NCBI RefSeq assembly: GCF_025398335.1
Contig: NZ_JAODOO010000001.1
Coordinates: forward strand, 186,001 to 250,000
Source: Clostridium sp. CX1
GTDB lineage: Bacteria > Bacillota > Clostridia > Clostridiales > Clostridiaceae
Length of the DNA: 64,000 bases
Direction of reading: 5' to 3'
Shown here: positions 1 through 64,000 of the stretch, in pieces
How positions within the stretch are numbered: position 1 is the first letter of the stretch
Layout of the letters: each line of letters opens with the position of its first letter
The notes under the pieces: model-generated
Told to the model about the DNA's origin: nothing
The model's database searches: none
What the model saw: only the letters and a program-made list of their open reading frames with translations
Program-made: the position numbers and the translations under genes

Positions 1-136
1 AAACCCTATGAGAAACTTTAAAAATGTAATATGTCAGTATCCAGAGGAATTAGATAAATGGTATGCTTATGAAGATCAAAAGGCTAAAGAATATGTAATT
101 GACTGGCTCAGAGGCGAAGGAATTGAGCTTGAGTAA
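1..136 (+). CDS. 3' end of a UPF0158-like protein (partial)
   Basis: An open frame enters from the left edge (codons begin at base 2) and ends with TAA at 134-136, so only about 44 C-terminal residues are visible. The tail contains FKNVICQYPEELDKWYAYED and then a WLRGEGIELE ending. This resembles the C-terminus of the uncharacterised UPF0158 family, where a conserved Trp-Tyr-Ala-phenylalanine/tyrosine stretch precedes the end. No function is known for that family. It lies 24 bases upstream of the next gene and on the same strand, so the two may be co-transcribed. The family assignment is from memory of the motif only. Confidence 0.5.
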   Translation, partial: NPMRNFKNVICQYPEELDKWYAYEDQKAKEYVIDWLRGEGIELE

Positions 137-160
137 AATGAAATCTAGAAGGGGATCTCT

Positions 161-1129
161 ATGAAATTTATTGGCTATAGAACATTAAAAACAGGAATTG
201 GTGCAGCAGTTGCAATGATTATAGCTAAAGAACTGGGATTAGAATATTCCGTATCAGCAGGTATAATCACTATTTTAAGTATTCAAAGTACAAAGAAGCA
301 ATCAGTTATAATTGCTGTTCAGAGAATAGGAGCCTTTATCTTAGCACTTTTCCTTTCAATAATTATTTTTAAGCTGCTGGGGTATAACCCCTTGGCTTTC
401 GGTGTTTTTTTATTAATTTTTATTCCTTTAACGGTAAGGTTTAACTTAGATCAGGGAATTGTTGTAAGCTCCGTGCTTATAACTCATTTATTAGTTCAAA
501 AATCCACTGAACTATTTTGGATATGGAACGAGTTAAGTTTAATGCTAATTGGAGTTGGGGTGGCATTACTGCTTAATCTCTATATGCCTAGTATAGAAGG
601 AAAAATCAAAGAGGATCAAAATTACATAGAGGAAAAGATGAAGGAAATTCTCATCCACATGGCTGATACTCTAAAAAATAATGATTTTTCTATAAAAGAA
701 GATGAGCTGGTTACTAGTCTTGAAAAAAGACTGCATAAAGGAAGAAACAGAGCCTATAATAATTTTAATAATTTTTTTCTTTTAGATACAAGCTATTATG
801 TGCAGTATATGGAAATGAGAATTCAGCAATTTGAAACAATTAAAAGAATGAGAGAACATTTTCAAAGATTCTTTATGACCTATGAACAAACTATAATGAT
901 AGCTGATTTTACAGAAAATGTTGCGAATTCCATATATGAAGAAAACACTGCAGAGGGCCTTTTAAATCAATTAAATTTTTTAAGAGATGAGTTTAGAAAA
1001 ATGGCTCTTCCGTCTACAAGAGAAGAGTTTGAAAACAGGGCAATGCTTTTTCAATTTTTAAATGATCTTGAACAATTTTTGCTTATTAAACACAATTTTA
1101 AAAAAGATGTTATGAATGGTAATGAATAG
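161..1129 (+). CDS. aromatic acid exporter family membrane protein (ArAE_1/DUF939 type)
   Basis: The 322-residue protein has about four closely packed hydrophobic segments in the first 145 residues, then a long charged helical C-terminal domain. The N-terminus, with the YRTLKTGIGAAVAMIIAKEL stretch followed by a hydrophobic ITILSIQSTKK block, is typical of the ArAE_1 (DUF939) family. The C-terminal half matches the DUF939_C layout in size and charge. Members sit in the cytoplasmic membrane and are annotated as putative aromatic acid exporters, but the substrate is not established. An AAGGGGA ribosome site stands 9 bases before the ATG. No operon partner gives a functional clue. Confidence 0.8.
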   Translation: MKFIGYRTLKTGIGAAVAMIIAKELGLEYSVSAGIITILSIQSTKKQSVIIAVQRIGAFILALFLSIIIFKLLGYNPLAFGVFLLIFIPLTVRFNLDQGIVVSSVLITHLLVQKSTELFWIWNELSLMLIGVGVALLLNLYMPSIEGKIKEDQNYIEEKMKEILIHMADTLKNNDFSIKEDELVTSLEKRLHKGRNRAYNNFNNFFLLDTSYYVQYMEMRIQQFETIKRMREHFQRFFMTYEQTIMIADFTENVANSIYEENTAEGLLNQLNFLRDEFRKMALPSTREEFENRAMLFQFLNDLEQFLLIKHNFKKDVMNGNE

Positions 1130-1151
1130 CTTTATAAATAATAATCTTTAG

Positions 1152-1180
1152 ATTAGACATAATAGAAATGTAGTCTAAAT
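1152..1180 (+). terminator. weak hairpin after the ArAE gene
   Basis: ATTAGACAT at 1152-1160 and ATGTAGTCTAAAT at 1168-1180 form a hairpin with one bulge. There is no long T-run, so termination would be weak. It lies between the membrane protein gene and the small gene that follows. Confidence 0.35.
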
Positions 1181-1204
1181 TATTTATGAAGGAGGACTTC
1201 CATT

Positions 1205-1420
1205 ATGTTGTTAAAAAGCCATGTAGATAAAGATAAGTTAGATAAAGTTCCAGTAGGACAGCCCTTTGTGTATAAAGATATAGTAGATGAAGCTTTTCCA
1301 GATGAGGAGCATACTAGTGATGGTAAAAGGTTTAAGGCAGAGGTTGAAAATGGTGTTTATGAAGGCGTAGAAGTAGTAAAAGATAACGATAAAAATCGTG
1401 TGTTGTATAAAAAACTATAA
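1205..1420 (+). CDS. small acidic protein, possibly DUF1413-like
   Basis: This 71-residue ORF has a strong GAAGGAGG site 10 bases before its ATG and is followed by a hairpin, so it is very likely a real monocistronic gene. The protein is highly charged, with no membrane segment or cysteine. The pattern of a P-x-G-x-x-F element near residue 17, a central acidic loop and a C-terminal arginine-tyrosine-lysine end (RVLYKKL) resembles small DUF1413-type proteins. That match is tentative and would not give a function. It is not overlapped by any other credible reading frame. Confidence 0.6.
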   Translation: MLLKSHVDKDKLDKVPVGQPFVYKDIVDEAFPDEEHTSDGKRFKAEVENGVYEGVEVVKDNDKNRVLYKKL

Positions 1421-1440
1421 AATGGTATATTAAGATATAG

Positions 1441-1490
1441 GCCCTAGGTTTAGAATTACATTCCAGACTTAGGGCTGTTATATGCTTTTT
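1441..1490 (+). terminator. rho-independent terminator
   Basis: GCCCTAGGT at 1441-1449 pairs with ACTTAGGGC at 1467-1475 with one mismatch, and T-rich sequence follows (TTTTT at 1486-1490). It closes the small gene before the large DUF445 gene. Confidence 0.5.
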
Positions 1491-1547
1491 GTCTACAATG
1501 ACTTTGATATAAGCATTTGCTTATACTTTCATCAGGAGGGAAAATTA

Positions 1548-4500
1548 ATGCAGTTTAATTTAATAAAAGAAATTTTAACTGGGGCAATAACAGGATATAT
1601 AACTAATGCTTTGGCAATAAAAATGATTTTTAGAGAATATGGTATAGGAAAGCTTAAAGTAGGTGGTGTAGTAGTAAAGACAAGAGATGAATTTATTGAA
1701 AATGTAAGTTCATTGGTGGAAAGAGAAATTATTAACTACGACACTTTAAACGGTGTACTTGAGGAAGAAGCTTTTAAAACTAGCTTAGAAAAATTAGTTG
1801 AAGACTTGTTAAATATTCATATTTATAACAACACAGATAACCTATCCTTAGGAGAACTTGAAGGCTTCTCTTCAACAGTAAATAAAACAGGAGAGTACAT
1901 AAAAGCTTCTGTTACTGAACATCTTCCAGAGGTTTTCAATACTATTTCACAAAAGCTTAATTTAAAAGACTTATTTGGTGAAAAACAGCTTCAGCACATA
2001 AGCGGAGAATTGTTTAATTTACTTTTAGATAAGTTAAATAATAGTGAGTTTATAGAAGAAGCTATAGAGGATTTTTATGAGGAAAATAAATCTTTAAGCT
2101 TTGGCGAAATTTTTGAAAGTAAGCTTACTGATGCTATAGGTGAGAATTTTAAAGAAAATACTAAAGGATTACATTTAGAACTAAAAGATAAATTTGACAA
2201 TGACATTCATAAGCTTTTAGAAAATACTATAGATACTCTAGAGATAGATAAAATATTAAAAGCATTGGAAGAAAAAATATTAGAAAAAAGAATAGTAGAC
2301 TTTGCAAATGATAAAGATAGCAGTCAATTAGGAATAAAATTAAGAGAGGGAATTAAGGACTTTTTATTATCACAGGAAGGTAAGACATTATCAAACACTA
2401 TAAGCAAAGAATTATTAAACCTTTTAAGGTCCATAGATAAGCCAGTTTTCCAAATGTTTTCTGGCAGTCTAGCAGAAAATATTGAAAGCTTTTTTAATGA
2501 CAAGCTTCAGTATGTAATAAAAGAAATAATATTATGGATAGAAGATAACAAAAAGGACATAGAGGGATTAATTGAGGCGGCTATAGATGATACTATAGAT
2601 TCTATGGACGGCAGCTTAAAAAAGAACGTTATGGGTTTAGTTAAGGAAAAGTTCTTAAATAATATTGGAGAAAAGTTTGATATAGTAGCTAAATTAACGG
2701 AATATCTAGAGGAAAATACAGATAAAGACTGGATAGCTAGAGATTTAACAGTTAAAATTACTAAATATATTAAAGAAGAGAATATATCTGCCATTATTGA
2801 AGACTTAGAAAAGAAAAATGTACTTACAGAGGAAGGACTAAGTAACTTTATAACTTATAATTTAACTAATTATATAGATTATATACCGGAAGATTATTTT
2901 TCTAAGCTTTTAAATAAAAAGCTAAAGGATATATTTAGTATAGATTTAATAGGAATCTTTGAAAGACAGGTTAAGGCTCCTTTAGTTTCTGCAATAAAGG
3001 ATAAGTACATATATACAGAAAATATTACTAAGTTGGTAGCAGAAGAAGGAATTAGAAGTCTAGAAAAGGTAACTACTTCAACTTTCCAGCAGTTACTAAC
3101 AACAGAGACAGTGGCTTTAGGCAGTGAAAAAATTAAAACCCTGTTGATAGAGGGATTAAATAGTAATAAAGATAATACAGTAGAGGGAATCTACAAGGAA
3201 TTAAACAAAGCCATTGGCTCTCACAGCTTACACAGTGGATTAGATGAAAAGCTGAAAAGTTCTTTGTTAGAGGAGGCTGCAAAAAGAATAGAGGTAAGCA
3301 CAGATAAGCTTCTTGAGGAAAGCAAAGGCTTAAAATTTAGAGAGATTACTGAAAGTGTAAATAGCATAAAGGATATAAATGGCAATCTGTCAGCCTTTAT
3401 TCATTCCTCACTAAAGGATAACCTAGAAAATATTCTTCAAGGAAATATAAAAAAGACAGTAGCTATAAATCTATCTAACCTAAAGGATGAAGAGCTTCAG
3501 GTGATGGTAGAGGAATTCATGGGAAAAGAAATGAAGCCAATTACAGTAATAGGGGCAGTGCTAGGGGCAATTGCCGGTATTGGAACTTATTTCTTTAATG
3601 GAGCTATTTTACAATACAATCAAATTACTGCAGTTACTATAAGTGTAATAGTTTATGCTATAGTTGGATGGCTCACTAATGTGCAGGCACTGGCAATGCT
3701 TTTTAAACCTTATAATGAAAAGAGATTTTTAGGAATTAAAATACCTTTTACACCAGGGGTAATTGTAAGCAGAAAGCCAAGGTTTGCTAAGTCTATGGGT
3801 AACTTTATAGAAGAGGAACTTTTAAATAAGAAAAGCATTGAAGAGTTATTTGATAAGAATAGAGCCGGTATAAAAACAGCTTTTGCAGACGGAATTTCAA
3901 AGGATGATTATAAGATAATAGGAGATTTTCTTTATAATCACCATCAGCTTATAGGTGACAAAGGCTATCAATATGGTAAGAAGCTTATAAACAAAAATAG
4001 GAGCAAGATTTCAAGTTCCTTAAGCTGTGCGGTAGGAGAGTTTACCTTTGAAAAAGTGGATTTTTCTAAGATAAAAGCTGCAGCGGAAAAGGAAAGCTTT
4101 GAAAGAATTAAGGCTTTTGACGAAACAATAGCATTTAAATTAAATGAAATACTTAAGTCAGAGGATAAAATAGTAAAAGTTATTCCAAAGGAGTTAATGA
4201 AGATAATTGAGAGCGGGTTAAAAGGTAAAACAGAGGACATAATTAATCTGTTATCCACCTATATTGATGATGAAGATAAAAAAGCTCAGCTTATAAATTC
4301 TCTTTCAGAGAGGTATGAAGAAATAGGAGATAAGTCTTTAAGAAATCTTCTTAGTGAAAAGGAGCTTACTAATTTAAGAGTGGCCTTAAACCGTTTTATA
4401 ATAAATAAAATGACTTCAGAGGATAGCAGAGAAAAGGCAGTAAAGTGGCTGGAAAGCCTTGTTTCAAGGGAATTTGCTTCTGATAAAAAGATAGGGCAAG

Positions 4501-5744
4501 TACTTAATGGTTTTGTTGTGAAACTGCTAGAAGATAACTTTAGCTATATAGTAGATAAGACAGTAAGGTCTTTAATAAAAGGGATAGCTAATAATCAGCA
4601 GGTTATAGCAGAGGTGGCTATAAGTACTACAAAGGAAAACTTAAATTTCTTTGAGATAATGGGATACAATATGCTTGGAGGAGACGAGATAATTTCTAAT
4701 GTAGTAGATAACTTGGTGAATGATAAGCTGCCAGCTTATATTGAAGCTAAAAAAGGTGAATTAGGTAGGGTACTAGTAGAATTTATAGATAATAAAATCT
4801 TCAACAGCTCTGTAGACCAGTTAGGAATAAGTCTTCAGCACAGTGAACTTACAGCGGTAATTGATAGATTTATCAATGATAAAGATAAGATTCTAGGGCT
4901 GAGCAGCAGCTTAATAATGGTTGCAGATAGTATATTTAACTGGATAACAAAGGTTAAAGTACAGCAGTGTCTTAAGGCCCTATCCATTAGCAATATTGAA
5001 GACTTGGCCTATGTATTTAAAGAGGAAGGAAACTTTATACAAAAGGAACTAAAAGATAGTGTTAATAGGAATAAAGCAGCTTTAGCCGAAGAGTACAGTT
5101 CTTGCCTTTATAAAATTTTTGAAGATTTAATTCTATCTAAGAAGGTTAACCTGTTTACTAAAGGAATAGATGATAGTTATGCTGAAGATACAGCTAAGAG
5201 AATAGGCAGTTTACTTTATAATAGTGATGGACTTAAGAAAAATCTTGGAGGCTTCATAGATAGCTTTACAGAGGAAAAGTTAAGAAAGAAAAATCTTGGA
5301 CAGTTATTGGATTTAGTTGAATTTAATAACTCAATAGAAACTTCTTTGGTTAGGCTTATGGAAGATGAACAGTTAAATAAAGAGGTAAGAGAAATATTAA
5401 TTAGTATAGTTAGTGATATAACAGCAAATAATTTAGAAATTATAGATATAGACACAAAAGAAGCTGTTGTTGATATATTAATGAACTCTGCCTTAGATTC
5501 CTTAAAATATAACTTAGCAGATATTTTAAATAATGTTCATTTTAGAAGCATAGCAGAAAGACAGATAAACAATATGGAACCTAGAGAAATAGAGGACTTG
5601 TTCAATTCCTTTGCTAAAAAGTATTTTGACAGGTTAAAGTTATACGGTCTTTGGGGTGGAATTTTTGGACTTCACTGGCTTATTGGAATAATCGGTGTTG
5701 TAGCTTATGCAGGCTCTGCTGCAAAGGATAGTTTAAAGGAGTAA
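1548..5744 (+). CDS. giant tandem DUF445 membrane-anchored protein
   Basis: I place the start at ATG 1548 because AGGAGGG stands 7 bases before it; the frame is open back to 1482 but without a ribosome site. The 1398-residue product has a DUF445-type head at residues 1-70 (GAITGYITNALAIKMIF). A second copy of the same head lies near residues 670-770: two hydrophobic segments, GWLTNVQALAMLFKPYNEKR, then the PFTPGVIVSRKPRFA signature. A last hydrophobic pair sits at the C-terminus (FGLHWLIGIIGVVAYAG). Between them are very long amphipathic, coiled helical stretches rich in Glu, Lys, Leu and Ile. DUF445 proteins are usually near 400 residues, so this is a tandem or expanded form. The family has no settled function. 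The gene stands alone and ends before a bidirectional terminator. Confidence 0.8.
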   Translation: MQFNLIKEILTGAITGYITNALAIKMIFREYGIGKLKVGGVVVKTRDEFIENVSSLVEREIINYDTLNGVLEEEAFKTSLEKLVEDLLNIHIYNNTDNLSLGELEGFSSTVNKTGEYIKASVTEHLPEVFNTISQKLNLKDLFGEKQLQHISGELFNLLLDKLNNSEFIEEAIEDFYEENKSLSFGEIFESKLTDAIGENFKENTKGLHLELKDKFDNDIHKLLENTIDTLEIDKILKALEEKILEKRIVDFANDKDSSQLGIKLREGIKDFLLSQEGKTLSNTISKELLNLLRSIDKPVFQMFSGSLAENIESFFNDKLQYVIKEIILWIEDNKKDIEGLIEAAIDDTIDSMDGSLKKNVMGLVKEKFLNNIGEKFDIVAKLTEYLEENTDKDWIARDLTVKITKYIKEENISAIIEDLEKKNVLTEEGLSNFITYNLTNYIDYIPEDYFSKLLNKKLKDIFSIDLIGIFERQVKAPLVSAIKDKYIYTENITKLVAEEGIRSLEKVTTSTFQQLLTTETVALGSEKIKTLLIEGLNSNKDNTVEGIYKELNKAIGSHSLHSGLDEKLKSSLLEEAAKRIEVSTDKLLEESKGLKFREITESVNSIKDINGNLSAFIHSSLKDNLENILQGNIKKTVAINLSNLKDEELQVMVEEFMGKEMKPITVIGAVLGAIAGIGTYFFNGAILQYNQITAVTISVIVYAIVGWLTNVQALAMLFKPYNEKRFLGIKIPFTPGVIVSRKPRFAKSMGNFIEEELLNKKSIEELFDKNRAGIKTAFADGISKDDYKIIGDFLYNHHQLIGDKGYQYGKKLINKNRSKISSSLSCAVGEFTFEKVDFSKIKAAAEKESFERIKAFDETIAFKLNEILKSEDKIVKVIPKELMKIIESGLKGKTEDIINLLSTYIDDEDKKAQLINSLSERYEEIGDKSLRNLLSEKELTNLRVALNRFIINKMTSEDSREKAVKWLESLVSREFASDKKIGQVLNGFVVKLLEDNFSYIVDKTVRSLIKGIANNQQVIAEVAISTTKENLNFFEIMGYNMLGGDEIISNVVDNLVNDKLPAYIEAKKGELGRVLVEFIDNKIFNSSVDQLGISLQHSELTAVIDRFINDKDKILGLSSSLIMVADSIFNWITKVKVQQCLKALSISNIEDLAYVFKEEGNFIQKELKDSVNRNKAALAEEYSSCLYKIFEDLILSKKVNLFTKGIDDSYAEDTAKRIGSLLYNSDGLKKNLGGFIDSFTEEKLRKKNLGQLLDLVEFNNSIETSLVRLMEDEQLNKEVREILISIVSDITANNLEIIDIDTKEAVVDILMNSALDSLKYNLADILNNVHFRSIAERQINNMEPREIEDLFNSFAKKYFDRLKLYGLWGGIFGLHWLIGIIGVVAYAGSAAKDSLKE

Positions 5745-5790
5745 AATTATCTATTGAAGTAATGAATATGTTCACTGACAGCTTTATATA

Positions 5791-5824
5791 AAAATGAGAT
5801 GGGGTTAAATCCCATCTCATTTTT
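5791..5824. terminator. bidirectional terminator
   Basis: AATGAGATGGG and CCCATCTCATT form a perfect 11-bp stem around a short loop, flanked by A and T runs. It lies between the converging DUF445 and M50 protease genes and should serve both strands. Confidence 0.85.
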
Positions 5825-6344
5825 ATATAATTTCAAGTATATCTTTAACAACTTCACCGCCATCTAGAGGAGGTACCGGCATTAAGTTGCTGATGAAAAA
5901 CATGAAGTTTGAAGCTATAAGCATTATAGAAAAGTCTTTTAAATTAAAGTTATCCTTTCCTATAAAGAGTTGTTGTAAATAACTTAGCATAGTTCCATTT
6001 TGGATAGAGCTAAGTAAAGCAATTAATCCTTCTGTTAAATTTCCATCTACATATATATAGAATAAAAAGATAAAGGCTATAAAATTAAAAGTAACACCAC
6101 TTAAATTAAGAAGAAACTTCTTTAAAAAGCTAAGTTGTTTCGGCTTAAAAAAAGTATGTCCACCAAGAGGCAGTAAGCCTAAGATAAAATTCATATTCTT
6201 TCCTTTTACGGATAATATAGAAGGACCTACTCCAATAGCCAGCTCTGTAACAGTGATTTCACATAGTCCTCCTATCAAAAGGTGTCCTAACTCATGAATA
6301 AAGACTGCAGAGTAAAGGCACAAAACTAAAAATAAAAAACACAC
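5823..6344 (-). CDS. M50-family (site-2 protease type) intramembrane metallopeptidase
   Basis: The 173-residue protein carries the zinc motif HELGH at about residues 17-21 inside the first membrane segment. The third ligand motif NLMPVPPLDGG lies near residues 153-163, also in a hydrophobic context. These are the two diagnostic elements of S2P/M50 proteases. About four hydrophobic segments are visible and there is no PDZ or CBS domain, so this is a minimal SpoIVFB/Rip-like core. The start is GTG at 6344, with GGAGG 12 bases upstream. The substrate cannot be told from context, since no anti-sigma gene is adjacent. Confidence 0.85.
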   Translation of the reverse strand: MCFLFLVLCLYSAVFIHELGHLLIGGLCEITVTELAIGVGPSILSVKGKNMNFILGLLPLGGHTFFKPKQLSFLKKFLLNLSGVTFNFIAFIFLFYIYVDGNLTEGLIALLSSIQNGTMLSYLQQLFIGKDNFNLKDFSIMLIASNFMFFISNLMPVPPLDGGEVVKDILEII

Positions 6345-6467
6345 TTTAAGCGAACCTCCAAATGTTGACTATATGTATATAATATTAGCAAGGGTTAGCT
6401 AGTATAACTAAAATTTATGAAGACAGCCTAAAAACTTTCTAATATTGGCTGAAAAATTAAGCTCTGT

Positions 6468-7058
6468 TTATAGACTATATCCAAGCTTCTTGGCCTTATA
6501 GTAACAGGATACAAGAGCAGCTACATCATATCTGGCATCGTGAAAGTTTACGTCAGCACAGCCAAAAAGACGTTTTGCTCCTTTAAGTACTATGTTCTTG
6601 TCCACTTCAAGAAAATCCATTGTCTCCTCTAACCTAGGATTCTTCAGCCTTCCTGTTTTTGTTTTTGCTTGTACTATAGCTTTAAAATATTCCATAGTGC
6701 AAAAGAATTCTGAAGGAGTCCAGTCCATGGCCTCTAATCTATTAAATTCTGTATGGATAAATTTTTTATCGAAGTTAGCATTGTGAGCTATAAAGATACC
6801 ACCTTTTAAATCATTAGCAACTTCCTTAGCCACATCTTCAAAAGATTTTCCATCAGATAGAATCTTTAGAGTCCTAACATCAAAGCCATGGACTGCTTGA
6901 GCTGAGGGTTCAATATAATCTACGGTAAAAAAGAAATTCTTTGCAAAGGCTACCTTTTCTACTCCTCCAGCATTTGTATCGCATACACAATAGGTAAGTT
7001 GTATTATTTGCCCTGGCTCTATGCCAGTGGTCTCTGTATCTAAAAAAATTTTCTTCAT
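6468..7058 (-). CDS. DnaQ-like DEDD 3'-5' exonuclease
   Basis: The 196-residue protein starts with the Exo I motif IFLDTETTGIEPG. Exo II is visible as FIAHNANFDKKFI, and a histidine-aspartate Exo III (HDARYDVAAL) lies near the C-terminus, which marks a DEDDh nuclease of the DnaQ/RNase T superfamily. It is a stand-alone domain with no polymerase or GIY-YIG partner. Such proteins act in proofreading, repair or RNA trimming, and the specific role is not clear here. It is read away from the kinase-like gene 75 bases upstream on the same strand. Confidence 0.85.
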   Translation of the reverse strand: MKKIFLDTETTGIEPGQIIQLTYCVCDTNAGGVEKVAFAKNFFFTVDYIEPSAQAVHGFDVRTLKILSDGKSFEDVAKEVANDLKGGIFIAHNANFDKKFIHTEFNRLEAMDWTPSEFFCTMEYFKAIVQAKTKTGRLKNPRLEETMDFLEVDKNIVLKGAKRLFGCADVNFHDARYDVAALVSCYYKAKKLGYSL

Positions 7059-7132
7059 AGGTAATTTAGTCTCCTTTGTAGCTTTGTCATAATATCAATA
7101 TTATATTAAATTTGTCACTGTAAAGTCTAGTT

Positions 7133-7789
7133 TTAACTATGTTCATATCCCAATTCATCTAAATATTTATCTACTTTTCTATTCCATTGTTTATAAAATT
7201 GAGAGTTTTCCTCTCTGACTACAGACATAAAGAATGGAAGCACCCCTAATTTATAAAGACCCTTTGATAGATGTCTAGGAAAATCTCTTTCTTTTGAGTA
7301 AAACTTTTTCGGATCAATTACCATTAAAGAGCCATTTGGCTGAATTATAATGTCCTTACACCTTATGTCTTGCTTTAGGAATCCTAATTTTTTAAACTCT
7401 TCTAACAGCTTGATAATCTTTACTGCAAGTTTCTTATCTAGGCCATGTTTTTTTATATAATCTTTTAGTATTATACCATCAACATAGTCTCTTATCATAT
7501 AGTTTCCTGACATGCCGTAAACTCGAGGAAAGTATCTATTATTATTTACTCTGTTTAGGATATAGTACTCTTTTTGGCAGCTCTCAACGGTAAAACAAAT
7601 TTTAATTACCTTTTCATCAGGAAGTAAATAGACTATGCCATTATTACCTCTGCCTAGAAGTTTACAATCTAAAAGATTAACATCAAAATTCTTAATATAC
7701 CTTTCATATATACTTTTATTCAATTTAGCTCCCTTCCTAAAATTGCTATGGACTGTGGGATTTACCTTTAAACTAAAAAATAGTTTCAT
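7133..7789 (-). CDS. small protein-kinase-like (RIO/Kdo-kinase-type) protein
   Basis: The 218-residue protein shows a reduced kinase fold. LLGRGNNGIVYLLPDEKVIKI near residue 41 looks like a glycine loop followed by the ATP-binding Lys. LKQDIRCKDIIIQPNG near residue 140 replaces the usual HRDxxxxN loop. VIDPKKF near residue 159 takes the place of DFG. The size and the atypical catalytic loop resemble the lipopolysaccharide/RIO-type kinases and the small serine/threonine kinase-like proteins of clostridia. Whether it is active is uncertain, since the canonical His of HRD is absent. The ribosome site is weak. The neighbours do not reveal a substrate. Confidence 0.6.
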   Translation of the reverse strand: MKLFFSLKVNPTVHSNFRKGAKLNKSIYERYIKNFDVNLLDCKLLGRGNNGIVYLLPDEKVIKICFTVESCQKEYYILNRVNNNRYFPRVYGMSGNYMIRDYVDGIILKDYIKKHGLDKKLAVKIIKLLEEFKKLGFLKQDIRCKDIIIQPNGSLMVIDPKKFYSKERDFPRHLSKGLYKLGVLPFFMSVVREENSQFYKQWNRKVDKYLDELGYEHS

Positions 7790-7877
7790 TTCATAATATG
7801 CTTCAAGTTATAGAAATGATCATAATTTATGCTATAATTTTTCTATAAGTATATAGTTGTAGAAAAGAGTGGAATAA

Positions 7878-9941
7878 ATGGAGAAAAAACTAGCTATTAT
7901 AAGTTACAGTCCATCAGTTATGGACACCTACCAAAAGCAAATTGTAAGTTTATTTTCAGATAAAGTTTTAGTAGACAAGTATTTTATAGGAAGTGAGGAA
8001 ATTAGAAAAGGCATAGAGGCAGACTTAGTGCTACTTCCTTCTTATAGTATATTTTTAGATATTAAACCCTATATAAACAAAAGCAGCGAGGTTATTGTCA
8101 TTAACAGAACCATATCTCAAGAGGCTTTAGATACAATTATGAATATACCGGAGGGAACAGAAGGCATACTATTAGATGAGAGCTTAGAATTAGCTGTTCA
8201 AATGGTTTCTATAATATATGGATTAGGAGGCAGACATATAGAGCTTACGCCTGCTTCTGTTGAAAATCATGAAAATACTAAAGAAAAAACTGTAATTTCA
8301 TTAGGGGAGTTGACATCTACCCTGGCACCAGGTACTGATATAATAAACCTTGGTAATGCTCTTTTGGATTTGGACACTATAGTGGATATAGGCGCTAAGC
8401 TTAATTTAATTCATGTTCTCCAAAGACAGGATATCAGAAAAAGCTATAAGGAAAGTGTAACTAGAAACTCTGGATTATCTAATATTATCAGGCAAACAAA
8501 TCGCTTTGAAAGTGAGCTGGATATTCTCCTTCAAGTTTTAGATGATGGTATTATAGGAGTTAATTCTAAGGGGATAATATCTATTTTTAATGAAGGTGCA
8601 GAAAATATTATAGGTTATAAAAGAACTAAGATTGTAGGAGGACAAGCAGCTTATATCTTGCCACATCTTCCTTTTGAATATGTGCTTAAAAATCGTGAGC
8701 CAATAAAGGAAAAGCTTATTAATATTAATGGTTATGATGTGGTGGTATCTACTCACCCCATAATTCATTCAAATAGACTATATGGAGCAGTTGCTATTGT
8801 AAGAAAGTTTAGTGATATAGAGAAGAAACAGCATAAGCTTAGAGAACAGCTTATAGGTAAGGGACATAGAGCAAAATACAGCTTTGAGGATATATCCGGG
8901 GAAAGCGAAGAAATAAAAAAATGTATTGATATTGCGAAAAGAATGGCAAAATCAGACTCCTCCATACTGCTTACAGGGGAAAGTGGAACAGGAAAGGAAC
9001 TCTTTGCCCAAGCTATACACAATGGCTCTAAAAGAAAAAATTATCAATTTGTAGCAGTAAACTGTGGTGCCCTGCCAGAAAGTCTTTTGGAAAGTGAATT
9101 GTTTGGATATGAGGAAGGTGCTTTTACAGGAGCTAGAAAAGGTGGAAAGCCAGGGCTTTTTGAATTAGCCCACAATGGAACTTTGTTTCTAGATGAAATT
9201 GGAGAAATGCCGCTAAATCTTCAGATGAGACTTTTAAGAGTTCTTCAGGAAAGAGAAGTAATGAGAATTGGCGGGGATAGGCTAATTAAAGTAAATATTA
9301 GAATAATTGTTGCAACTAATAGGGATCTGAAAACCATGGTTAAAAAGGGTGAGTTTAGAGAGGATTTATATTACAGATTGAAGGTACTGCCTTTGAAATT
9401 ACCTTCTTTAAGGACAAGAAAAGAAGATATATTACCTTTAATTAATGAAATGGAAAAAACCTTTAACACTAATTTTGATTTAACAAAGGCTGCAAAGGAG
9501 GCACTGCTTGCCCACAGCTGGAAGGGGAATATAAGAGAACTTAAAAATTATGTAGAGTATTTTGCTAATCTAGGCCTTAGAGAAGTAGACGTAGAGGACT
9601 TGCCCTTTGATGAGGAGGAAGAATTCTACGAGGACACTTTAAATTCAGAAGAAGAAAGCCTAGTGAAGAAACTTTTGGAAATTGGTGAAGATAAAATTCA
9701 GAGATATTTGTTTGTATTAGAAGAATTGGAAAAAAGTTATACTGACAAAAGGAGACTAGGGAGAAGAACTCTATATTTAATAGCTCTAGAAAAGGGCTTT
9801 TTTTTAAGTGAGCAGGAGATTAGAACGATCTTAATCAATCTTGAAAAGCTTCTAATGGTGAAGATTTATACTGGAAGAAGCGGCACTGTAATAACAGATT
9901 TGGGAAGAAAGGTAATTAAGGAGCTGAAACAAAAATATTAA
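7878..9941 (+). CDS. sigma-54-dependent transcriptional activator with PrpR_N sensor domain
   Basis: The 687-residue protein has a PrpR_N-type sensory region at about residues 1-170 and a PAS domain at about 195-310 (ILLQVLDDGIIGVNSKGIIS). A sigma-54 AAA+ core follows, with Walker A GESGTGKE near 365, the sigma-54-contacting GAFTGA near 414, and Walker B LFLDEIGEMP. The C-terminal 85 residues do not show the usual Fis helix-turn-helix and look like a winged helix (LSEQEIRTILINLEKLLMV). Activators of this type use ATP to open sigma-54 promoters after sensing a metabolite. A -24/-12 promoter lies 1.5 kb downstream before buk, so that operon is the probable target. The ligand is unknown; an acyl or keto acid derivative is an inference. 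Confidence 0.9.
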   Translation: MEKKLAIISYSPSVMDTYQKQIVSLFSDKVLVDKYFIGSEEIRKGIEADLVLLPSYSIFLDIKPYINKSSEVIVINRTISQEALDTIMNIPEGTEGILLDESLELAVQMVSIIYGLGGRHIELTPASVENHENTKEKTVISLGELTSTLAPGTDIINLGNALLDLDTIVDIGAKLNLIHVLQRQDIRKSYKESVTRNSGLSNIIRQTNRFESELDILLQVLDDGIIGVNSKGIISIFNEGAENIIGYKRTKIVGGQAAYILPHLPFEYVLKNREPIKEKLININGYDVVVSTHPIIHSNRLYGAVAIVRKFSDIEKKQHKLREQLIGKGHRAKYSFEDISGESEEIKKCIDIAKRMAKSDSSILLTGESGTGKELFAQAIHNGSKRKNYQFVAVNCGALPESLLESELFGYEEGAFTGARKGGKPGLFELAHNGTLFLDEIGEMPLNLQMRLLRVLQEREVMRIGGDRLIKVNIRIIVATNRDLKTMVKKGEFREDLYYRLKVLPLKLPSLRTRKEDILPLINEMEKTFNTNFDLTKAAKEALLAHSWKGNIRELKNYVEYFANLGLREVDVEDLPFDEEEEFYEDTLNSEEESLVKKLLEIGEDKIQRYLFVLEELEKSYTDKRRLGRRTLYLIALEKGFFLSEQEIRTILINLEKLLMVKIYTGRSGTVITDLGRKVIKELKQKY

Positions 9942-9998
9942 CACTCTTTAAGTTTATAGACAAATACCTCAGAAAAGTTTAACCGGTATTTCAAATAG

Positions 9999-10046
9999 AG
10001 GTATAGTCAGTAGAAAGCTTTAGAAGGACTCTCTAGTGCTATACCT
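9999..10046. terminator. hairpin between convergent genes
   Basis: AGGTATAG at 9999-10006 and CTATACCT at 10039-10046 are perfect inverted arms enclosing 32 bases. No strong T-run follows, so it may be an imperfect terminator for the activator gene and the converging exonuclease gene. Confidence 0.3.
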
Positions 10047-10065
10047 TAATAAAATATACCAGTAT

Positions 10066-10872
10066 TCAGTGCTCTAAAGATTGCTCCCGAGCATTATCCT
10101 GATTTTTCTCGCTATCAGAGGTATCCACCTGAAACTGATTTGTTCTACCCATCATATAAGCAAGTTTAATTATTGATTTTTCTTCCTCCGTCATTTCCCT
10201 ATTAAACATCTTTTCAAACTGACTGATAAGTTTATCGTTATCAATCTTTGGCTTAGAGTTATTTTGTCTCTTTGGAGCTATATAATCTTCTATATTATAT
10301 TTTTTAGGTTTAATCTTCTTATTAAAGATTCTGTTAAAAACCTCTGCAGTATAATAGGCATCATTAATTGCATTATGAAATTCATAATTAGTAAGTATTC
10401 CATAGGACTCCACTGCTTTATGAAGACCGATGTTAGTTCCTTTGGGACAGTTTAGATATCTCGAAGCATACCTTTGGATATCTATATAATCCCTAGGTAT
10501 CACAGAGAGGTCTAGTTTATGATAATGCACATTTCTAAGCAGCTCTTTTATATCTGTCATTCCCCAGACACATAAAATATTCTTAGAGTCCTCAATAAAA
10601 TTTATGAATTCTTCAAAAACATCCTTAAAAGGATTTGCATTATATAATTCTTCTGGATTTATATTAGTGAGATCTTTTATGAAGGGATTAAGCTCACTAT
10701 ATACTTCAGGCTTTACCAGTCTATCTAAAACTGAGGTTATTTTAAGGTTTTTGTCTAGCTTTATAGCACCAAGCTGGATTATTTCAAAGGGGCATAGGGG
10801 GTTTACATTGCTGCCTTCTTTATGAGAGTTATAGCTCTGGTTAAATTCTAGATCAAATACTATGTAACTCAT
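10066..10872 (-). CDS. ERI-1/KapD-like DEDDh 3'-5' exonuclease
   Basis: The 268-residue protein opens with YIVFDLEFNQSY, an Exo I motif in which the D-x-E pair is followed by FNQ, as in the ERI-1/KapD branch. It continues with Asp-containing Exo II (CVWGMTDIKELL) and a C-terminal HNAINDAYYTAEVF Exo III. Residues after about 195 form a charged, probably disordered tail with GRTNQFQVDTSDSEKN. Members are RNA 3'-end exonucleases in eukaryotes, and KapD is linked to sporulation control in Bacillus. The role here is not established. A candidate non-coding RNA with its own terminator lies directly upstream on the same strand. Confidence 0.8.
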   Translation of the reverse strand: MSYIVFDLEFNQSYNSHKEGSNVNPLCPFEIIQLGAIKLDKNLKITSVLDRLVKPEVYSELNPFIKDLTNINPEELYNANPFKDVFEEFINFIEDSKNILCVWGMTDIKELLRNVHYHKLDLSVIPRDYIDIQRYASRYLNCPKGTNIGLHKAVESYGILTNYEFHNAINDAYYTAEVFNRIFNKKIKPKKYNIEDYIAPKRQNNSKPKIDNDKLISQFEKMFNREMTEEEKSIIKLAYMMGRTNQFQVDTSDSEKNQDNAREQSLEH

Positions 10873-10962
10873 ATAATTATCCTCGAAAATTAATAATAAT
10901 ATTACTTAGTATATCACTGAATAATATAAAAAAATACTAAAATCATTCAAATAATTCTTAGT

Positions 10963-11296
10963 AAAAAAGTTAAAGCCAGTACTTAATGACTTAAGCACTG
11001 ACTATAATTACATTTTTATAATTACATCCAAAATACCGGTACTCCTATTTTGACACCTATCTCTCGATAGGTGGGTAATCTCACAGATGGCTCTATCGCC
11101 TTCAATGCCATAAAAGGACTCACAAGAAAGTACATATCCACATCTAGATATTGATCTCCCGAAGCTTTAATGTAGGTTCAAAAAAGGAGCTTAACGAATA
11201 TTTCAGAAATCACAATCTATATTAGCGTTATGGGGTACCACTAGGTACCTGTAAACTAGCTTAGATACTGAGTAAACAATGTTACTGTCCTTCGCT
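10963..11296 (-). ncRNA. candidate structured non-coding RNA, family not recognised
   Basis: A 660-bp gap holds no ORF. On the minus strand it shows a promoter (TTGCAT at 11331-11326, 17-bp spacer, TATTAT at 11308-11303). About 330 nt later comes a strong terminator (AGTCAGTGCTTAA pairing with TTAAGTACTGGCT at 11003-10974, then a T-run at 10968-10963). Between them are several hairpins: CACCTATC-GAGA-GATAGGTG with a GNRA loop near 11063, GGTACC-TAGT-GGTACC near 11240, and CAAAATA/TATTTTG near 11038. A long-range ATTTCAG/CTGAAAT pair joins the 5' region to a site 95 bases on. It lacks tmRNA, RNase P, SRP, 6S and T-box signatures. It could be a free RNA or a terminator-controlled leader of the exonuclease gene. 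Confidence 0.5.
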
Positions 11297-11357
11297 GAAA
11301 TTATAATAACACATTTAATTTATCTATGCAAGAGCAAAAATAACCTAGATAAAAAAT

Positions 11358-11404
11358 TTAATGGGTTGATTGGTGTTGAAAAAACATACCGATTAACCCA
11401 TTAA
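11358..11404. promoter_or_regulatory. long inverted repeat, candidate activator-binding site or hairpin
   Basis: TTAATGGGTTGATTGGTGTT at 11358-11377 pairs with the segment at 11384-11404, whose complement begins TTAATGGGTTAATCGGTATG, with only a few mismatches. It is centred about 90 bp upstream of the sigma-54 promoter, the usual place for an enhancer-binding site. Because the arms can also form an RNA hairpin, a terminator or leader role is possible. Confidence 0.5.
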
Positions 11405-11460
11405 TTTCATTATGAATTGCAGGAGCTTAGTAAAATAAATAGATTAAAAGATGGACATTA

Positions 11461-11477
11461 TTGGCATAATATTTGCT
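11461..11477 (+). promoter_or_regulatory. sigma-54 (-24/-12) promoter of the buk operon
   Basis: The sequence TTGGCATAATATTTGCT has GG at 11463-11464 and GC at 11475-11476, exactly 12 bases apart as required, and matches TTGGCAC-N4-TTGCT at nearly all conserved bases. Transcription would begin near 11488, 44 bases before the buk ATG. No equally good sigma-A promoter is evident. Confidence 0.85.
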
Positions 11478-11531
11478 ATATAAAAGGTTGAATATAGTTT
11501 TTAAAAAATTCTAACAAATTGGAGGGAATAT

Positions 11532-12593
11532 ATGTATAAAATATTAGCTATTAATCCAGGTTCTACTTCTACAAAGATAGCTCTTTACGAAGATACTAAT
11601 GAATTATTTAAGAAAAATATAGAGCACTCTAATGAAGAAATAGCAAAATATAAAAATATTACAGACCAGTATGAAATGAGATATAAGGCCATAATGGACC
11701 TTTTAGAAGAAATGAATTTTGATGTTAAAGAGCTCTCTGCTGTAGTTGGAAGAGGGGGATTACTGCCACCAGTTAAGTCTGGAGCTTATAGAGTAAATGA
11801 GGCTATGGTGGAAAGATTAGCTAAAAGACCTTTAGTTGAACATGCATCAAATTTAGGAGCTATAATTGCTAATGAAATATCAAAGCCTTTACATATACCA
11901 GCATTTATATATGACTCCGTAGCGGTAGATGAGCTTCAGGATATTGCAAGAATATCTGGAATGGCAGATATAAAAAGAGAAAGCTTTGTTCATGCGCTAA
12001 ACATGAGGGCAGTGGCTATGAAAGTAGCAGAAAAGATACAAAAACCTTATGAAGAGGTTAACTTTATTGTGGCTCACCTAGGTGGAGGTATATCCATAAG
12101 TGTTCACAATAAGGGCAAAATGATTGACATTGTATCCGATGATGAAGGACCATTCTCACCGGAAAGGGCTGGAAGAGTGCCTTGTAAACGATTAATAGAG
12201 ATGTGCTATAAAAACGATAAAAACGTTATGAAAAAGAAGCTAAGAGGAGAGGGTGGACTTATTTCCTACTTAGGAACTAATAGTGCCCTTGAAGTAGAAA
12301 AGAAAATATTAAGCGGGGATGAAGAAGCTAAGCTAGTTTATGAAGCTATGGCATATCAGATAGCAAAGGGAATAGGAGAGCTAGCTACAGTAGTAGATGG
12401 GGAAGTAGATGCAATAGTAATAACAGGAGGCATAGCCTACTCAAAAATGATAACAGAGTGGATACAAAAGAGAGTAAAGTTTATTGCCAATGTGGAAATC
12501 GTACCAGGAGAAAACGAACTAGAGGCTCTAGCTTTTGGAACTCTTAGAGTATTAAAAGGTGAAGAAAAGGCACATGAGTATGACTTAGATTAA
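11532..12593 (+). CDS. buk: butyrate kinase (branched/aryl acyl kinase possible)
   Basis: The 353-residue protein begins ILAINPGSTSTKIALYEDT, the acetokinase-family phosphate-binding start. It also carries GRGGLLPPVKSGAYRVNEAM and VAHLGGGISISVH, diagnostic of butyrate kinases, and its length is usual for the family. It converts acyl phosphate plus ADP to the free acid and ATP by substrate-level phosphorylation in the cytoplasm. No ptb partner is present. Instead it heads an operon with an aminotransferase and IorAB, which suggests branched or aryl acyl phosphates as substrates (inference). GGAGGG precedes the ATG by 5 bases, and the sigma-54 promoter is directly upstream. Confidence 0.9.
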   Translation: MYKILAINPGSTSTKIALYEDTNELFKKNIEHSNEEIAKYKNITDQYEMRYKAIMDLLEEMNFDVKELSAVVGRGGLLPPVKSGAYRVNEAMVERLAKRPLVEHASNLGAIIANEISKPLHIPAFIYDSVAVDELQDIARISGMADIKRESFVHALNMRAVAMKVAEKIQKPYEEVNFIVAHLGGGISISVHNKGKMIDIVSDDEGPFSPERAGRVPCKRLIEMCYKNDKNVMKKKLRGEGGLISYLGTNSALEVEKKILSGDEEAKLVYEAMAYQIAKGIGELATVVDGEVDAIVITGGIAYSKMITEWIQKRVKFIANVEIVPGENELEALAFGTLRVLKGEEKAHEYDLD

Positions 12594-12618
12594 TAAAGGA
12601 AATGGATTTATAACTTTT

Positions 12619-12651
12619 AAGGGGAAGGCACAGGAATATGATTTAAATTAA
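12619..12651 (+). pseudogene. relic of a second buk 3' end
   Basis: Between buk and the aminotransferase gene there is a short in-frame tail reading GKAQEYDLN then stop, which mirrors the true buk C-terminus EKAHEYDLD then stop located 58 bases upstream. The DNA is similar over about 30 bases. This looks like the remnant of a tandem duplicate kinase gene after deletion, or a local duplication. It is not expressed as a protein on its own. Confidence 0.45.
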
Positions 12652-12670
12652 TATTAATAGGGGGAAAATC

Positions 12671-13795
12671 ATGGGAAAGTGTTTATTTAGAAATGAAGTA
12701 AATTCAGTAAGGCCTTATGTTCCAGGTAAGCCTGTAGAGGAATTAAAGAGAGAATTAGGCTTAGAAGATATTGAAAAGCTTGCGTCTAACGAAAATCCAT
12801 TAGGACCATCACCTAAAGCAATAGAGGCTATAAGAAAAGAAGCGGAGTACATTAATATATATCCAGAATCTAATGCTACAAAGGTAAAAGAAAAGCTAGC
12901 AGAAAAATATAATTTATCTGTTGATAACATCGTTACAGGTAATGGGGGAGAAGAACTTCTAAAATTAATAGCAGAAACCTTTATAAATTCTGGCGATGAA
13001 GCAATAATGGCTGATACTACCTTTGATAAGTATGCATCAGAAGTATCCTTTATGGGAGGAACAGCGGTAAAGCTTCCTTTAAAGAATTATAAACATGATT
13101 TTGAAGGTTTTATAGGCACTATAAATGATAATACAAAACTAATATTCATATGTAATCCAAATAATCCTACAGGAAATATAGCTACTAAAGATGAGTTAGA
13201 TAGCTTTGTGAAAAATGTACCTGAGGATGTAGTAATAGTTTTAGATGAAGCTTATTATGACTATGCTGTTATGAATCCAGAGTATCCAGACAGCTTAGAA
13301 ATATTAAAGAAGAGACCAAATACTATTATTCTGAGAACTTTTTCTAAGGTTGCTGGAATAGCTGCTGTTAGAATAGGATACCTTTTGACTTCTAAGGAAA
13401 TTGCTGATGCTATGAATAAGATAAGACTAGTTTTTAGCGTAAATAGATTAGCACAGGCAGCAGCATTAGGAGCACTTGAGGATACAGAGCATATACAAAA
13501 AACTGTAGAATTAAACTACAAGTCACTAGGATTAATGGAAGAATATTTTAATAAAAGAAGTTTTGAATATATAAAGTCTAATGCAAACTTTATATTTGTT
13601 AATATAGGAGAAGACTCAAGAGTGGTCTTCAATGAATTATTGAAAAAGGGAATAATAATAAGACCAGGATATCTATGGGGTTGGGATAGCTGGCTCCGAA
13701 TAAGCACAGGCACAATTGAGCAAACACAAAAGTTTGTAGATAAATTAGATGAAGTGTTAAATGAACTTTGTAAAAATGAATTAAGTTTAGCATAA
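12671..13795 (+). CDS. histidinol-phosphate/aromatic aminotransferase family enzyme
   Basis: The 374-residue class I/II PLP aminotransferase has the HisC-type start [18 protein letters not shown] and the NPNNPTGN substrate and cofactor loop. [10 protein letters not shown] carries the PLP-ring Asp and Tyr, [17 protein letters not shown] holds the Schiff-base Lys, and [15 protein letters not shown] holds the C-terminal Arg. Sequence alone gives histidinol-phosphate aminotransferase. No other his gene is nearby, and it lies between buk and iorA, so it more likely transaminates aromatic (or similar) amino acids to 2-oxo acids for IorAB. GGGGGAAAA precedes the ATG. Confidence 0.85.
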
Positions 13796-13823
13796 TAGGG
13801 TTAAAAAAGAAGGGGGAACATAA

Positions 13824-15605
13824 ATGAAAAAGCTTATGACAGGTAATGAAGCAATTGCCAGAGGATTTTATGAAGCAGGGGGAAATGTAGCAGCAGCTTA
13901 CCCAGGAACACCATCTACAGAAATACTTGAGAATATTTCAGAGTATAAGGAAATTTACTCAGAGTGGGCTCCAAATGAAAAGGTTGCAGTAGAAGTTGCA
14001 ATAGGTGCTTCTATAGCAGGAGCAAGATCTCTATCAGCTATGAAGCACGTAGGAGTGAATGTAGCTGCAGATCCTTTCATGACTTATGCTTATGAGGGAG
14101 TAAATGGAGGCTTTATACTAGTTTCTGCAGATGATCCAGGAATGCATTCATCACAAAATGAACAGGATAATAGATATTATGCAAAGTTTGCTAAAATAGC
14201 TATGGTAGAGCCAAGTGACAGTCAGGAAGCAAAGGATTTTGTAAAAGATGCTTTAGAAATATCAGAGAACTTCGATACTCCAGTACTTTTTAGAGTTTCC
14301 ACAAGAATATGTCACTCAAAGTCTTTAGTTGAACTAGGAGAAAGACAAGAGGTGGAAATGAAGCCTTATGTAAAAACACCAGATAAGTTCATTATTACAC
14401 CAGCTCATGCTAAGAAACTTCACGTAGTTGTTGAAGATAGACTAAAAAAATTAGAGGAATTTAGTAATAATACTCCTCTAAACACAATTGAGTGGGCAGA
14501 TAAGAAAATAGGTATAATAACTTCCGGTATATCTTATCAATATGCTAAAGAAGTATTCGGAGATAAGGCTTCCTATTTAAAATTAGGATTTACTCATCCA
14601 CTTCCTTTTGCAAAAATAGAAGCTTTTGCTAAAGAAGTAGAAACTTTATATGTAATAGAAGAACTTGAGCCTTATATAGAAGAGCAGATAAAGGCTAGAG
14701 GAATAGCTTGTATAGGCAAAGATAAAATTACAAACATGGGAGAGTTAAATCCAGATGTAGTTGCTAGTGCTCTTGTAGCAGAGGAAGCTAAAGAAGAAGT
14801 AGCAAGCAGCCTTGAAGCACTACAACAGGGAGTTATTTCAAGACCACCTACTTTATGTGCAGGATGTCCACACAGAGGTCTATTCTACAGCTTATCAAAG
14901 AAAAAGAACATTATGATTACTGGAGATATAGGCTGTTATACTCTAGGTTCTGCAGAGCCTTTAAATGCAATGGATACTTGTATCTGCATGGGAGCTTCTG
15001 TAAGTGCTGGTCACGGAGCACAAAAGGTTTTCAACATGAGAGGGGAAAACAAAAAGGTAGTAGCTGTGCTAGGAGATTCAACTTTCTTCCATACAGGACT
15101 ATCAAGCTTAATAGATGTAGTTTATAACAAAGGAAATTCTGTTACTATAGTTCTAGATAACAGAATAACTGGAATGACAGGACATCAGGAAAACCCAGGT
15201 ACAGGCTATACTTTAATGGGAGAAAAGACTGAAGCTATAGATATAGAAAAGCTTTGTAGAGCTGTAGGAGTTAAGAATGTAAAGGTTGTAAACCCATTAA
15301 ACCTAAAGGAAACAGATGAAGCAGTAAATGAAGCATTAAAAGCTGACGAACCTTCTGTTATCATTACAAAATGGCCATGCGTTCTTAAAAAGTTAAGTGT
15401 AGAAGATAAGCAGCAGTTTGATTGCAGCGTTAAGAGCTATGAAGTAAATGAAGATAAATGTAAGAAGTGTAAGATGTGTACTAAGACAGGATGTCCAGCT
15501 ATATCAATGAAGGAATATTCAAGCATAGATAAGACTATGTGTGTAGGCTGTTCATTATGTGCACAAGTTTGTCCATTTGAAGCAATAGAAAGGGTAGGTG
15601 AATAG
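13824..15605 (+). CDS. iorA: indolepyruvate ferredoxin oxidoreductase, alpha subunit
   Basis: The 593-residue protein begins MTGNEAIARGFYEAGGNVAAAYPGTPSTE, the IorA N-terminal pyrimidine-binding domain. It has the TPP domain with GDIGCYTLG and GDSTFFHTGL around residues 370-430. Two ferredoxin-type clusters lie at the end (CKKCKMCTKTGCP and CVGCSLCAQVCPFEA, residues about 546-587). With IorB it oxidatively decarboxylates aryl 2-oxo acids to aryl-acetyl-CoA while reducing ferredoxin. The stop lies 2 bases before the iorB ATG, so translation is coupled. The adjacent aminotransferase would supply the 2-oxo acid. All cluster cysteines are present. Confidence 0.95.
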   Translation: MKKLMTGNEAIARGFYEAGGNVAAAYPGTPSTEILENISEYKEIYSEWAPNEKVAVEVAIGASIAGARSLSAMKHVGVNVAADPFMTYAYEGVNGGFILVSADDPGMHSSQNEQDNRYYAKFAKIAMVEPSDSQEAKDFVKDALEISENFDTPVLFRVSTRICHSKSLVELGERQEVEMKPYVKTPDKFIITPAHAKKLHVVVEDRLKKLEEFSNNTPLNTIEWADKKIGIITSGISYQYAKEVFGDKASYLKLGFTHPLPFAKIEAFAKEVETLYVIEELEPYIEEQIKARGIACIGKDKITNMGELNPDVVASALVAEEAKEEVASSLEALQQGVISRPPTLCAGCPHRGLFYSLSKKKNIMITGDIGCYTLGSAEPLNAMDTCICMGASVSAGHGAQKVFNMRGENKKVVAVLGDSTFFHTGLSSLIDVVYNKGNSVTIVLDNRITGMTGHQENPGTGYTLMGEKTEAIDIEKLCRAVGVKNVKVVNPLNLKETDEAVNEALKADEPSVIITKWPCVLKKLSVEDKQQFDCSVKSYEVNEDKCKKCKMCTKTGCPAISMKEYSSIDKTMCVGCSLCAQVCPFEAIERVGE

Positions 15606-15607
15606 TA

Positions 15608-16183
15608 ATGAGTGACGTAAAAAATATTCTTTTAGTTGGTGTTGGAGGACAGGGTACAATACTAGCTTCTAAAATACTTTGTGCTGGATTAATAGATGCA
15701 GGTTATGACGTAAAGATGTCAGAGGTTCATGGAATGGCTCAAAGAGGAGGAAGCGTTACAACACAGGTTAGATATGGTAAAAAGGTATATTCACCTATCA
15801 TAGGAAAAGGCCAGGCAGATGTAATTGTTGCCTTTGAAAGAATAGAAGCTTTAAGATGGATAGAGTATTTAAAGCCAGATGGAAAAATAGTAGTAAATGA
15901 TTATGCTATACCTTCTGCTACTGTGCTTTCAGGAAAGGAACAATATCCAGAGGATGTAGTAGACAGATTAAAGGGAGCTTTCAAAAATCTAACTATTATA
16001 AATGCATCAGGAGAAGCGTTAGAACTTGGAAACATTAAGGCACAGAACGTAGTTATGCTTGGAGGCCTTGTAAAGGCTCTAAACCTTCCAGAAGTAGACT
16101 GGGTTAAAGCAGTTCGTGAAAATGTAAAGGAAAAATTTGTTGACTTAAATATAGCTGCTCTTGAAAGAGGTATGGCTGTATAA
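15608..16183 (+). CDS. iorB: indolepyruvate ferredoxin oxidoreductase, beta subunit
   Basis: The 191-residue protein has the gamma-domain motif LLVGVGGQGTILASKIL at residues 8-24 and then VHGMAQRGGSVTTQVRYG, both standard for IorB and related 2-oxoacid:ferredoxin oxidoreductase subunits. It completes the catalytic complex with IorA. The gene begins 2 bases after the iorA stop and is the last of the operon; a strong terminator follows 8 bases after its stop. Confidence 0.95.
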   Translation: MSDVKNILLVGVGGQGTILASKILCAGLIDAGYDVKMSEVHGMAQRGGSVTTQVRYGKKVYSPIIGKGQADVIVAFERIEALRWIEYLKPDGKIVVNDYAIPSATVLSGKEQYPEDVVDRLKGAFKNLTIINASGEALELGNIKAQNVVMLGGLVKALNLPEVDWVKAVRENVKEKFVDLNIAALERGMAV

Positions 16184-16190
16184 TGAATAA

Positions 16191-16229
16191 AAAACTGGCA
16201 TATGTTTAAAAGCATGTGCCAGTTTTTTA
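16191..16229 (+). terminator. terminator of the buk-iorB operon
   Basis: AAAACTGGCA-ATG and CAT-TGCCAGTTTTTT form a long stem at 16191-16227 with a T-run. It is clear and strong. Confidence 0.9.
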
Positions 16230-16250
16230 TTGAGTTCCTAGTGAAAAAGG

Positions 16251-16274
16251 AGTAAAATTTTAGTAAAATTTACT
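16251..16274. promoter_or_regulatory. dyad upstream of galKT, possible operator
   Basis: AGTAAA at 16251 and TTTACT at 16269 are inverted ends of a 24-bp AT-rich segment that also contains two direct AGTAAAATTT units. It sits about 40 bp before the gal fusion gene start, where a sugar repressor could bind. The AT richness makes chance similarity likely. Confidence 0.25.
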
Positions 16275-16310
16275 TTGTTTTAAAAGCACAGAACACAAGG
16301 GGGTATTCAA

Positions 16311-18971
16311 ATGCTTAATGGCTGTGGGGATATTTTTAAAGATAAATTTGGGCAGGAAAATTATAGACTATTCTTTGCTCCAGGAAGAATTAATTTAATT
16401 GGAGAACACACAGATTATAATGGTGGACATGTTTTTCCTTGTGCAATCACTCTTGGCACATATGCTTTTGCTGAAAAAAATAATAAAAATGTAGTTCGTA
16501 TGTATTCTATGAATTTTGAAGAAAAGGGAATAATAGAATTTTCCTTGAAGGCTTTAGACTATAAAGGAGAGGATGCTTGGAGTAACTACCCAAAGGGAAT
16601 AATCCGTTATTTTATCGAAGCAGGCTTTGATATTAATTCAGGAATGGATATTTTATTTTATGGAGAAATACCAAATGGTGCAGGACTATCTTCCTCTGCA
16701 TCTATTGAGTTAGTGACAGCAGTACTATTAGAAGGGTTATTTAATTTAGATATAGATCCTATTGAGATGGTGAAGATAGGAAAAAGGGTGGAAAATGAAT
16801 TTATAGGGGTAAACAGTGGTATAATGGACCAGTTTGCCATTAGGATGGGAAAAGAAGGCTATGGAGTTTTACTTGACTGTGAAACCTTAAACTATTCCTA
16901 TGCACCAATAACCTTAGATAATCACAATATCATTATTATGAACACAAATAAACGTCGTTCACTAACAGACTCCAAGTACAATGAAAGAAGGGCAGAATGT
17001 GAAGAGGCCTTAAGAAGACTTCAGACAGTGATAAAGGTAAAATCCCTTGGTGAGCTAGATGAAGAAAGCTTTGAAAGTCATAAAAAGGTCATTGGCGATG
17101 AAATATTAATAAGACGGGCAAAACATGCAGTTTATGAAAATCGTCGTACCATAAAGGCACTGGAAGAATTGAAAAAGGGAAAATTAATAGAGTTTGGGAA
17201 GCTAGTTAATGATTCTCACAATTCCCTTCGTTATGATTATGAAGTTACAGGAAAAGAATTAGATACCTTAGTGGAGTCAGCTTGGCAGCAAAAAGGAGTC
17301 TTAGGTTCCCGTATGATTGGGGCAGGCTTTGGAGGCTGTGCTATTGCTATTGTTGAAAAGGAATATACAGAAAAGTTTATTAAGGAGGTAGGAAAGAGAT
17401 ACAAAGAAATTATAGGATATGAGGCTTCCTTCTACACTGCAGATATTGGTGACGGAGCAAAAGAAATAAGGATAACTATAAATATATATGAAGTTATTAG
17501 AAAGTTAATTAATAAAGCAGTAGATGCAAGGCTTATTGAAAAAGAAGATGAAGTTTATGTATCAAACAGAATTATTGCTCTTTTAGGTATAGAGGAGATG
17601 AAAGCTGCAGAGACTGCTGGAGAAGTAAATAATGAAGATATACCAGAGTTATTAGAAAAAATAGTGGAGTACGGCTGTGAAAAGGGAGTAATTGAAGATA
17701 TTTTTGATGAAAGGGAAATACTGTCTAGCAGCATAATGGATTGCTTTATAGATAGGCCTTCTGTAATTAATAAGCATTTTTATGAAAGATATAAAGAAAA
17801 TCCAGAAAGGGCAACGGAATACTTTTATGGTTTAAGTAAAAGCAGCAATTATATTCAAAGTAAGAGGATTGGAAAAAACATTAATTACAAGGCAAGTACA
17901 GAATATGGAGAACTTGATATTACTATAAATCTATCTAAACCAGAAAAAAATCCAAAGGATATCATAAAAGAAGGAAAGTTAAAAAGCACAAACTATCCTA
18001 AGTGTCTGCTGTGTATTGAAAATGAAGGATATGCAGGAAGAATAGGACACCCTGCCCGCTCTAATCATCGTATGATTAGAATAGATTTATTAAAGGAGCA
18101 GTGGTATTTACAATACTCTCCTTATTCCTATTATAATGAACACTGTATAGTACTTTCCAAAGAGCATAGAGATATGAAAATAGATCGCCAAAGCTTTTCT
18201 CGTCTGCTGGCTTTTGTAGAATTATTTCCACACTATTTTCTTGGCTCCAATGCGGACCTTCCGATTGTAGGAGGCTCCATACTATCCCATGATCATTATC
18301 AAGGTGGTAGATATGAATTTGTTATGGCAAAGGCAGAAGAAGAATACAAATTTAAAATAGATAGGTTTCCAGAGGTTCAATGTGCTGTAATTAAATGGCC
18401 AATGTCTGTAATTCGCTTAAAAAGCGCAAATATAGCATCACTAGTAGATACAGCAGAACATATTTTAAACTCCTGGAGAAGATATAGTGATGATTCAGTA
18501 GATATATATGCCTATACAAAGGAGGTTCCACATAATACCATTACCCCTATAGCGAGAAAAAAGAACAACTTCTTTGAACTAGATCTTGTACTTAGAAATA
18601 ACCGCACCAGTAAAGACCATCCTCTAGGTATTTTTCATCCTAGGGAAGATGTTCATCATATCAAAAAGGAAAATATAGGACTAATTGAAGTTATGGGACT
18701 AGCAGTCCTTCCAGCAAGACTTAAAACCGAGTTAAAAGATGTAGGGGAGTATTTGTTAGGGCATAAAGACAATATAGCAGAATACCATAAAAATTGGGCA
18801 GAAGAGTTAAAAGAAAGATATAGAGAAAAATTAAATAGTGATAACTTAGAGGAAATAATAAGAAAAGAGACTGCAGCTAAATTTAAGAGAGTATTAGAAG
18901 ATGCAGCAGTATTTAAGAGAGATGAAAGAGGAAGAAAGGCCTTTAAGAGATTTATAGAAAGCTTGAATTAA
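16311..18971 (+). CDS. galactokinase-galactose-1-phosphate uridylyltransferase fusion
   Basis: One uninterrupted 886-residue frame encodes two Leloir enzymes. Residues 1 to about 385 are a full galactokinase: APGRINLIGEHTDYNGG, IPNGAGLSSSASIE and GAGFGGCAIA, ending with the usual DIGDGAKEI. Residues from about 391 are a class II GalT, beginning IYEVIRKLINKAVDARLIEK and containing the histidine active-site stretch GGSILSHDHYQGG near 655. The two are normally separate adjacent genes, and here the galK stop is missing and only a few linker residues remain. The product should phosphorylate galactose and transfer UMP to it. GGGGG lies 9 bases before the ATG. No galE is visible nearby, but galM lies 2.3 kb downstream. 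Confidence 0.9.
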   Translation: MLNGCGDIFKDKFGQENYRLFFAPGRINLIGEHTDYNGGHVFPCAITLGTYAFAEKNNKNVVRMYSMNFEEKGIIEFSLKALDYKGEDAWSNYPKGIIRYFIEAGFDINSGMDILFYGEIPNGAGLSSSASIELVTAVLLEGLFNLDIDPIEMVKIGKRVENEFIGVNSGIMDQFAIRMGKEGYGVLLDCETLNYSYAPITLDNHNIIIMNTNKRRSLTDSKYNERRAECEEALRRLQTVIKVKSLGELDEESFESHKKVIGDEILIRRAKHAVYENRRTIKALEELKKGKLIEFGKLVNDSHNSLRYDYEVTGKELDTLVESAWQQKGVLGSRMIGAGFGGCAIAIVEKEYTEKFIKEVGKRYKEIIGYEASFYTADIGDGAKEIRITINIYEVIRKLINKAVDARLIEKEDEVYVSNRIIALLGIEEMKAAETAGEVNNEDIPELLEKIVEYGCEKGVIEDIFDEREILSSSIMDCFIDRPSVINKHFYERYKENPERATEYFYGLSKSSNYIQSKRIGKNINYKASTEYGELDITINLSKPEKNPKDIIKEGKLKSTNYPKCLLCIENEGYAGRIGHPARSNHRMIRIDLLKEQWYLQYSPYSYYNEHCIVLSKEHRDMKIDRQSFSRLLAFVELFPHYFLGSNADLPIVGGSILSHDHYQGGRYEFVMAKAEEEYKFKIDRFPEVQCAVIKWPMSVIRLKSANIASLVDTAEHILNSWRRYSDDSVDIYAYTKEVPHNTITPIARKKNNFFELDLVLRNNRTSKDHPLGIFHPREDVHHIKKENIGLIEVMGLAVLPARLKTELKDVGEYLLGHKDNIAEYHKNWAEELKERYREKLNSDNLEEIIRKETAAKFKRVLEDAAVFKRDERGRKAFKRFIESLN

Positions 18972-18989
18972 TTAGTTTAGAAATAAGTA

Positions 18990-19035
18990 GAGAGATAGAG
19001 TGTAAATAAGATTTATATTCTATCTCTTTATTTAT
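18990..19035 (+). terminator. terminator after galKT
   Basis: GAGATAGA at 18992 pairs with TCTATCTC ending at 19026, and an inner TAAAT/ATTTA pair extends the stem. TTTATTTATTTT follows. Confidence 0.7.
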
Positions 19036-19060
19036 TTTAAGTTAAGGACAAGTTTAAAAA

Positions 19061-19079
19061 TAGTACATATTATGTACTA
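19061..19079. promoter_or_regulatory. perfect 19-bp palindrome before the chemoreceptor gene
   Basis: TAGTACATA and TATGTACTA are perfect arms around a single central T. It stands 45 bp upstream of the GTG start of the chemoreceptor, in the promoter zone, and has no T-run. It is a candidate repressor operator. Confidence 0.45.
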
Positions 19080-19123
19080 GATAAAAACCATATTCACATA
19101 TTTTTACGAGGGGGAGAAGTTAA

Positions 19124-21115
19124 GTGGTAAAAAGTATTAAAATAAAACTACTGATTTTCACGCTAGTATTATCCTTAATTCCGCTTTTAATTACTAATTC
19201 TTATCAGCTTTTAAGTTACAGCAGTAATCAAAACAAAGAAATAACCGCCCACCTGCAGGATCTTGCAGAGAGTAAAGCAGATGGAATAAACCTGTGGATG
19301 GAAGAAAAGATAGATTTGTTAGATGCAGTATACAAAAGTCACCCTGAAATACAAACAACTGATGAAAACAGTATTGTACCAATGTTAGAAAGTATTAAAG
19401 GACAGTATGCTGGTATTGATAGTGTGGTTTTTTCCGATGGCAAAGGTAATGCAGTAGATGACAAAGGGAAAAAGAGCAGTGTTATTGATAGAGAGTATTT
19501 CTTAAGGGCTCAAAAGGGGGACTCCATTATACTCAGTGATATAGTCACAAGCAAAAGTACTGGAAAGAATGTAATAGTATTTATAAAGCCTATAATAAAG
19601 GATGGAGGAGAATTTAAAGGTTTATTTATGCTGACAGTTGATGCAGAAAGAATGATTAAAACTGTGCAGGACATAAAAATAGGAGAAACAGGTTATGGAT
19701 ATTTAATAAATAAGAATACTACTGTATTTTTATTTCATCCAACAAAGGAGAATATAGGGAAAAAGTACGCCGAGGTAAATCCTGATAATGCTAAAGTCTT
19801 TCAGGAAACTGTATTTAAAAATCATAGCGGTAACTTGGAGTATATAGCCTTTGATAAGACAGAGAGATTAGGTTACTATCATGCAATAGATGCGGCAAAT
19901 TGGCAGTTAGTTGTGACAGGAAAGACATCAGAAGTATTAGAGGGGTTAAATAAAAATACTAAGGTAGTTGTCTCTTTAGTAGCTATAACTGTCATTACCG
20001 TTATTTTGCTAAGCATAGTTATTGGTACTTCCTTTGTAAAACCAATAGAGAAAGTAACAGAGCTTTTAGTTAAAACAGAACAGCTGGATTTAGTTAAGGA
20101 TGATGATATTGAAAAGATTTATAAGAAAAAAGATGAAACAGGAGTTATGGCTAAGGCCCTGGAAAACACAAGGAAGACCATGAGAGAAATAATAGAGAAG
20201 ATACAGCAGACGTATCTTGTTATAGAAAAAAACATTAAAGAGCTATCCTCTACCTTGGGAGAAACAACAGGGTCAATTGAAAGTATAGCAAAGGCAATTG
20301 ATGATATGGCACAAGGATCTACTGAATTGGCTAAAAACACACAAATAAGTGCAGTTAAACTAGAAATGCTTTCTAAGGAAATTGAAGACGCCAATAATAC
20401 CTCTTCACAAATAAGGGAGCTTATAGACGAAAGTAAAAAGGCTAAGGACAACGGAATAGAGGTTGCTGCTAAACTTCAAAGTGTAGTAGAGAAAAATAAA
20501 GCCGTTGCAAGCAGAGTTGGGGAAAAAGTAGTTATTCTTGATGAAAAATCAAGAAAAATCAGCGTAATTACTGAGACAATAAAAAATATAACCTCTCAAA
20601 TCAATTTACTTTCACTTAACGCTGCCATAGAGTCAGCAAGGGCTGGAGAGGCAGGAAAAGGCTTTGCAGTAGTTTCAAATGAGATTAAAAAGCTTGCTTC
20701 TGATACAGCAGAATCTACTGTAGAGATTGAAAATATTATAGAGGAATTTAAAGGAATAATTGAGAGTACGAAAGGAGAAATGATTGTTGCAGGAGAAACT
20801 ATAGAAAACACAAGTGAAATGAGCAAGGTAACAGAGGAGGCCTTTGTTAGTATAGATAAGTCAGTTACAAATATCATTGAAAAAATTGATTCTTTAATTA
20901 AGGATATTGGACAAATGAGCAAGGATAAAAAAGAGGTTGTTAAGGCCATAGAAGATATATCTGCAGTGGTAGAAGAGGCTGCTTCTACAACAGAGGAAAT
21001 TTCCGCATCTACTCAGCAGCAATCTGCCAGCATAGAGCAAATATCAAACTTTGCAGAAAAGTTATATAACATTGCTATAGAACTAGAGGATTTAATTACA
21101 AAGTTTAAGGTTTAA
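19124..21115 (+). CDS. methyl-accepting chemotaxis protein with dCache-type sensor
   Basis: The 663-residue protein starts with GTG after GAGGGGGAGAAG. It has a membrane segment at about residues 7-25, a roughly 240-residue extracytoplasmic double Cache-like domain ([23 protein letters not shown], then a second lobe to about 275), and a second membrane segment near 285-305. A HAMP region follows, then the cytoplasmic signalling domain with the conserved hairpin tip [20 protein letters not shown]. It should sense a small molecule and control CheA. It lies between the gal fusion and galM, so galactose or a related sugar is a possible ligand (inference from position only). Confidence 0.9.
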
Positions 21116-21121
21116 AATGAT

Positions 21122-21156
21122 AAAGTGCTTGTTTTCACACAGGCACTTTGTTTTTT
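21122..21156 (+). terminator. terminator after the chemoreceptor gene
   Basis: AAAGTGCTTGT and ACACAGGCACTTT form a stem with one mismatch, followed by GTTTTTT. Confidence 0.85.
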
Positions 21157-21286
21157 AGGGTAAAAAATGGTTCTATTCATATATTGACAGTTGCTGCAGT
21201 AAGGTTTAAGGTTGAATTAAGGTTTTAGGTATGTTTTTCCACATTGGACTTGGGGTTAATGTATATGAAAAAGGGGGATGAGAGGT

Positions 21287-22330
21287 ATGAAGGTAACTAA
21301 AAAGCTTTTTGGAGAAATAAATTGGGAAAATGTATACGAATACACATTAAAAAATGATAAGGGGATAGAAATTAGTTGCTTAGATTATGGTTGTGTAATT
21401 ACAAAGATAGTAACTCCAGACAGGCATGGAAAGTATGAAAATATTGTGTTGGGCTTTGAGGATATAGAAAGCTATAGGGAAAAGTCTCCTTATTTTGGAG
21501 CCGTTGTAGGAAGGGTAGCAGGGAGGATAAAAGGAGGAGAATTTGAACTAGAAGGAAGAACTTATACATTAGCAAATAACGATGGAAAGAACCATCTACA
21601 TGGAGGGGTAAAAGGTTTTAATGATGTAATATGGGAGGCAGAAATTACAGAAGGGGAAGATGAAATTAAGATAGAATTTTCCTATACCAGTTTAGATGGA
21701 GAAGAAGGCTATCCAGGAAACCTTGATGTGAAAGTAGAATATATCCTTAACAATAATAATGAATTTATAATTCAATATAAGGCAGAAACAGATAAGACAA
21801 CCTTATTTAATCCAACAAACCATAGTTATTTTAATTTGAGCGGTAATTTAAAGAGAGATGTGTTAGAACACAGTTTGAAAGTAGATAGTAGTAAGTTCTT
21901 AGAAATAGATGAAGAATTACTGCCTACTGGAAAGGTTTTAGAGGTAAGTGATACAGTTTTTGATTTTAGAAAGGGAAGAAAAATAAAAGAGGGCGTTAGT
22001 TCTAATTATATTCAAAACAAAATAGTTGGACAGGGCTATGATCATACCTTTATATTAAACAGTAATAACTCTGAAATACTGCTGTGGGATGAGGAAAGCG
22101 GTCGTAAATTAGTAATGAATACAGATGCACCAGCAGTTGTACTTTATACCAGTAATCAATTAGAAGAAGGAATGGACCTTTATGGAGTAAGTTCTAGGAA
22201 CTACTTAGGGCTTTGTTTAGAAACTCAGATACCACCAGATGCAATTCATCATGAGAGTTTCCCTGATTGCATTTTAAGGCCAGAGGAGATTTTTATTTCA
22301 AGAACTAAGTATACTTTTTCACTTGAATAA
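21287..22330 (+). CDS. galM: aldose 1-epimerase (galactose mutarotase)
   Basis: The protein of about 347 residues has the GalM hallmarks: NIVLGFEDIESYREKSPYFG near residue 48, GRVAGRIKGG, NHLHGG with its conserved His, NPTNHSYFNLSG with the catalytic His, and the conserved ETQIPPDAIHH near the end. It interconverts alpha and beta galactose or glucose anomers. I prefer ATG 21287, 9 bases after AAGGGGG. The upstream in-frame ATG at 21278 directly abuts the ribosome site. It probably supports the galKT gene upstream, with its own promoter after a terminator. Confidence 0.9.
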   Translation: MKVTKKLFGEINWENVYEYTLKNDKGIEISCLDYGCVITKIVTPDRHGKYENIVLGFEDIESYREKSPYFGAVVGRVAGRIKGGEFELEGRTYTLANNDGKNHLHGGVKGFNDVIWEAEITEGEDEIKIEFSYTSLDGEEGYPGNLDVKVEYILNNNNEFIIQYKAETDKTTLFNPTNHSYFNLSGNLKRDVLEHSLKVDSSKFLEIDEELLPTGKVLEVSDTVFDFRKGRKIKEGVSSNYIQNKIVGQGYDHTFILNSNNSEILLWDEESGRKLVMNTDAPAVVLYTSNQLEEGMDLYGVSSRNYLGLCLETQIPPDAIHHESFPDCILRPEEIFISRTKYTFSLE

Positions 22331-22451
22331 TTAAGTAGTTAAGCTATAGGGTATAATGACTTAAAAGAATATCTAAAAATAAATATTGATAATTAGTAGA
22401 ATATATGGTAATTTTAATATGTTATATAAAAAAGTTATGGAGGTGAAAAAG

Positions 22452-22598
22452 ATGGCTAAGGTCTTTTTAGTAAATACAATTTTAGATAGACTACCAATGT
22501 CATTATCTGGAATCACACATGTAGTTTGTGATTTTACGGGAGAAGTCTGTCCAAAATTAAATAGTATACTAAAAAGAAGTGAGTTATCTTTACCTTAA
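22452..22598 (+). CDS. small 48-residue ORF, unknown
   Basis: ATG 22452 is preceded by GGAGGTG at a good distance, and the ORF ends 24 bases before a perfect terminator, so it is probably translated. The product starts MAKVFLVNTILDRLPMSLSG and contains two cysteines. It has no signal peptide or recognised domain. It may be an independent small protein, or a regulatory leader ORF for the ABC-F gene 370 bases downstream that was later separated from it by the inserted repeat (inference). Confidence 0.5.
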   Translation: MAKVFLVNTILDRLPMSLSGITHVVCDFTGEVCPKLNSILKRSELSLP

Positions 22599-22621
22599 AT
22601 ACATTATAATTTTGTTATTTG

Positions 22622-22662
22622 TAACCTAGGTAAGGAGTAGCTTACCTAGGTTTTAATTTTTA
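22622..22662 (+). terminator. strong hairpin terminator after the small ORF
   Basis: AACCTAGGTAAG and CTTACCTAGGTT are perfect 12-bp arms at 22623-22651, followed by TTAATTTTT. The core resembles the hairpin just before the ABC-F gene. Confidence 0.9.
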
Positions 22663-22666
22663 TATT

Positions 22667-22798
22667 ATGAAGTGGAAACTTGAATCAGATGGAGTTTCAA
22701 CTCCATCTGATTCTTAGTTGAACGAATCCAGGACGCAGCCGCTCTAATACTCCCTCTTAGGGAAGAGGGAGTATTAGAGCGGGTAGTCATCGGATAAA
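22667..22798 (+). repeat. structured dispersed repeat, copy 1
   Basis: This 132-bp element has two stem-loops. Stem A is AATCAGATGGAGTT pairing with AACTCCATCTGATT. A link with GAATCC follows, then stem B, CCGCTCTAATACTCCCTCTT pairing with its complement up to GAGCGGG, then TAGTCATCGGATAAA. The ATCC/GGAT bases close the second unit. Two related copies lie inverted at 60.7 and 61.0 kb. It carries no ORF. Confidence 0.8.
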
Positions 22799-22895
22799 GC
22801 TAGTTCTATATCTAGAGATGGTATTGATTTGTGCCGCCAGTATTTAGGTTATTTCTAGCCATTAATTTCTTTCCACAATTTTGTTTCAAAATATA

Positions 22896-22936
22896 AAAGC
22901 CTAGGTGAGTATTACTTGCTTAGGTTTTATTATTTT
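22896..22936 (+). terminator. leader terminator (attenuator) before the ABC-F gene
   Basis: AAAGCCTAGGTGAGT at 22896-22910 can pair with ACTTGCTTAGGTTTT at 22914-22928 over 15 positions, counting G-U pairs, and TTATTATTTT follows. It is only 34 bases before the ABC-F start, so readthrough must be allowed. Antibiotic-responsive ABC-F genes are often controlled in this way. Confidence 0.6.
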
Positions 22937-22969
22937 GCAAAAAAACATAAACATAGGGAGGAGTTAACA

Positions 22970-24868
22970 GTGATACAGTTAGCATTAAAAGAAATAGAAA
23001 AATATTTTGGTGGCAATAGAATCTTTAGGAACATTAATTTTGAAGTTGAAAGTGGAGAAAGAGTTGGATTAATAGGAAGAAATGGTGCAGGTAAAACTAC
23101 AATATTTAAAATTATTGCTGGTATTGAAAAACAGGATAAGGGTGATATTTTTATAAGAAAAAATGCTACTATAGGGTACCTAGATCAAATACCTAGCTAT
23201 TCTGAAGAATTTAAAGTATTAGATGTTTTAAAAACTGCTTTTGAAATCCAATATGAAATAGGTAAAGAATTAAAGACATTAGAATTAGAGATGGCTACTT
23301 TAGAAGGTAGTAAATTGGAATATGCAATAAGAAAATATGGTGAGCTTAATGAACTTTATGAAGCAAAAGGTGGTTATGAAATAGAAGAAAATATGAGCAA
23401 GGTTTGTACTGGGTTAAAATTCAATGATGAATTTCTAAATAGAGAGTTCATAAGTTTAAGTGGTGGTGAAAAGACCATCGTAGTATTAGGGAAAATTCTA
23501 TTGCAGAATCCAGATATACTTCTTCTTGATGAGCCTTCAAATCATTTAGATATGGCATCAATAGAATGGCTTGAAGGATATCTTAAAGGATATAAAGGAA
23601 CAGTGCTGGTTATTTCTCATGATAGATATTTCTTAGATAGAGTAGTGACAAAGATACTTGAAATTGAAGATGGAGAAAGTTCTTTATACAATGGTAATTA
23701 CTCCTATTATATTAAGGAAAAGCAAAGAAGAGTTTTTGAGCAGTTTGAAGCTTATAAGGATCAACAGAAAAAAATAAAGGCTATGGAAAAAGCAATAAAA
23801 CAATTAAGGCAATGGGCTGCCCAGGGAGATAATGAAAAGTTTTTTAAAAGAGCAGAAAGTATGCAAAAGAGGTTAGATAAAATACAAAAAATTGATAAAC
23901 CTCTAATAGAGCAACCTAAAATTCAATTAGATTTTGCTGATGCAGACAGGTCTGGTAAAGAAGTAGTAATTATTAAAGACCTATGTAAAAGCTTTGAGCA
24001 GAAAAAGCTGTTAGAGAATTTAAATTTATATGTTAGATATGGAGAGCGTACAGCTTTAGTAGGTGATAATGGAAGCGGTAAATCAACTATTATAAAAATA
24101 CTTTTAGGCGAAGTTGAGGCTGATTTTGGGGAAGCAAAGCTTGGAGCCAACACTAAAATAGGATACCTTCCTCAAAATATAACCTTTAGCAATGAAGAAT
24201 TAACGGTCCTTGAAGCTTTTAGAGAGGATATGAATATTTTAGAAGGTTTAGCAAGGGGAATACTAGCCAAATTTTTATTCTATGGAGAAAGTGTTTTTAA
24301 AAGGGTTAAGAATCTCTCTGGAGGAGAAAAAAGCAGGCTTAAGCTTTGTAAGTTGATTCAAAATAATATAAATTTATTAATACTTGATGAACCAACTAAT
24401 CACTTGGATATAGATTCTAGGGAAAATCTTGAAGATGCTTTAATGGAGTTTAGTGGAACTATTTTATTTGTATCCCATGATAGATTCTTTATAAATAAAC
24501 TTGCAGATAGAATATGTGAAATAGAAAATAGAAGAGTCGTAGATTACTATGGAAATTATGAATATTATAGAGAGAAGAAGGATGAGTCCAGTAAAAATAA
24601 AATAGAACCTCTTAATAAAGAAAAAGAGAAAAAATTAAAGGACAAAGCAAATACTAAAAAACAGCTGTCTAATAACAAGATAAAGGAAGCTGAAATGTTG
24701 GAAAAGACAGTAGCAGAACTCGAAGAAAAGTTAAAAGCTATAAATAATGAAATGGTTGATAGCGGAAGTAACTATGACAAATTGTTGGAGCTAGAAAAAG
24801 AAAGAGTAGGAGTTCAAGCAGAATTAGATTCAACTCTTGAAAAGTGGATGGAAATAGAAAGTTTATAG
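22970..24868 (+). CDS. ABC-F family ATPase (candidate ribosome-protection protein)
   Basis: The start is GTG 22970 with GGGAGGAG 7 bases before it; the frame is open further upstream but has no ribosome site there. The protein of about 632 residues has two ATP-binding cassettes and no membrane segments. Walker A motifs are GRNGAGKTT near residue 38 and GDNGSGKST near 366. Signatures are LSGGEKT and LSGGEKSR, and both Walker B sites are LLLDEPSNHLD or LILDEPTNHLD. The charged inter-domain linker (about 235-310) reaches the ribosomal peptidyl site in this family. A C-terminal coiled coil ends the protein. The leader hairpin and neighbouring resistance-type genes favour an antibiotic-resistance ABC-F. 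A housekeeping translation factor is the alternative. Confidence 0.85.
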   Translation: MIQLALKEIEKYFGGNRIFRNINFEVESGERVGLIGRNGAGKTTIFKIIAGIEKQDKGDIFIRKNATIGYLDQIPSYSEEFKVLDVLKTAFEIQYEIGKELKTLELEMATLEGSKLEYAIRKYGELNELYEAKGGYEIEENMSKVCTGLKFNDEFLNREFISLSGGEKTIVVLGKILLQNPDILLLDEPSNHLDMASIEWLEGYLKGYKGTVLVISHDRYFLDRVVTKILEIEDGESSLYNGNYSYYIKEKQRRVFEQFEAYKDQQKKIKAMEKAIKQLRQWAAQGDNEKFFKRAESMQKRLDKIQKIDKPLIEQPKIQLDFADADRSGKEVVIIKDLCKSFEQKKLLENLNLYVRYGERTALVGDNGSGKSTIIKILLGEVEADFGEAKLGANTKIGYLPQNITFSNEELTVLEAFREDMNILEGLARGILAKFLFYGESVFKRVKNLSGGEKSRLKLCKLIQNNINLLILDEPTNHLDIDSRENLEDALMEFSGTILFVSHDRFFINKLADRICEIENRRVVDYYGNYEYYREKKDESSKNKIEPLNKEKEKKLKDKANTKKQLSNNKIKEAEMLEKTVAELEEKLKAINNEMVDSGSNYDKLLELEKERVGVQAELDSTLEKWMEIESL

Positions 24869-24942
24869 TGTTTGTTTAAGTAAGCTAACTTTGTACTGAA
24901 AATTTTTGCAGCACAGTATTGTTAACATCATAATAAAAACTT

Positions 24943-24971
24943 TTGATTTTAATAAATCCTTTCAGTATAAT
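24943..24971 (+). promoter_or_regulatory. sigma-A promoter of the aldo/keto reductase gene
   Basis: TTGATT at 24943-24948 and TATAAT at 24966-24971 are separated by exactly 17 bp. Initiation near 24978 places the following hairpin at the very start of the transcript. Confidence 0.75.
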
Positions 24972-24987
24972 TATAGGAAATGATAGT

Positions 24988-25029
24988 AAAAAACATAAAT
25001 TGCTATGGAAATAAGTAATTTATGTTTTT
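24988..25029 (+). terminator. leader hairpin with T-run before the reductase gene
   Basis: AAAAACATAAATT and AATTTATGTTTTT are perfect 13-bp arms around a 15-base loop. The stem ends in a T-run, so it can terminate, 44 bases before the start codon and about 10 bases after the predicted transcription start. Confidence 0.6.
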
Positions 25030-25072
25030 AAGGATTTTTACAAATATATTTTATAAAGAAAGGACGATTATA

Positions 25073-25918
25073 ATGGAAAACATAAATAGCTGCACCACAT
25101 TAAATAATGGAGTGAAGATGCCATGGCTTGGTTTTGGTACTTATAAGATAGAAGATGGGAGTACAGTTACTGAATCAGTAAAGGAAGCTCTTAGGATAGG
25201 CTATAGACATATTGATACAGCTTCTCTTTATAATAATGAAGAGGGAATTGGAACTGCATTAAAGGAAAGAGGAATAGAAAGAAAAGAGATATTTTTAGTA
25301 AGTAAGGTTTGGAACTCAGACCAAGGCTATGAAAAAACTTTAAATGCTTTTGAAACTTCCCTTAAAAAGCTTCAAACAGACTATCTTGATTTATATTTAA
25401 TTCACTGGCCTCAGCTTTTGAATAAAGAAACCTGGAGAGCCTTAGAAAAGCTTTATAAGGAAGGAAGGGTAAGGGCTATTGGAGTATGTAATTTCAAAGA
25501 AAGTCACTTAAGAGATTTAATGGAAGATGCTGAAATTCCACCAATGGTAAATCAAGTGGAGTTCCATCCTTACCTTATTCAAAATGACTTACTAGACTTC
25601 TGCAAAGATAATAACATACAGTTAGAAGCATGGTCACCATTGATGAGAGGTAATATCCTTAAAGTTGATTTATTACAAGAGCTTGCAAAGAAATATGGAA
25701 AAACAGTATCTCAAATTGTATTAAGGTGGGATTTGCAAAAGGGGATTGTTACAATTCCTAAGTCAACAACTCCTGCAAGAATAAAAGAAAATACAGATAT
25801 ATTTGATTTTGAACTAAGTGAAGAGGATATGGATAAAATTCAACAATTAGATCAAGGTCTAAGATTTGGAAAAGATCCAGATAATGTTTATGCAAATCCT
25901 GACATATTTAATAAATAA
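25073..25918 (+). CDS. aldo/keto reductase
   Basis: The start is ATG 25073, with AAAGGA 8 bases before it. The 281-residue protein is a standard TIM-barrel AKR. GFGTYKIEDG comes early, HIDTASLYNNEEGIG holds the catalytic Asp and Tyr, VSKVW has the Lys, and LYLIHWP has the His. A C-terminal IPKSTTPARIKEN forms the NADP-binding end. It reduces aldehydes or ketones with NADPH in the cytoplasm, and the substrate cannot be inferred. It is monocistronic, with a possible leader hairpin and a terminator downstream. Confidence 0.9.
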   Translation: MENINSCTTLNNGVKMPWLGFGTYKIEDGSTVTESVKEALRIGYRHIDTASLYNNEEGIGTALKERGIERKEIFLVSKVWNSDQGYEKTLNAFETSLKKLQTDYLDLYLIHWPQLLNKETWRALEKLYKEGRVRAIGVCNFKESHLRDLMEDAEIPPMVNQVEFHPYLIQNDLLDFCKDNNIQLEAWSPLMRGNILKVDLLQELAKKYGKTVSQIVLRWDLQKGIVTIPKSTTPARIKENTDIFDFELSEEDMDKIQQLDQGLRFGKDPDNVYANPDIFNK

Positions 25919-26022
25919 GGTGAGCTAATTTATCTTAGCATTATTATGGGACTCAAAGGTAGCCTAGTAATTAGACTTGGCAGCCTGTGTATAAGATGAT
26001 GTTATACGTTGAGCATTAAATA

Positions 26023-26069
26023 TTTTAGGCTATGTTTTAATATGATGTTAAAACATAGCCTAAAAAAAT
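26023..26069. terminator. strong terminator, downstream of the reductase
   Basis: TTTTAGGCTATGTTTTAA and TTAAAACATAGCCTAAAA are perfect 18-bp arms with a 7-base loop. It is symmetric, with T or A runs on both sides. Confidence 0.85.
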
Positions 26070-26095
26070 TCTAGGTGGGGTTGTCAACCTAGAAT
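26068..26095. other. second hairpin directly after the terminator
   Basis: ATTCTAGGT and ACCTAGAAT are perfect 9-bp arms around a 10-base loop, touching the preceding terminator. The rest of the 340-base gap up to the sigma factor gene shows only a candidate promoter. Confidence 0.5.
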
Positions 26096-26211
26096 ACTCA
26101 ATATTTCAAGAAGATGGCGAATTAACTTTGCATAAACTCATTTCATTCCAAGCATTTCTAGAATTACCAAACCATTTTTATTGTATAATTTATTTATTCT
26201 CCCAATATTCG

Positions 26212-26239
26212 GGAACCTTTTGGAGTTATAGATCATCTA
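26212..26239 (+). promoter_or_regulatory. candidate ECF-sigma promoter
   Basis: GGAACCTT at 26212 followed 16 bases after GGAACC by CATCTA at 26234-26239 resembles the GGAAC / CGTC-type elements of ECF sigma promoters. It lies just before the ECF sigma gene, so autoregulation is likely. Confidence 0.4.
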
Positions 26240-26261
26240 TCATATGTATGGAGGTGGTAGA

Positions 26262-26810
26262 TTGGAATTAGAAAATAGTACTACAGTAAATTCCAAAATA
26301 GAAGTTGTTAACTTTAAAACTCTAAGTAAGGATTCTTTTGCGGAACTTATTCTGGAGAATAAGGTTTCTCTCTATAGGCTCTCAAAAAGTATTTTAAAAA
26401 CCGAAGCTGATGTTCAAGACGCTATAAGTGAAACTATTATTAAAGCCTATACGAATATACATAAACTAAAAGCAATGAATAGCTTTAAACCTTGGATTAT
26501 GAAAATACTTGTCAATGAATGTTACAGCATAATAAAAAAACACAAGAAAATAGAGCTTACAGATGATTTTACAGCCTATGAAGGAAGCTACGAAGATAAA
26601 ACTGACGATAACCTTATGTTTTATGTTAACCAATTAAAGGATGAGTTTAAGAGTGTGATCATTTTGTTTTACTATGATGATATAAGTATAAAGAATATTA
26701 GTAAGATTTTAAACCTCTCTGAAGGTACGGTAAAGTCCAGACTAAGCAGAGCCAAAGTAAAGCTTAAGGTAATGATGGAGGAAAACTCAGGAGGTGATAG
26801 TTTTGAATAA
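26262..26810 (+). CDS. ECF-type RNA polymerase sigma factor
   Basis: I place the start at TTG 26262, 6 bases after GGAGGT; an in-frame ATG at 26244 lies before the ribosome site. The 182-residue protein has sigma region 2 (SLYRLSKSILKTEADVQDAISETIIKA, then FKPWIMKILVNECY) and region 4 (SVIILFYYDDISIKNISKIL, then SEGTVKSRLSRAKVKLK). It directs transcription of a stress regulon. The following gene overlaps it by 8 bases and encodes its probable membrane anti-sigma factor. Confidence 0.9.
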   Translation: MELENSTTVNSKIEVVNFKTLSKDSFAELILENKVSLYRLSKSILKTEADVQDAISETIIKAYTNIHKLKAMNSFKPWIMKILVNECYSIIKKHKKIELTDDFTAYEGSYEDKTDDNLMFYVNQLKDEFKSVIILFYYDDISIKNISKILNLSEGTVKSRLSRAKVKLKVMMEENSGGDSFE

Positions 26811-28182
26811 ATTAGATAATTTTGATAAGCTGCTCAAAAAAAAGGCTCGAGAAGAAGTCTGTTATATACCAGAGAATTTAAATAGGAGTATTAATAACAC
26901 GCTTGCTAACTTACCTAATAATAAAAAACATAAGAGGTCTATAAAAAAGATAGCCTTAGTTGCCGCATTGGTAGCTGCCATATCCTGTACTACTGTTCTG
27001 GCAAGTACCACTTCAACAATTAAAAATACATTAAGCGGAATTATATCACACTTTGATAATACAAAAGATACACGATATATTACTGATAAAACCAGCTTTG
27101 ATAAATTTAATAAGTCAATAGGGGTTTCTGTTCAGGACAAAGGCATAAAATTTAAAGTAGAAAATATAGCGACAGATGATAACTTTATGAATATCTTTTA
27201 TACTATAGAGAGTCAAAACTCAATAAATATGTTCCCTAATGACGATGATGCTAAGATTTTTGAGGCCTTTTTATCTACACCTTTTCTAAAACTTAAAATC
27301 AACGGAAAAGAGGCAAAGGAATCCAACCACAATGATATAGATGCTTACTTTCAGAGTGATAAGGTCTTAAAGGTAATGAGAAGATTTAATGTATCTCAAA
27401 TTAACTTACCTGAGAAGTTTGATGTTGAAATATCTACAGATGAAATCTTCAAAACAAAAGGAAAATGGGTAATTACAGCTAGTGTAGACAAATCTGATGT
27501 TGCTGTTGAAACAAAAACAGTAAAGCCTAATATAAAGAAAACTATTGATTTAGGAGACTATAAACATAGTATTATAATAGATAAGGTATCTATTTCTCCC
27601 TTTGGAGACCAAATAGTTATAAGTGAAAAAACCTTGAATGACAGGCTCTTTGATATATTTGCTATCTTTGATGATAAGGGGAATAATTTAGATGTATTAA
27701 ATACTGATATACAGGGCAGCCGCTTTGGTAAAGCAACGAATTCTTTTGAATTTATTAAAGGGAGTACCGGTATGAAATACATAAGCTTAGTACCAATAAA
27801 ATTTACTGAGTCAGGTAAGGCAATTATTGAAAAGGTTGATATTCAGAAGCTGCCTATAACCTTTAAAACTAATAATGCCGGCAGTAGAATTGTTGATAAG
27901 ATAGAGTTTGATAAAAACGTAATAAGAATTAAGTACCATAATGAAGGACTTCAATTATGGGATCCCGCATTTCTATTCTACGATGCCGCTGGAAACGATC
28001 TTGACCTCGGCGCTAATGGAAGCACTACGGCAGTTGATAGACAAACTGGAGAATTTACCCAGACGCTAACCTTTGGTAATAAAAATGTAGATTTTTCAAA
28101 GATAGCGAAGATTGGTACATTTACTGGAGTACAGAAAATTGATTTGCTTAAAGATCAGGCTATAAAAATTAATTTGCAATAG
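26803..28182 (+). CDS. DUF4179-type membrane anti-sigma factor
   Basis: The start TTG 26803 lies 8 bases after a perfect AGGAGG and overlaps the sigma gene end, so translation is coupled. The 459-residue protein has a cytoplasmic N-terminal part of about 50 residues, one membrane segment near residues 50-70 (KIALVAALVAAISCTTVLA), and a large exterior domain. The stretch after the membrane segment (IGVSVQDKGIKFKVENIATDD) fits the DUF4179 family that pairs with ECF sigma factors. It should hold the sigma factor inactive until an envelope signal is sensed. The signal is unknown. Confidence 0.85.
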   Translation: MNKLDNFDKLLKKKAREEVCYIPENLNRSINNTLANLPNNKKHKRSIKKIALVAALVAAISCTTVLASTTSTIKNTLSGIISHFDNTKDTRYITDKTSFDKFNKSIGVSVQDKGIKFKVENIATDDNFMNIFYTIESQNSINMFPNDDDAKIFEAFLSTPFLKLKINGKEAKESNHNDIDAYFQSDKVLKVMRRFNVSQINLPEKFDVEISTDEIFKTKGKWVITASVDKSDVAVETKTVKPNIKKTIDLGDYKHSIIIDKVSISPFGDQIVISEKTLNDRLFDIFAIFDDKGNNLDVLNTDIQGSRFGKATNSFEFIKGSTGMKYISLVPIKFTESGKAIIEKVDIQKLPITFKTNNAGSRIVDKIEFDKNVIRIKYHNEGLQLWDPAFLFYDAAGNDLDLGANGSTTAVDRQTGEFTQTLTFGNKNVDFSKIAKIGTFTGVQKIDLLKDQAIKINLQ

Positions 28183-28219
28183 TTATATATCTAACTTCTT
28201 CTTTGTCAGTTTAGAGTTT

Positions 28220-28262
28220 ATTTTTTAGAAAACCTATCGAATCTAATAGGTTTTCTAAAAAA
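28220..28262. terminator. bidirectional terminator
   Basis: TTTTTTAGAAAACCTAT and ATAGGTTTTCTAAAAAA are perfect 17-bp arms with an 8-base loop. It ends the sigma/anti-sigma operon, and transcription from the opposite strand could also end here. Confidence 0.9.
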
Positions 28263-28438
28263 TTTCACTGAGAAGGTAATCTAATACTTATATTAGACCT
28301 ATTCAAAATCATACATAAAGACATCAAATTTTCTCTCTATGAGATTTTGATTTATTAAGGGTTTAATAGCTTTCCTTTGACATATAGTAGTCTACTAAAG
28401 GTTTTGCGTAAATTCATAATTATAGTAAGCATAATTTA

Positions 28439-28894
28439 TCATAATATTGGTACACAAATTTCACAATAATGCCTATTTATCATCTGCGCTGCATAGCGTT
28501 CAATAATAGGTCTTCTATCATCAAATTCATAGTTTCTTTTTGATAGTTCCCAAAATATCTCCATCCATGCTTTTTGTATAGCATCTACTGTGTGACTTAT
28601 TTTAAATACGCAGTATTTTCCACCAACAGTTTTTCCGAAATTAATATACTTATTATCAACCTTAAATGCATCCGAAACAACTAAGCATGTATCATAACGA
28701 CAATCTTTAGCTTCTGTGAATTGGGGGTTATCTTGGGCTATTCCTAATATAATTGAACTTTCGCTAAGCAAGTTTTTTTCTTTAGCCCAACTTTTTAATT
28801 GTTCCATTATTTGCACATTCTCTGAACCGTAAGAACCTGTTCTTCGTATATAAGCAATTTTATATGATGGTATTATTTCAATACTAATGTCCAT
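28439..28894 (-). CDS. GyrI-like / AraC effector-binding domain protein
   Basis: The 151-residue protein is a stand-alone GyrI-like domain. It begins with a strand reading IEIIPSYKIAYIRRTGSYG, has a central RYDTCLVVSDAF, and ends with an aromatic FWELSKRNYEFDDRRPIIERY motif carrying the ligand-pocket Glu. Such proteins bind small cationic or hydrophobic ligands (as in BmrR) or hydrolyse some of them. There is no DNA-binding domain. AAGGAAG precedes the ATG. A role in drug handling is possible in this resistance-rich region but is only inference. Confidence 0.85.
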   Translation of the reverse strand: MDISIEIIPSYKIAYIRRTGSYGSENVQIMEQLKSWAKEKNLLSESSIILGIAQDNPQFTEAKDCRYDTCLVVSDAFKVDNKYINFGKTVGGKYCVFKISHTVDAIQKAWMEIFWELSKRNYEFDDRRPIIERYAAQMINRHYCEICVPIL

Positions 28895-29086
28895 AATTTA
28901 ACTTCCTTTTCAATAGAGTACATCGATGTCTGAATTCATCATATAATGCTTTAAAATGTATTTCAACTTATTTTTTAAAATTATAAGAGCTAATACCAAA
29001 GTATCTGTGAGGACTATATATAGGGATATTGATATTGTTTCACAACTCGCTTATTTATAGGCCATATTTTAGATAGATGCGGATTA

Positions 29087-29115
29087 TTGATACATTATAG
29101 CACATATGCTATAAT
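29087..29115 (+). promoter_or_regulatory. sigma-A promoter of the cat leader
   Basis: TTGATA at 29087-29092 and TATAAT at 29110-29115 are exactly 17 bp apart. The transcript would begin about 25 bases before the leader peptide. Confidence 0.85.
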
Positions 29116-29148
29116 ACAAACCATAAGTACAGGTTTGGAGGTTGTAAA

Positions 29149-29178
29149 GTGATTACCGCAATTAAGATAGCCTTCTAA
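29149..29178 (+). CDS. nine-residue leader peptide of the cat gene
   Basis: A GTG start with GGAGG about 9 bases upstream opens the peptide MITAIKIAF then TAA. It ends inside the left arm of a hairpin that hides the cat ribosome site. This is the arrangement of chloramphenicol-inducible translation attenuation: a drug-stalled ribosome on the leader opens the stem. The peptide has alanine near its start and end, fitting the known preference of chloramphenicol stalling for alanine. The role is inferred from the layout. Confidence 0.7.
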   Translation: MITAIKIAF

Positions 29179-29207
29179 AATAAGTCAACGAAACTTTTTA
29201 GGAGGCT
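29169..29207 (+). promoter_or_regulatory. RBS-sequestering stem before cat
   Basis: AGCCTTCTAAAA at 29169-29180 pairs with TTTTAGGAGGCT at 29196-29207, one mismatch in 12. The right arm contains the cat ribosome site AGGAGG (29200-29205), so the closed stem blocks cat translation. Confidence 0.8.
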
Positions 29208-29213
29208 AAAACT

Positions 29214-29873
29214 ATGAAATTTAATTTAATAGATATTGAACATTGGACCAGAAAACCATATTTTGAACACTATTTGAATTCTGTTAGGTGCACTTATAGC
29301 ATGACAGCAAATATAGAAATAACAAATTTATTGCATGATATTAAACTTAAAAAACTTAAACTGTATCCAACACTTATTTATATCATTGCAACTGTGGTTA
29401 ATAATCATAAGGAATTCCGCACTTGTTTTGATGAAAACGGTAATTTAGGATACTGGGATAGTATGAGTCCGAGCTATACTATCTTTCATAAGGATAACGA
29501 AACATTTTCAAGTATCTGGACAGAATACGATGAAAATTTTCCGTGTTTTTACAGTAAGTATTTTGATGATATTAAAAACTATGGGGACATTATGAGGTTT
29601 ACTCCGAAATTGAATGAACCAGCTAATACATTTCCTATATCCTGCATACCTTGGGTGAGTTTTACTGGGTTTAATTTGAATATATATAATGATGGAAGAT
29701 ACTTAGTTCCTATTTTTACTATTGGTAAATATTTTGAACAGAATAATAAAATATTTATTCCTATGTCCATACAGGTTCACCATGCAGTTTGTGATGGTTA
29801 CTATACCAGCAGATTTATTAATGAGGTACAAGAATTAGCAGTAAATTCTCAAACATGGTTAAGACATAAATAG
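29214..29873 (+). CDS. cat: chloramphenicol acetyltransferase (classical CatA type)
   Basis: The 219-residue protein has the CatA start FNLIDIEHWTRKPYFEHYLN, the substrate-site SCIPWVSFTGFNLN, and the catalytic motif IQVHHAVCDGYY with the active His. The length is usual for a trimeric CAT. It transfers acetyl from acetyl-CoA to chloramphenicol in the cytoplasm. A dedicated promoter, leader peptide and sequestering stem indicate drug-inducible control. No mobile element lies next to it, so it may be an intrinsic clostridial cat. Confidence 0.92.
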   Translation: MKFNLIDIEHWTRKPYFEHYLNSVRCTYSMTANIEITNLLHDIKLKKLKLYPTLIYIIATVVNNHKEFRTCFDENGNLGYWDSMSPSYTIFHKDNETFSSIWTEYDENFPCFYSKYFDDIKNYGDIMRFTPKLNEPANTFPISCIPWVSFTGFNLNIYNDGRYLVPIFTIGKYFEQNNKIFIPMSIQVHHAVCDGYYTSRFINEVQELAVNSQTWLRHK

Positions 29874-29904
29874 ACTATACTATTCTTATCTTATAAACTA
29901 AAAT

Positions 29905-29936
29905 AAGGGAAGTCGGATGGCTTCCCTTAAAAATTG
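29905..29936. terminator. terminator after cat
   Basis: AAGGGAAG and CTTCCCTT form an 8-bp stem near 29905-29928. It lies between the converging cat and apbE genes. Confidence 0.6.
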
Positions 29937-29997
29937 ATTTATTTTAATCTCAACATCGCAATCACGTCAACTTAAAATGCGATGAAGAAATACTGTA

Positions 29998-31050
29998 TTA
30001 TTGTCGATTTGCCATTGTAAATTCAGGGTTTAGCTTATCCAGTTGTATCTTCCAACCTGATGATTTATAGATTTTATAGTCTGTAGTTACAGCCATGCAT
30101 GAAACACCTGGTAAACTGTCTATAACTTTTAAACCTTTGTCTATGCCAGATACAAAAACAGTTTTAGTAAGAATATCTGCAAGCATATTACCGTCAGGAA
30201 TATTACTATCTATAACTATAGTATCACTCATCACTCCATTGTCTGTTGGGTAGCCAGTGGCTGGATTTAATATATGATGATACCTCTTACCATCTTTTAT
30301 AAAAAATCTCTCATAATCGCCAGATGTAGAGAGTGCCTGTTCTGACAAATTAATTATACCTAGGTAGTTTTGCTTATTATCCTTTCTTGGGTGCTGAATT
30401 CCAATTGTCCAAGGTGTACCATCTGGTTTCTTGCCAAGAGTATATATAGAACTTCCACCAAGACTTATGAGGGCACTGTTAACACTGTATTTTTCAAAAA
30501 CTTTTATAACCTCATCGGCAGCAAATCCCTTGGCTATGCCACCTAAATCTATTGACATACCTTCCTTTAGTAGTTTAACACTATTATTCCCATCCATTAT
30601 GCTGATATTACTGTATCCTACCAATGGTAATTTTGACTTAATTTCTGCATCTGTAGGTATTCTCTCATTATCAGTACCTATTCCCCAAAGTTTTATAAGC
30701 GGTCCTACAGTTATGTCAAAGGCTCCATTACTTAATTTAGAATATTTCACTGCGGTTTTAAGCATTTTAATAACTTCAGGATGTACCGTTACATACTCCT
30801 TACCTGCGGCCTGATTAATTTTACTTATGTCACTAGTCACTATGTTTGCACTAGCCATTTGTTCAATTTCATCCATTCTTGTAAAAGCTGCGTCTATAGC
30901 TTCACTAGCTTTGGGACCATAGGCTTTTATTTGGATAACAGTATCCATTTTTAAGGATGTTCTGTTAATTTCTTGATCTTTTTTTGAACATCCAGCAAAG
31001 AAAAGTGTTAACATAATGAACGTCATCATTATAGATATTCTTTTTATCAT
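29998..31050 (-). CDS. apbE: FAD:protein FMN transferase, lipoprotein (ApbE family)
   Basis: The 350-residue protein has a lipoprotein signal with lipobox LFFAGC at residues 16-21. ApbE motifs follow: SLKMDTVIQIKAYG, GAFDITVGPLIKLWGIG, SIDLGGIAKGFAADEV and the HHILNPATGYPTDNG substrate stretch. It attaches FMN through a phosphodiester bond to threonines of flavoproteins such as RnfG/D or NqrC on the outer membrane face. No Rnf genes or flavoprotein with the target motif are visible here. GGAGG precedes the ATG. A putative exported protein gene lies upstream on the same strand. Confidence 0.92.
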   Translation of the reverse strand: MIKRISIMMTFIMLTLFFAGCSKKDQEINRTSLKMDTVIQIKAYGPKASEAIDAAFTRMDEIEQMASANIVTSDISKINQAAGKEYVTVHPEVIKMLKTAVKYSKLSNGAFDITVGPLIKLWGIGTDNERIPTDAEIKSKLPLVGYSNISIMDGNNSVKLLKEGMSIDLGGIAKGFAADEVIKVFEKYSVNSALISLGGSSIYTLGKKPDGTPWTIGIQHPRKDNKQNYLGIINLSEQALSTSGDYERFFIKDGKRYHHILNPATGYPTDNGVMSDTIVIDSNIPDGNMLADILTKTVFVSGIDKGLKVIDSLPGVSCMAVTTDYKIYKSSGWKIQLDKLNPEFTMANRQ

Positions 31051-31253
31051 TCGTAATCCTCCATGAGATACTTTAAGAAATTCGATAGCTTATTTAATTA
31101 TTTTATATTATTTTTTATTAATTTCATAGAATGTTTTTAATATCTTGCAGAGCTAAAACTTGAAATGAGAAGCTTGATATATAAAGTCACTGTAAAAATT
31201 AAACTTATAGTAGTTATTACACAGATAGATATGAAAACTCTAAATTTACTTAT

Positions 31254-31730
31254 CTATATAACATTTATTTTGAATACATAAGTAACGGAACGGCCTTCCT
31301 CCCACCATCCAAAGATTGAATAGGTATATTCTCCATTTTCTACTGGGGCATTAAAAGAATTTTTATTTACCACTTGTTTAACTAAATTAGGATATAGTGG
31401 ACCATCTTTACCTACTATTACTAAGTCTACAGCAGTTCTGCTTGGCTGTTTCCACGAAGTATTAAAATCAAATTTTATTTCTTCACCTTTTTTTACAGAA
31501 ACAGTTTTAAGGTTTTTCGTTAAAACAAGTGGATTATCACCCATATGTGTAGCTCCTCCATTAGGTTTATCACACCAAGTATATTCATTTTTTATAGTTT
31601 CAATTTTGCTCTGATTATATGTAACCCTAATCTCAGGTGGTGACAACGGAATATGTTTTTTCGCAAGTCTAGGCCAAAACAATACAGAGACTAGCACTAC
31701 TATTGTTGCAACAGTAAAATACTTTTTCAA
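31254..31730 (-). CDS. putative membrane-anchored exported protein, unknown
   Basis: The 158-residue protein starts from TTG after GAGGGGGG. It has one N-terminal hydrophobic segment at residues 4-19 (FTVATIVVLVSVLFWP), so it is probably anchored or secreted. The exterior part is rich in beta-forming residues with Trp-rich patches (NEYTWCDKPNGGATHMGDN, FGWWEEGRSVTYVFK). No family is recognised. It lies 200 bases upstream of apbE on the same strand and might share its transcript, but the gap argues for separate control. Confidence 0.55.
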   Translation of the reverse strand: MKKYFTVATIVVLVSVLFWPRLAKKHIPLSPPEIRVTYNQSKIETIKNEYTWCDKPNGGATHMGDNPLVLTKNLKTVSVKKGEEIKFDFNTSWKQPSRTAVDLVIVGKDGPLYPNLVKQVVNKNSFNAPVENGEYTYSIFGWWEEGRSVTYVFKINVI

Positions 31731-31822
31731 AGTAGCCCCCCCTCAATTTCATTTAAACTATCAGATTCATCAATAAAACACTCTGCTGAAATAGTTACTA
31801 TGTATAGTAATATTTCCATCTT

Positions 31823-31876
31823 CCCTAGCTAAACCTTTTCTTGTTTCTATTTTAAGGTGCTCCGCTTTTCCTGTCT
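31823..31876 (-). repeat. 54-bp coding-relic repeat, copy 1
   Basis: The segment matches 33457-33510 in 48 of 54 bases without gaps. On the minus strand both copies read TGKAEHLKIE followed by a basic stretch and GLARE, and four of the six differences keep the amino acid. A stop codon stands just before the frame in this copy. It looks like a degraded piece of a once-coding sequence. The surrounding 410-base gap otherwise holds only the short ORF at 32075. Confidence 0.5.
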
Positions 31877-32074
31877 ACAATATTATACTAGCATCAGTCT
31901 AGGAGAAGGGATCTATGTTTAGTCTATGTTAAATATTGTAGTTTTTTATTCCCTTGATATATAATTGAATAAATGGGCACTTGTTATAAAGAAACAGATA
32001 AGCAGAAATATGTTCTTGAAAATAGACTAATATAGAAGGAGTTAAAAGATAAAGATTATTTAAGGAGTGATTCT

Positions 32075-32104
32075 ATGAGGAAATGTATTGTAATAATGGG
32101 ATAG
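32075..32104 (+). other. nine-codon ORF before the hexapeptide acetyltransferase
   Basis: ATG 32075 has TAAGGAGTG close upstream and encodes MRKCIVIMG then TAG, 37 bases before the next gene. It could be a leader peptide. Unlike cat, I do not see a stem that would hide the downstream ribosome site. Confidence 0.3.
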
Positions 32105-32141
32105 TCAGAAAAGTAGTATAATATAAAGGAGAGAGTTAAAT

Positions 32142-32774
32142 ATGACTATTCCAAATTCAAACAAAGTATATCCAAGAAGCAACGATTACCAAACTATATA
32201 TCTTAAAAACGTAATTACAAGAGATAATATAAAAGTTGGAGATTATACAATATATAATGATTTTTATAATGACCCAAGAGATTTTGAAAAAAATAATGTC
32301 CTATACCAATATCCTGTAAACAAGGATAAATTAATAATTGGAAAGTTTTGTTCAATTGCATGTAGAGCAAAGTTTCTTATGACCAGTGGAAATCACTCAA
32401 TGAAATCACTATCTACTTACACCTTTCCAATATTTTATGAGGAATGGGGTTTAGACGTCAGCCATATAACAGATGCCTGGAACAATAAGGGAGATATTGT
32501 AATTGGAAATGATGTGTGGATAGGTTATGACGCTATAATTATGTCAGGTGTGAAAATTGGTGATGGTGCAATTATTGGAACCAGAGCAATAGTTACTAAT
32601 GATGTTCCACCTTATACTATTGTTGGAGGCATACCTGCAAAAGTTATAAAGAAAAGGTTTAGTGACGATATAATTTTAAAATTATTAAAAGTTAAGTGGT
32701 GGAATTGGTCATACGAAAAAATTGAGGCTAATATTCAATACATTCAATCAGGAAATATTAATAAATTAGTTTAA
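32142..32774 (+). CDS. xenobiotic acetyltransferase, Vat/CatB hexapeptide family
   Basis: The 210-residue protein is a left-handed beta-helix acetyltransferase. It has NKVYPRSNDYQTIYLKNVI at the start, KLIIGKFCSIACRAKFLMTS, GNHSMKSLSTYTFP with the catalytic His, and the coil repeats DIVIGNDVWIGYDAIIMSGV and IGDGAIIGTRAIVTNDV. The end KVKWWNWSYEKIEANI is typical of Vat and CatB enzymes that acetylate streptogramin A or chloramphenicol. Which antibiotic, if any, cannot be told from sequence. AAAGGAGAG precedes the ATG. Confidence 0.88.
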   Translation: MTIPNSNKVYPRSNDYQTIYLKNVITRDNIKVGDYTIYNDFYNDPRDFEKNNVLYQYPVNKDKLIIGKFCSIACRAKFLMTSGNHSMKSLSTYTFPIFYEEWGLDVSHITDAWNNKGDIVIGNDVWIGYDAIIMSGVKIGDGAIIGTRAIVTNDVPPYTIVGGIPAKVIKKRFSDDIILKLLKVKWWNWSYEKIEANIQYIQSGNINKLV

Positions 32775-32916
32775 TGTCTTATGCTGGTGATTTTGAAAAT
32801 GTTAATGAAAATCAGCTTTCGTAGAAAGCATTAAGTTTGAGTTTGTTTTCAAAGTTGAGCCAGCATTAGACCTTCTTCTCGAAATGAGGACTTCCAAGCA
32901 GGATAGCTCTATCAAA

Positions 32917-32937
32917 CACACTGATATTCAGTGTTTC
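32917..32937. other. hairpin between converging genes
   Basis: AACACACTGA and TCAGTGTTT form a short stem before the DUF1232 gene end. Further left (32776-32870), ATGCTGG and CCAGCAT with flanking matches make a large imperfect hairpin. Either could end transcription. Confidence 0.35.
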
Positions 32938-32980
32938 AAACTTTTGCTATGTAATATAAGGATATTCCGAACTGAAATTT

Positions 32981-33385
32981 TTAGATTATCTTTACTAAAA
33001 TATAACTGACTATTATAATCCATATACATATTATAATACCCCCAGCAATCCAATTTTGGGGTTTACCCTCGCTAAAAATATTTTCTAACTGTTGTCTACA
33101 TTCATTCATAATATTGCTTGGAATTAGTTTTATGGCAAAAGCAATACCCAGTGGCAATAAAATCAAATCATCAAGGTATCCTAAGATAGGTATAAAATCA
33201 GGTATTAGATCAATAGGACTTAAAGCATATCCTACTACTAATATTGAAACTAATTTCGCATAAAAGGGTACATCAGGTCGTTTATATGCAAAATATAACG
33301 CTCCAATCTCCTCTTTTATTTTTTTGGATTTTTGTTTAATTGTTGAAAACCAAATTCTAAATCTATCCTTTAATTTATTCTCCAT
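32981..33385 (-). CDS. YkvA/DUF1232 family small membrane protein
   Basis: The 134-residue protein contains the DUF1232 signature ALSPIDLIPDFIPILGYLDD near residue 55, embedded in a hydrophobic segment, and a second hydrophobic stretch at the C-terminus (IIICIWIIIVSYILVKII). The N-terminal 40 residues are basic. The family is common in Firmicutes and has no defined biochemical role. A perfect GGAGGTG lies just before the ATG. Confidence 0.88.
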   Translation of the reverse strand: MENKLKDRFRIWFSTIKQKSKKIKEEIGALYFAYKRPDVPFYAKLVSILVVGYALSPIDLIPDFIPILGYLDDLILLPLGIAFAIKLIPSNIMNECRQQLENIFSEGKPQNWIAGGIIICIWIIIVSYILVKII

Positions 33386-33456
33386 AAAGCACCTCCAAGT
33401 TAAGCTGGATCTATGTCAATATATAGACATCAAAAGTTGAACGAATTATGCAGACT

Positions 33457-33510
33457 CCCTAGCCAAACCTTCTCTTTTCTCTATTTTAAGGTGTTCGGCT
33501 TTTCCTGTCT
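33457..33510 (-). repeat. 54-bp coding-relic repeat, copy 2
   Basis: This is the partner of the segment at 31823-31876. The minus-strand frame here reads TGKAEHLKIEKREGLARESA then stop, and is open for at least 12 codons upstream. It lies in the gap between the DUF1232 and flavodoxin genes. Confidence 0.5.
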
Positions 33511-33554
33511 CAACGGTGTTCAGTGTACTCGAATTTTTGTGCCTCAATATACTT

Positions 33555-34031
33555 TTATTCCAACTCATATCCAATTGTTTCAAGCCAATTTATAACCTCT
33601 TCCGGTAGAGCGGTGCCGTTTATGGCAATACCAGGTAAAATTGTAGATTTTGAGCATTCTTTAGCTATATCATCTTCAATTTGGCAAAATCCACCGCCTC
33701 CATGAGTGCAAAAGGGAATTACTGTTTTGCCTGTAAAATCATGTTGTTTAAGAAAACTCATAACTGGCGGAGCTAATGTTTTAAACCAGTTAGGCGTGCC
33801 TATAAATATTGTTTGATAATCATCTATTGATTGGTTTCCAGATATTAGTTTAGGGCAAAACCCTCGAGCAATTTGGTTTCTTACTTCTTTAGCGGCGGTA
33901 TTATAATCAAAGGAATAATTCTTATCAGGAATTAATTCTATTATAGTGCCACCAGTATGTTTTGCTATTTCTAGTGCTAAATTTTTTGTGTTTTGAAAGA
34001 GGGAATAATATACAATTAGTGTACTGTTCAT
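33555..34031 (-). CDS. flavodoxin-like protein
   Basis: The 158-residue protein has a flavodoxin fold. The N-terminal strand TLIVYYSLFQNTKNLALEIA supplies the FMN-phosphate loop, IFIGTPNWFKTLAPPVMSFL the second loop, and VIPFCTHGGGGF the third. It matches the flavodoxin_4 type found as an oxidoreductase in clostridia. It may serve as an electron carrier or NAD(P)H-dependent reductase. AAAGGAG precedes the ATG. It is preceded on the same strand by the methyltransferase gene. Confidence 0.85.
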   Translation of the reverse strand: MNSTLIVYYSLFQNTKNLALEIAKHTGGTIIELIPDKNYSFDYNTAAKEVRNQIARGFCPKLISGNQSIDDYQTIFIGTPNWFKTLAPPVMSFLKQHDFTGKTVIPFCTHGGGGFCQIEDDIAKECSKSTILPGIAINGTALPEEVINWLETIGYELE

Positions 34032-34082
34032 ATATGTTTTTTCTCCTTTTTATTAAATAACAATTAATCATAGTGCCTTACA

Positions 34083-35078
34083 TTAAACACAGATGTTCAC
34101 GTATCTTTTAAATTTCCCTTTAGATATATCACATTTATCAATAATTTTAAAACCAGAGGAAATAAGATATTCATCCAAGTCCTCATGGGAGAGGATAACA
34201 ATCTTATCTGATATTCTACGGGCAGTTTTCATAATATCCACCTGCTCTTTAAGGGTAGTTGGAGAAAACAGCCCATAGGGAAGATCTACAATTGATACAT
34301 CAAATTTCTCCTGAATATTATGCATATCACCATTAGTTATCACATTTTCATAGTCAAAGTACTGAAGATTTTTCTTTGCATTCTCTGCAATAAGGGGGTT
34401 AATTTCCCAGCCCTTAATGTTAATTCCCATATCAAGAGCTTCTAGCACCACTGTTCCTACGCCGCAGCAGGGGTCTACTACTGTGGATTTTAAATTATTA
34501 GCTACAGCTATATTTACGATAGCTCTGGAAACACGTACTCCTAAACCATTAGAGTATGAATAGGGTTTTCTATTATGATACTGCCAATTAAACTCATTAG
34601 CCTTATACTCTCCAAAAATCCATTTTCCATGAACCTTTATCACAGCTAGAAGTATTTCTGGAGATCGGAGATCTGCTTCTCCTTCTATATTCATTCCAAT
34701 TTGAAACTCAATTTTACGTCTTTCCTCTAAGTGGAGAGTTTCATCGCCATAGTTTATATAACTAACTTTGAACCTTTCGTAAGATAAGTTATCAGCTTTC
34801 ATCTGGGACAGAATGTCTTCCAGTGTGTTTCCTGTATAAATTATAGATATACACTGCTTTATAAAAGGACTTCTAGAAGGATCTACATAGTGATAAGAAA
34901 AAAAGTGTTTTATCTTTGGAATTTTGTTGAAAAGATATTTCATCTCCATTTGGCAGAGAGATTCTTCATCTTTATTGTGATTGATTATATAAAAGTAAGG
35001 TTTTATCTTTCCTAATTTATTACGTCTTGGGTTAGCGTTATTTTGTAAATTTTCTTTAATACTTAGTCTCTTTAACAT
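34083..35078 (-). CDS. TRM11-like SAM-dependent RNA methyltransferase
   Basis: The 331-residue protein has a C-terminal Rossmann methyltransferase with SAM motif TVVDPCCGVGTVVLEALDMG near residue 200 and catalytic motif IVDLPYG near 265. This layout is typical of the TRM11/TrmN (UPF0020) group that makes N2-methylguanosine in tRNA or rRNA. The N-terminal 150 residues are divergent, with no clear THUMP domain. The bacterial substrate is not known. A ribosome site AAAGAAAGG lies upstream. It is a single gene. Confidence 0.8.
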   Translation of the reverse strand: MLKRLSIKENLQNNANPRRNKLGKIKPYFYIINHNKDEESLCQMEMKYLFNKIPKIKHFFSYHYVDPSRSPFIKQCISIIYTGNTLEDILSQMKADNLSYERFKVSYINYGDETLHLEERRKIEFQIGMNIEGEADLRSPEILLAVIKVHGKWIFGEYKANEFNWQYHNRKPYSYSNGLGVRVSRAIVNIAVANNLKSTVVDPCCGVGTVVLEALDMGINIKGWEINPLIAENAKKNLQYFDYENVITNGDMHNIQEKFDVSIVDLPYGLFSPTTLKEQVDIMKTARRISDKIVILSHEDLDEYLISSGFKIIDKCDISKGKFKRYVNICV

Positions 35079-35367
35079 ATTTAAATACCTTTCTTTAAGA
35101 GTTTAGAAAAACAAAGGTACTAGCAGAAACAGTTAAAGCATCACCTTATGTACCAAATATTACTAAACAATTATTTCTAGTTTATATTATAAGTTTATTG
35201 AGGCTTAACTGTAAAGGTAAAAACATAGATTCGATTTTGAAATAGAGGACAGTAATCATCGCTATATTTTAAAATATAAGAAAATTATAAGTTCGATATT
35301 GTAGTAATAGAGTTAGTATTGATTTAAAATTATAATTTTTAGTTGATCAATGGACATATGTATCTGA

Positions 35368-35961
35368 TTAGGCTTTTATACCATTCCAATATATTTCCCA
35401 TGCTTCGTTAACCTCATCTTTACTTGGTATTTTGTTGGAAGCTATCAGTTCATAAATATATCCATTTAGATTCCTATAAAAGGTTTTCACTAAAGAGTCT
35501 GGAGTTAATTTTCTAAAAAGTTTATTTTGCAAGCCTTTATTGAATAATCCTATTATATAAGAACTAAAAATATCTACCCAATCCTCAAGTTTAGTTCCAG
35601 CTTTTTGTTGAACACCATGTGCTTCATATATGAAGTATCGAAATAAAAACTTGCTGTACTCATTGTTTTCTATAAAAAAGTCCATTGAGACACAAAATAA
35701 ATTATACAACTGATTACTTACATCATCATCTAAAGGGTTTTCCAGGCAAGAATATGTTTTTTTTTCAAAGAGTGCTCTTGCCTCTCTGTGCAAGGTGGAA
35801 AATATCTCTTCTTTCGATTTAAAATAAAAGTATAATGAAGAGGACTTTATACCGACTTCACTGGCAATATCTCTTGTAGTAGTTTCAAAATAACCTCTCT
35901 CATTAAAGAGTTTTAGCGCAGTAAGCTTAATTTTTGATAGCGTATCTATTTCAACACTCAT
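35368..35961 (-). CDS. TetR-family transcriptional regulator
   Basis: I place the start at ATG 35961, 11 bases after AAGGAG; a GTG four codons upstream overlaps that ribosome site. The protein of about 197 residues has the N-terminal helix-turn-helix TTRDIASEVGIKSSSLYFYFKSKEEIF at residues 29-55 and a helical ligand domain. Its target is not evident: there is no divergent transporter gene, and the nearest upstream feature is the leader RNA of the chemoreceptor gene 270 bases away. The 290-base gap downstream shows nothing clear. Confidence 0.88.
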   Translation of the reverse strand: MSVEIDTLSKIKLTALKLFNERGYFETTTRDIASEVGIKSSSLYFYFKSKEEIFSTLHREARALFEKKTYSCLENPLDDDVSNQLYNLFCVSMDFFIENNEYSKFLFRYFIYEAHGVQQKAGTKLEDWVDIFSSYIIGLFNKGLQNKLFRKLTPDSLVKTFYRNLNGYIYELIASNKIPSKDEVNEAWEIYWNGIKA

Positions 35962-36196
35962 TCTTATTTCCACTCCTTCTATTATATTTTTGGTTTTATT
36001 TCTAGATTTGAGTTACTTTCATAGGAGTATCCATCTACTTGAGCCTGATAGTAGATTTATGATTCAGTATTATATTACCAATAACAATATAGTTTTGCAA
36101 AACACTTGCAGATATTCTCCTGTATTGCCTATTTAAAATTTACGTATTTAGTAATTACTAAGCTAAGTGTAAAAAGGATAATATTTAGTGTTTTTT

Positions 36197-36225
36197 TGGC
36201 CTTAGAAACTTGGATAATGTATAAT
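36197..36225 (+). promoter_or_regulatory. promoter of the chemoreceptor leader
   Basis: TATAAT at 36220-36225 with a weak TTGGCC -35 at 36196-36201 (18-bp spacer). Initiation near 36232 is 7 bases before the first helix of the predicted RNA. Confidence 0.5.
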
Positions 36226-36231
36226 TGACTA

Positions 36232-36427
36232 CAATGAAAATCTCTGTTGAAACATTAAATAATAATATGATAATATGGTACTACGGTAGCTTTAATAAAT
36301 GTTTCAAGATAGGCTATAAGTACAAGAGATTGACCTTAATAAGTGTAATTATTTACTAAATGATTGTTGAAAGGAGATATTTATGATTCCATCTTGATGC
36401 AGGAATCAAAGATATCTAATTTTTTAA
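36232..36427 (+). ncRNA. riboswitch-like leader: pseudoknotted domain plus terminator
   Basis: The 5' region of the chemoreceptor mRNA folds into nested helices: AATCTCT (36239) with AGAGATT (36325), and inside it TTGAAACATT (36247) with AATGTTTCAA (36298), 10 perfect pairs. The enclosed loop holds GTACT and TAGC, which can pair with AGTAC (36319) and GCTA (36313) on the 3' side, giving a pseudoknot. About 45 bases later a terminator forms: AGATATTTATGATTCC with GGAATCAAAGATATCT (two mismatches), then TTTTTT. The layout of aptamer, terminator and gene is that of a transcriptional riboswitch. It does not match the c-di-GMP classes I know. The ligand is unknown. Confidence 0.6.
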
Positions 36428-36488
36428 AATACAATCTATCAAATGATAGGTAGGTTAAAATACCAAATAAAAAGTTAGGGGGAAATAT

Positions 36489-38186
36489 ATGAGTAAGTTT
36501 TTTAAAAGATTTAAAGTTAAGACAATAGTTGCTGCAATGATAGTATTATCTATACTCTCTATTGCAATTACGGATTTTTTAGGTTTAACAGGAATAAGTA
36601 CTGTAAATAATAATATGGAAGATTTATACAAGGATAACTTAATAGGTATTACAAGACTTGGATCTGTAAGAAGCGATTTTATAAATATAAGACTAAATGC
36701 TGAAAAGGCCATGCTTAAATACGACAGCGTATATGTGGAGAATATTAAGGTTTATAATGAAAAACTAGAAGCTAGAATAAAACAATTTGAAGAGACTAAG
36801 CTAGATGAGTACGAAACTAATAAAACAAAAGAAATTCGAACTAGTATAAATGAATATATTAATACATGGGAAAAGATTAAGATGGAGATTGAAAATAAAG
36901 AAGAAATTTTAGGAGAAGATAGTAAACGGCTTGAAAGTTTAGGTAATAAGACTGAAAATATTATACTTGAATTAAGAGATTATAATGAAAAGCAAGCAGA
37001 AGAACTAAATTCAGCTAGTGAAAAAATATATCTTAATAAGGTTAAAGAATTGTTTTATACTGGAGTTGTAATCTTATTGCTTTTATCTTTAATAGGATAC
37101 TCTATTATAAAGCTTATTGGAAACTCTATTAATGAAACTATTAATAACTTAGAATTAGTAGCATCTGGAGACTTAACAGCCTCTATACATTCAGATGAAA
37201 AGAATGAGTTTGCAACTATGAAGAAGTCTTTACGTAAAACAGTTGATAATATTAGAGAGATGATTAATGTTATAAAGAGCCAATCTTTAGACATACATGG
37301 AAAGGCTGAAAGCTTCAGTGCTATTTCCGAAGAAATGTCTTCGGTGTCTCAAAATATATCTACAGCTATTGAGGAGGTTGCTCAAGGTACAAGCACCCAA
37401 TCGGAAGAAATAATAGATATAACAGTAATACTTGATGAATTTAATAAAGTTTTAGAAGACACTATAAATGTAATTACAGGAATATCTGCAGGTACAGGCA
37501 ATATTGAAAGTATGGCAGAGGACAGTAACGTTAAAATGAATGACTTAATAGTCTCTATAAAAAATGTACATGAAGTATTCAATGATTTTTCTTTGAAAAT
37601 AAGCAGCTTAGGTTTGAACGTTAATCAAATTAATCAAATCTTGAATCTTATAAATGAAATAGCAGATCAAACTAACCTTCTTTCACTAAATGCATCTATT
37701 GAGGCTAGCAGGGCAGGAGTGTCAGGAAGGGGTTTTTCAGTTGTAGCTGATGAAATTGGAAAACTTGCAGAACAAAGTAAAGTTTCCTCAGTGAATATTG
37801 CTTCATTAGTAAAACAGATTTCTACAGATACAAATACTATGATTGCTACTTCTGACAATTTAAAAAAAGAGTTATTTGAACAACTTAAAATCTCAGAGAT
37901 TGCTATGGTGTCTTTTAACAACATAAAGGAATTAATTAATGACATGACCCCACAAATTAACAATGCAAATCTATCTATGAACTCTATAAAAGAGCAAAAG
38001 AACGCTATCATAGAAAAACTTGAGAGTGCCTCTGCTATTTCTCAGGAGGTATCGGCTTCTGCAGAGGAGGTTTCCGCAAGTACAGAGGAAATGAATGCCT
38101 CTTCTGAGGAAGTAGCAAGTGCTGCCTTGGAACTATCAGACATGACAAAGAAGATAGTTTCTTCTATGGAAAAGTTTAAGCTATAA
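36489..38186 (+). CDS. methyl-accepting chemotaxis protein with four-helix-bundle sensor
   Basis: The 565-residue protein has a membrane segment at about residues 13-33. A helical exterior domain of about 150 residues ([22 protein letters not shown] and following) fits the 4HB_MCP family. A second membrane segment lies near 190-210, followed by HAMP and the signalling domain with tip [24 protein letters not shown]-terminal [21 protein letters not shown] stretch precedes the end. It signals to CheA/CheW. The gene is led by a terminator-bearing structured leader, which suggests control by a small-molecule or second-messenger signal. Confidence 0.9.
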
Positions 38187-38287
38187 AAACTTACCATTTA
38201 GAGTATAAATACTGAACGTATTGAATGAAGGTAACAGAGGAATCTAAAATATAATTGAGATGAAAAGATAAAAATGAATATTTTTAG

Positions 38288-38320
38288 AAGGGTACGGCTT
38301 GGACGTACCCTTTTGTTTTT
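38288..38320 (+). terminator. terminator after the chemoreceptor gene
   Basis: AAGGGTACG and CGTACCCTT are perfect 9-bp arms followed by TTGTTTTT. The remaining 180 bases before the CPBP gene show no other signal. Confidence 0.9.
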
Positions 38321-38501
38321 CAGCTCATAATTTATATAAAACGTAAAAGTATTATACTATTTATTGTAATAATTATACAATTATGATAAGATTTAATTAA
38401 AGCAACCTATTACTTTTAGATATAATTGTACTTTTATGCAAATCAGAAGGAGGGAAGCCAGTATATAAACAATTTATCAAGTATAAAATGGGGGCAAATT
38501 T

Positions 38502-39329
38502 ATGACTATTGAAAAATATCGTCATCCAATTCTTTTTTACATCTTAGCAACTCTAATTCCATGGATATCCTGGTTTACCGCTGGGTACATAAGTCACATT
38601 ACTCCTAGCAATAACTTGAATATCTTGGTAGCTAGCATACTTGGAATAGTTGGGTTAATTAGTCCAATGATAATAGCCTTTTCTATGATTCTACCGGATA
38701 AAGAACTAAGGGCTGATATACTGGAGAGGTTCTTTAGTTTTAAAAAAATAAAGCCTATTTATATTTTTGCAACATTCTTTCTTATGCTTGCAAGTATTCT
38801 TCTTGCTCAAGTGGTTTCTTTACTTTTCGGTTATAGTTCAGATCAATTTAAACTATCAGGCGTGTTTTCATTTTCAGCAGGGGTTTTCCCAGCATGGTTT
38901 ATGCTTCTAATAGCTCCAGTATTAGAGGAGTTAGCATGGCATACTTATGGTACAGATTGTTTACGGAAACGTTTTAGTTTGATAAGTACCTCTCTTATGT
39001 TTGCAATCTACTGGGGTATGTGGCATTTTCCACTTTCATTTATTAAGGATTATTATCAAAGCAATTTAGCGGAATCAGGCTGGATATATTCCTTGAATTT
39101 TGTGGTTAGTCTCATACCCTATGTTCTGTTAATGAACTGGTTATACTACAAGACAGGACGAAATATCTTAGTAGCAATTATATTTCACATTACAGCAGGG
39201 TTCTTTAACGAAATCTTCTTAACACATCCCGACAGTAAAATTATACAAACAGTATTGCTGCTTGTATTAACAATTTTCATAGTGATAAAGGATCGTGACT
39301 TCTTTTTTCAGCGAGACTATCCAATTTGA
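38502..39329 (+). CDS. CPBP-family intramembrane metalloprotease
   Basis: The 275-residue polytopic protein has about eight hydrophobic segments. It contains the CPBP/Rce1 motifs EELAWHTYG near residue 147 (glutamate pair and aromatic) and WGMWHFPLSF near 172 (His), then a late IIFHITAGFFNE carrying the last His. CPBP members cleave prenylated or peptide substrates, or protect against self-produced bacteriocins. The substrate is unknown here. GGGGGC precedes the ATG. Confidence 0.85.
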   Translation: MTIEKYRHPILFYILATLIPWISWFTAGYISHITPSNNLNILVASILGIVGLISPMIIAFSMILPDKELRADILERFFSFKKIKPIYIFATFFLMLASILLAQVVSLLFGYSSDQFKLSGVFSFSAGVFPAWFMLLIAPVLEELAWHTYGTDCLRKRFSLISTSLMFAIYWGMWHFPLSFIKDYYQSNLAESGWIYSLNFVVSLIPYVLLMNWLYYKTGRNILVAIIFHITAGFFNEIFLTHPDSKIIQTVLLLVLTIFIVIKDRDFFFQRDYPI

Positions 39330-39419
39330 TTATCATTAATAGGTGATTAATTTAGCTTACTTTGACAGGGGTATGTACCCAGTCTGAGATAAAGTTACTT
39401 TGGAAGGTTGACAAGTTAT

Positions 39420-39630
39420 GAAAAAAGCATTAGAATTAAATGTGAAAAGTTAAGTGAAAAATGCACTTTAATTTGGTCCTGTGAGGCCAGGAAGAGGTAT
39501 GGATATGAATAAGTTTTTTTGTTATGCAGAAAAAAGGTTAATACAAGTACAATTAAATAACATGAATGTATTGGGTAATAGGGAGATTATTTTTTAATTA
39601 AGTAATCTTCTTATTACCCTTTTATTTTGT
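39420..39630 (+). promoter_or_regulatory. PyrR-type attenuator before carAB
   Basis: The sequence TTTGGTCCTGTGAGGCCAGG near 39473-39492 carries the PyrR-binding loop core (TCC-G-GAGGCC). A strong terminator follows: GGGTAATA and AGATTA on the left pair with TAATCT and TATTACCC up to 39619, then TTTTATTTT. The logic is standard: PyrR with UMP stabilises the first hairpin, lets the terminator form and shuts off carAB. The 445-base leader between the CPBP and carA genes is otherwise without ORFs of note. Confidence 0.75.
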
Positions 39631-39776
39631 GAGCAGGTAAAAATTACTAATAATAGTTTACATAATTAAGTTACTTATAATTGTAAACTGAAGATACAAC
39701 TACCTACTTGCAGTGAAAGGGCCTTCGTAAGCATAAAGTGTATTTTTACTATAAATTTTAAGGGAGGTCTATGAAA

Positions 39777-40826
39777 ATGAAAGCAAAACTTATACTAGAA
39801 AATGGAACAATATTTGAAGGAACTGCCTTCGGATATCTAAAGGATACCGTTGGTGAAGTGGTATTTAACACAGGAATGACAGGTTATCAAGAAATTCTTA
39901 CGGACCCATCTTATTATGGTCAAATCGTAACGATGACCTATCCTCTTATAGGTAACTACGGCATAAATCTAGAGGATATGGAATCAAGCTCACCAAAGGT
40001 AAAAGGTTTTATAGTGAGAGAATTATGTAGTGCATCTAGCAATTTTAGATCGGAGTTAGAACTTAAAGACTACTTAAAGCAGAATAAAATCATAGGCTTA
40101 CAGGGAATTGATACAAGAGCTTTAACTAAAACTTTGAGAAACAGCGGCACTATGAAGGGCATAATTACCTTGGAAGATCAATCTTATGAGGATATCAAAA
40201 ATAAATTACAGACTTTTTCAAATAAAGATGCAGTAAACAATGTCACTGTTAAAGAAAAGTATGTAATAGAAAGAGATGGAAAGCATATTGCCATTATAGA
40301 TTTTGGAATAAAACAAAATATAATACGCTCCTTCCTAGAGAGAAATTGTAAAGTCACAGTTTTTCCTGCAGATACAAAGCCAGAGGAGATTTTAAGCATA
40401 AATCCAGATTTGATTTTTTTATCAAATGGTCCTGGAGATCCAGAAGATTTAACAGAAGTGGTAGAAAACATAAAAACACTTATTGGGAAAAAACCAGTTG
40501 TAGGGATATGTCTAGGCCATCAGCTTTTAGCTTTAGCTCTTGGAGGAAGCACTTCAAAACTGAAATTTGGTCATAGAGGCTGCAACCATCCTGTTAAGGA
40601 TTTAGAAAAAAATAGAGTTCATATAACTTCTCAAAATCACGGATATTTTGTGGACAGAGTTCCTGAGGATATGGAAGTTACCCACAGAAGCTTAAACGAT
40701 GAAACGGTGGAAGGAATGAAACATAAAAGCTTGCCTATATTTTCTGTGCAGTTCCACCCAGAAGCTTGTCCAGGTCCTAAGGATAGTGATTATATATTTG
40801 ATAGATTCATGGAATATGCAATATAG
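39777..40826 (+). CDS. carA: carbamoyl-phosphate synthase, small (glutaminase) subunit
   Basis: I prefer ATG 39777, 9 bases after GGAGG; ATG 39771 is only 3 bases from it. The protein of about 350 residues has the CarA N-terminal domain (ENGTIFEGTAFGYLKDTVGEVVF) and a class I glutamine amidotransferase domain with the nucleophile in VVGICLGHQLLALALGG and the His/Glu pair in VQFHPEACPG. It delivers ammonia from glutamine to CarB. The genes are adjacent and co-transcribed, and PyrR attenuation ties them to pyrimidine supply. Confidence 0.95.
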   Translation: MKAKLILENGTIFEGTAFGYLKDTVGEVVFNTGMTGYQEILTDPSYYGQIVTMTYPLIGNYGINLEDMESSSPKVKGFIVRELCSASSNFRSELELKDYLKQNKIIGLQGIDTRALTKTLRNSGTMKGIITLEDQSYEDIKNKLQTFSNKDAVNNVTVKEKYVIERDGKHIAIIDFGIKQNIIRSFLERNCKVTVFPADTKPEEILSINPDLIFLSNGPGDPEDLTEVVENIKTLIGKKPVVGICLGHQLLALALGGSTSKLKFGHRGCNHPVKDLEKNRVHITSQNHGYFVDRVPEDMEVTHRSLNDETVEGMKHKSLPIFSVQFHPEACPGPKDSDYIFDRFMEYAI

Positions 40827-40878
40827 ATAAGTATTATATTAAGAAGTATTATATTAAGCATTTCAGGAGGTAGTTTGT

Positions 40879-43800
40879 ATGCCATTAAATAGAGAGATAA
40901 AAAAAGTTTTAGTTATAGGTTCTGGTCCAATAATAATAGGTCAAGCAGCGGAGTTCGATTATTCGGGAACACAGGCCTGCCAGGCTTTAAAAGAAGAAGG
41001 AATAGAGGTTATTTTAATAAACAGTAACCCAGCCACTATAATGACGGATAAGGAGGCTGCAGATAAGGTTTATCTAGAACCTTTAACAGTAGAATTTGTA
41101 GAAAAGGTTATAGCAAAGGAAAGACCGGACAGCCTTCTTACAGGAATGGGAGGACAGACTGGATTAAACTTGGCAGTAGAGCTTTATGATAAAGGGATAT
41201 TACAAAAATATGGAGTAAAGGTAATAGGAACTTCTATTGAATCTATAAAAGAAGGGGAAGATAGAGAACTCTTCAGAAACATGATGAATAGAATAAACCA
41301 GCCTGTTATACAAAGTGAGATAGTAACAGATATGGACGGCGGAAGAGCCTTTGCCAATAGAATAGGCTATCCAGTTATAGTTAGACCAGCCTATACCTTA
41401 GGAGGAACTGGCGGCGGAATAGCTAATAATGAAGAAGAGTTAGAGCAGATACTGCCAATGGGACTTCAGTTAAGTTCTATAGGTCAGGTACTTCTTGAAA
41501 AAAGCGTTAAGGGTTGGAAGGAAATAGAGTATGAAGTTATGAGAGACAGCTTTGGAAGCTGCATCACTGTATGTAACATGGAAAATATAGATCCAGTGGG
41601 AATACACACAGGAGATAGTATAGTAGTAGCACCTAGTCAAACTCTATCTGACAAGGAATACCAAATGCTTAGAAGTGCATCCATAGATATAATAAATGCA
41701 GTAGGTATAGAAGGAGGCTGCAATGTGCAGTTTGCTCTTAACCCAGAGTCCTTCGAGTATGCAGTTATAGAGATAAACCCTAGAGTCAGCCGTTCCTCTG
41801 CCCTAGCATCAAAGGCAACAGGATATCCTATAGCAAAGGTTGCAGCAAAAATAGCTTTAGGTTATGGTTTAGATGAGATAAAAAATGCAGTTACAGAAAA
41901 GACTTACGCCTGCTTCGAACCATCCTTAGATTATGTAGTGGTGAAAATTCCTAAATGGCCTTTTGATAAGTTCCAAGGAGCAGACAGGGCTTTAGGCACA
42001 AAGATGATGGCAACAGGAGAGATAATGGCTATAGGAAGCAATTTTGAAGCAGCCTTCTTAAAGGGAATACGTTCTTTAGAAATAGGAAAATACTCCTTAG
42101 AGCATAAAAAGTTTAGAGAACTAAGTATAAGAAAATTAAAAGAAAAAGTTATCACTCCAGATGATGAAAGAATCTTTGCCCTTGCAGAAATGCTGAGAAG
42201 AGATTATAGAGTGGATAAAATTGCAGAAATAACAGGAATGGATAAATTCTTTATAGAAAAGTTTAAATGGATAGTACAGGAGGAACAGAGGCTTAAGCTA
42301 AGCAAGATAGAGGATTTAGATAAAGAATGGTTCTATAAATTAAAAAGAAAGGGCTTTTCTGATAAGGGGATTGCAGATATGCTGAAGGTAAGCCCAGAGG
42401 ATGTTTATAGACTTAGAACTATATTAGGCATAAAGCCAGTGTATAAAATGGTAGATACCTGTGGAGGAGAATTTGAAGCACTTTCACCATACTATTATTC
42501 TACTTATGAAAGCTATGATGAAGTAGAGGTTTCTAAAAATAAGAAAGTGATAGTTATAGGTTCTGGGCCAATAAGAATAGGACAGGGTATAGAATTTGAC
42601 TATGCTTCAGTGCATTGTGTAAAGGCCCTAAGAAAATCAGGCATAGAGACAATAATAATAAATAACAATCCTGAAACGGTAAGTACAGATTTTAATATAT
42701 CAGATAAGCTATACTTTGAACCTCTTACAGAGGAAGATGTATTAAACATAATAGAAAAGGAAAATCCTTATGGTGTAATTCTTCAGTTTGGAGGACAAAC
42801 CGCTATAAAGCTGGCTAATTTTTTAAAGGAGAAGAATATAAAAACCTTGGGAACAACAGCAGACCAAATTGACATGGCTGAGGATAGAGAAAAATTTGAT
42901 GCTCTTTTAGAAACTTTAGATATAGCAAGACCTAAGGGTAAGGCTATCTGGACTATAGAAGAAGGATTGGAAGAAGCGAGAAGATTAGATTTTCCAGTGC
43001 TTGTACGACCTTCCTATGTATTAGGGGGACAGGGTATGGAAATAACCTATGATGAAAAGGAGTTAAGCTACTACCTGTCCAATGCCTTTGCAAAGGATAG
43101 GAAAAATCCTATACTGATAGATAAATATTTGATGGGAAGAGAGATAGAAGTGGATGCCATATCTGACGGAGAAGATGTTTTAATTCCTGGTATTATGGAA
43201 CATTTAGAGAGAGCAGGAGTACACTCAGGAGACAGCATAACCATGTATCCAACTCAAAATGTAAGCAAGGAAATAAAAGAAAAAATATTAGAGTACACTA
43301 AAAGACTTGCACTGGGAATAGGAATAAAGGGAATGATTAACATTCAGTTTATAGAATATAAGGGACAGCTTTATGTTATAGAAGTAAATCCTAGGGCTTC
43401 AAGAACCGTGCCTTATATAAGCAAGGTAAGTAAAGTACCTATAGTGGAAATTGCTACAAGAGTTATGCTAGGAGAAAAGTTAAAGGACTTAGGTTATGGC
43501 ATAAATATTTATAAGGAACCAGAACTAATATCTGTAAAGGTTCCTGTATTCTCAACACAAAAGCTTCCAAAGGTAGAAGTTTCTCTAGGGCCAGAGATGA
43601 AGTCCACTGGAGAGGTACTTGGAGTTGGAAAGACCTTGGAGGAAGCTCTTTATAAAGGATTTGTAGGAGCAGGTATGTTTACTGATAAGAAGATAGGCAA
43701 TATATTAGCTACTATAAATGACCATGATAAAAAAGAGTTTTTACCTATGGCAAAGGAGCTTAATAAATTAGGCTTTAAGTTTGTGGCTACTAAAAATACA

Positions 43801-44085
43801 GCAGCACTTTTAAGAGCTGAAGGTATAGAGGTAAAGGAAGTTAGAAAGCTTAAGGAGGATCATCCCAATATAATTGACGTCATCAAGAATAAGGAAGTAG
43901 ATTTGGTGGTGAATACTCCAACTAAGGGTAATGATTCAAAGAGAGATGGATTTTGTATAAGAAGAGCAGCTATTGAGAGAAATATAGGTGTTATAACGGC
44001 ACTGGACACTTTCAAGGCTATGGTTGAAGTTAAAGTTAAGGGAATAAGCTATGAAGAACTAGAGGTTTATGATCTAGTTAAGTAA
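40879..44085 (+). CDS. carB: carbamoyl-phosphate synthase, large subunit
   Basis: The 1068-residue protein shows the internal duplication typical of CarB: two ATP-grasp halves, each starting [13 protein letters not shown] or [14 protein letters not shown]. The parallel ATP-grasp stretches are [15 protein letters not shown] and [14 protein letters not shown]. The C-terminal methylglyoxal-synthase-like allosteric domain is present (residues about 930-1068, [20 protein letters not shown]), which binds effectors such as UMP and ornithine. It forms carbamoyl phosphate with CarA. It begins 52 bases after carA and ends before a large terminator. Confidence 0.97.
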
Positions 44086-44090
44086 TTTAA

Positions 44091-44155
44091 GTACCACTGA
44101 TGTGGCAGGAGGAAAATATATTTTTCCTCACTGCTGTGTCGGTGGTATTTAATTT
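44091..44155 (+). terminator. terminator of carAB
   Basis: Long imperfect hairpin: TACCAC with GTGGTA, CAG with CTG, and AGGAAAA with TTTTCCT, at 44092-44147, then TTTAATTTTA. Confidence 0.8.
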
Positions 44156-44211
44156 TAGTCTATATTTGATGAATAACATAAGGATATGTGGAAATATTTA
44201 CACAAAAACTG

Positions 44212-44241
44212 TTGCAACATACAACTGTTTTGTATTACAAT
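44212..44241 (+). promoter_or_regulatory. promoter and operator of the arsM operon
   Basis: TTGCAA at 44212-44217 and TACAAT at 44236-44241 are separated by 18 bp. The spacer holds the dyad ATACAA-N5-TTGTAT (44219-44235), well placed for repression by the MarR-like protein encoded 18 bases downstream. Confidence 0.55.
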
Positions 44242-44258
44242 TAATATGAGGTGATAAA

Positions 44259-44699
44259 GTGAATACTAAGGAAAGTCATTATTTAAGAGAACTTATTAGA
44301 ATTCTTGTTAGAAATCTTGGAATACTGGAAAAAAGTGAGGCCACATGCTGTGGAACAACAGTAGCCCAGTGTCATGCCATTGTAGAGATAGGCAGGGCAG
44401 CTGAAATATCGTTAAATGAGCTTGCGGAATTACTTTCTCTGGATAAGAGCACTATGAGCAGAACTATAAATAACCTAGTGCAATCAGATTTAGTGGTTAG
44501 AGAGCTTCATCCTGAAGATAGAAGGTATGTAACAATTAAGTTAACGGAAGAAGGCCTAAAGGTGTTTAAAAGCATTGAGAGTAGTATGGAGCAGTATTAC
44601 AAAAGTATTTTTTCATCAATACCAGAAGAAAAAAGAGAACAGGTACTTGAGAGCCTACAATTGCTTATAGATGCAGCAAAAGAAGATAAATGTTGTTAA
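44259..44699 (+). CDS. MarR-family regulator of the arsenic operon, cysteine-rich
   Basis: The 146-residue winged-helix protein has LNELAELLSLDKSTMSRTINNLVQSDLV as recognition helix and HPEDRRYVTIKLTEEG as wing. Unusual for MarR proteins, it has a Cys pair in EATCCGTTVAQC (residues about 29-37) and ends in a second pair (KCC). These could bind trivalent arsenic, and the next gene is arsM. It begins with GTG after GAGGTGAT. An ArsR/SmtB repressor is not present in this operon, so this protein is the probable arsenic-responsive regulator (inference). Confidence 0.85.
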   Translation: MNTKESHYLRELIRILVRNLGILEKSEATCCGTTVAQCHAIVEIGRAAEISLNELAELLSLDKSTMSRTINNLVQSDLVVRELHPEDRRYVTIKLTEEGLKVFKSIESSMEQYYKSIFSSIPEEKREQVLESLQLLIDAAKEDKCC

Positions 44700-44715
44700 T
44701 TAAGGGGGAAGGATT

Positions 44716-45531
44716 ATGGAAAAAAATATTAAAAGTAAAGTTAAAGCTTATTATGGAGGTATAGCAAAACAAGTTAGTACTAAGTCTCAAAGTTCCTGTG
44801 GATGTGGAACTGCCTGCTGTGGAAATATTGACAACAACTCAAACATTTATACAAAAGAGTATTTAGAAGGTTTGCCAGAAGATGCTGTAAATGCTTCTTT
44901 AGGCTGTGCCAATCCAGTAGTTCTAGCACAGTTTAAGAAAGGGGAGACAGTACTTGATTTAGGAAGCGGCGGCGGAATTGATGTGTTTATATCATCAAAG
45001 TATGTAGGCGAAGAAGGTAAGGTTTATGGTCTTGACATGACCGATGAAATGCTTGATTTAGCAAATAGAAATAAAGAAAAGATAGGCGTTACCAATGTGG
45101 AATTTATCAAAGGATATATAGAAGATATTCCTCTTAACAATAAAACTATAGATGTTATAACTTCAAATTGTGTGATTAATCTATGTGAAGACAAAGAGAA
45201 TGCTTTAAGAGAAGCTTATAGAGTTCTAAAAGCTGGAGGCAGACTTGCCATAGCAGATATAGTTCAATTAAAGAAAGTTCCTGAAGATATCAAGCGTAGT
45301 GCTGAAATGTGGGTAGGGTGCATTGCTGGAGCCTTAGATTTAAAGGTTTATGAGGATATACTGAAAAGGGTTGGATTTAAAGAGGTGGAAATTACTCCAG
45401 TGAATTTATACACAAAGGAAATTATTGAGGAAATAGCAAAACAAAAGGGTTTAGGAGATTTATATAGCCAAATTGATGCTGAATTACTTGACGGTGCTTA
45501 TGCAGGAGCACATGTTAAGGCGTATAAGTAG
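44716..45531 (+). CDS. arsM: arsenite S-adenosylmethionine methyltransferase
   Basis: The 271-residue protein has an N-terminal cysteine-rich stretch (SSCGCGTACCG at about residues 27-37) and the SAM motif ETVLDLGSGGGIDVF. The conserved arsenic-binding cysteines lie in SLGCANPV, ITSNCVINLC and MWVGCIAGALD, the three positions that define ArsM. It methylates As(III) to mono-, di- and trimethyl forms using SAM and thiols. It follows the MarR-like gene by 16 bases and ends directly before the acetyltransferase gene. Confidence 0.93.
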   Translation: MEKNIKSKVKAYYGGIAKQVSTKSQSSCGCGTACCGNIDNNSNIYTKEYLEGLPEDAVNASLGCANPVVLAQFKKGETVLDLGSGGGIDVFISSKYVGEEGKVYGLDMTDEMLDLANRNKEKIGVTNVEFIKGYIEDIPLNNKTIDVITSNCVINLCEDKENALREAYRVLKAGGRLAIADIVQLKKVPEDIKRSAEMWVGCIAGALDLKVYEDILKRVGFKEVEITPVNLYTKEIIEEIAKQKGLGDLYSQIDAELLDGAYAGAHVKAYK

Positions 45532-45540
45532 GTGATGAAG

Positions 45541-46035
45541 ATGAATTATATTACAAGAAAAGCAAAAATTGAAGATATATTATTTATAACTAATATCTAT
45601 AACGAAGGCATTGAAGATAGGATTGCCACCTTAGAAACTAGGATAAGGGATATAGACGAAATGAAGGAGTGGTTTACTACAAGAGGTGAGAGGTATAAGG
45701 TTGTAGTAATTGAAGATAGCCAAGGTATAGTTAGGGGATGGGCCTCTATAAATGTTTTTAATTCAAGATGCTGCTACAGCGGAGTTGGCGACATTTCAGT
45801 CTATGTAGAAAGAACTATGAGAGGAAAGGGATTAGGAAAGAAGATATTAAATTATTTAATTGAAATAGCTAAGGAACAGGATTTTCATAAGTTAATCTTA
45901 AGTACCTTTGAATCTAATGAAATAGGTAAAAGATTATATAAGTCTACTGGCTTTAGAGAAGTCGGCACTTATATAAATCAAGGAATACTTGATGGAAAGT
46001 TTGTTAATATCACTATCATGGAGAAACTTTTATAG
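45541..46035 (+). CDS. GNAT acetyltransferase, ArsN1/phosphinothricin-acetyltransferase-like
   Basis: The 164-residue GNAT protein opens with YITRKAKIEDILFITNIYNEGIEDR and has the family signature VYVERTMRGKGLGKKILNYLIE for acetyl-CoA, then FHKLILSTFESNEIGKRLYKSTGF. This matches the PAT-like group that includes ArsN1, which acetylates arsinothricin or phosphinothricin. It lies within an arsenic operon right after arsM, with no real gap, which supports ArsN1. The start at ATG 45541 has AGGTG 6 bases upstream that overlaps the arsM stop. Confidence 0.85.
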   Translation: MNYITRKAKIEDILFITNIYNEGIEDRIATLETRIRDIDEMKEWFTTRGERYKVVVIEDSQGIVRGWASINVFNSRCCYSGVGDISVYVERTMRGKGLGKKILNYLIEIAKEQDFHKLILSTFESNEIGKRLYKSTGFREVGTYINQGILDGKFVNITIMEKLL

Positions 46036-46113
46036 GTATAATAGAGGAGAAATAAAAATTGTTTTTACAATCAATCTAAGATAAGATAAGTATTTTACGG
46101 AGGATGATTTTTT

Positions 46114-46524
46114 ATGAAACCAAAGGTAGCATTTATATGTGTTCATAATTCTTGCAGATCTCAAATGGCAGAGGCGCTTGGAAAGCTATTAGCTTCTGAT
46201 GTTTTTGAAGCTTATTCAGCAGGAACAGAGTTAAGACCTCAAATAAATCAGGATGCAGTAAGAATAATAAAGGATTTATATAAGGTGGATATGAATGAAA
46301 CACAAAGGTCTAAGTTACTTGATGATATACCAGAGGTAGATATAGTTGTAAAAATGGGCTGCAATGTAGTTTGTCCATTCCTTCCTTCAAAGCATGAGGA
46401 AGATTGGGGGCTAGAAGATCCATCTGGAAAAAATGATGAAGAATTTATTAAAACAGCAAAGGCTATTGAAGAGAAAGTAAAAGATTTAGCAAGAAGAATT
46501 AAAAATAATGAAATTAATTTATAG
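46114..46524 (+). CDS. arsC: arsenate reductase, low-molecular-weight phosphatase type
   Basis: The 136-residue protein has the P-loop CVHNSCRSQMAEAL at residues 10-23, then VKMGCNVVCPFLP holding the Cys residues of the relay near 83-88, and DWGLEDPSGK near 98-107 with the essential Asp-Pro. This is the thioredoxin-linked ArsC of Gram-positive bacteria. It turns As(V) into As(III), which ArsM or an efflux pump then handles. It is the last gene of the operon, 78 bases after the acetyltransferase, with a clear terminator after it. Confidence 0.92.
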   Translation: MKPKVAFICVHNSCRSQMAEALGKLLASDVFEAYSAGTELRPQINQDAVRIIKDLYKVDMNETQRSKLLDDIPEVDIVVKMGCNVVCPFLPSKHEEDWGLEDPSGKNDEEFIKTAKAIEEKVKDLARRIKNNEINL

Positions 46525-46532
46525 AATTGAAC

Positions 46533-46577
46533 AAAAGCCTAGGAGATATTTAATAATATTTCCATAGGCTTTTTTGT
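46533..46577 (+). terminator. terminator of the arsM-arsC operon
   Basis: AAAGCCTA, GATATTT, ATATTTC and TAGGCTTTTTT form a long stem with two small mismatches and a T-run. Confidence 0.85.
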
Positions 46578-46679
46578 TTTTTAATTTTTAGCTGTGTTTA
46601 AGAATAGTGTTGATAATATTAAATTTTTTAAAGGAAGTAATTTAAACCTTCCCTTAACTTACACTTTTGTAAAAAGACT

Positions 46680-47213
46680 TTAAGATAAAGTTGCTTGGAA
46701 GCATAATATCCCATTACTAAATCCTTTTAGAATATTTCCTTCATGTTTTATATAAACTGGGTTACATCCATAAACAGGATGAATATATTTTACTTCTATT
46801 TCATTAGTTTGAGTTGTGTCACAAAGTTCTTTTAGAATAAACATTCCTTGTACAACTGGATTTTCTATAAGATGAATGGAATTTGTATCTCCTGTTAGAT
46901 GACTAAAATCTGCAATTTCTTCTTTTGAAAAATTACGCCATAAAGTACCAGTATCTTCAACAATCTCTGGTTCAACAGGCTCTTTAACCGTTACATTCAT
47001 CATTAAATAAACCGTTAGTGTTTCTGCAATTTTATTATTAGCGTATCCACTACAGTTGATTACACAAAGCCTCCTATTACTTTTTACAATTTCACTTTTA
47101 TAAGTTTCCTTATCTGACTGGGGTTGAAACCGCTGATATTTTATTTTAGCAATAAATGCACCATCATAAAAAAAATCTTCCTTTGTTGTAAATGCCCTAA
47201 ATAAATCTATCAT
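46680..47213 (-). CDS. MaoC-like hotdog dehydratase family protein
   Basis: The 177-residue protein has the MaoC/(R)-hydratase motif in FSKEEIADFSHLTGDTNSIH at residues about 97-116, followed by PVVQGMFILKEL. The Asp and His of the D-x-N-x-x-H pattern are the catalytic residues of (R)-specific enoyl-CoA hydratases. The N-terminal half looks like a degenerate hotdog lobe. The enzyme could hydrate enoyl-CoA or act on a different thioester. No fatty-acid genes are adjacent. AGGAGAA precedes the ATG. Confidence 0.7.
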   Translation of the reverse strand: MIDLFRAFTTKEDFFYDGAFIAKIKYQRFQPQSDKETYKSEIVKSNRRLCVINCSGYANNKIAETLTVYLMMNVTVKEPVEPEIVEDTGTLWRNFSKEEIADFSHLTGDTNSIHLIENPVVQGMFILKELCDTTQTNEIEVKYIHPVYGCNPVYIKHEGNILKGFSNGILCFQATLS

Positions 47214-47528
47214 TCTTATTATTCTCCTATATAACTGTTATAATATATCACAAAAATTACAATTGTGTTCTTATTTAATTATACAGAATATCAATTATAA
47301 TTCCAATACTTAACATTACTATATATAAATTGCCTCTCTAGTTTCAAATTTTGGACACTTCATCATGTCTACAATGAGAGCAGACTTTCTCCCTTGAAAA
47401 TTTGTTTTCCTTTTTTAAATACTATTTTTTAAAATTGAAATTTAATTTATTAATGATGCAATTGTGCTATAATATAATGAAAATACAGATAATAAAAAAT
47501 AGTAGGAACATTGAAAGGATATGAGAAA

Positions 47529-48449
47529 ATGGGAAAAAGATTAAAAATTTCTGTTATTCAAGATTCGCCAGTGATATTTGACTTGGAAAAAACTATGGAG
47601 AAGACTATAAAACTCACAAGAGAAGCAGCTGCAAATGGATCAAAACTCATAGTCTTTCCTGAGAGCTTTATACCATGTTATCCAAGAGGACTTACTTTCG
47701 GTATGCTAATAGGAAGCAGAACCATGGAAGCAAGAGAAGACTATCAAAGATATTATGATAACTCAGTGGCAGTACCTGGTCCAGAGGTGGACAGGCTTGC
47801 AGAGCTTTCTAAGGAATTAGGTATCTATTTATCAATAGGAGTTACTGAGAAAAATGGCTATGGACTTGATGGTTCATTACATTGTTGTAATCTATTTTTT
47901 GGTCCTGAAGGGTATTTAGGAAGACATAGAAAATTAAAACCAACAGCCGCTGAAAGAGTTATATGGGGCGAAGATGATGGATCAACAATTACTGTAGTAG
48001 ATACTCCTTATGGAAAAATGGGTTCATTAATATGCTGGGAAAATTATATGCCTCTTGCAAGAATGGCTATGTATATGAAGGGAGTAAATCTCTATATAGT
48101 ACCAACTGCTGACCAAAGAGACGTATATCAAGCTACACTAAGACATATTGCCTTTGAAGGAAGATGCTTTGTAATCATGAGTAATCAATATGTTGAAAAA
48201 TCTATGTATCCAACTGATTTAAAATATTATAAGGATCTTGAAAATCAGCCTGAGGTTATGTGCAGGGGAGGCAGCTGTATAATCGATCCTTATGGAGAAT
48301 ATGTAGCAGGTCCATTATTTGATGAAGCAGGTATTTTAACAGCTGAAATAGACTTAAATCAAATTATACAGTCCAAATTTGATTGGGATCCAGTTGGTCA
48401 CTACAATCGACCAGAAATTTTAAAGTTTGAAATAAATGAAAATAAATAA
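47529..48449 (+). CDS. nitrilase / carbon-nitrogen hydrolase
   Basis: The start ATG 47529 lies 10 bases after GAAAGGA; a TTG at 47511 would lie before that site. The protein of 306 residues has the catalytic triad Glu in LIVFPESFIPCYPRG (about 45), Lys in HRKLKPTAAERVIWG (about 134) and Cys in SLICWENYMPLARM (about 168). It ends with a conserved DPVGHYNRPEI. The aromatic-rich ESFIPCYPRGLTFG stretch is typical of true nitrilases that turn nitriles into carboxylic acids, rather than amidases. The physiological substrate is unknown. It is a single gene with its own terminator. Confidence 0.9.
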   Translation: MGKRLKISVIQDSPVIFDLEKTMEKTIKLTREAAANGSKLIVFPESFIPCYPRGLTFGMLIGSRTMEAREDYQRYYDNSVAVPGPEVDRLAELSKELGIYLSIGVTEKNGYGLDGSLHCCNLFFGPEGYLGRHRKLKPTAAERVIWGEDDGSTITVVDTPYGKMGSLICWENYMPLARMAMYMKGVNLYIVPTADQRDVYQATLRHIAFEGRCFVIMSNQYVEKSMYPTDLKYYKDLENQPEVMCRGGSCIIDPYGEYVAGPLFDEAGILTAEIDLNQIIQSKFDWDPVGHYNRPEILKFEINENK

Positions 48450-48468
48450 ATTGTTTTTAATATAAATT

Positions 48469-48515
48469 TAAGCGGCTAAGGTACCAAGTTCTATTGGTAT
48501 ATGGCCGCTTAATTA
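48469..48515 (+). terminator. terminator after the nitrilase gene
   Basis: TAAGCGGC and GCCGCTTA with an inner TACCAA/TTGGTA stem form a two-part hairpin. The T-run is weak (AATTATTTAT). Confidence 0.7.
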
Positions 48516-49458
48516 TTTATATATCGTAAATTTACAATTATTAGACCATATAAGAATCCGACAGAACTGAACTCAAAATCATGTTAACTCAACTCTACAA
48601 ATTGGAATTTGATTATAACATTTAAACTATAGACTAATAACAGATATTCTTGCATATTATTTCAAAATTATTTGTCTTATTTGCCTAGTTAAACTTCGTA
48701 GAATTTCAAAGAGCTCCACTTTTGTAGTTAGATAGTCTTTTCCAAAGGCTTTATTTGTTAATCCTTTTAGTATATCGTCTGAAATGATTTCATTCTCACT
48801 TATGTACTGCCCCAAACCATAATGAGCGAGGCAGTTACGGAAATTTCTATCACATAAATAGTCATCTATATAAAAATCAGTATTCTCTTGAGTGTTCACC
48901 TCTTTAATGAAATCACAAAGATAGTAATACTGTAAATATGCAAATTTAAATTTTTGAGGAATCTCATCTATAAAATAATTTTCAATAAACTCTATTGCAT
49001 AATTAATACTGCAAAGTATAGAGAAAAGCAGAAAGCCAAAATCGTCACTCATCTTCAGTGGTGAATTTTTATAAAAATGATAATCTTTGTATTGAACAAT
49101 GAGATTATCATTATATCTATATATCGGAAACTCCTTGCAACCCACAGAAGCTGCTAACTTTCCAGCAACTATGCTCATATCTCCTATCCATGCCCCCACG
49201 CCCTCATTCCCTAATAGGTTTATAGGAGTATACATTGAACACAAAATTGTATTACCACAAAACTTACCATTACACAAATCAGTACCTAAATTGTAATATC
49301 CAAATATCTTTTCACGTAATCTACGTATGCTATAAAAGTAATTTTCGCTTTCTGTAAACTTTTCAAAAAGCAGAGTAGCATAATCTTCATAACTTTTTTC
49401 AAAAAACTTGTGTCCCTGACATGGTCAAGCAAAATTGTAACACTTAGTTCGATTAATT

Positions 49459-50268
49459 TTACAAATACCTCTTTTCAAAGGGCGTAAGCCCACCTAATGA
49501 GCTATGTGGTCTTTTATGATGATAATATCTAAACACATAGTCATTAATCAATTCGGTTAGATGAGAACTATTTTTAATAGTGTAGTGATTTAAATGTTCA
49601 TTCTTAAGTTTTCCATAAAAAGACTCCATAGGAGCATTGTCATAAGGACACCCTGCTTTACTCATAGATTGCTTAACATTATTAGTACTGCAAAAGTCTG
49701 TGAAAGCTTTAGAGGTATATTGAGAGCCTTGGTCACTATGTAGGATTAATTCTGAGGAGGGCTTATGCGTAGTAATTGCTTCCTTAAGAGTTTCTATAGC
49801 TAAATCTGAAGTTATATTTGTAGATATTTTACTTGCCATAATGCTTCTATCATGTAAATCTAATATGCAGCAGTTATATAACATCTTACCAGAAGAAGAA
49901 CGAATATAAGTAAAATCAGTGCACCACTTTAGATTTTTTTGAGATGCTGTAAAGTCTCTATTCAATAAGTTTTCAAAGACCTTATGAGGAGTCCCCTTTA
50001 CATAATTAGGCTTCTTTCTAAAGGCAACAGATTTAAGATTTAGTTCTTTCATATATTTGTGTACAGTTAATAGACTCAAGTTAGTTTTTTGTTTCTCTAA
50101 CTGGAGTTTTATCATTCTGTATCCCATCTTCCCACTTTCACTATGGAAGATTTCTTTGATTTGATTCTGCACTAAATGCTTCCTTGCATAGAGGGGCTTT
50201 CGCCTTTGCTTTAAGTAGTTATAATAAGCATTAGGAGATATTCCAAAGCGTCTAAGAAGCCATCTCAC
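49459..50268 (-). CDS. IS3-family transposase OrfB (DDE)
   Basis: The open frame codes for at least 269 residues and holds the rve-type DDE core: WCTDFTYIRSSSGKM (first Asp), LILHSDQGSQYTS (second Asp) and CPYDNAPMESFYGKLKNE (Glu). The N-terminal LLRRFGISPNAYYNYLKQ is the HTH_21 part. The frame runs back without a stop past the listed GTG start (VYKFIDLNQAKFG), and overlaps orfA in the -1 frame near GCCAAGGAAATAG. A fusion OrfAB made by -1 frameshifting is therefore likely, as in other IS3 elements. Confidence 0.92.
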   Translation of the reverse strand: MRWLLRRFGISPNAYYNYLKQRRKPLYARKHLVQNQIKEIFHSESGKMGYRMIKLQLEKQKTNLSLLTVHKYMKELNLKSVAFRKKPNYVKGTPHKVFENLLNRDFTASQKNLKWCTDFTYIRSSSGKMLYNCCILDLHDRSIMASKISTNITSDLAIETLKEAITTHKPSSELILHSDQGSQYTSKAFTDFCSTNNVKQSMSKAGCPYDNAPMESFYGKLKNEHLNHYTIKNSSHLTELINDYVFRYYHHKRPHSSLGGLTPFEKRYL

Positions 50269-50306
50269 ACCAAATTTAGCCTGATTTAAATCAATGAATT
50301 TATATA

Positions 50307-50594
50307 CTAACTGTCTATTTCCTTGGCGAAGAAGGCTGCCGCCTTTTTTAGAAATGCATTCTCCTTTTCAAGCTCAGCAGTAAGTTTCTTTAATCTCTTA
50401 AGCTCTTCATGTACACTGGGAGATATCATGTCTTTACATTCGATACAATCTTTCTCAAAAACTTTTATCCATCCATTAATGGTTGATTTAGCTATATTAT
50501 ATTCTTTTGAGACACTTGATAGAGTTCTTCCATCTTCTAGGATTAGTTTAGCTATCTTTTCCTTAAATTCTTTACTATATTTTTTATTTGCCAT
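50307..50594 (-). CDS. IS3-family OrfA
   Basis: The 95-residue protein has an N-terminal helix-turn-helix (SVSKEYNIAKSTINGWIKVF) and a C-terminal leucine-zipper-like stretch (ELKRLKKLTAELEKENAFLKKAAAFFA), the standard OrfA form that recognises the IS ends. It is translated first and ends inside the start of orfB. Confidence 0.92.
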   Translation of the reverse strand: MANKKYSKEFKEKIAKLILEDGRTLSSVSKEYNIAKSTINGWIKVFEKDCIECKDMISPSVHEELKRLKKLTAELEKENAFLKKAAAFFAKEIDS

Positions 50595-50906
50595 TTATAA
50601 CACCACTTTCTTAAATCTTATTATACTAGATTCTGCGAAACCAGTGTTACAACTTTAGTATATCACGTCACCCTGTCTTAATTGCGTATAAAATACTTTC
50701 TCAGTTGGATTAAATCGAGGGGCATTTAATCCAACTTTTTTGCACCACTGCTCTGTACCTTCTGCAAAAAGTCCGATATAAGGTAGGCTCATACAAATAT
50801 AATTGCTACTAATATTTTGAGCATTTTTTGAAATGTAAGTTAATGTATATAAAAACCTTGCGTCTGCTTGTATTAATTCATAAGCAGTTTTCTGTACTTT
50901 ATTCAA

Positions 50907-51295
50907 ATCATTTCTCCTTCAAGTTCTAATATAAACAAATTCCTATTTATTGAACTATTTTTCATCTTTCATAAGTCGCTTTAAATTACCAATATACAGC
51001 TATCGTAGTTTTATGATTAATAAGTAAAATCTTTGAATTGCGAACTAAAAGAATACCTCAAAATCCATCTCTGAATAATGCGGTGTCCTAGAAAACTATT
51101 GAATTTTATTAATTGTTGGTTAAATAAGAAAATTGTTCACCTAAATATACTCGTAATACTGAAATTTAACGAGCCTTATACCTATAATACTCTCCTATTG
51201 TAACTATATTTTCGCCTTTACATTTTTACATTCATAGGGTACTTCTTTTTAATAGATAGTCCTAATAATCAACGTGAAAAGCCAAAATTGTATTT
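50907..51295. other. AT-rich gap, no feature found
   Basis: This 390-base gap between the interrupted gene and the YoaP-type gene holds no credible ORF, hairpin terminator or repeat that I could identify. It probably contains the promoter of the interrupted gene at its left side. Confidence 0.5.
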
Positions 51296-52045
51296 TCATT
51301 TTTTAAGTATTCTCTTTAAATAGGCGATATCTAACAAATTCACTGTCTCAAAATTCCCTTTATAAAACACACACCAGTTATTGAAAACACAAGGCAATTC
51401 CTTTGCTTTTTGTAGCGTATCCACTTGAATTAAAGATACAGGAACGTCCTTCATTTCACAATACTGCTTTATCATCTCAATGTTTTGATAAACATAGGGG
51501 CATTGCATATCATAATAAATTGTTAGTTTTTTGCTTTCAATTTCTTGATTCTTAACATTTTGTGCGAACTTTGGCATTGTTCCGTCAAAAGAAAGTGCAA
51601 GCAATTCATAACCATTATTGGTATTATCAACAACCTCAAAGCCGAACTTCTTCGCAAATGATTGGTCTGAAAGCCAAGATTTTTGTTTCTTTGCTCCGAG
51701 CATACAAATGCCGGATTTACCCTTTTCTTTGGCATCAGCCAAACAATACTCCATCAGCAATTTCCCATACCCTTTTCCTTTGTGACTACCAGAAACCCAT
51801 AAGCAATACACATAATAATAGTTGTCACCAATTATGGGAACCCAAGCAGTTTCAAGAGGAGCATATTCAATAAAAACCGTAGCTCTTGCATTTAACTTTC
51901 TAAAGACATGGCCTTCATTTAGTCGCTCTGAGAGCCATTGTCGCTTTGCGTCAATACCTTGATGTGGCTTTTTACTGCGTATAATACAGCATAAATGCTC
52001 ATTAACAAGGTTTTCTGTTGTTAAGTTTACAAAATCAGTACACAT
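51296..52045 (-). CDS. GNAT acetyltransferase with C-terminal YoaP domain
   Basis: The 249-residue protein is a GNAT domain (residues about 1-150; CLWVSGSHKGKGYGKLLMEYC is the acetyl-CoA motif). A thioredoxin-like YoaP domain follows (about 170-249; LTIYYDMQCPYVYQNIEMIKQYCEMKDVPV and FNNWCVFYKGNFETVNLL). This two-domain build is that of Bacillus YoaP. The Cys in MQCPYVY stands where a thioredoxin-fold active site lies, though a CxxC is lacking. The substrate is unknown. A GAGAGGAAAA region precedes the ATG. Confidence 0.9.
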   Translation of the reverse strand: MCTDFVNLTTENLVNEHLCCIIRSKKPHQGIDAKRQWLSERLNEGHVFRKLNARATVFIEYAPLETAWVPIIGDNYYYVYCLWVSGSHKGKGYGKLLMEYCLADAKEKGKSGICMLGAKKQKSWLSDQSFAKKFGFEVVDNTNNGYELLALSFDGTMPKFAQNVKNQEIESKKLTIYYDMQCPYVYQNIEMIKQYCEMKDVPVSLIQVDTLQKAKELPCVFNNWCVFYKGNFETVNLLDIAYLKRILKK

Positions 52046-52417
52046 ATTTAAATTTTCCTCTCTTATAAATTCCTATTTATCTGTCAGTTTGAAAAATGAC
52101 TAACTTGAATGGTAATACAATTATGCTTTGATTATAGAATAATTATAACATATATGGAATGCATTACCACAACGTTTTAGCAAAATTACATTTGAGAGGA
52201 ATTTCTACTCATCGCAATATTCAGTTTTTAAAGAACGTTTTAATTAATCTATTTAATTCGCATTTTTTTCATAATCCCTAACTATCCTAGCCCTACGATA
52301 GTTAGGCAAAATTAGAAAAGTCCGAATCAAGTTACTCCAGGGAGTTTTTAAAGAATTGTAAAGTATTAAAACTAAAAACCTGCTGCCAAATTGTCGGTTG
52401 CAATAATCAAACATCTT
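52046..52417. other. gap with no clear feature
   Basis: In this 370-base AT-rich gap between two minus-strand genes I see only a short inverted pair near 52283-52310 (CTAACTATCGTAG-type, CTATCCTAGCCCTACGATAG), which may form a hairpin that ends the upstream hydrolase transcript. Nothing else is evident. Confidence 0.35.
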
Positions 52418-53404
52418 CTATTTATTATTTTCTAATAATTTTTTAATTTGTTCACTTACAACCTCTGGATTAGACTGATGTATAGCGTGTCTTGCTCCAT
52501 TAACAACTATTTGTTCGCTATCCTTTGACCACTCTTTCAATGCAACCTGACTGTCATTCCATTCTGTGTCACTTGGAGCAGATAATATTCTCAGTGGTAG
52601 ATTACCTAAATGACCATTAGCTATTATAAGCTTTGCACTAGCTTTTCCCATTTTTCCTTCTTCTACAATATTTTTGTTAAACATTGTCTTTAGAAACATT
52701 CCAAAATATAATTGTTCTAGGTCATCAGGTAGAGATTTAAAATTTTTTGAATATAAATCAGTATGGTTTAGTATCAACCTTGCTATGCCCACAGACTTTA
52801 GGAATTTATATTTAGCTACGGTTCCACTTGAAATTTCTGAACCATTTTTTGCATAATACTCTGGATTAACACCATCTATCAGCATCACCCCAGATACTTC
52901 GTTTTTATATGTCTGTGCGAATCTTATTGCCTGTAATGATGCGTATGAGTGACCAACTAGTATATACGGCGGTTTTTGTCCTGACTTTTCAAGGGCGGTG
53001 TGCATTTCCTTTACAATTGTATCTATGTCTCTTGGCTCATCTGTAACTTCACTCCAGCCATGTCCCGGCCTATCATATGTAACGATTTTAGCATATTTTA
53101 ATATTTCATTATAAATAGGATAAAAATCTGAATATGCACTTGGAGTATTAAGTCCTGAGCCAAAAACCACAGTAATCTTTCCTTCTCCTTTGCTGTAAAC
53201 ATTTATTTTATGATTATTTACATCAACCATTTTTCCCACTGGAGGGTAGTGGTTAACATCAGTATATTCACCAATTTTTTCGTATGAAAAACCAATTAAT
53301 AAAATAATAACTGTGCAAATTAAAGCCCTAAATACGTACTTTCTAAATCGTTTTACACCTATTAGTTTGATTTTTCTTTTATCTTTTTTTGTTTCTAAAT
53401 TCAT
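52418..53404 (-). CDS. membrane-anchored alpha/beta hydrolase
   Basis: The 328-residue protein has one N-terminal membrane segment at about residues 25-45 (YVFRALICTVIILLIGFSY). A hydrolase fold follows: VVFGSGLNTPSAYSDF is the oxyanion region, TYDRPGHGWSE comes next, the nucleophile elbow is VGHSYASLQA (Ser near 155), and the late ARHAIHQSNPE carries the catalytic His. It is probably an esterase or lipase with the active domain outside the cell. GGGGGAG precedes the ATG. The substrate is unknown. Confidence 0.85.
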   Translation of the reverse strand: MNLETKKDKRKIKLIGVKRFRKYVFRALICTVIILLIGFSYEKIGEYTDVNHYPPVGKMVDVNNHKINVYSKGEGKITVVFGSGLNTPSAYSDFYPIYNEILKYAKIVTYDRPGHGWSEVTDEPRDIDTIVKEMHTALEKSGQKPPYILVGHSYASLQAIRFAQTYKNEVSGVMLIDGVNPEYYAKNGSEISSGTVAKYKFLKSVGIARLILNHTDLYSKNFKSLPDDLEQLYFGMFLKTMFNKNIVEEGKMGKASAKLIIANGHLGNLPLRILSAPSDTEWNDSQVALKEWSKDSEQIVVNGARHAIHQSNPEVVSEQIKKLLENNK

Positions 53405-53700
53405 TTATAAACTCCCCCTAAAATATAACTATTCATAAGTTGATATTATAAGTATTACGCAATATCTCATTACTTTGACTTTTATAGTGGAAATTATATC
53501 ATAATTTGTATGTAAAATACAGCCGTGTTTCCAATGAGGTTGAAACAGTTCCATCTTTTAGCATAATAGTATTCAATTCTCAAAAAACATTATTCGTATT
53601 TTTAATTTCAATAGTTACGCCGCATTATAAGAAGAATGTGAATTACTCTTACCATATGATTACTACTATTTATTCGCACAAATAGTAGCAATTTGAAGTA

Positions 53701-53730
53701 TGGACATATGTAAATTTTTTATGGTATAAT
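53701..53730 (+). promoter_or_regulatory. promoter of the lysS leader
   Basis: TGGACA at 53701-53706, an 18-bp spacer and TATAAT at 53725-53730. The 300 bases to its left show nothing further. Confidence 0.65.
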
Positions 53731-53737
53731 CTTGTAA

Positions 53738-54018
53738 AGACTATGAAGAGAAAAGTAGATAAATATATGAATTTACAGAGAGCTCTGCAAGGTGAGAATG
53801 AGCAAGGATTTTTTATTGAAAAAGGTCTCAGAGTTGCACACCGAGCTTGGTTTCAGGGGTAGGCTGTGACGGTATAACCCGTTATAAGTTATAGAGTATA
53901 TAGTTAACTACGTACTTGAAAAGGTCTATATGGTGACATATGGATAAACTGAGGTGGTACCACGAAGATATAACTTTCGTCCTCAAGATTAAGATCTTGG
54001 AGGTGAAGGTTTTTTTAT
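53738..54018 (+). promoter_or_regulatory. T-box leader of lysS
   Basis: The leader has the T-box antiterminator core GAGGTGGTACCACG near 53951, a terminator CCTCAAGAT...ATCTTGGAGG (53982-54002) and a T-run. The upstream stem I region has a GAAAAGTAGATAAAT-type start and an AGAGAG element. It senses uncharged tRNA-Lys and allows readthrough into lysS. I did not fix the specifier codon with certainty. Confidence 0.85.
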
Positions 54019-54072
54019 TTGTCCAAAAATTTATTAAATGGTAAATAAATAATTAAAGGTGGTATAGCTAAA

Positions 54073-55593
54073 ATGTACAGGAAATTTGAAAGTGTAGAAA
54101 ACTTAGAAAATATAATGCCAGATTCAAATGAATTTGTAGTGGAAAGAATTAAAAAATTAAATAAGCTTTATGAATTGGGAATTAACCCATATCCTTATAG
54201 TTACAAAGACATAACCCATACTAAGGACGTTTATGATAACTTTGAGAATATAAAAGAAGAACAAGAATTCATATTGGCAGGAAGAATCATGCTGATAAGA
54301 AGGATGGGAAACGCTACATTTGCTAATATTATAGATGAAAAAGGAAGTATACAAATATTCTTAAGTAAGAACCTAATAGGCGCTGAAAGTTATAAAATCT
54401 TAAAATTAATTGATATTGGAGATATTATTGGAATTGAAGGAACTGTATTTAAGACTCAAACAGGTGAGATTACCATTAAAGCAAGAAAATTTGAAGTACT
54501 ATCAAAATCTATTAGAACACTTCCAGAAAAATATCACGGTATTCAAGATGCTGACTTAAGGCAAAGACATCGTTCATTAGATATGATAATGAATACGGAT
54601 GTTAAAGAAAGATTTATCAAGCGTTCAAGAGCAATAACAGCAATTAGGGAATACTTAAATAATTTAAATTTTATCGAAGCAGATACCCCTGTCCTAGATA
54701 CCAAATACGGTGGAGGAGAAGCGAAGCCATTTACAACCTTTGTTAACGCATTAGATTGTGATGTATATATGAATGTTTCTCCAGAATTATATTTGAAAAG
54801 ACTTATAGTTGGAGGAATCGAAAGAGTTTATACCTTTGCAAGAGCTTTTAGAAATGAAGGAATTGACAGAACACATTACCCAGAATTCAGCTTATTTGAA
54901 TGTTATATGTCTTATGCTGATTATAATGATATGATGGAACTTATGGAAAATATGTATGAATATGTATTCGCTAAGGTTAACGGCACAACAAAGATTCAGT
55001 ATGGAGATGTAGAAATTGATTTTAAAGCTCCATGGAAGAGAGAAAAGATGTGTGACCTTGTAAAAAAGGATACAGGAATTGATGTTAATACGCTTACCAG
55101 GGAAGAAATTATTAAGTACATTAAGGATAATGAGCTCTTAGTAGAAAGCCAAAGTGAAGGATTAGTTATTGATGAATGCTCTAAGGGCGAACTAATAGTT
55201 AATTTATTTGAAGAGTATTCTGAAAAGAAGCTAATTCAACCAACTTTTGTTATAGATTTTCCAAAGGAATCTTCTCCACTTTGTAAAAGTCATAGGGATA
55301 ACCCAGATTTAATTGAAAGATTTGAACCTTATGCTTATGGTGTTGAACTTGGGAACGCTTATTCAGAACTCAATGACCCATTGAAGCAAAGAATTCTTTT
55401 GTATGAACAAGCGTCAAAACTAAGAGCGGGACTTGAAACAGCTAGTCCAATGGATGAAGAATTCGCTGTTGCTATCGATACTGCAATGCCACCTACTGGA
55501 GGATTAGGAATAGGTATTGATAGAATGATAATGTTCCTTACTGGCTCTTATAGCATAAAAGATGTTATAGCATTTCCTCTAATTAAAAGATAA
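54073..55593 (+). CDS. lysS: lysyl-tRNA synthetase, class II
   Basis: The 506-residue protein has an N-terminal OB-fold anticodon-binding domain (residues about 75-165; GRIMLIRRMGNATFANIIDEKG). The class II catalytic core includes motif 2 FRNEGIDRTHYPEFSLFEC near 270 and motif 3 GGLGIGIDRMIM near 478. It charges tRNA-Lys. Single-gene control by a T-box suggests that it is regulated by lysine supply; such T-box-controlled copies are often a second lysS, but no other copy can be seen here. GGTGG-type ribosome site 9 bases before ATG. Confidence 0.95.
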   Translation: MYRKFESVENLENIMPDSNEFVVERIKKLNKLYELGINPYPYSYKDITHTKDVYDNFENIKEEQEFILAGRIMLIRRMGNATFANIIDEKGSIQIFLSKNLIGAESYKILKLIDIGDIIGIEGTVFKTQTGEITIKARKFEVLSKSIRTLPEKYHGIQDADLRQRHRSLDMIMNTDVKERFIKRSRAITAIREYLNNLNFIEADTPVLDTKYGGGEAKPFTTFVNALDCDVYMNVSPELYLKRLIVGGIERVYTFARAFRNEGIDRTHYPEFSLFECYMSYADYNDMMELMENMYEYVFAKVNGTTKIQYGDVEIDFKAPWKREKMCDLVKKDTGIDVNTLTREEIIKYIKDNELLVESQSEGLVIDECSKGELIVNLFEEYSEKKLIQPTFVIDFPKESSPLCKSHRDNPDLIERFEPYAYGVELGNAYSELNDPLKQRILLYEQASKLRAGLETASPMDEEFAVAIDTAMPPTGGLGIGIDRMIMFLTGSYSIKDVIAFPLIKR

Positions 55594-55610
55594 TAATATA
55601 TACATATAAG

Positions 55611-55662
55611 AAAAAGGATTCATATCCGCTATAAAAAGTGTTGATATGAGTCCTTTTATTTT
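55611..55662. terminator. terminator after lysS
   Basis: AAAAAGGA, TCATATC pair with GATATGA, TCCTTTT with one mismatch, then TATTTTA. Confidence 0.8.
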
Positions 55663-55760
55663 AGTTATATAGTAACCTCTCATAATTTCATACATAAAAT
55701 AGCTCATATAGAGGGTGATATATATTGATACTATTTTTGTATGAATAAATCTGAATTACA

Positions 55761-55811
55761 TTGACGTTATATTGATAATGGTATATATTATATATAGATG
55801 ATTATCTATAT
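55761..55811 (+). promoter_or_regulatory. promoter and ArsR operator of the efflux operon
   Basis: TTGACG at 55761-55766, a 17-bp spacer and TATATT at 55784-55789. Directly after it lies the perfect dyad ATATAGAT-GATT-ATCTATAT (55792-55811), overlapping the start region and adjoining the ribosome site. This is a well-placed ArsR binding site. Confidence 0.8.
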
Positions 55812-55823
55812 GGAGGTGATTAA

Positions 55824-56147
55824 GTGGCCTTAAACTATGATGAAAATGCGAAAATTATTAAAGCTCTTGCAGATGCTAATAGATTAAAGATAATTGATAT
55901 TTTATCCTGTGGGGAGAGATGTGCTTGTGACATTCTAGATCATTTTGACTTCACACAGCCTACTCTTTCACATCATATGAAGGTGCTGGCAGAGTGCGGT
56001 ATAGTTAACACCAGAAAGGAAGGGCAGTGGAGTTACTACTCCCTAAATACTTCTAACTGTAATAAATTAATGTTATTTCTTATGAATCTTGTAACAGATA
56101 CAGATGATTGCATTTGTAAAAGCAAACCAAATTGTAACTGTAAATAA
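55824..56147 (+). CDS. arsR: ArsR/SmtB-family arsenic-responsive repressor
   Basis: The 107-residue winged-helix protein has the metal-binding box ERCACDIL near residue 31, matching the ELCVCDL motif of ArsR, and the recognition helix TQPTLSHHMKVLAECGIV. The C-terminal KSKPNCNCK adds further cysteines. As(III) binding releases it from the operator just upstream. It begins with GTG after GGAGGTGATTAA, and leads the arsRDA-acr3 operon. Confidence 0.92.
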   Translation: MALNYDENAKIIKALADANRLKIIDILSCGERCACDILDHFDFTQPTLSHHMKVLAECGIVNTRKEGQWSYYSLNTSNCNKLMLFLMNLVTDTDDCICKSKPNCNCK

Positions 56148-56247
56148 AATCAAGGACTACATGGATTACATGTAGTTTCTATATAAAATAAGTATAATCA
56201 ATCGGTGGATAGAGATATGCACCAGATGTATTAAGGAGATGGGTATT

Positions 56248-56646
56248 ATGAAAAAAATGATTATTTTTGATCCAGCAATGTGTTGTCCAACAGGAGTTTG
56301 CGGTCCTAGCGTTGATCCAGAATTATTAAGAGTGTCTACTGTGTTAAATAACCTAAAAAGCAAAGGGGTTATCGTTGAAAGATTCAATCTAACTAGCAGT
56401 CCTCAAGCCTTTGTAGACAACAAGGTTATCAATGAATTGCTTAATACGGAAGGTGTAGATATACTGCCAGTAGTCCTTGTTGATGGCGAAGTTGTTAAAA
56501 CTAAAGCATATCCAACTAATGAAGAGTTTTGTACTATGTTAGATATTCCAGAAAGTTATCTTAAGGCTGAAGCCAAGATAGGTAAGATAATTGACTTAAA
56601 TAAAGGAAAATCTAAGGACTGTGGCTGCAAAGGTGGTTGCTGCTAA
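56248..56646 (+). CDS. arsD: arsenite metallochaperone ArsD
   Basis: I place the start at ATG 56248, 10 bases after AAGGAG; an in-frame ATG at 56239 is too close to it. The protein of 132 residues has the As(III)-binding cysteines in MCCPTGVCG (Cys 12, 13 and 18 with this start), matching ArsD. The C-terminal KDCGCKGGCC has two more vicinal sites. It passes As(III) to the ArsA ATPase encoded right after it. Confidence 0.95.
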   Translation: MKKMIIFDPAMCCPTGVCGPSVDPELLRVSTVLNNLKSKGVIVERFNLTSSPQAFVDNKVINELLNTEGVDILPVVLVDGEVVKTKAYPTNEEFCTMLDIPESYLKAEAKIGKIIDLNKGKSKDCGCKGGCC

Positions 56647-56664
56647 AAGAGAGGGGAAATACTT

Positions 56665-58410
56665 TTGAATAAAAAATTTAATCTTAATGAGATACAGTTA
56701 ACTAAATATTTATTCTTTACTGGAAAAGGTGGAGTTGGTAAAACTTCAACGGCCTGTGCTACTGCTATCACCTTAGCAGATCAGGGGAAAAGAATAATGT
56801 TAGTAAGCACAGATCCAGCTTCAAATTTGCAAGATGTCTTTAATACAGAACTGAATAATAAAGGAGTTCAAATAAAAGATGTACCAAATCTTGTAGTTGC
56901 AAATTTTAATCCAGAAGAAGCAGCTAGTGAATATAGAGAAAGCGTAGTGGGACCTTTTAGAGGGAAGCTTCCAGAGGCAGCTATTAAAAATATGGAGGAA
57001 CAGCTTTCAGGGTCCTGTACCGTTGAAATAGCTGCTTTTAATGAGTTTTCTAACTTTATAACAGATGATAAGGTTCAAAAAGACTTTGATTATATAATTT
57101 TTGATACAGCACCAACAGGTCATACCTTAAGGATGTTACAATTGCCTTCTGCTTGGAGTAATTTCATTAGTGAGAATACTCATGGCGCATCCTGTCTTGG
57201 ACAATTAGCGGGCCTTGAGAGTAAAAAAGAAGTTTATAAAAATGCTGTGAAGACTTTGGCAGACAAGAATATGACAACCCTTATTTTAGTTTCTAGACCA
57301 GAGGATTCCCCTCTTAAAGAAGCAGAGAGAGCCTCTAAGGAACTGCAGGACATCGGAGTAAATAATCAAATTCTTGTCATTAATGGTGTATTACAAAATC
57401 ATAATGATGAGCTATCAACTGCTTTATATGAAAAACAACAGAAGGCACTTAAAGAAATGCCTCAGTATTTAAAGAATATGGAAATCTTTGAAATACCACT
57501 AAGACCTTATAATATAACTGGTCTTGAAAATTTAAGAGCTTTTTTAAAGGAAGACAATGTAAAGCATAGTAGTAAAAAACTAAATGTAAGTAAAATACCT
57601 AAATTAGAGACAGTAATTGAGGATTTATATAATAGCAATAAGAAAGTCATTTTCACTATGGGCAAAGGTGGAGTAGGAAAAACTACTATAGCTGCCACTA
57701 TTGCATTAGGTCTAGCAAGAAAGGGCAAAAAAGTTCATCTGACAACTACTGATCCAGCAGCTCATTTAAAATTTGTGTTAGATGAAAACTTTGGTATTAC
57801 TCTAAGTCATATTGATGAAAAAGAAGAATTAGCAAAATATCAGGAAGAAGTACTAAGTAAAGCAAGGGAGACAATGGGAGAAGAAGATTTAGCTTATATA
57901 GAAGAAGATTTAAGATCACCCTGTACCCAAGAAATTGCCGTATTTAGAGCTTTTGCAGAGATAGTAGAGAGATCGGAGAATGAAGTAGTTGTTATAGATA
58001 CTGCACCTACAGGTCATACTCTATTACTTTTAGATTCAACCCAAAGCTATAACAGGGAGATACAGCGTTCTCAAGGAGATATACCAGAATCAGTTAGGAA
58101 TTTGCTGCCTAAACTAAGAAAAAAAGAGCATACAGATGCTGTCATTGTAACTCTTGCAGAAACAACACCAGTTTATGAAGCAATGAGATTACAGGAAGAT
58201 TTAAAGAGAGCTGGTATCCATAGTAAATGGTGGGTAATCAATTCTAGTATGTATGCTGCTAACACAACTAATGAAATATTAAAAGCTAAAGCTAGCAACG
58301 AAATTCAATGGATTAATAAGGTAGATGAAATTTCTAAAGGAAATTTTGCAGTTATTGAATGGAAAGCAGAAGAAGTAAAAGGGGAAAGATTATTAGATCT
58401 TATCAATTAA
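56665..58410 (+). CDS. arsA: arsenite-translocating ATPase ArsA
   Basis: The TTG start follows AGAGGGG. The 581-residue protein is the tandem form: two P-loop halves, KYLFFTGKGGVGKTSTACA near residue 15 and VIFTMGKGGVGKTTIAATI near 335, each with a DTAPTGHTLR-type signal sequence (about 150 and 450). Metal-site cysteines lie near 113 (SGSCTVEIAAFNEF) and 414 (RSPCTQEIAVFRAF). It drives arsenite extrusion with the membrane pump. It lies between arsD and acr3. Confidence 0.96.
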   Translation: MNKKFNLNEIQLTKYLFFTGKGGVGKTSTACATAITLADQGKRIMLVSTDPASNLQDVFNTELNNKGVQIKDVPNLVVANFNPEEAASEYRESVVGPFRGKLPEAAIKNMEEQLSGSCTVEIAAFNEFSNFITDDKVQKDFDYIIFDTAPTGHTLRMLQLPSAWSNFISENTHGASCLGQLAGLESKKEVYKNAVKTLADKNMTTLILVSRPEDSPLKEAERASKELQDIGVNNQILVINGVLQNHNDELSTALYEKQQKALKEMPQYLKNMEIFEIPLRPYNITGLENLRAFLKEDNVKHSSKKLNVSKIPKLETVIEDLYNSNKKVIFTMGKGGVGKTTIAATIALGLARKGKKVHLTTTDPAAHLKFVLDENFGITLSHIDEKEELAKYQEEVLSKARETMGEEDLAYIEEDLRSPCTQEIAVFRAFAEIVERSENEVVVIDTAPTGHTLLLLDSTQSYNREIQRSQGDIPESVRNLLPKLRKKEHTDAVIVTLAETTPVYEAMRLQEDLKRAGIHSKWWVINSSMYAANTTNEILKAKASNEIQWINKVDEISKGNFAVIEWKAEEVKGERLLDLIN

Positions 58411-58418
58411 ATAATAAA

Positions 58419-58463
58419 TTCACTGTAAAGTTTACTTAAAAAAGCTTTTCAGTGAACTTTTAT
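58419..58463 (+). terminator. hairpin between arsA and acr3
   Basis: TTCACTG and CAGTGAA enclose a 26-base region that also contains AAAG/CTTT pairing; TTTTATT follows. It could be a partial terminator that lowers acr3 expression relative to arsA, or an RNA end-protecting element. Confidence 0.5.
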
Positions 58464-58490
58464 TAAAATTAAGTATTCAGGGGGAGTATT

Positions 58491-59552
58491 ATGAGTAGTC
58501 AATCTTCAAGGTTATCATGGCTTGACCGTTATCTCACATTATGGATTTTTATTGCCATGGGATTAGGAGTATTTTTAGGATGGGCAGTACCTAGTTTATC
58601 AGAAGCATTATCAAGGTTATCTGTAGGTACTACATCTATTCCAATTGCTATAGGTCTTATTGTGATGATGTATCCACCACTTGCCAAGGTAAATTACAAG
58701 GAAATAGGAAAGGTATTTAGAAATCCTAGAGTTTTAGTTTTATCTCTAATACAAAATTGGGTAATAGGACCGGTATTGATGTTTACTCTTGCAGTGATAT
58801 TTTTGAGAAACACCCCTCACTTTATGGTAGGACTTATACTTATTGGACTAGCAAGATGTATTGCTATGGTAATTGTATGGAATAGTCTTGCTGATGGAGA
58901 CAACGAGTATGCAGCAGCCCTTGTTGCCTTTAACTCCATATTCCAAGTTGTGTTTTTCTCAGTATTTGCATATTTATTTATAACAGTACTTCCAAAGCTC
59001 ATAGGGCTAGAAGGTATGGCTGTGCATATTTCTATGGGAGAGGTAGCATCATCAGTAGCTATTTACTTAGGAATACCATTTGTTGGCGGTATGCTTACAA
59101 GATTATTGTTAGAACCTAAGATGGGAACAGAATGGTATACTAAAAAGTTTATACCTAAGATTAGTCCACTAGCACTAATTGCTTTATTATTCACTATTGT
59201 TATTATGTTCATGTTTAAAGGCAAGTATATAATTGAACTTCCAATGGATGTTGTAAAAATAGCAATACCTTTAGTTATATACTTTATAATAATGTTCTCT
59301 GTTTCTTTCTTTATAAGTCATAAGTCAGGAATAGACTATCATAGAACTGTAACTCTTGCCTTCACTGCAGCTAGCAATAACTTTGAGCTTGCCATAGCTG
59401 TAGCTGTTGCAGTGTTTGGAATTGAGTCAAAGGAGGCATTTACTGCGGTTATAGGCCCGCTTATTGAAGTGCCTGTAATGATAGCACTTGTTAATGTAGC
59501 CTTGAGATGGGGCAGGAAATATTTTAACTACAAGAAAACCGTAGAGAATTAA
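58491..59552 (+). CDS. acr3: ACR3-family arsenite efflux permease
   Basis: The 353-residue protein has about ten membrane segments. Typical ACR3 motifs are visible: [21 protein letters not shown] at the start, [35 protein letters not shown] holding the essential Cys near residue 123, and late [22 protein letters not shown]. It exports As(OH)3 in antiport with protons, with ArsA able to couple to it. It is the last gene of the operon, ending before a strong terminator. Confidence 0.95.
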
Positions 59553-59555
59553 TTT

Positions 59556-59586
59556 TAAAAAAGCCAGAGTAATCTGGCTTTTTAAA
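59556..59586. terminator. bidirectional terminator
   Basis: TTAAAAAAGCCAGA and TCTGGCTTTTTAA form a strong stem. It separates acr3 from the converging bioB gene. Confidence 0.88.
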
Positions 59587-59641
59587 ATTAACTAGGTTTG
59601 AAATAAATTAGCCTCATATGAAAATTATCAATAACTAGATA

Positions 59642-60598
59642 TTATTTTGAGATATCAAAACCTAAACTAGTTAACATTTCTTTATCCTGTATAGTATTAT
59701 TGCCTACAGTGGTTAGCATATCTCCAGTGATTGTAGCATTAGCACCACATAAGAATATCTTTGCACCACCTTCTTCAAAATAGTTTCTACCTGCTGCCAT
59801 ACGAATATATGCAGTTGGATTAATATAACGAAATATAGCAACTGTTCTTAAAATATCCTCCTGAGAAAGAGGTTCTAAATCTTCATAGTATGTCCCTTTA
59901 ATAGGCATAAGTGCATTGATAGGAATAGACTCTACTTGTAATTCGGACAGGCTTATAGCCATATCAATACGGTCATCCCAAGTTTCTTCCATACCAATGA
60001 TACCGCCAGAACAAACTTTAAGACCTGCCTTTTTTGCCAGTTTAAGTTGATGAATTTTATCTTCATATGTATGAGTAGTACAGACATTAGGAAAGTTCCG
60101 TCTGGAGGTTTCTATATTGGCATGATACATTGACACGCCAGCCTCTTTTAAATGAATAAACTGCCCCTCTGTTAAAAGACCGTGAGAAGCACAGAGATTG
60201 ACACTGCATTCTTCATGAATTTTTTTATATGTCTCTATAGCTTTATCAAAATCTTTACCTATTAAGGTTCTGCCAGCGGTGACAATAGAGTATCGGTGCA
60301 CGCCCTTTGCTTCGTTTCTTTTGCAATCCTCTAAAATTATCTCTGTATCTAAAAAATCATATTCTTTAATTCTAGTATGATGATGAGAAGATTGTGCACA
60401 GAATTTACAGTTTTCACTACAGCGGCCGCTGCGTCCATTAATGATAGTACAAAGGTCAACCTTATTGCCGCATAATTCCTGACGAATCATATTAGCACCT
60501 TGAAATAGTTCATTAGAATCTGCAGTTAAAAAAAAACTGAAATCTTCTCCTCTTTTTAAAACTCTGCCATGAATAATTTCTTTTGCTAAGTCTTTCAT
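59642..60598 (-). CDS. bioB: biotin synthase
   Basis: The start is ATG 60598, 8 bases after GGGGGA; the longer upstream frame is not supported. The protein of about 318 residues is a radical SAM enzyme with the CSENCKFCAQ cluster motif near residues 51-60, GSGxxG-like CSGGIIGMEETWDDR, and PINALMPIKGTYYEDL, all BioB-like. It inserts sulfur in dethiobiotin using SAM and iron-sulfur clusters. No other bio genes are seen, so biotin may be scavenged as dethiobiotin or the other genes are elsewhere. Confidence 0.92.
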   Translation of the reverse strand: MKDLAKEIIHGRVLKRGEDFSFFLTADSNELFQGANMIRQELCGNKVDLCTIINGRSGRCSENCKFCAQSSHHHTRIKEYDFLDTEIILEDCKRNEAKGVHRYSIVTAGRTLIGKDFDKAIETYKKIHEECSVNLCASHGLLTEGQFIHLKEAGVSMYHANIETSRRNFPNVCTTHTYEDKIHQLKLAKKAGLKVCSGGIIGMEETWDDRIDMAISLSELQVESIPINALMPIKGTYYEDLEPLSQEDILRTVAIFRYINPTAYIRMAAGRNYFEEGGAKIFLCGANATITGDMLTTVGNNTIQDKEMLTSLGFDISK

Positions 60599-60675
60599 AT
60601 TAAAATCCCCCATATAAATATTTAAATATAAGTAAAACATCTTAGTATTAACTGAAGCTGCATGGATGTCCCATA

Positions 60676-60792
60676 TTTATCCGATGACTACCCGCTCTAA
60701 TACTCCCACTTCTCCAAGTGGGAGTAAAGAGCAGCTACGTCCCTGGATAACGATTTCTAAGCATCAGAGGGAGTTAAAACTCCCTCTGATGC
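60676..60792 (-). repeat. structured dispersed repeat, copy 2
   Basis: In the minus orientation this copy has stem A (GCATCAGAGGGAGTT with AACTCCCTCTGATGC), the linker TTATCCAGGGACGTAG, and stem B (ACTCCCACTT with AAGTGGGAGT). It ends with TATTAGAGCGGG and TAGTCATCGGATAAA. Relative to copy 1, both stems carry paired changes that keep base pairing. The rest of the gap up to copy 3 holds no gene. Confidence 0.8.
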
Positions 60793-61025
60793 CAAGAACT
60801 CTGTTTAGTATGAATTATTAGGATATATTGAAGTATATATGAGTAGAAAAGAATTGTCAACCTACAATTTGAATGTGGTTAACAATAATGTTTTTTCACC
60901 AAAGAAGTTTTACTAAGTTTATAATGGATAAATTTAAAAAATAAGATTATACACTAGAACTCGACACAATCTACAACGGCAGGTTATATGTACAAAAATG
61001 TGGTAAAATGGTATAATATATAAAA

Positions 61026-61208
61026 TTTATCCGATGACTGCCCGCTCTAATACTCCCTCGCAGGGTGTGAAAGTGATTCACACAAAATCAAAGATTTTGG
61101 CTCTCTACTTTTCTCTAAGATTACGTTCTGAGCGGCTACGTCCCTGGATTCGTTCAACTGAGAATCAGATGAAATTGAAACTCCATCTGATTCAAGTTTC
61201 CACTTCAT
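61026..61208 (-). repeat. structured dispersed repeat, copy 3
   Basis: In the minus orientation it starts ATGAAGTGGAAACTTGAATC as in copy 1, keeps stem A with some G-U pairs, the linker GAATCCAGGGACGTAGCCGC, and the ending GGGAGTATTAGAGCGGGCAG. The loop of stem B is enlarged by about 50 bases of unrelated hairpin-containing sequence (ATCACTTTCACACC...). A 72-codon ORF in the other direction lies entirely inside it and is not counted as a gene. Confidence 0.8.
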
Positions 61209-61344
61209 GGATAGATGTTCATATTATCCAGATGTATTTGGAGTTTGGCTAGATTTTATTCCTAATTTTCAATTGCGGAGATATAAAAAGATATTTATAT
61301 GTTAATTAAATCCAAATATTTAAAACAAAGGAGATAAGTCAATT

Positions 61345-61695
61345 ATGAAAGAAAAAGGACAAGTCCACAGCCATAAGAAATCTGATGGAACAGAATATTC
61401 ACATAGCCATAATGAGGGACATAAGCATAAACATAGTCATCATAATACTAAAGCGGTCCTAAACCGCATATCTCGTGCAACGGGACACCTGGAATCAGTA
61501 AAGCGTATGGTAGAAAGTGGGAAGGACTGCAGTGAGGTATTAATTCAATTGTCAGCTGTCATTGCAGCTCTTAATAACACCTGTAAGGTAATATTAAAGG
61601 ATCATATTGATCATTGCATTGTGGACGCTGTCGAAAATAAAGATTGGGAAGCAATAGAAAATTTGAAGAAGGCTATAAATCAGTTTGTAAAGTAA
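61345..61695 (+). CDS. InrS/CsoR-like metal-sensing repressor with His-rich N-terminus
   Basis: The 116-residue protein has a His-rich N-terminal tail (about ten His in residues 9-33: HSHKKSDG, HSHNEGHKHKHSHH) and then a CsoR/RcnR-family helical domain. Candidate metal ligands are His in RATGHLES, Cys in KDCSEVL, and the His/Cys in KDHIDHC, the H-C-H-C set of nickel sensor InrS. The following genes encode a nickel/peptide-type importer, so it probably represses uptake, or triggers efflux, in response to Ni(II). AAAGGAG precedes the ATG. Confidence 0.85.
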   Translation: MKEKGQVHSHKKSDGTEYSHSHNEGHKHKHSHHNTKAVLNRISRATGHLESVKRMVESGKDCSEVLIQLSAVIAALNNTCKVILKDHIDHCIVDAVENKDWEAIENLKKAINQFVK

Positions 61696-61760
61696 ATATT
61701 TTAATAAAAAAACTATGGTAAATCAACCCAATATAGTAAATATAGTTAAATATATAACAA

Positions 61761-61780
61761 ATATCCCCAAGGGGGGCTTG
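61761..61780. promoter_or_regulatory. GC-tract dyad, candidate operator of the nik promoter
   Basis: ATCCCC-AA-GGGGGG at 61763-61776 is a short GC-tract inverted repeat in an AT-rich gap between the regulator and the importer gene. It is just before a weak TTGTTC/TAAAAT promoter. CsoR/RcnR-type repressors use such G/C-tracts flanked by AT-rich sequence. Confidence 0.5.
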
Positions 61781-61896
61781 TTCAATTACTTGGGCATGTT
61801 AAAATAAAGTTAAGGAATAAAAACTGGTAAGGATAAGGTGAGTTATCCATATATCAGATGTTGTTAGACTAATTGTTTACTTTTGGGGGGAGAAAA

Positions 61897-63501
61897 ATGA
61901 AATTAAAAAAGTTATTATCATTGTCAATTATTGCAGCTATGACTGTTACATCCTTCACAGCCTGTGGTAGCAGCAAAGGAAAGGTATCTGGCAGGGAGCA
62001 AAGAATTGCAAACAGTGAAATAATCGCGGCTATAGGTGCAGAACCAGAAGCTGGCTTCGACTCTACAACAGGTGGCCATGGTTCCATAACAAAGGTTCTT
62101 TTTTCAACACTGTTTAAAAGAGACAAAAAATTAGGATGGGAAAATGACTTGGCTACAGGCTATAAAGTATCAGATGATAAGTTGACATGGACAGTTACCA
62201 TAAGGAAAGATGCAATGTTTACAGACGGAACTCCAGTAAAGGCTGAAGATGTTAAATATACATATGAAACAGCTAAAAAATCTGGTAGTGAAATTGATTT
62301 GACCATGATTGAGAGCATAAAAGAAATTGATGATTCAACGGTGGCATTCAAGTTAACTAGACCTTATTCACCTTTTCTAGAAAGACTTGCCTATCTTGGA
62401 ATAGTACCAAAGCATGCTCATAATGAAAGCTTTAAAGACAAACCAATTGGTTCTGGTCCATATAAGTTTGTTCAATGGGATAAAGGACAGCAGGTTATTG
62501 TAGAAGCTAATGATAAATATTACGGAGAAGTTCCAAAAATTAAAAAGCTAACTATGGTATTTCTAGATACTGATACAGCTTTTGCAGCAGTTAAGAATGG
62601 TGATGTAGATGTAGCGCAAATAAACGGCACATTGGCTGCACAGAAAGTTGAAGGAACAAAAGTAATAGACATAAAAAGTATCGAGTGTTATGGAGTTAGT
62701 TTTCCAATGGTACCAAATGAAGGAAAGGTTGCAGAAGACGGTTCAGTAATGGGTAATAACGTAACTTCTGATATTGCTATCAGAAAGGCTTTAAATATGG
62801 CGGTAGACAGAGAAAAAATCGTTAAAGGCATCTTGAACGGCTACGGTAGTGTTTCCACCACAGGACTTGAAAATATGCCTTGGCTAAATGAGAATACAGT
62901 ATTATCTGCTAATGAATATGCTAATGTTGATGCTGCAAAAGCTATACTAGCTGAAGGCGGATGGGTTGATACTAATAAGGACGGTATTGTAGAAAAAAAT
63001 GGGCTTAAGGCAGCATTTAATTTGCTATATACAGAGGGTAATTATAGACAGGAAATGGGAATGGAATTTGTTAATGTTGCTAAAGCAATAGGGATAGAAG
63101 TTACACTAAAAAAGACAACTTGGGATACAATTTTACCTGATATTCATAAAGAAGCAGTATTATACGGCTTTGGATCAGGAGATCCTTCTGAATTGTACAA
63201 CCTATACTATGGAGGAATAGCTGGTGGTTCTGTACCTTGGAATAATTCAGGCATTTATAGCAATAAAAGTGTTAACGATAATATAGATAAAGCATTAAAT
63301 TCTACAGATGAAAAAGAAGCTATTACTTACTGGCGTGAACTTCAGAAATATGCTTCACCAAAGGGAGATGCACCTTATGCTTGGCTTGCAAATGCAAATC
63401 ATGTATACTTAGCTGCTGAAGGTTTTACTTTTGGAAATCCTATAGTACAGCCTCATGGCGGAAGAATTTTTGATAATGTAGCAGAGTGGTCTTGGAAATA
63501 A
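61897..63501 (+). CDS. nickel/peptide ABC transporter substrate-binding lipoprotein (NikA-like)
   Basis: I prefer ATG 61897, with GGGGGGAG directly upstream. The protein of about 534 residues has a lipoprotein signal (lipobox SFTACG) and the SBP_bac_5 fold: TRLxx-like start, KDAMFTDGTPVKAEDVKYTYE, IGSGPYKFVQWDKGQQVIVEAND, FNLLYTEGNYRQEM and VPWNNSGIYSN. It could bind dipeptides or metal complexes. The nickel-type regulator upstream and the permease downstream favour nickel (inference). The His ligands in NikA-like proteins cannot be assigned by eye. Confidence 0.85.
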   Translation: MKLKKLLSLSIIAAMTVTSFTACGSSKGKVSGREQRIANSEIIAAIGAEPEAGFDSTTGGHGSITKVLFSTLFKRDKKLGWENDLATGYKVSDDKLTWTVTIRKDAMFTDGTPVKAEDVKYTYETAKKSGSEIDLTMIESIKEIDDSTVAFKLTRPYSPFLERLAYLGIVPKHAHNESFKDKPIGSGPYKFVQWDKGQQVIVEANDKYYGEVPKIKKLTMVFLDTDTAFAAVKNGDVDVAQINGTLAAQKVEGTKVIDIKSIECYGVSFPMVPNEGKVAEDGSVMGNNVTSDIAIRKALNMAVDREKIVKGILNGYGSVSTTGLENMPWLNENTVLSANEYANVDAAKAILAEGGWVDTNKDGIVEKNGLKAAFNLLYTEGNYRQEMGMEFVNVAKAIGIEVTLKKTTWDTILPDIHKEAVLYGFGSGDPSELYNLYYGGIAGGSVPWNNSGIYSNKSVNDNIDKALNSTDEKEAITYWRELQKYASPKGDAPYAWLANANHVYLAAEGFTFGNPIVQPHGGRIFDNVAEWSWK

Positions 63502-63552
63502 AATTAAATTATCTAAATATTGAAAAAGATAGTTAGGGTGAGGGATGAAAAA

Positions 63553-64000
63553 GTGATAAAAAGTAATGGTATTACAAGGTTCCTAACAAAAAAGGTTATA
63601 AAATTTATTACACTTTTAGTGGCAGTGTGTATAGTTACCTTCATACTTTTAGAATTATCCCCAATAGATCCGGTTACAGCTTATGTTGGTGCAAGCACTA
63701 AAGTAGGTGCAGAACAAAGAGCGTTAATTGCAGAACATTGGGGGCTGAACAAGCCACCTATTGAGCGCTTCATGGCGTGGTTTACCTCTATACTTCAGGG
63801 GGATTGGGGGACGTCTATGATTTATAGACGTCCAGTTCTTGAAATTATAGGTGAGAAGTTTTTATCTTCACTTGCGCTTATGAGTATAGCATGGGTTTTA
63901 TCAGGTGTAGTAGGCTTTGTTTTAGGCTTAATATCAGGTGCAAATGAGGGTAAAACAATTGATAAAATTATTCATACCTATTGTTATATATTAATTTCAA
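63553..64000 (+). CDS. ABC transporter permease, NikB/DppB-like (partial)
   Basis: A GTG at 63553 (GTGAGGGATGAAAAA upstream) opens a frame to the window end, coding 149 residues of a DppB-type permease. The N-terminal membrane segment is FITLLVAVCIVTFILLELSP, and PIDPVTAYVGAS is followed by the conserved LNKPPIERFMAWFTSILQGDWGTSM loop. Further membrane segments follow. It pairs with the preceding substrate-binding protein gene, 51 bases upstream, in one operon. Confidence 0.88.
   Translation, partial: MIKSNGITRFLTKKVIKFITLLVAVCIVTFILLELSPIDPVTAYVGASTKVGAEQRALIAEHWGLNKPPIERFMAWFTSILQGDWGTSMIYRRPVLEIIGEKFLSSLALMSIAWVLSGVVGFVLGLISGANEGKTIDKIIHTYCYILIS

Follow-up and report, generated by a model that had tools for sequence, protein, structure and literature searches.

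Is the chemoreceptor gene at this locus, which encodes a methyl-accepting chemotaxis protein (MCP), controlled by a riboswitch of a new class, as an earlier note proposed on the strength of its pseudoknotted, terminator-ended leader, or is it controlled in some other way? We examined this question in the window, the whole 64,000-nucleotide stretch of Clostridium sp. CX1 DNA under analysis, in which positions are counted from the first letter; the features discussed below are collected in the table. The anatomy on which the proposal was built is present in the sequence. The TATAAT element, the outer 7-bp helix and the perfect inner 10-bp helix are all found, as are both complementarities between the loop and the 3′ side (GTACT/AGTAC and TAGC/GCTA), the second of which extends to seven pairs, two of them G-U. 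A hairpin and a T6 run then precede the gene's own ribosome binding site (RBS) and its ATG, and the leader thus has the terminator-ended shape that had been described for it.

Table. Positions of features in the TetR-MCP intergenic region and of the two flanking genes.
Feature	Position	Strand	Remarks
TetR-family regulator, divergent from the MCP gene	35368-35973	-	TetR_N 2.4e-15; 61% ortholog in G106
Promoter-like pair TTGGCC-18-TATAAT	36196-36225	+	10/12 in promoter scan; RNA start predicted at ~36231-36232
TATAAT element	36220-36225	+	Read from sequence
Possible antiterminator	36234-36384	+	36234-36245 with 36373-36384, 11 of 12 pairs
P1, 7 bp, closes the pseudoknotted domain	36239-36245/36325-36331	+	Read from sequence
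P2, perfect 10 bp	36247-36256/36298-36307	+	Read from sequence
Rival promoter-like pair TTGAAA-16-GATAAT	36247-36274	+	10/12; overlaps P2 and its loop
P3, first part, 5 bp, GTACT/AGTAC	36278-36282/36319-36323	+	Crosses P2
P3, second part, 7 pairs including 2 G-U, extended from TAGC/GCTA	36286-36292/36311-36317	+	Crosses P2
SD AAAGGAG (36370-36376) and micro-ORF ATG ATT CCA TCT TGA (36383-36397)	36370-36397	+	Read from sequence
Intrinsic-terminator-like hairpin with T6	36375-36425	+	Arms 36375-36390/36402-36417; T6 36420-36425
Block that aligns with sequence upstream of the G106 cluster and spans the T-run region and the operator	36414-36458	+	Local score 48
Putative TetR-type operator CTATCAAATGATAGGTAGGTTAA, palindromic, 23 bp	36436-36458	.	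21/23 in G106
RBS AGGGGG of the MCP gene	36477-36482	+	Read from sequence; ATG at 36489
Methyl-accepting chemotaxis protein with 4HB sensor domain	36489-38186	+	52% ortholog in G106 (whole protein)

One of the two complementarities lies inside the other, and together they make up a single helix with an interruption, P3, which contributes roughly -10 kcal/mol when treated as a nested hairpin. P3 crosses P2, which gives the 5′ domain an H-type pseudoknot topology. P1 closes the domain, and a single unpaired base separates it from P2 on one side and from P3 on the other. Two upstream promoter-like pairs, the one containing TATAAT and the one at 36247-36274, are equal in score, and the promoter scan of the region returned five sites, hardly more than the mean of 3.8 in shuffled sequences. 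The composite score of P1, P2 and P3 (63) was equalled by none of 2000 dinucleotide shuffles, which reached 55.5 at most, and by 2 of the 3550 tiles (109 nt, both strands) into which the window was divided. When the pseudoknot is left aside, the nested fold of 36232-36340 is ordinary (z -1.06; 22 of 200 shuffles as good), and that of the whole leader, 36225-36432, slightly unusual (z -1.61; 13 of 200 shuffles as good). Because the earlier note had the whole window from which to choose this place, the pseudoknot score alone is notable and suggestive; it is not decisive and it is no proof.

By sequence and folding, the 3′ part of the leader is a stable hairpin followed by a T-run, as in an intrinsic terminator. 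Fifteen of its 16 positions pair (one as G-U) around an 11-nt loop, and the folding energy with the tail is -16.3 kcal/mol. The T-run-linked hairpins listed at or below -9 number 321 on both strands of the window, and the leader hairpin is one of the 26 that reach -16.1 or lower; a simple terminator scan, which accepts loops of 3-8 nt only, does not have it in its list. No plus-strand ORF of at least 80 aa that the hairpin could end lies between 32774 and 36489. The 5′ arm and loop of the hairpin also hold a strong SD sequence with a four-codon micro-ORF (MIPS); a ribosome on this micro-ORF is predicted to impede the hairpin.

A possible antiterminator could connect the 5′ domain with this hairpin. 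Its upstream segment contains the 5′ strand of P1, and the pairing competes both with P1 and with the 5′ arm of the terminator. In the RNA 36231-36395, the forced antiterminator (-23.9 kcal/mol) is favoured over forced P1 (-19.8 kcal/mol); in the RNA 36231-36426, the terminator fold (-36.4 kcal/mol, or -36.3 with P1 and P2 forced) is favoured over the forced antiterminator (-30.8 kcal/mol). Folding energies thus favour mutually exclusive pairings, while an equally good pairing arises in 77 of 2000 shuffled versions of the 5′ segment. The same terminator arm has a marginally better partner in 36293-36305; shuffling the whole domain gave one as good in 179 of 2000 cases. The antiterminator pairing is marginal.

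A riboswitch class consists of an aptamer that is conserved in several genomes, and we found no convincing relative of the leader among the candidates scored. No family of Rfam 15, a library that includes c-di-GMP-II, matches 36100-36500 up to E=10, in agreement with the view of the earlier note that the leader does not look like c-di-GMP-I or -II. The Rfam search that the note had called for therefore gave no strong match to a known class; the homologs from which a covariance model was to be built did not turn up. c-di-GMP-I (RF01051), likewise without an Rfam match up to E=10, reached 5.8 bits at best with a single-sequence model run with filters off, and we rejected a degenerate c-di-GMP-I remnant on this ground.

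Two single-sequence covariance models of the leader were used, R1 combining P1 with P2 and R2 combining P1 with P3. Because the leader is AT-rich, every genome yielded several hundred first-look candidates. With 19 of these scored per genome in 206 family genomes, neither model found a convincing relative: R1 gave 137.5 bits at its own site and 29.2 bits at the best foreign one, and R2 gave 136.1 and 31.4 bits, the latter value dropping to 25.0 on rescoring. Nor did R2 find one in 391 class genomes, with at most 10 candidates scored per genome and 32.1 bits for the best foreign match. R1 and R2 together produced 44 weak foreign loci, 34 of which entered a frame check (L222 could not be judged, and L220 was judged with a shortened interval); 29 of the 33 judged loci sit in stop-to-stop frames of at least 218 codons on either strand, and we rejected these matches as relatives.

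As a positive control, a single-sequence model of a c-di-GMP-I aptamer from the own genome matched 31 of 57 genomes (E<=0.01), compared with 33 of 57 for Rfam's own c-di-GMP-I model (E<=0.001), where both counts include the own genome and the control scored up to 73 candidates per genome, more than the leader models did. The core of c-di-GMP-I is unusually conserved, which limits the control. Our genome searches would probably have revealed a conserved class; they could have missed a diverged one, because so few candidates per genome were scored for the leader.

The models found no match in leader position at the loci of the eight nearest MCP homologs examined and none at 29 MCP loci drawn from the own genome and from members of the genus, blastn found no relatives in plasmids or phages, and the exact P3 pattern is absent from the genome contigs searched. 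A blastn search of 194 relatives with the leader as query returned matches from 67 genomes including its own, those other than the leader itself being short and mostly AT-rich. Matches to P2 and its loop were considered as conserved promoters and dropped, since of 14 inspected loci, 11 from blastn of relatives and 3 from within this genome, 9 fall inside open frames on the same strand (L002, L004, L011, L017, L019, L024, L028, L029 and L034). A scan for the P2 arms pointed to four viral contigs, two of them at 22.8 and 23.3 bits, and was discarded as circular, P2 being the search pattern. Among the open-access papers retrieved, many of them about c-di-GMP riboswitches or motility, none deals with such an MCP leader, judged by title and the start of the abstract. 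Because no homolog was found that would show conserved pairing, a new riboswitch class, the suggestion of the earlier note, is unsupported by comparison; as far as can be seen from the genomes searched, the leader is specific to its own lineage.

The genes around the leader offer a second line of comparison. Compared over its sensor part, the MCP is closest, among the 206 family genomes, to its relatives in genomes G106 (50% identity) and G266 (46%), and the G106 protein is also the closest ortholog over the whole length. In G106, a GGDEF/EAL gene, the TetR ortholog and the MCP gene follow each other on one strand, whereas TetR and MCP are divergent in the window; the MCP gene of G106 starts within about 50 nt after the TetR gene, and no leader is present before the MCP gene in this cluster. 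The GGDEF/EAL gene preceding the pair (L263, L267) ties the chemoreceptor to c-di-GMP turnover. In G266, a more distant TetR gene (26%) lies directly 5′ of the MCP ortholog. Two further MCP homologs, in G008 (36%) and G278 (34%), have a c-di-GMP-I riboswitch just upstream of the MCP gene (70.6 bits at L239 and 72.8 bits at L240, respectively), and one study places c-di-GMP-I riboswitches upstream of chemotaxis genes (PMC6366702). The own genome carries two c-di-GMP-I riboswitches (L068, L069) whose downstream frames, by eye, are not MCP-like. A related-locus search with the MCP protein as query gave no match.

Between the terminator and the gene, 10 nt past the T-run, lies a palindrome that the earlier note had omitted, although its account of the leader elements themselves was correct. 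This putative TetR operator, CTATCAAATGATAGGTAGGTTAA, recurs at 21 of 23 positions upstream of the GGDEF/EAL-TetR-MCP cluster of G106, and the next best match in 1.5 Mb of retrieved loci has 17 of 23. At up to three mismatches it is the sole site in the own genome, and the viral contigs hold no exact match to it. When any 23-mer of the intergenic region was allowed, 300 shuffles and 18 other MCP loci (both strands) gave a maximum of 19 of 23, a background that the identity with G106 exceeds, though not by far.

The likeness to G106 continues to the left of the operator, and the aligned block has a score that none of 2000 shuffles equals (maximum 46). In G106, the operator begins 11 nt after the -10 element of TTGAAA-17-TATAAT, a promoter recognised by eye; a position just past the -10 is where TetR-type operators are expected. 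Because the block extends left over the T-run, the T-run of the window aligns with the G106 promoter -10 and the bases that follow it. The hexamer aligned with this -10 in the window is TCTAAT, and the scan lists no -35/-10 pair directly before the operator; a promoter next to the operator is thus visible in G106 and not listed in the window. G266 has no good operator match, and the highest-scoring local alignment of its sequence with the intergenic region reaches 26, which is shuffle level. The TetR-MCP intergenic region also holds a perfect 14-bp palindrome, TTAGTAATTACTAA, at 36148-36161, which we set aside as an operator, its best matches near orthologs carrying three mismatches.

Our preferred explanation, which we put forward tentatively and with confidence just short of an even balance, is that the MCP gene is under TetR control via the operator at 36436-36458, combined with a lineage-specific attenuator-like leader. 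The adjacent TetR-type repressor would control the chemoreceptor gene through this putative operator, which, judging by the common site and the common gene pair, may have been inherited from an ancestral TetR-MCP cluster. Upstream of it would stand a promoter near 36220, the pseudoknot-capable 5′ domain, and the hairpin with its T-run. Transcripts from 36220 would most likely be largely stopped at the hairpin, the antiterminator formed by 36234-36245 and the terminator 5′ arm would let polymerase through, and polymerases past the terminator would then meet the repressor on the operator. Alternatively, the MCP gene may be restarted from a weak promoter beside the operator. The elements themselves, the operator block common to G106 and, within the searches made, the absence of relatives are observed; in this scheme, we infer promoter use, termination, antitermination and TetR binding at the leader and operator. 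The locus combines what marks a TetR-regulated promoter, an adjacent TetR gene and a palindromic site common to the ortholog, and TetR control thereby appears to have comparative support, which comes from two genomes. The occurrence of the operator in only these two also counts against the reading, and some 160-210 nt separate the site from the two upstream promoters listed; a repressor site so far past its promoters is unusual for TetR control. Under TetR control with an attenuator-like leader, moreover, the coincidence of P1, P2 and P3 has no function.

The pseudoknot would have a function if the leader were an orphan riboswitch of one lineage, with an aptamer made of P1, P2 and P3 and a ligand that stabilises P1, frees the terminator 5′ arm and thereby switches the MCP gene off. 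Such a role would suit the compact topology with its 1-nt junctions, the composite score above all 2000 shuffles, the energy of P3, the two alternative partners of the P1 5′ strand, its own complement in P1 and the 5′ arm of the terminator, and the c-di-GMP-I riboswitches that the MCP homologs of G008 and G278 carry in the equivalent position. Yet two window tiles score equally high, Rfam gives no match, the MCP gene of the closest ortholog is not preceded by a leader, and the searches of family genomes (with two models) and class genomes (with one) found no convincing relative in the part of the candidates that was scored, whereas the control model did match other genomes; we consider an orphan riboswitch rather unlikely. 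We regard as very improbable a single-lineage riboswitch in which an aptamer built on the P2/P3 pseudoknot controls the MCP gene through transcription termination, with a TetR roadblock as a second gate in series. The ligand of such a leader riboswitch could even be c-di-GMP, recognised by an aptamer of an unrelated kind, because MCP relatives carry c-di-GMP-I riboswitches and the ortholog sits behind a GGDEF/EAL gene.

The region may instead hold two transcription units. The first, 36231-36425, would be a small RNA, or the transcript of the micro-ORF, and would end at a terminator of its own; the second, the MCP mRNA, would start downstream at a promoter that lies next to the operator and is repressed by TetR, in the manner of G106. 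The close spacing of -10 and operator in that genome argues for this arrangement, as do the inclusion of the window's T-run region in the same aligned block and the strong SD AAAGGAG with its four-codon ORF in the terminator arm; the -10 candidates near the operator (TCTAAT, TAAAAT and TACAAT, by eye), however, lack a good -35, and none appears in the scan; this arrangement is unlikely as well. It is also conceivable, if quite unlikely, that the helices arose by chance in AT-rich DNA and that the real promoter is TTGAAA-16-GATAAT at 36247-36274, in which case the RNA would start past the 5′ strands of P1 and P2. Chance would accommodate the score of this promoter-like pair (10/12), a nested fold no better than shuffles and the two equal tiles, but it fits poorly with a combined score that 0 of 2000 shuffles reach and with a hairpin among the 26 strongest of the 321 listed.

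TetR control with an attenuator-like leader can be set beside several known systems. The G106 cluster, for which we propose a TetR repressor and a promoter-proximal operator, has in common with the window the adjacent TetR gene, the 23-bp palindrome and the orthologous target; the window differs in its divergent TetR gene and in an operator that comes after a terminator-like hairpin, at the distance from the listed upstream promoters given above. The c-di-GMP-I leaders before MCP genes (RF01051; G008 and G278) are also terminator-ended and 5′ of an MCP gene, whereas the window leader is without a c-di-GMP-I match. Pseudoknot and terminator are likewise joined in the leaders of the Guanidine-IV riboswitch and its Gd4v variant, in which the pseudoknot connects two hairpins, the 3′ one resembling a terminator (PMC9788692). 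Compared by eye with the topology given there, the window leader does not contain two such pseudoknot-joined hairpins: its crossing pairs are inside the P1 domain and none involves the terminator hairpin.

A convincing pseudoknot and terminator anatomy can thus occur without a detectable relative, and comparison with a single orthologous locus supplies a simpler regulator, TetR. Were the leader a true riboswitch, it would be a one-lineage aptamer, of the kind missed by conservation-based pipelines. The T-run that overlaps the promoter-aligned block may represent a small case of control-layer replacement. Elsewhere in the window, a T-box leader is found at 53734-53987 on the plus strand (111.7 bits), and a 6S RNA at 11021-11212 on the minus strand scores 50 bits, barely above the gathering score of 46.4.
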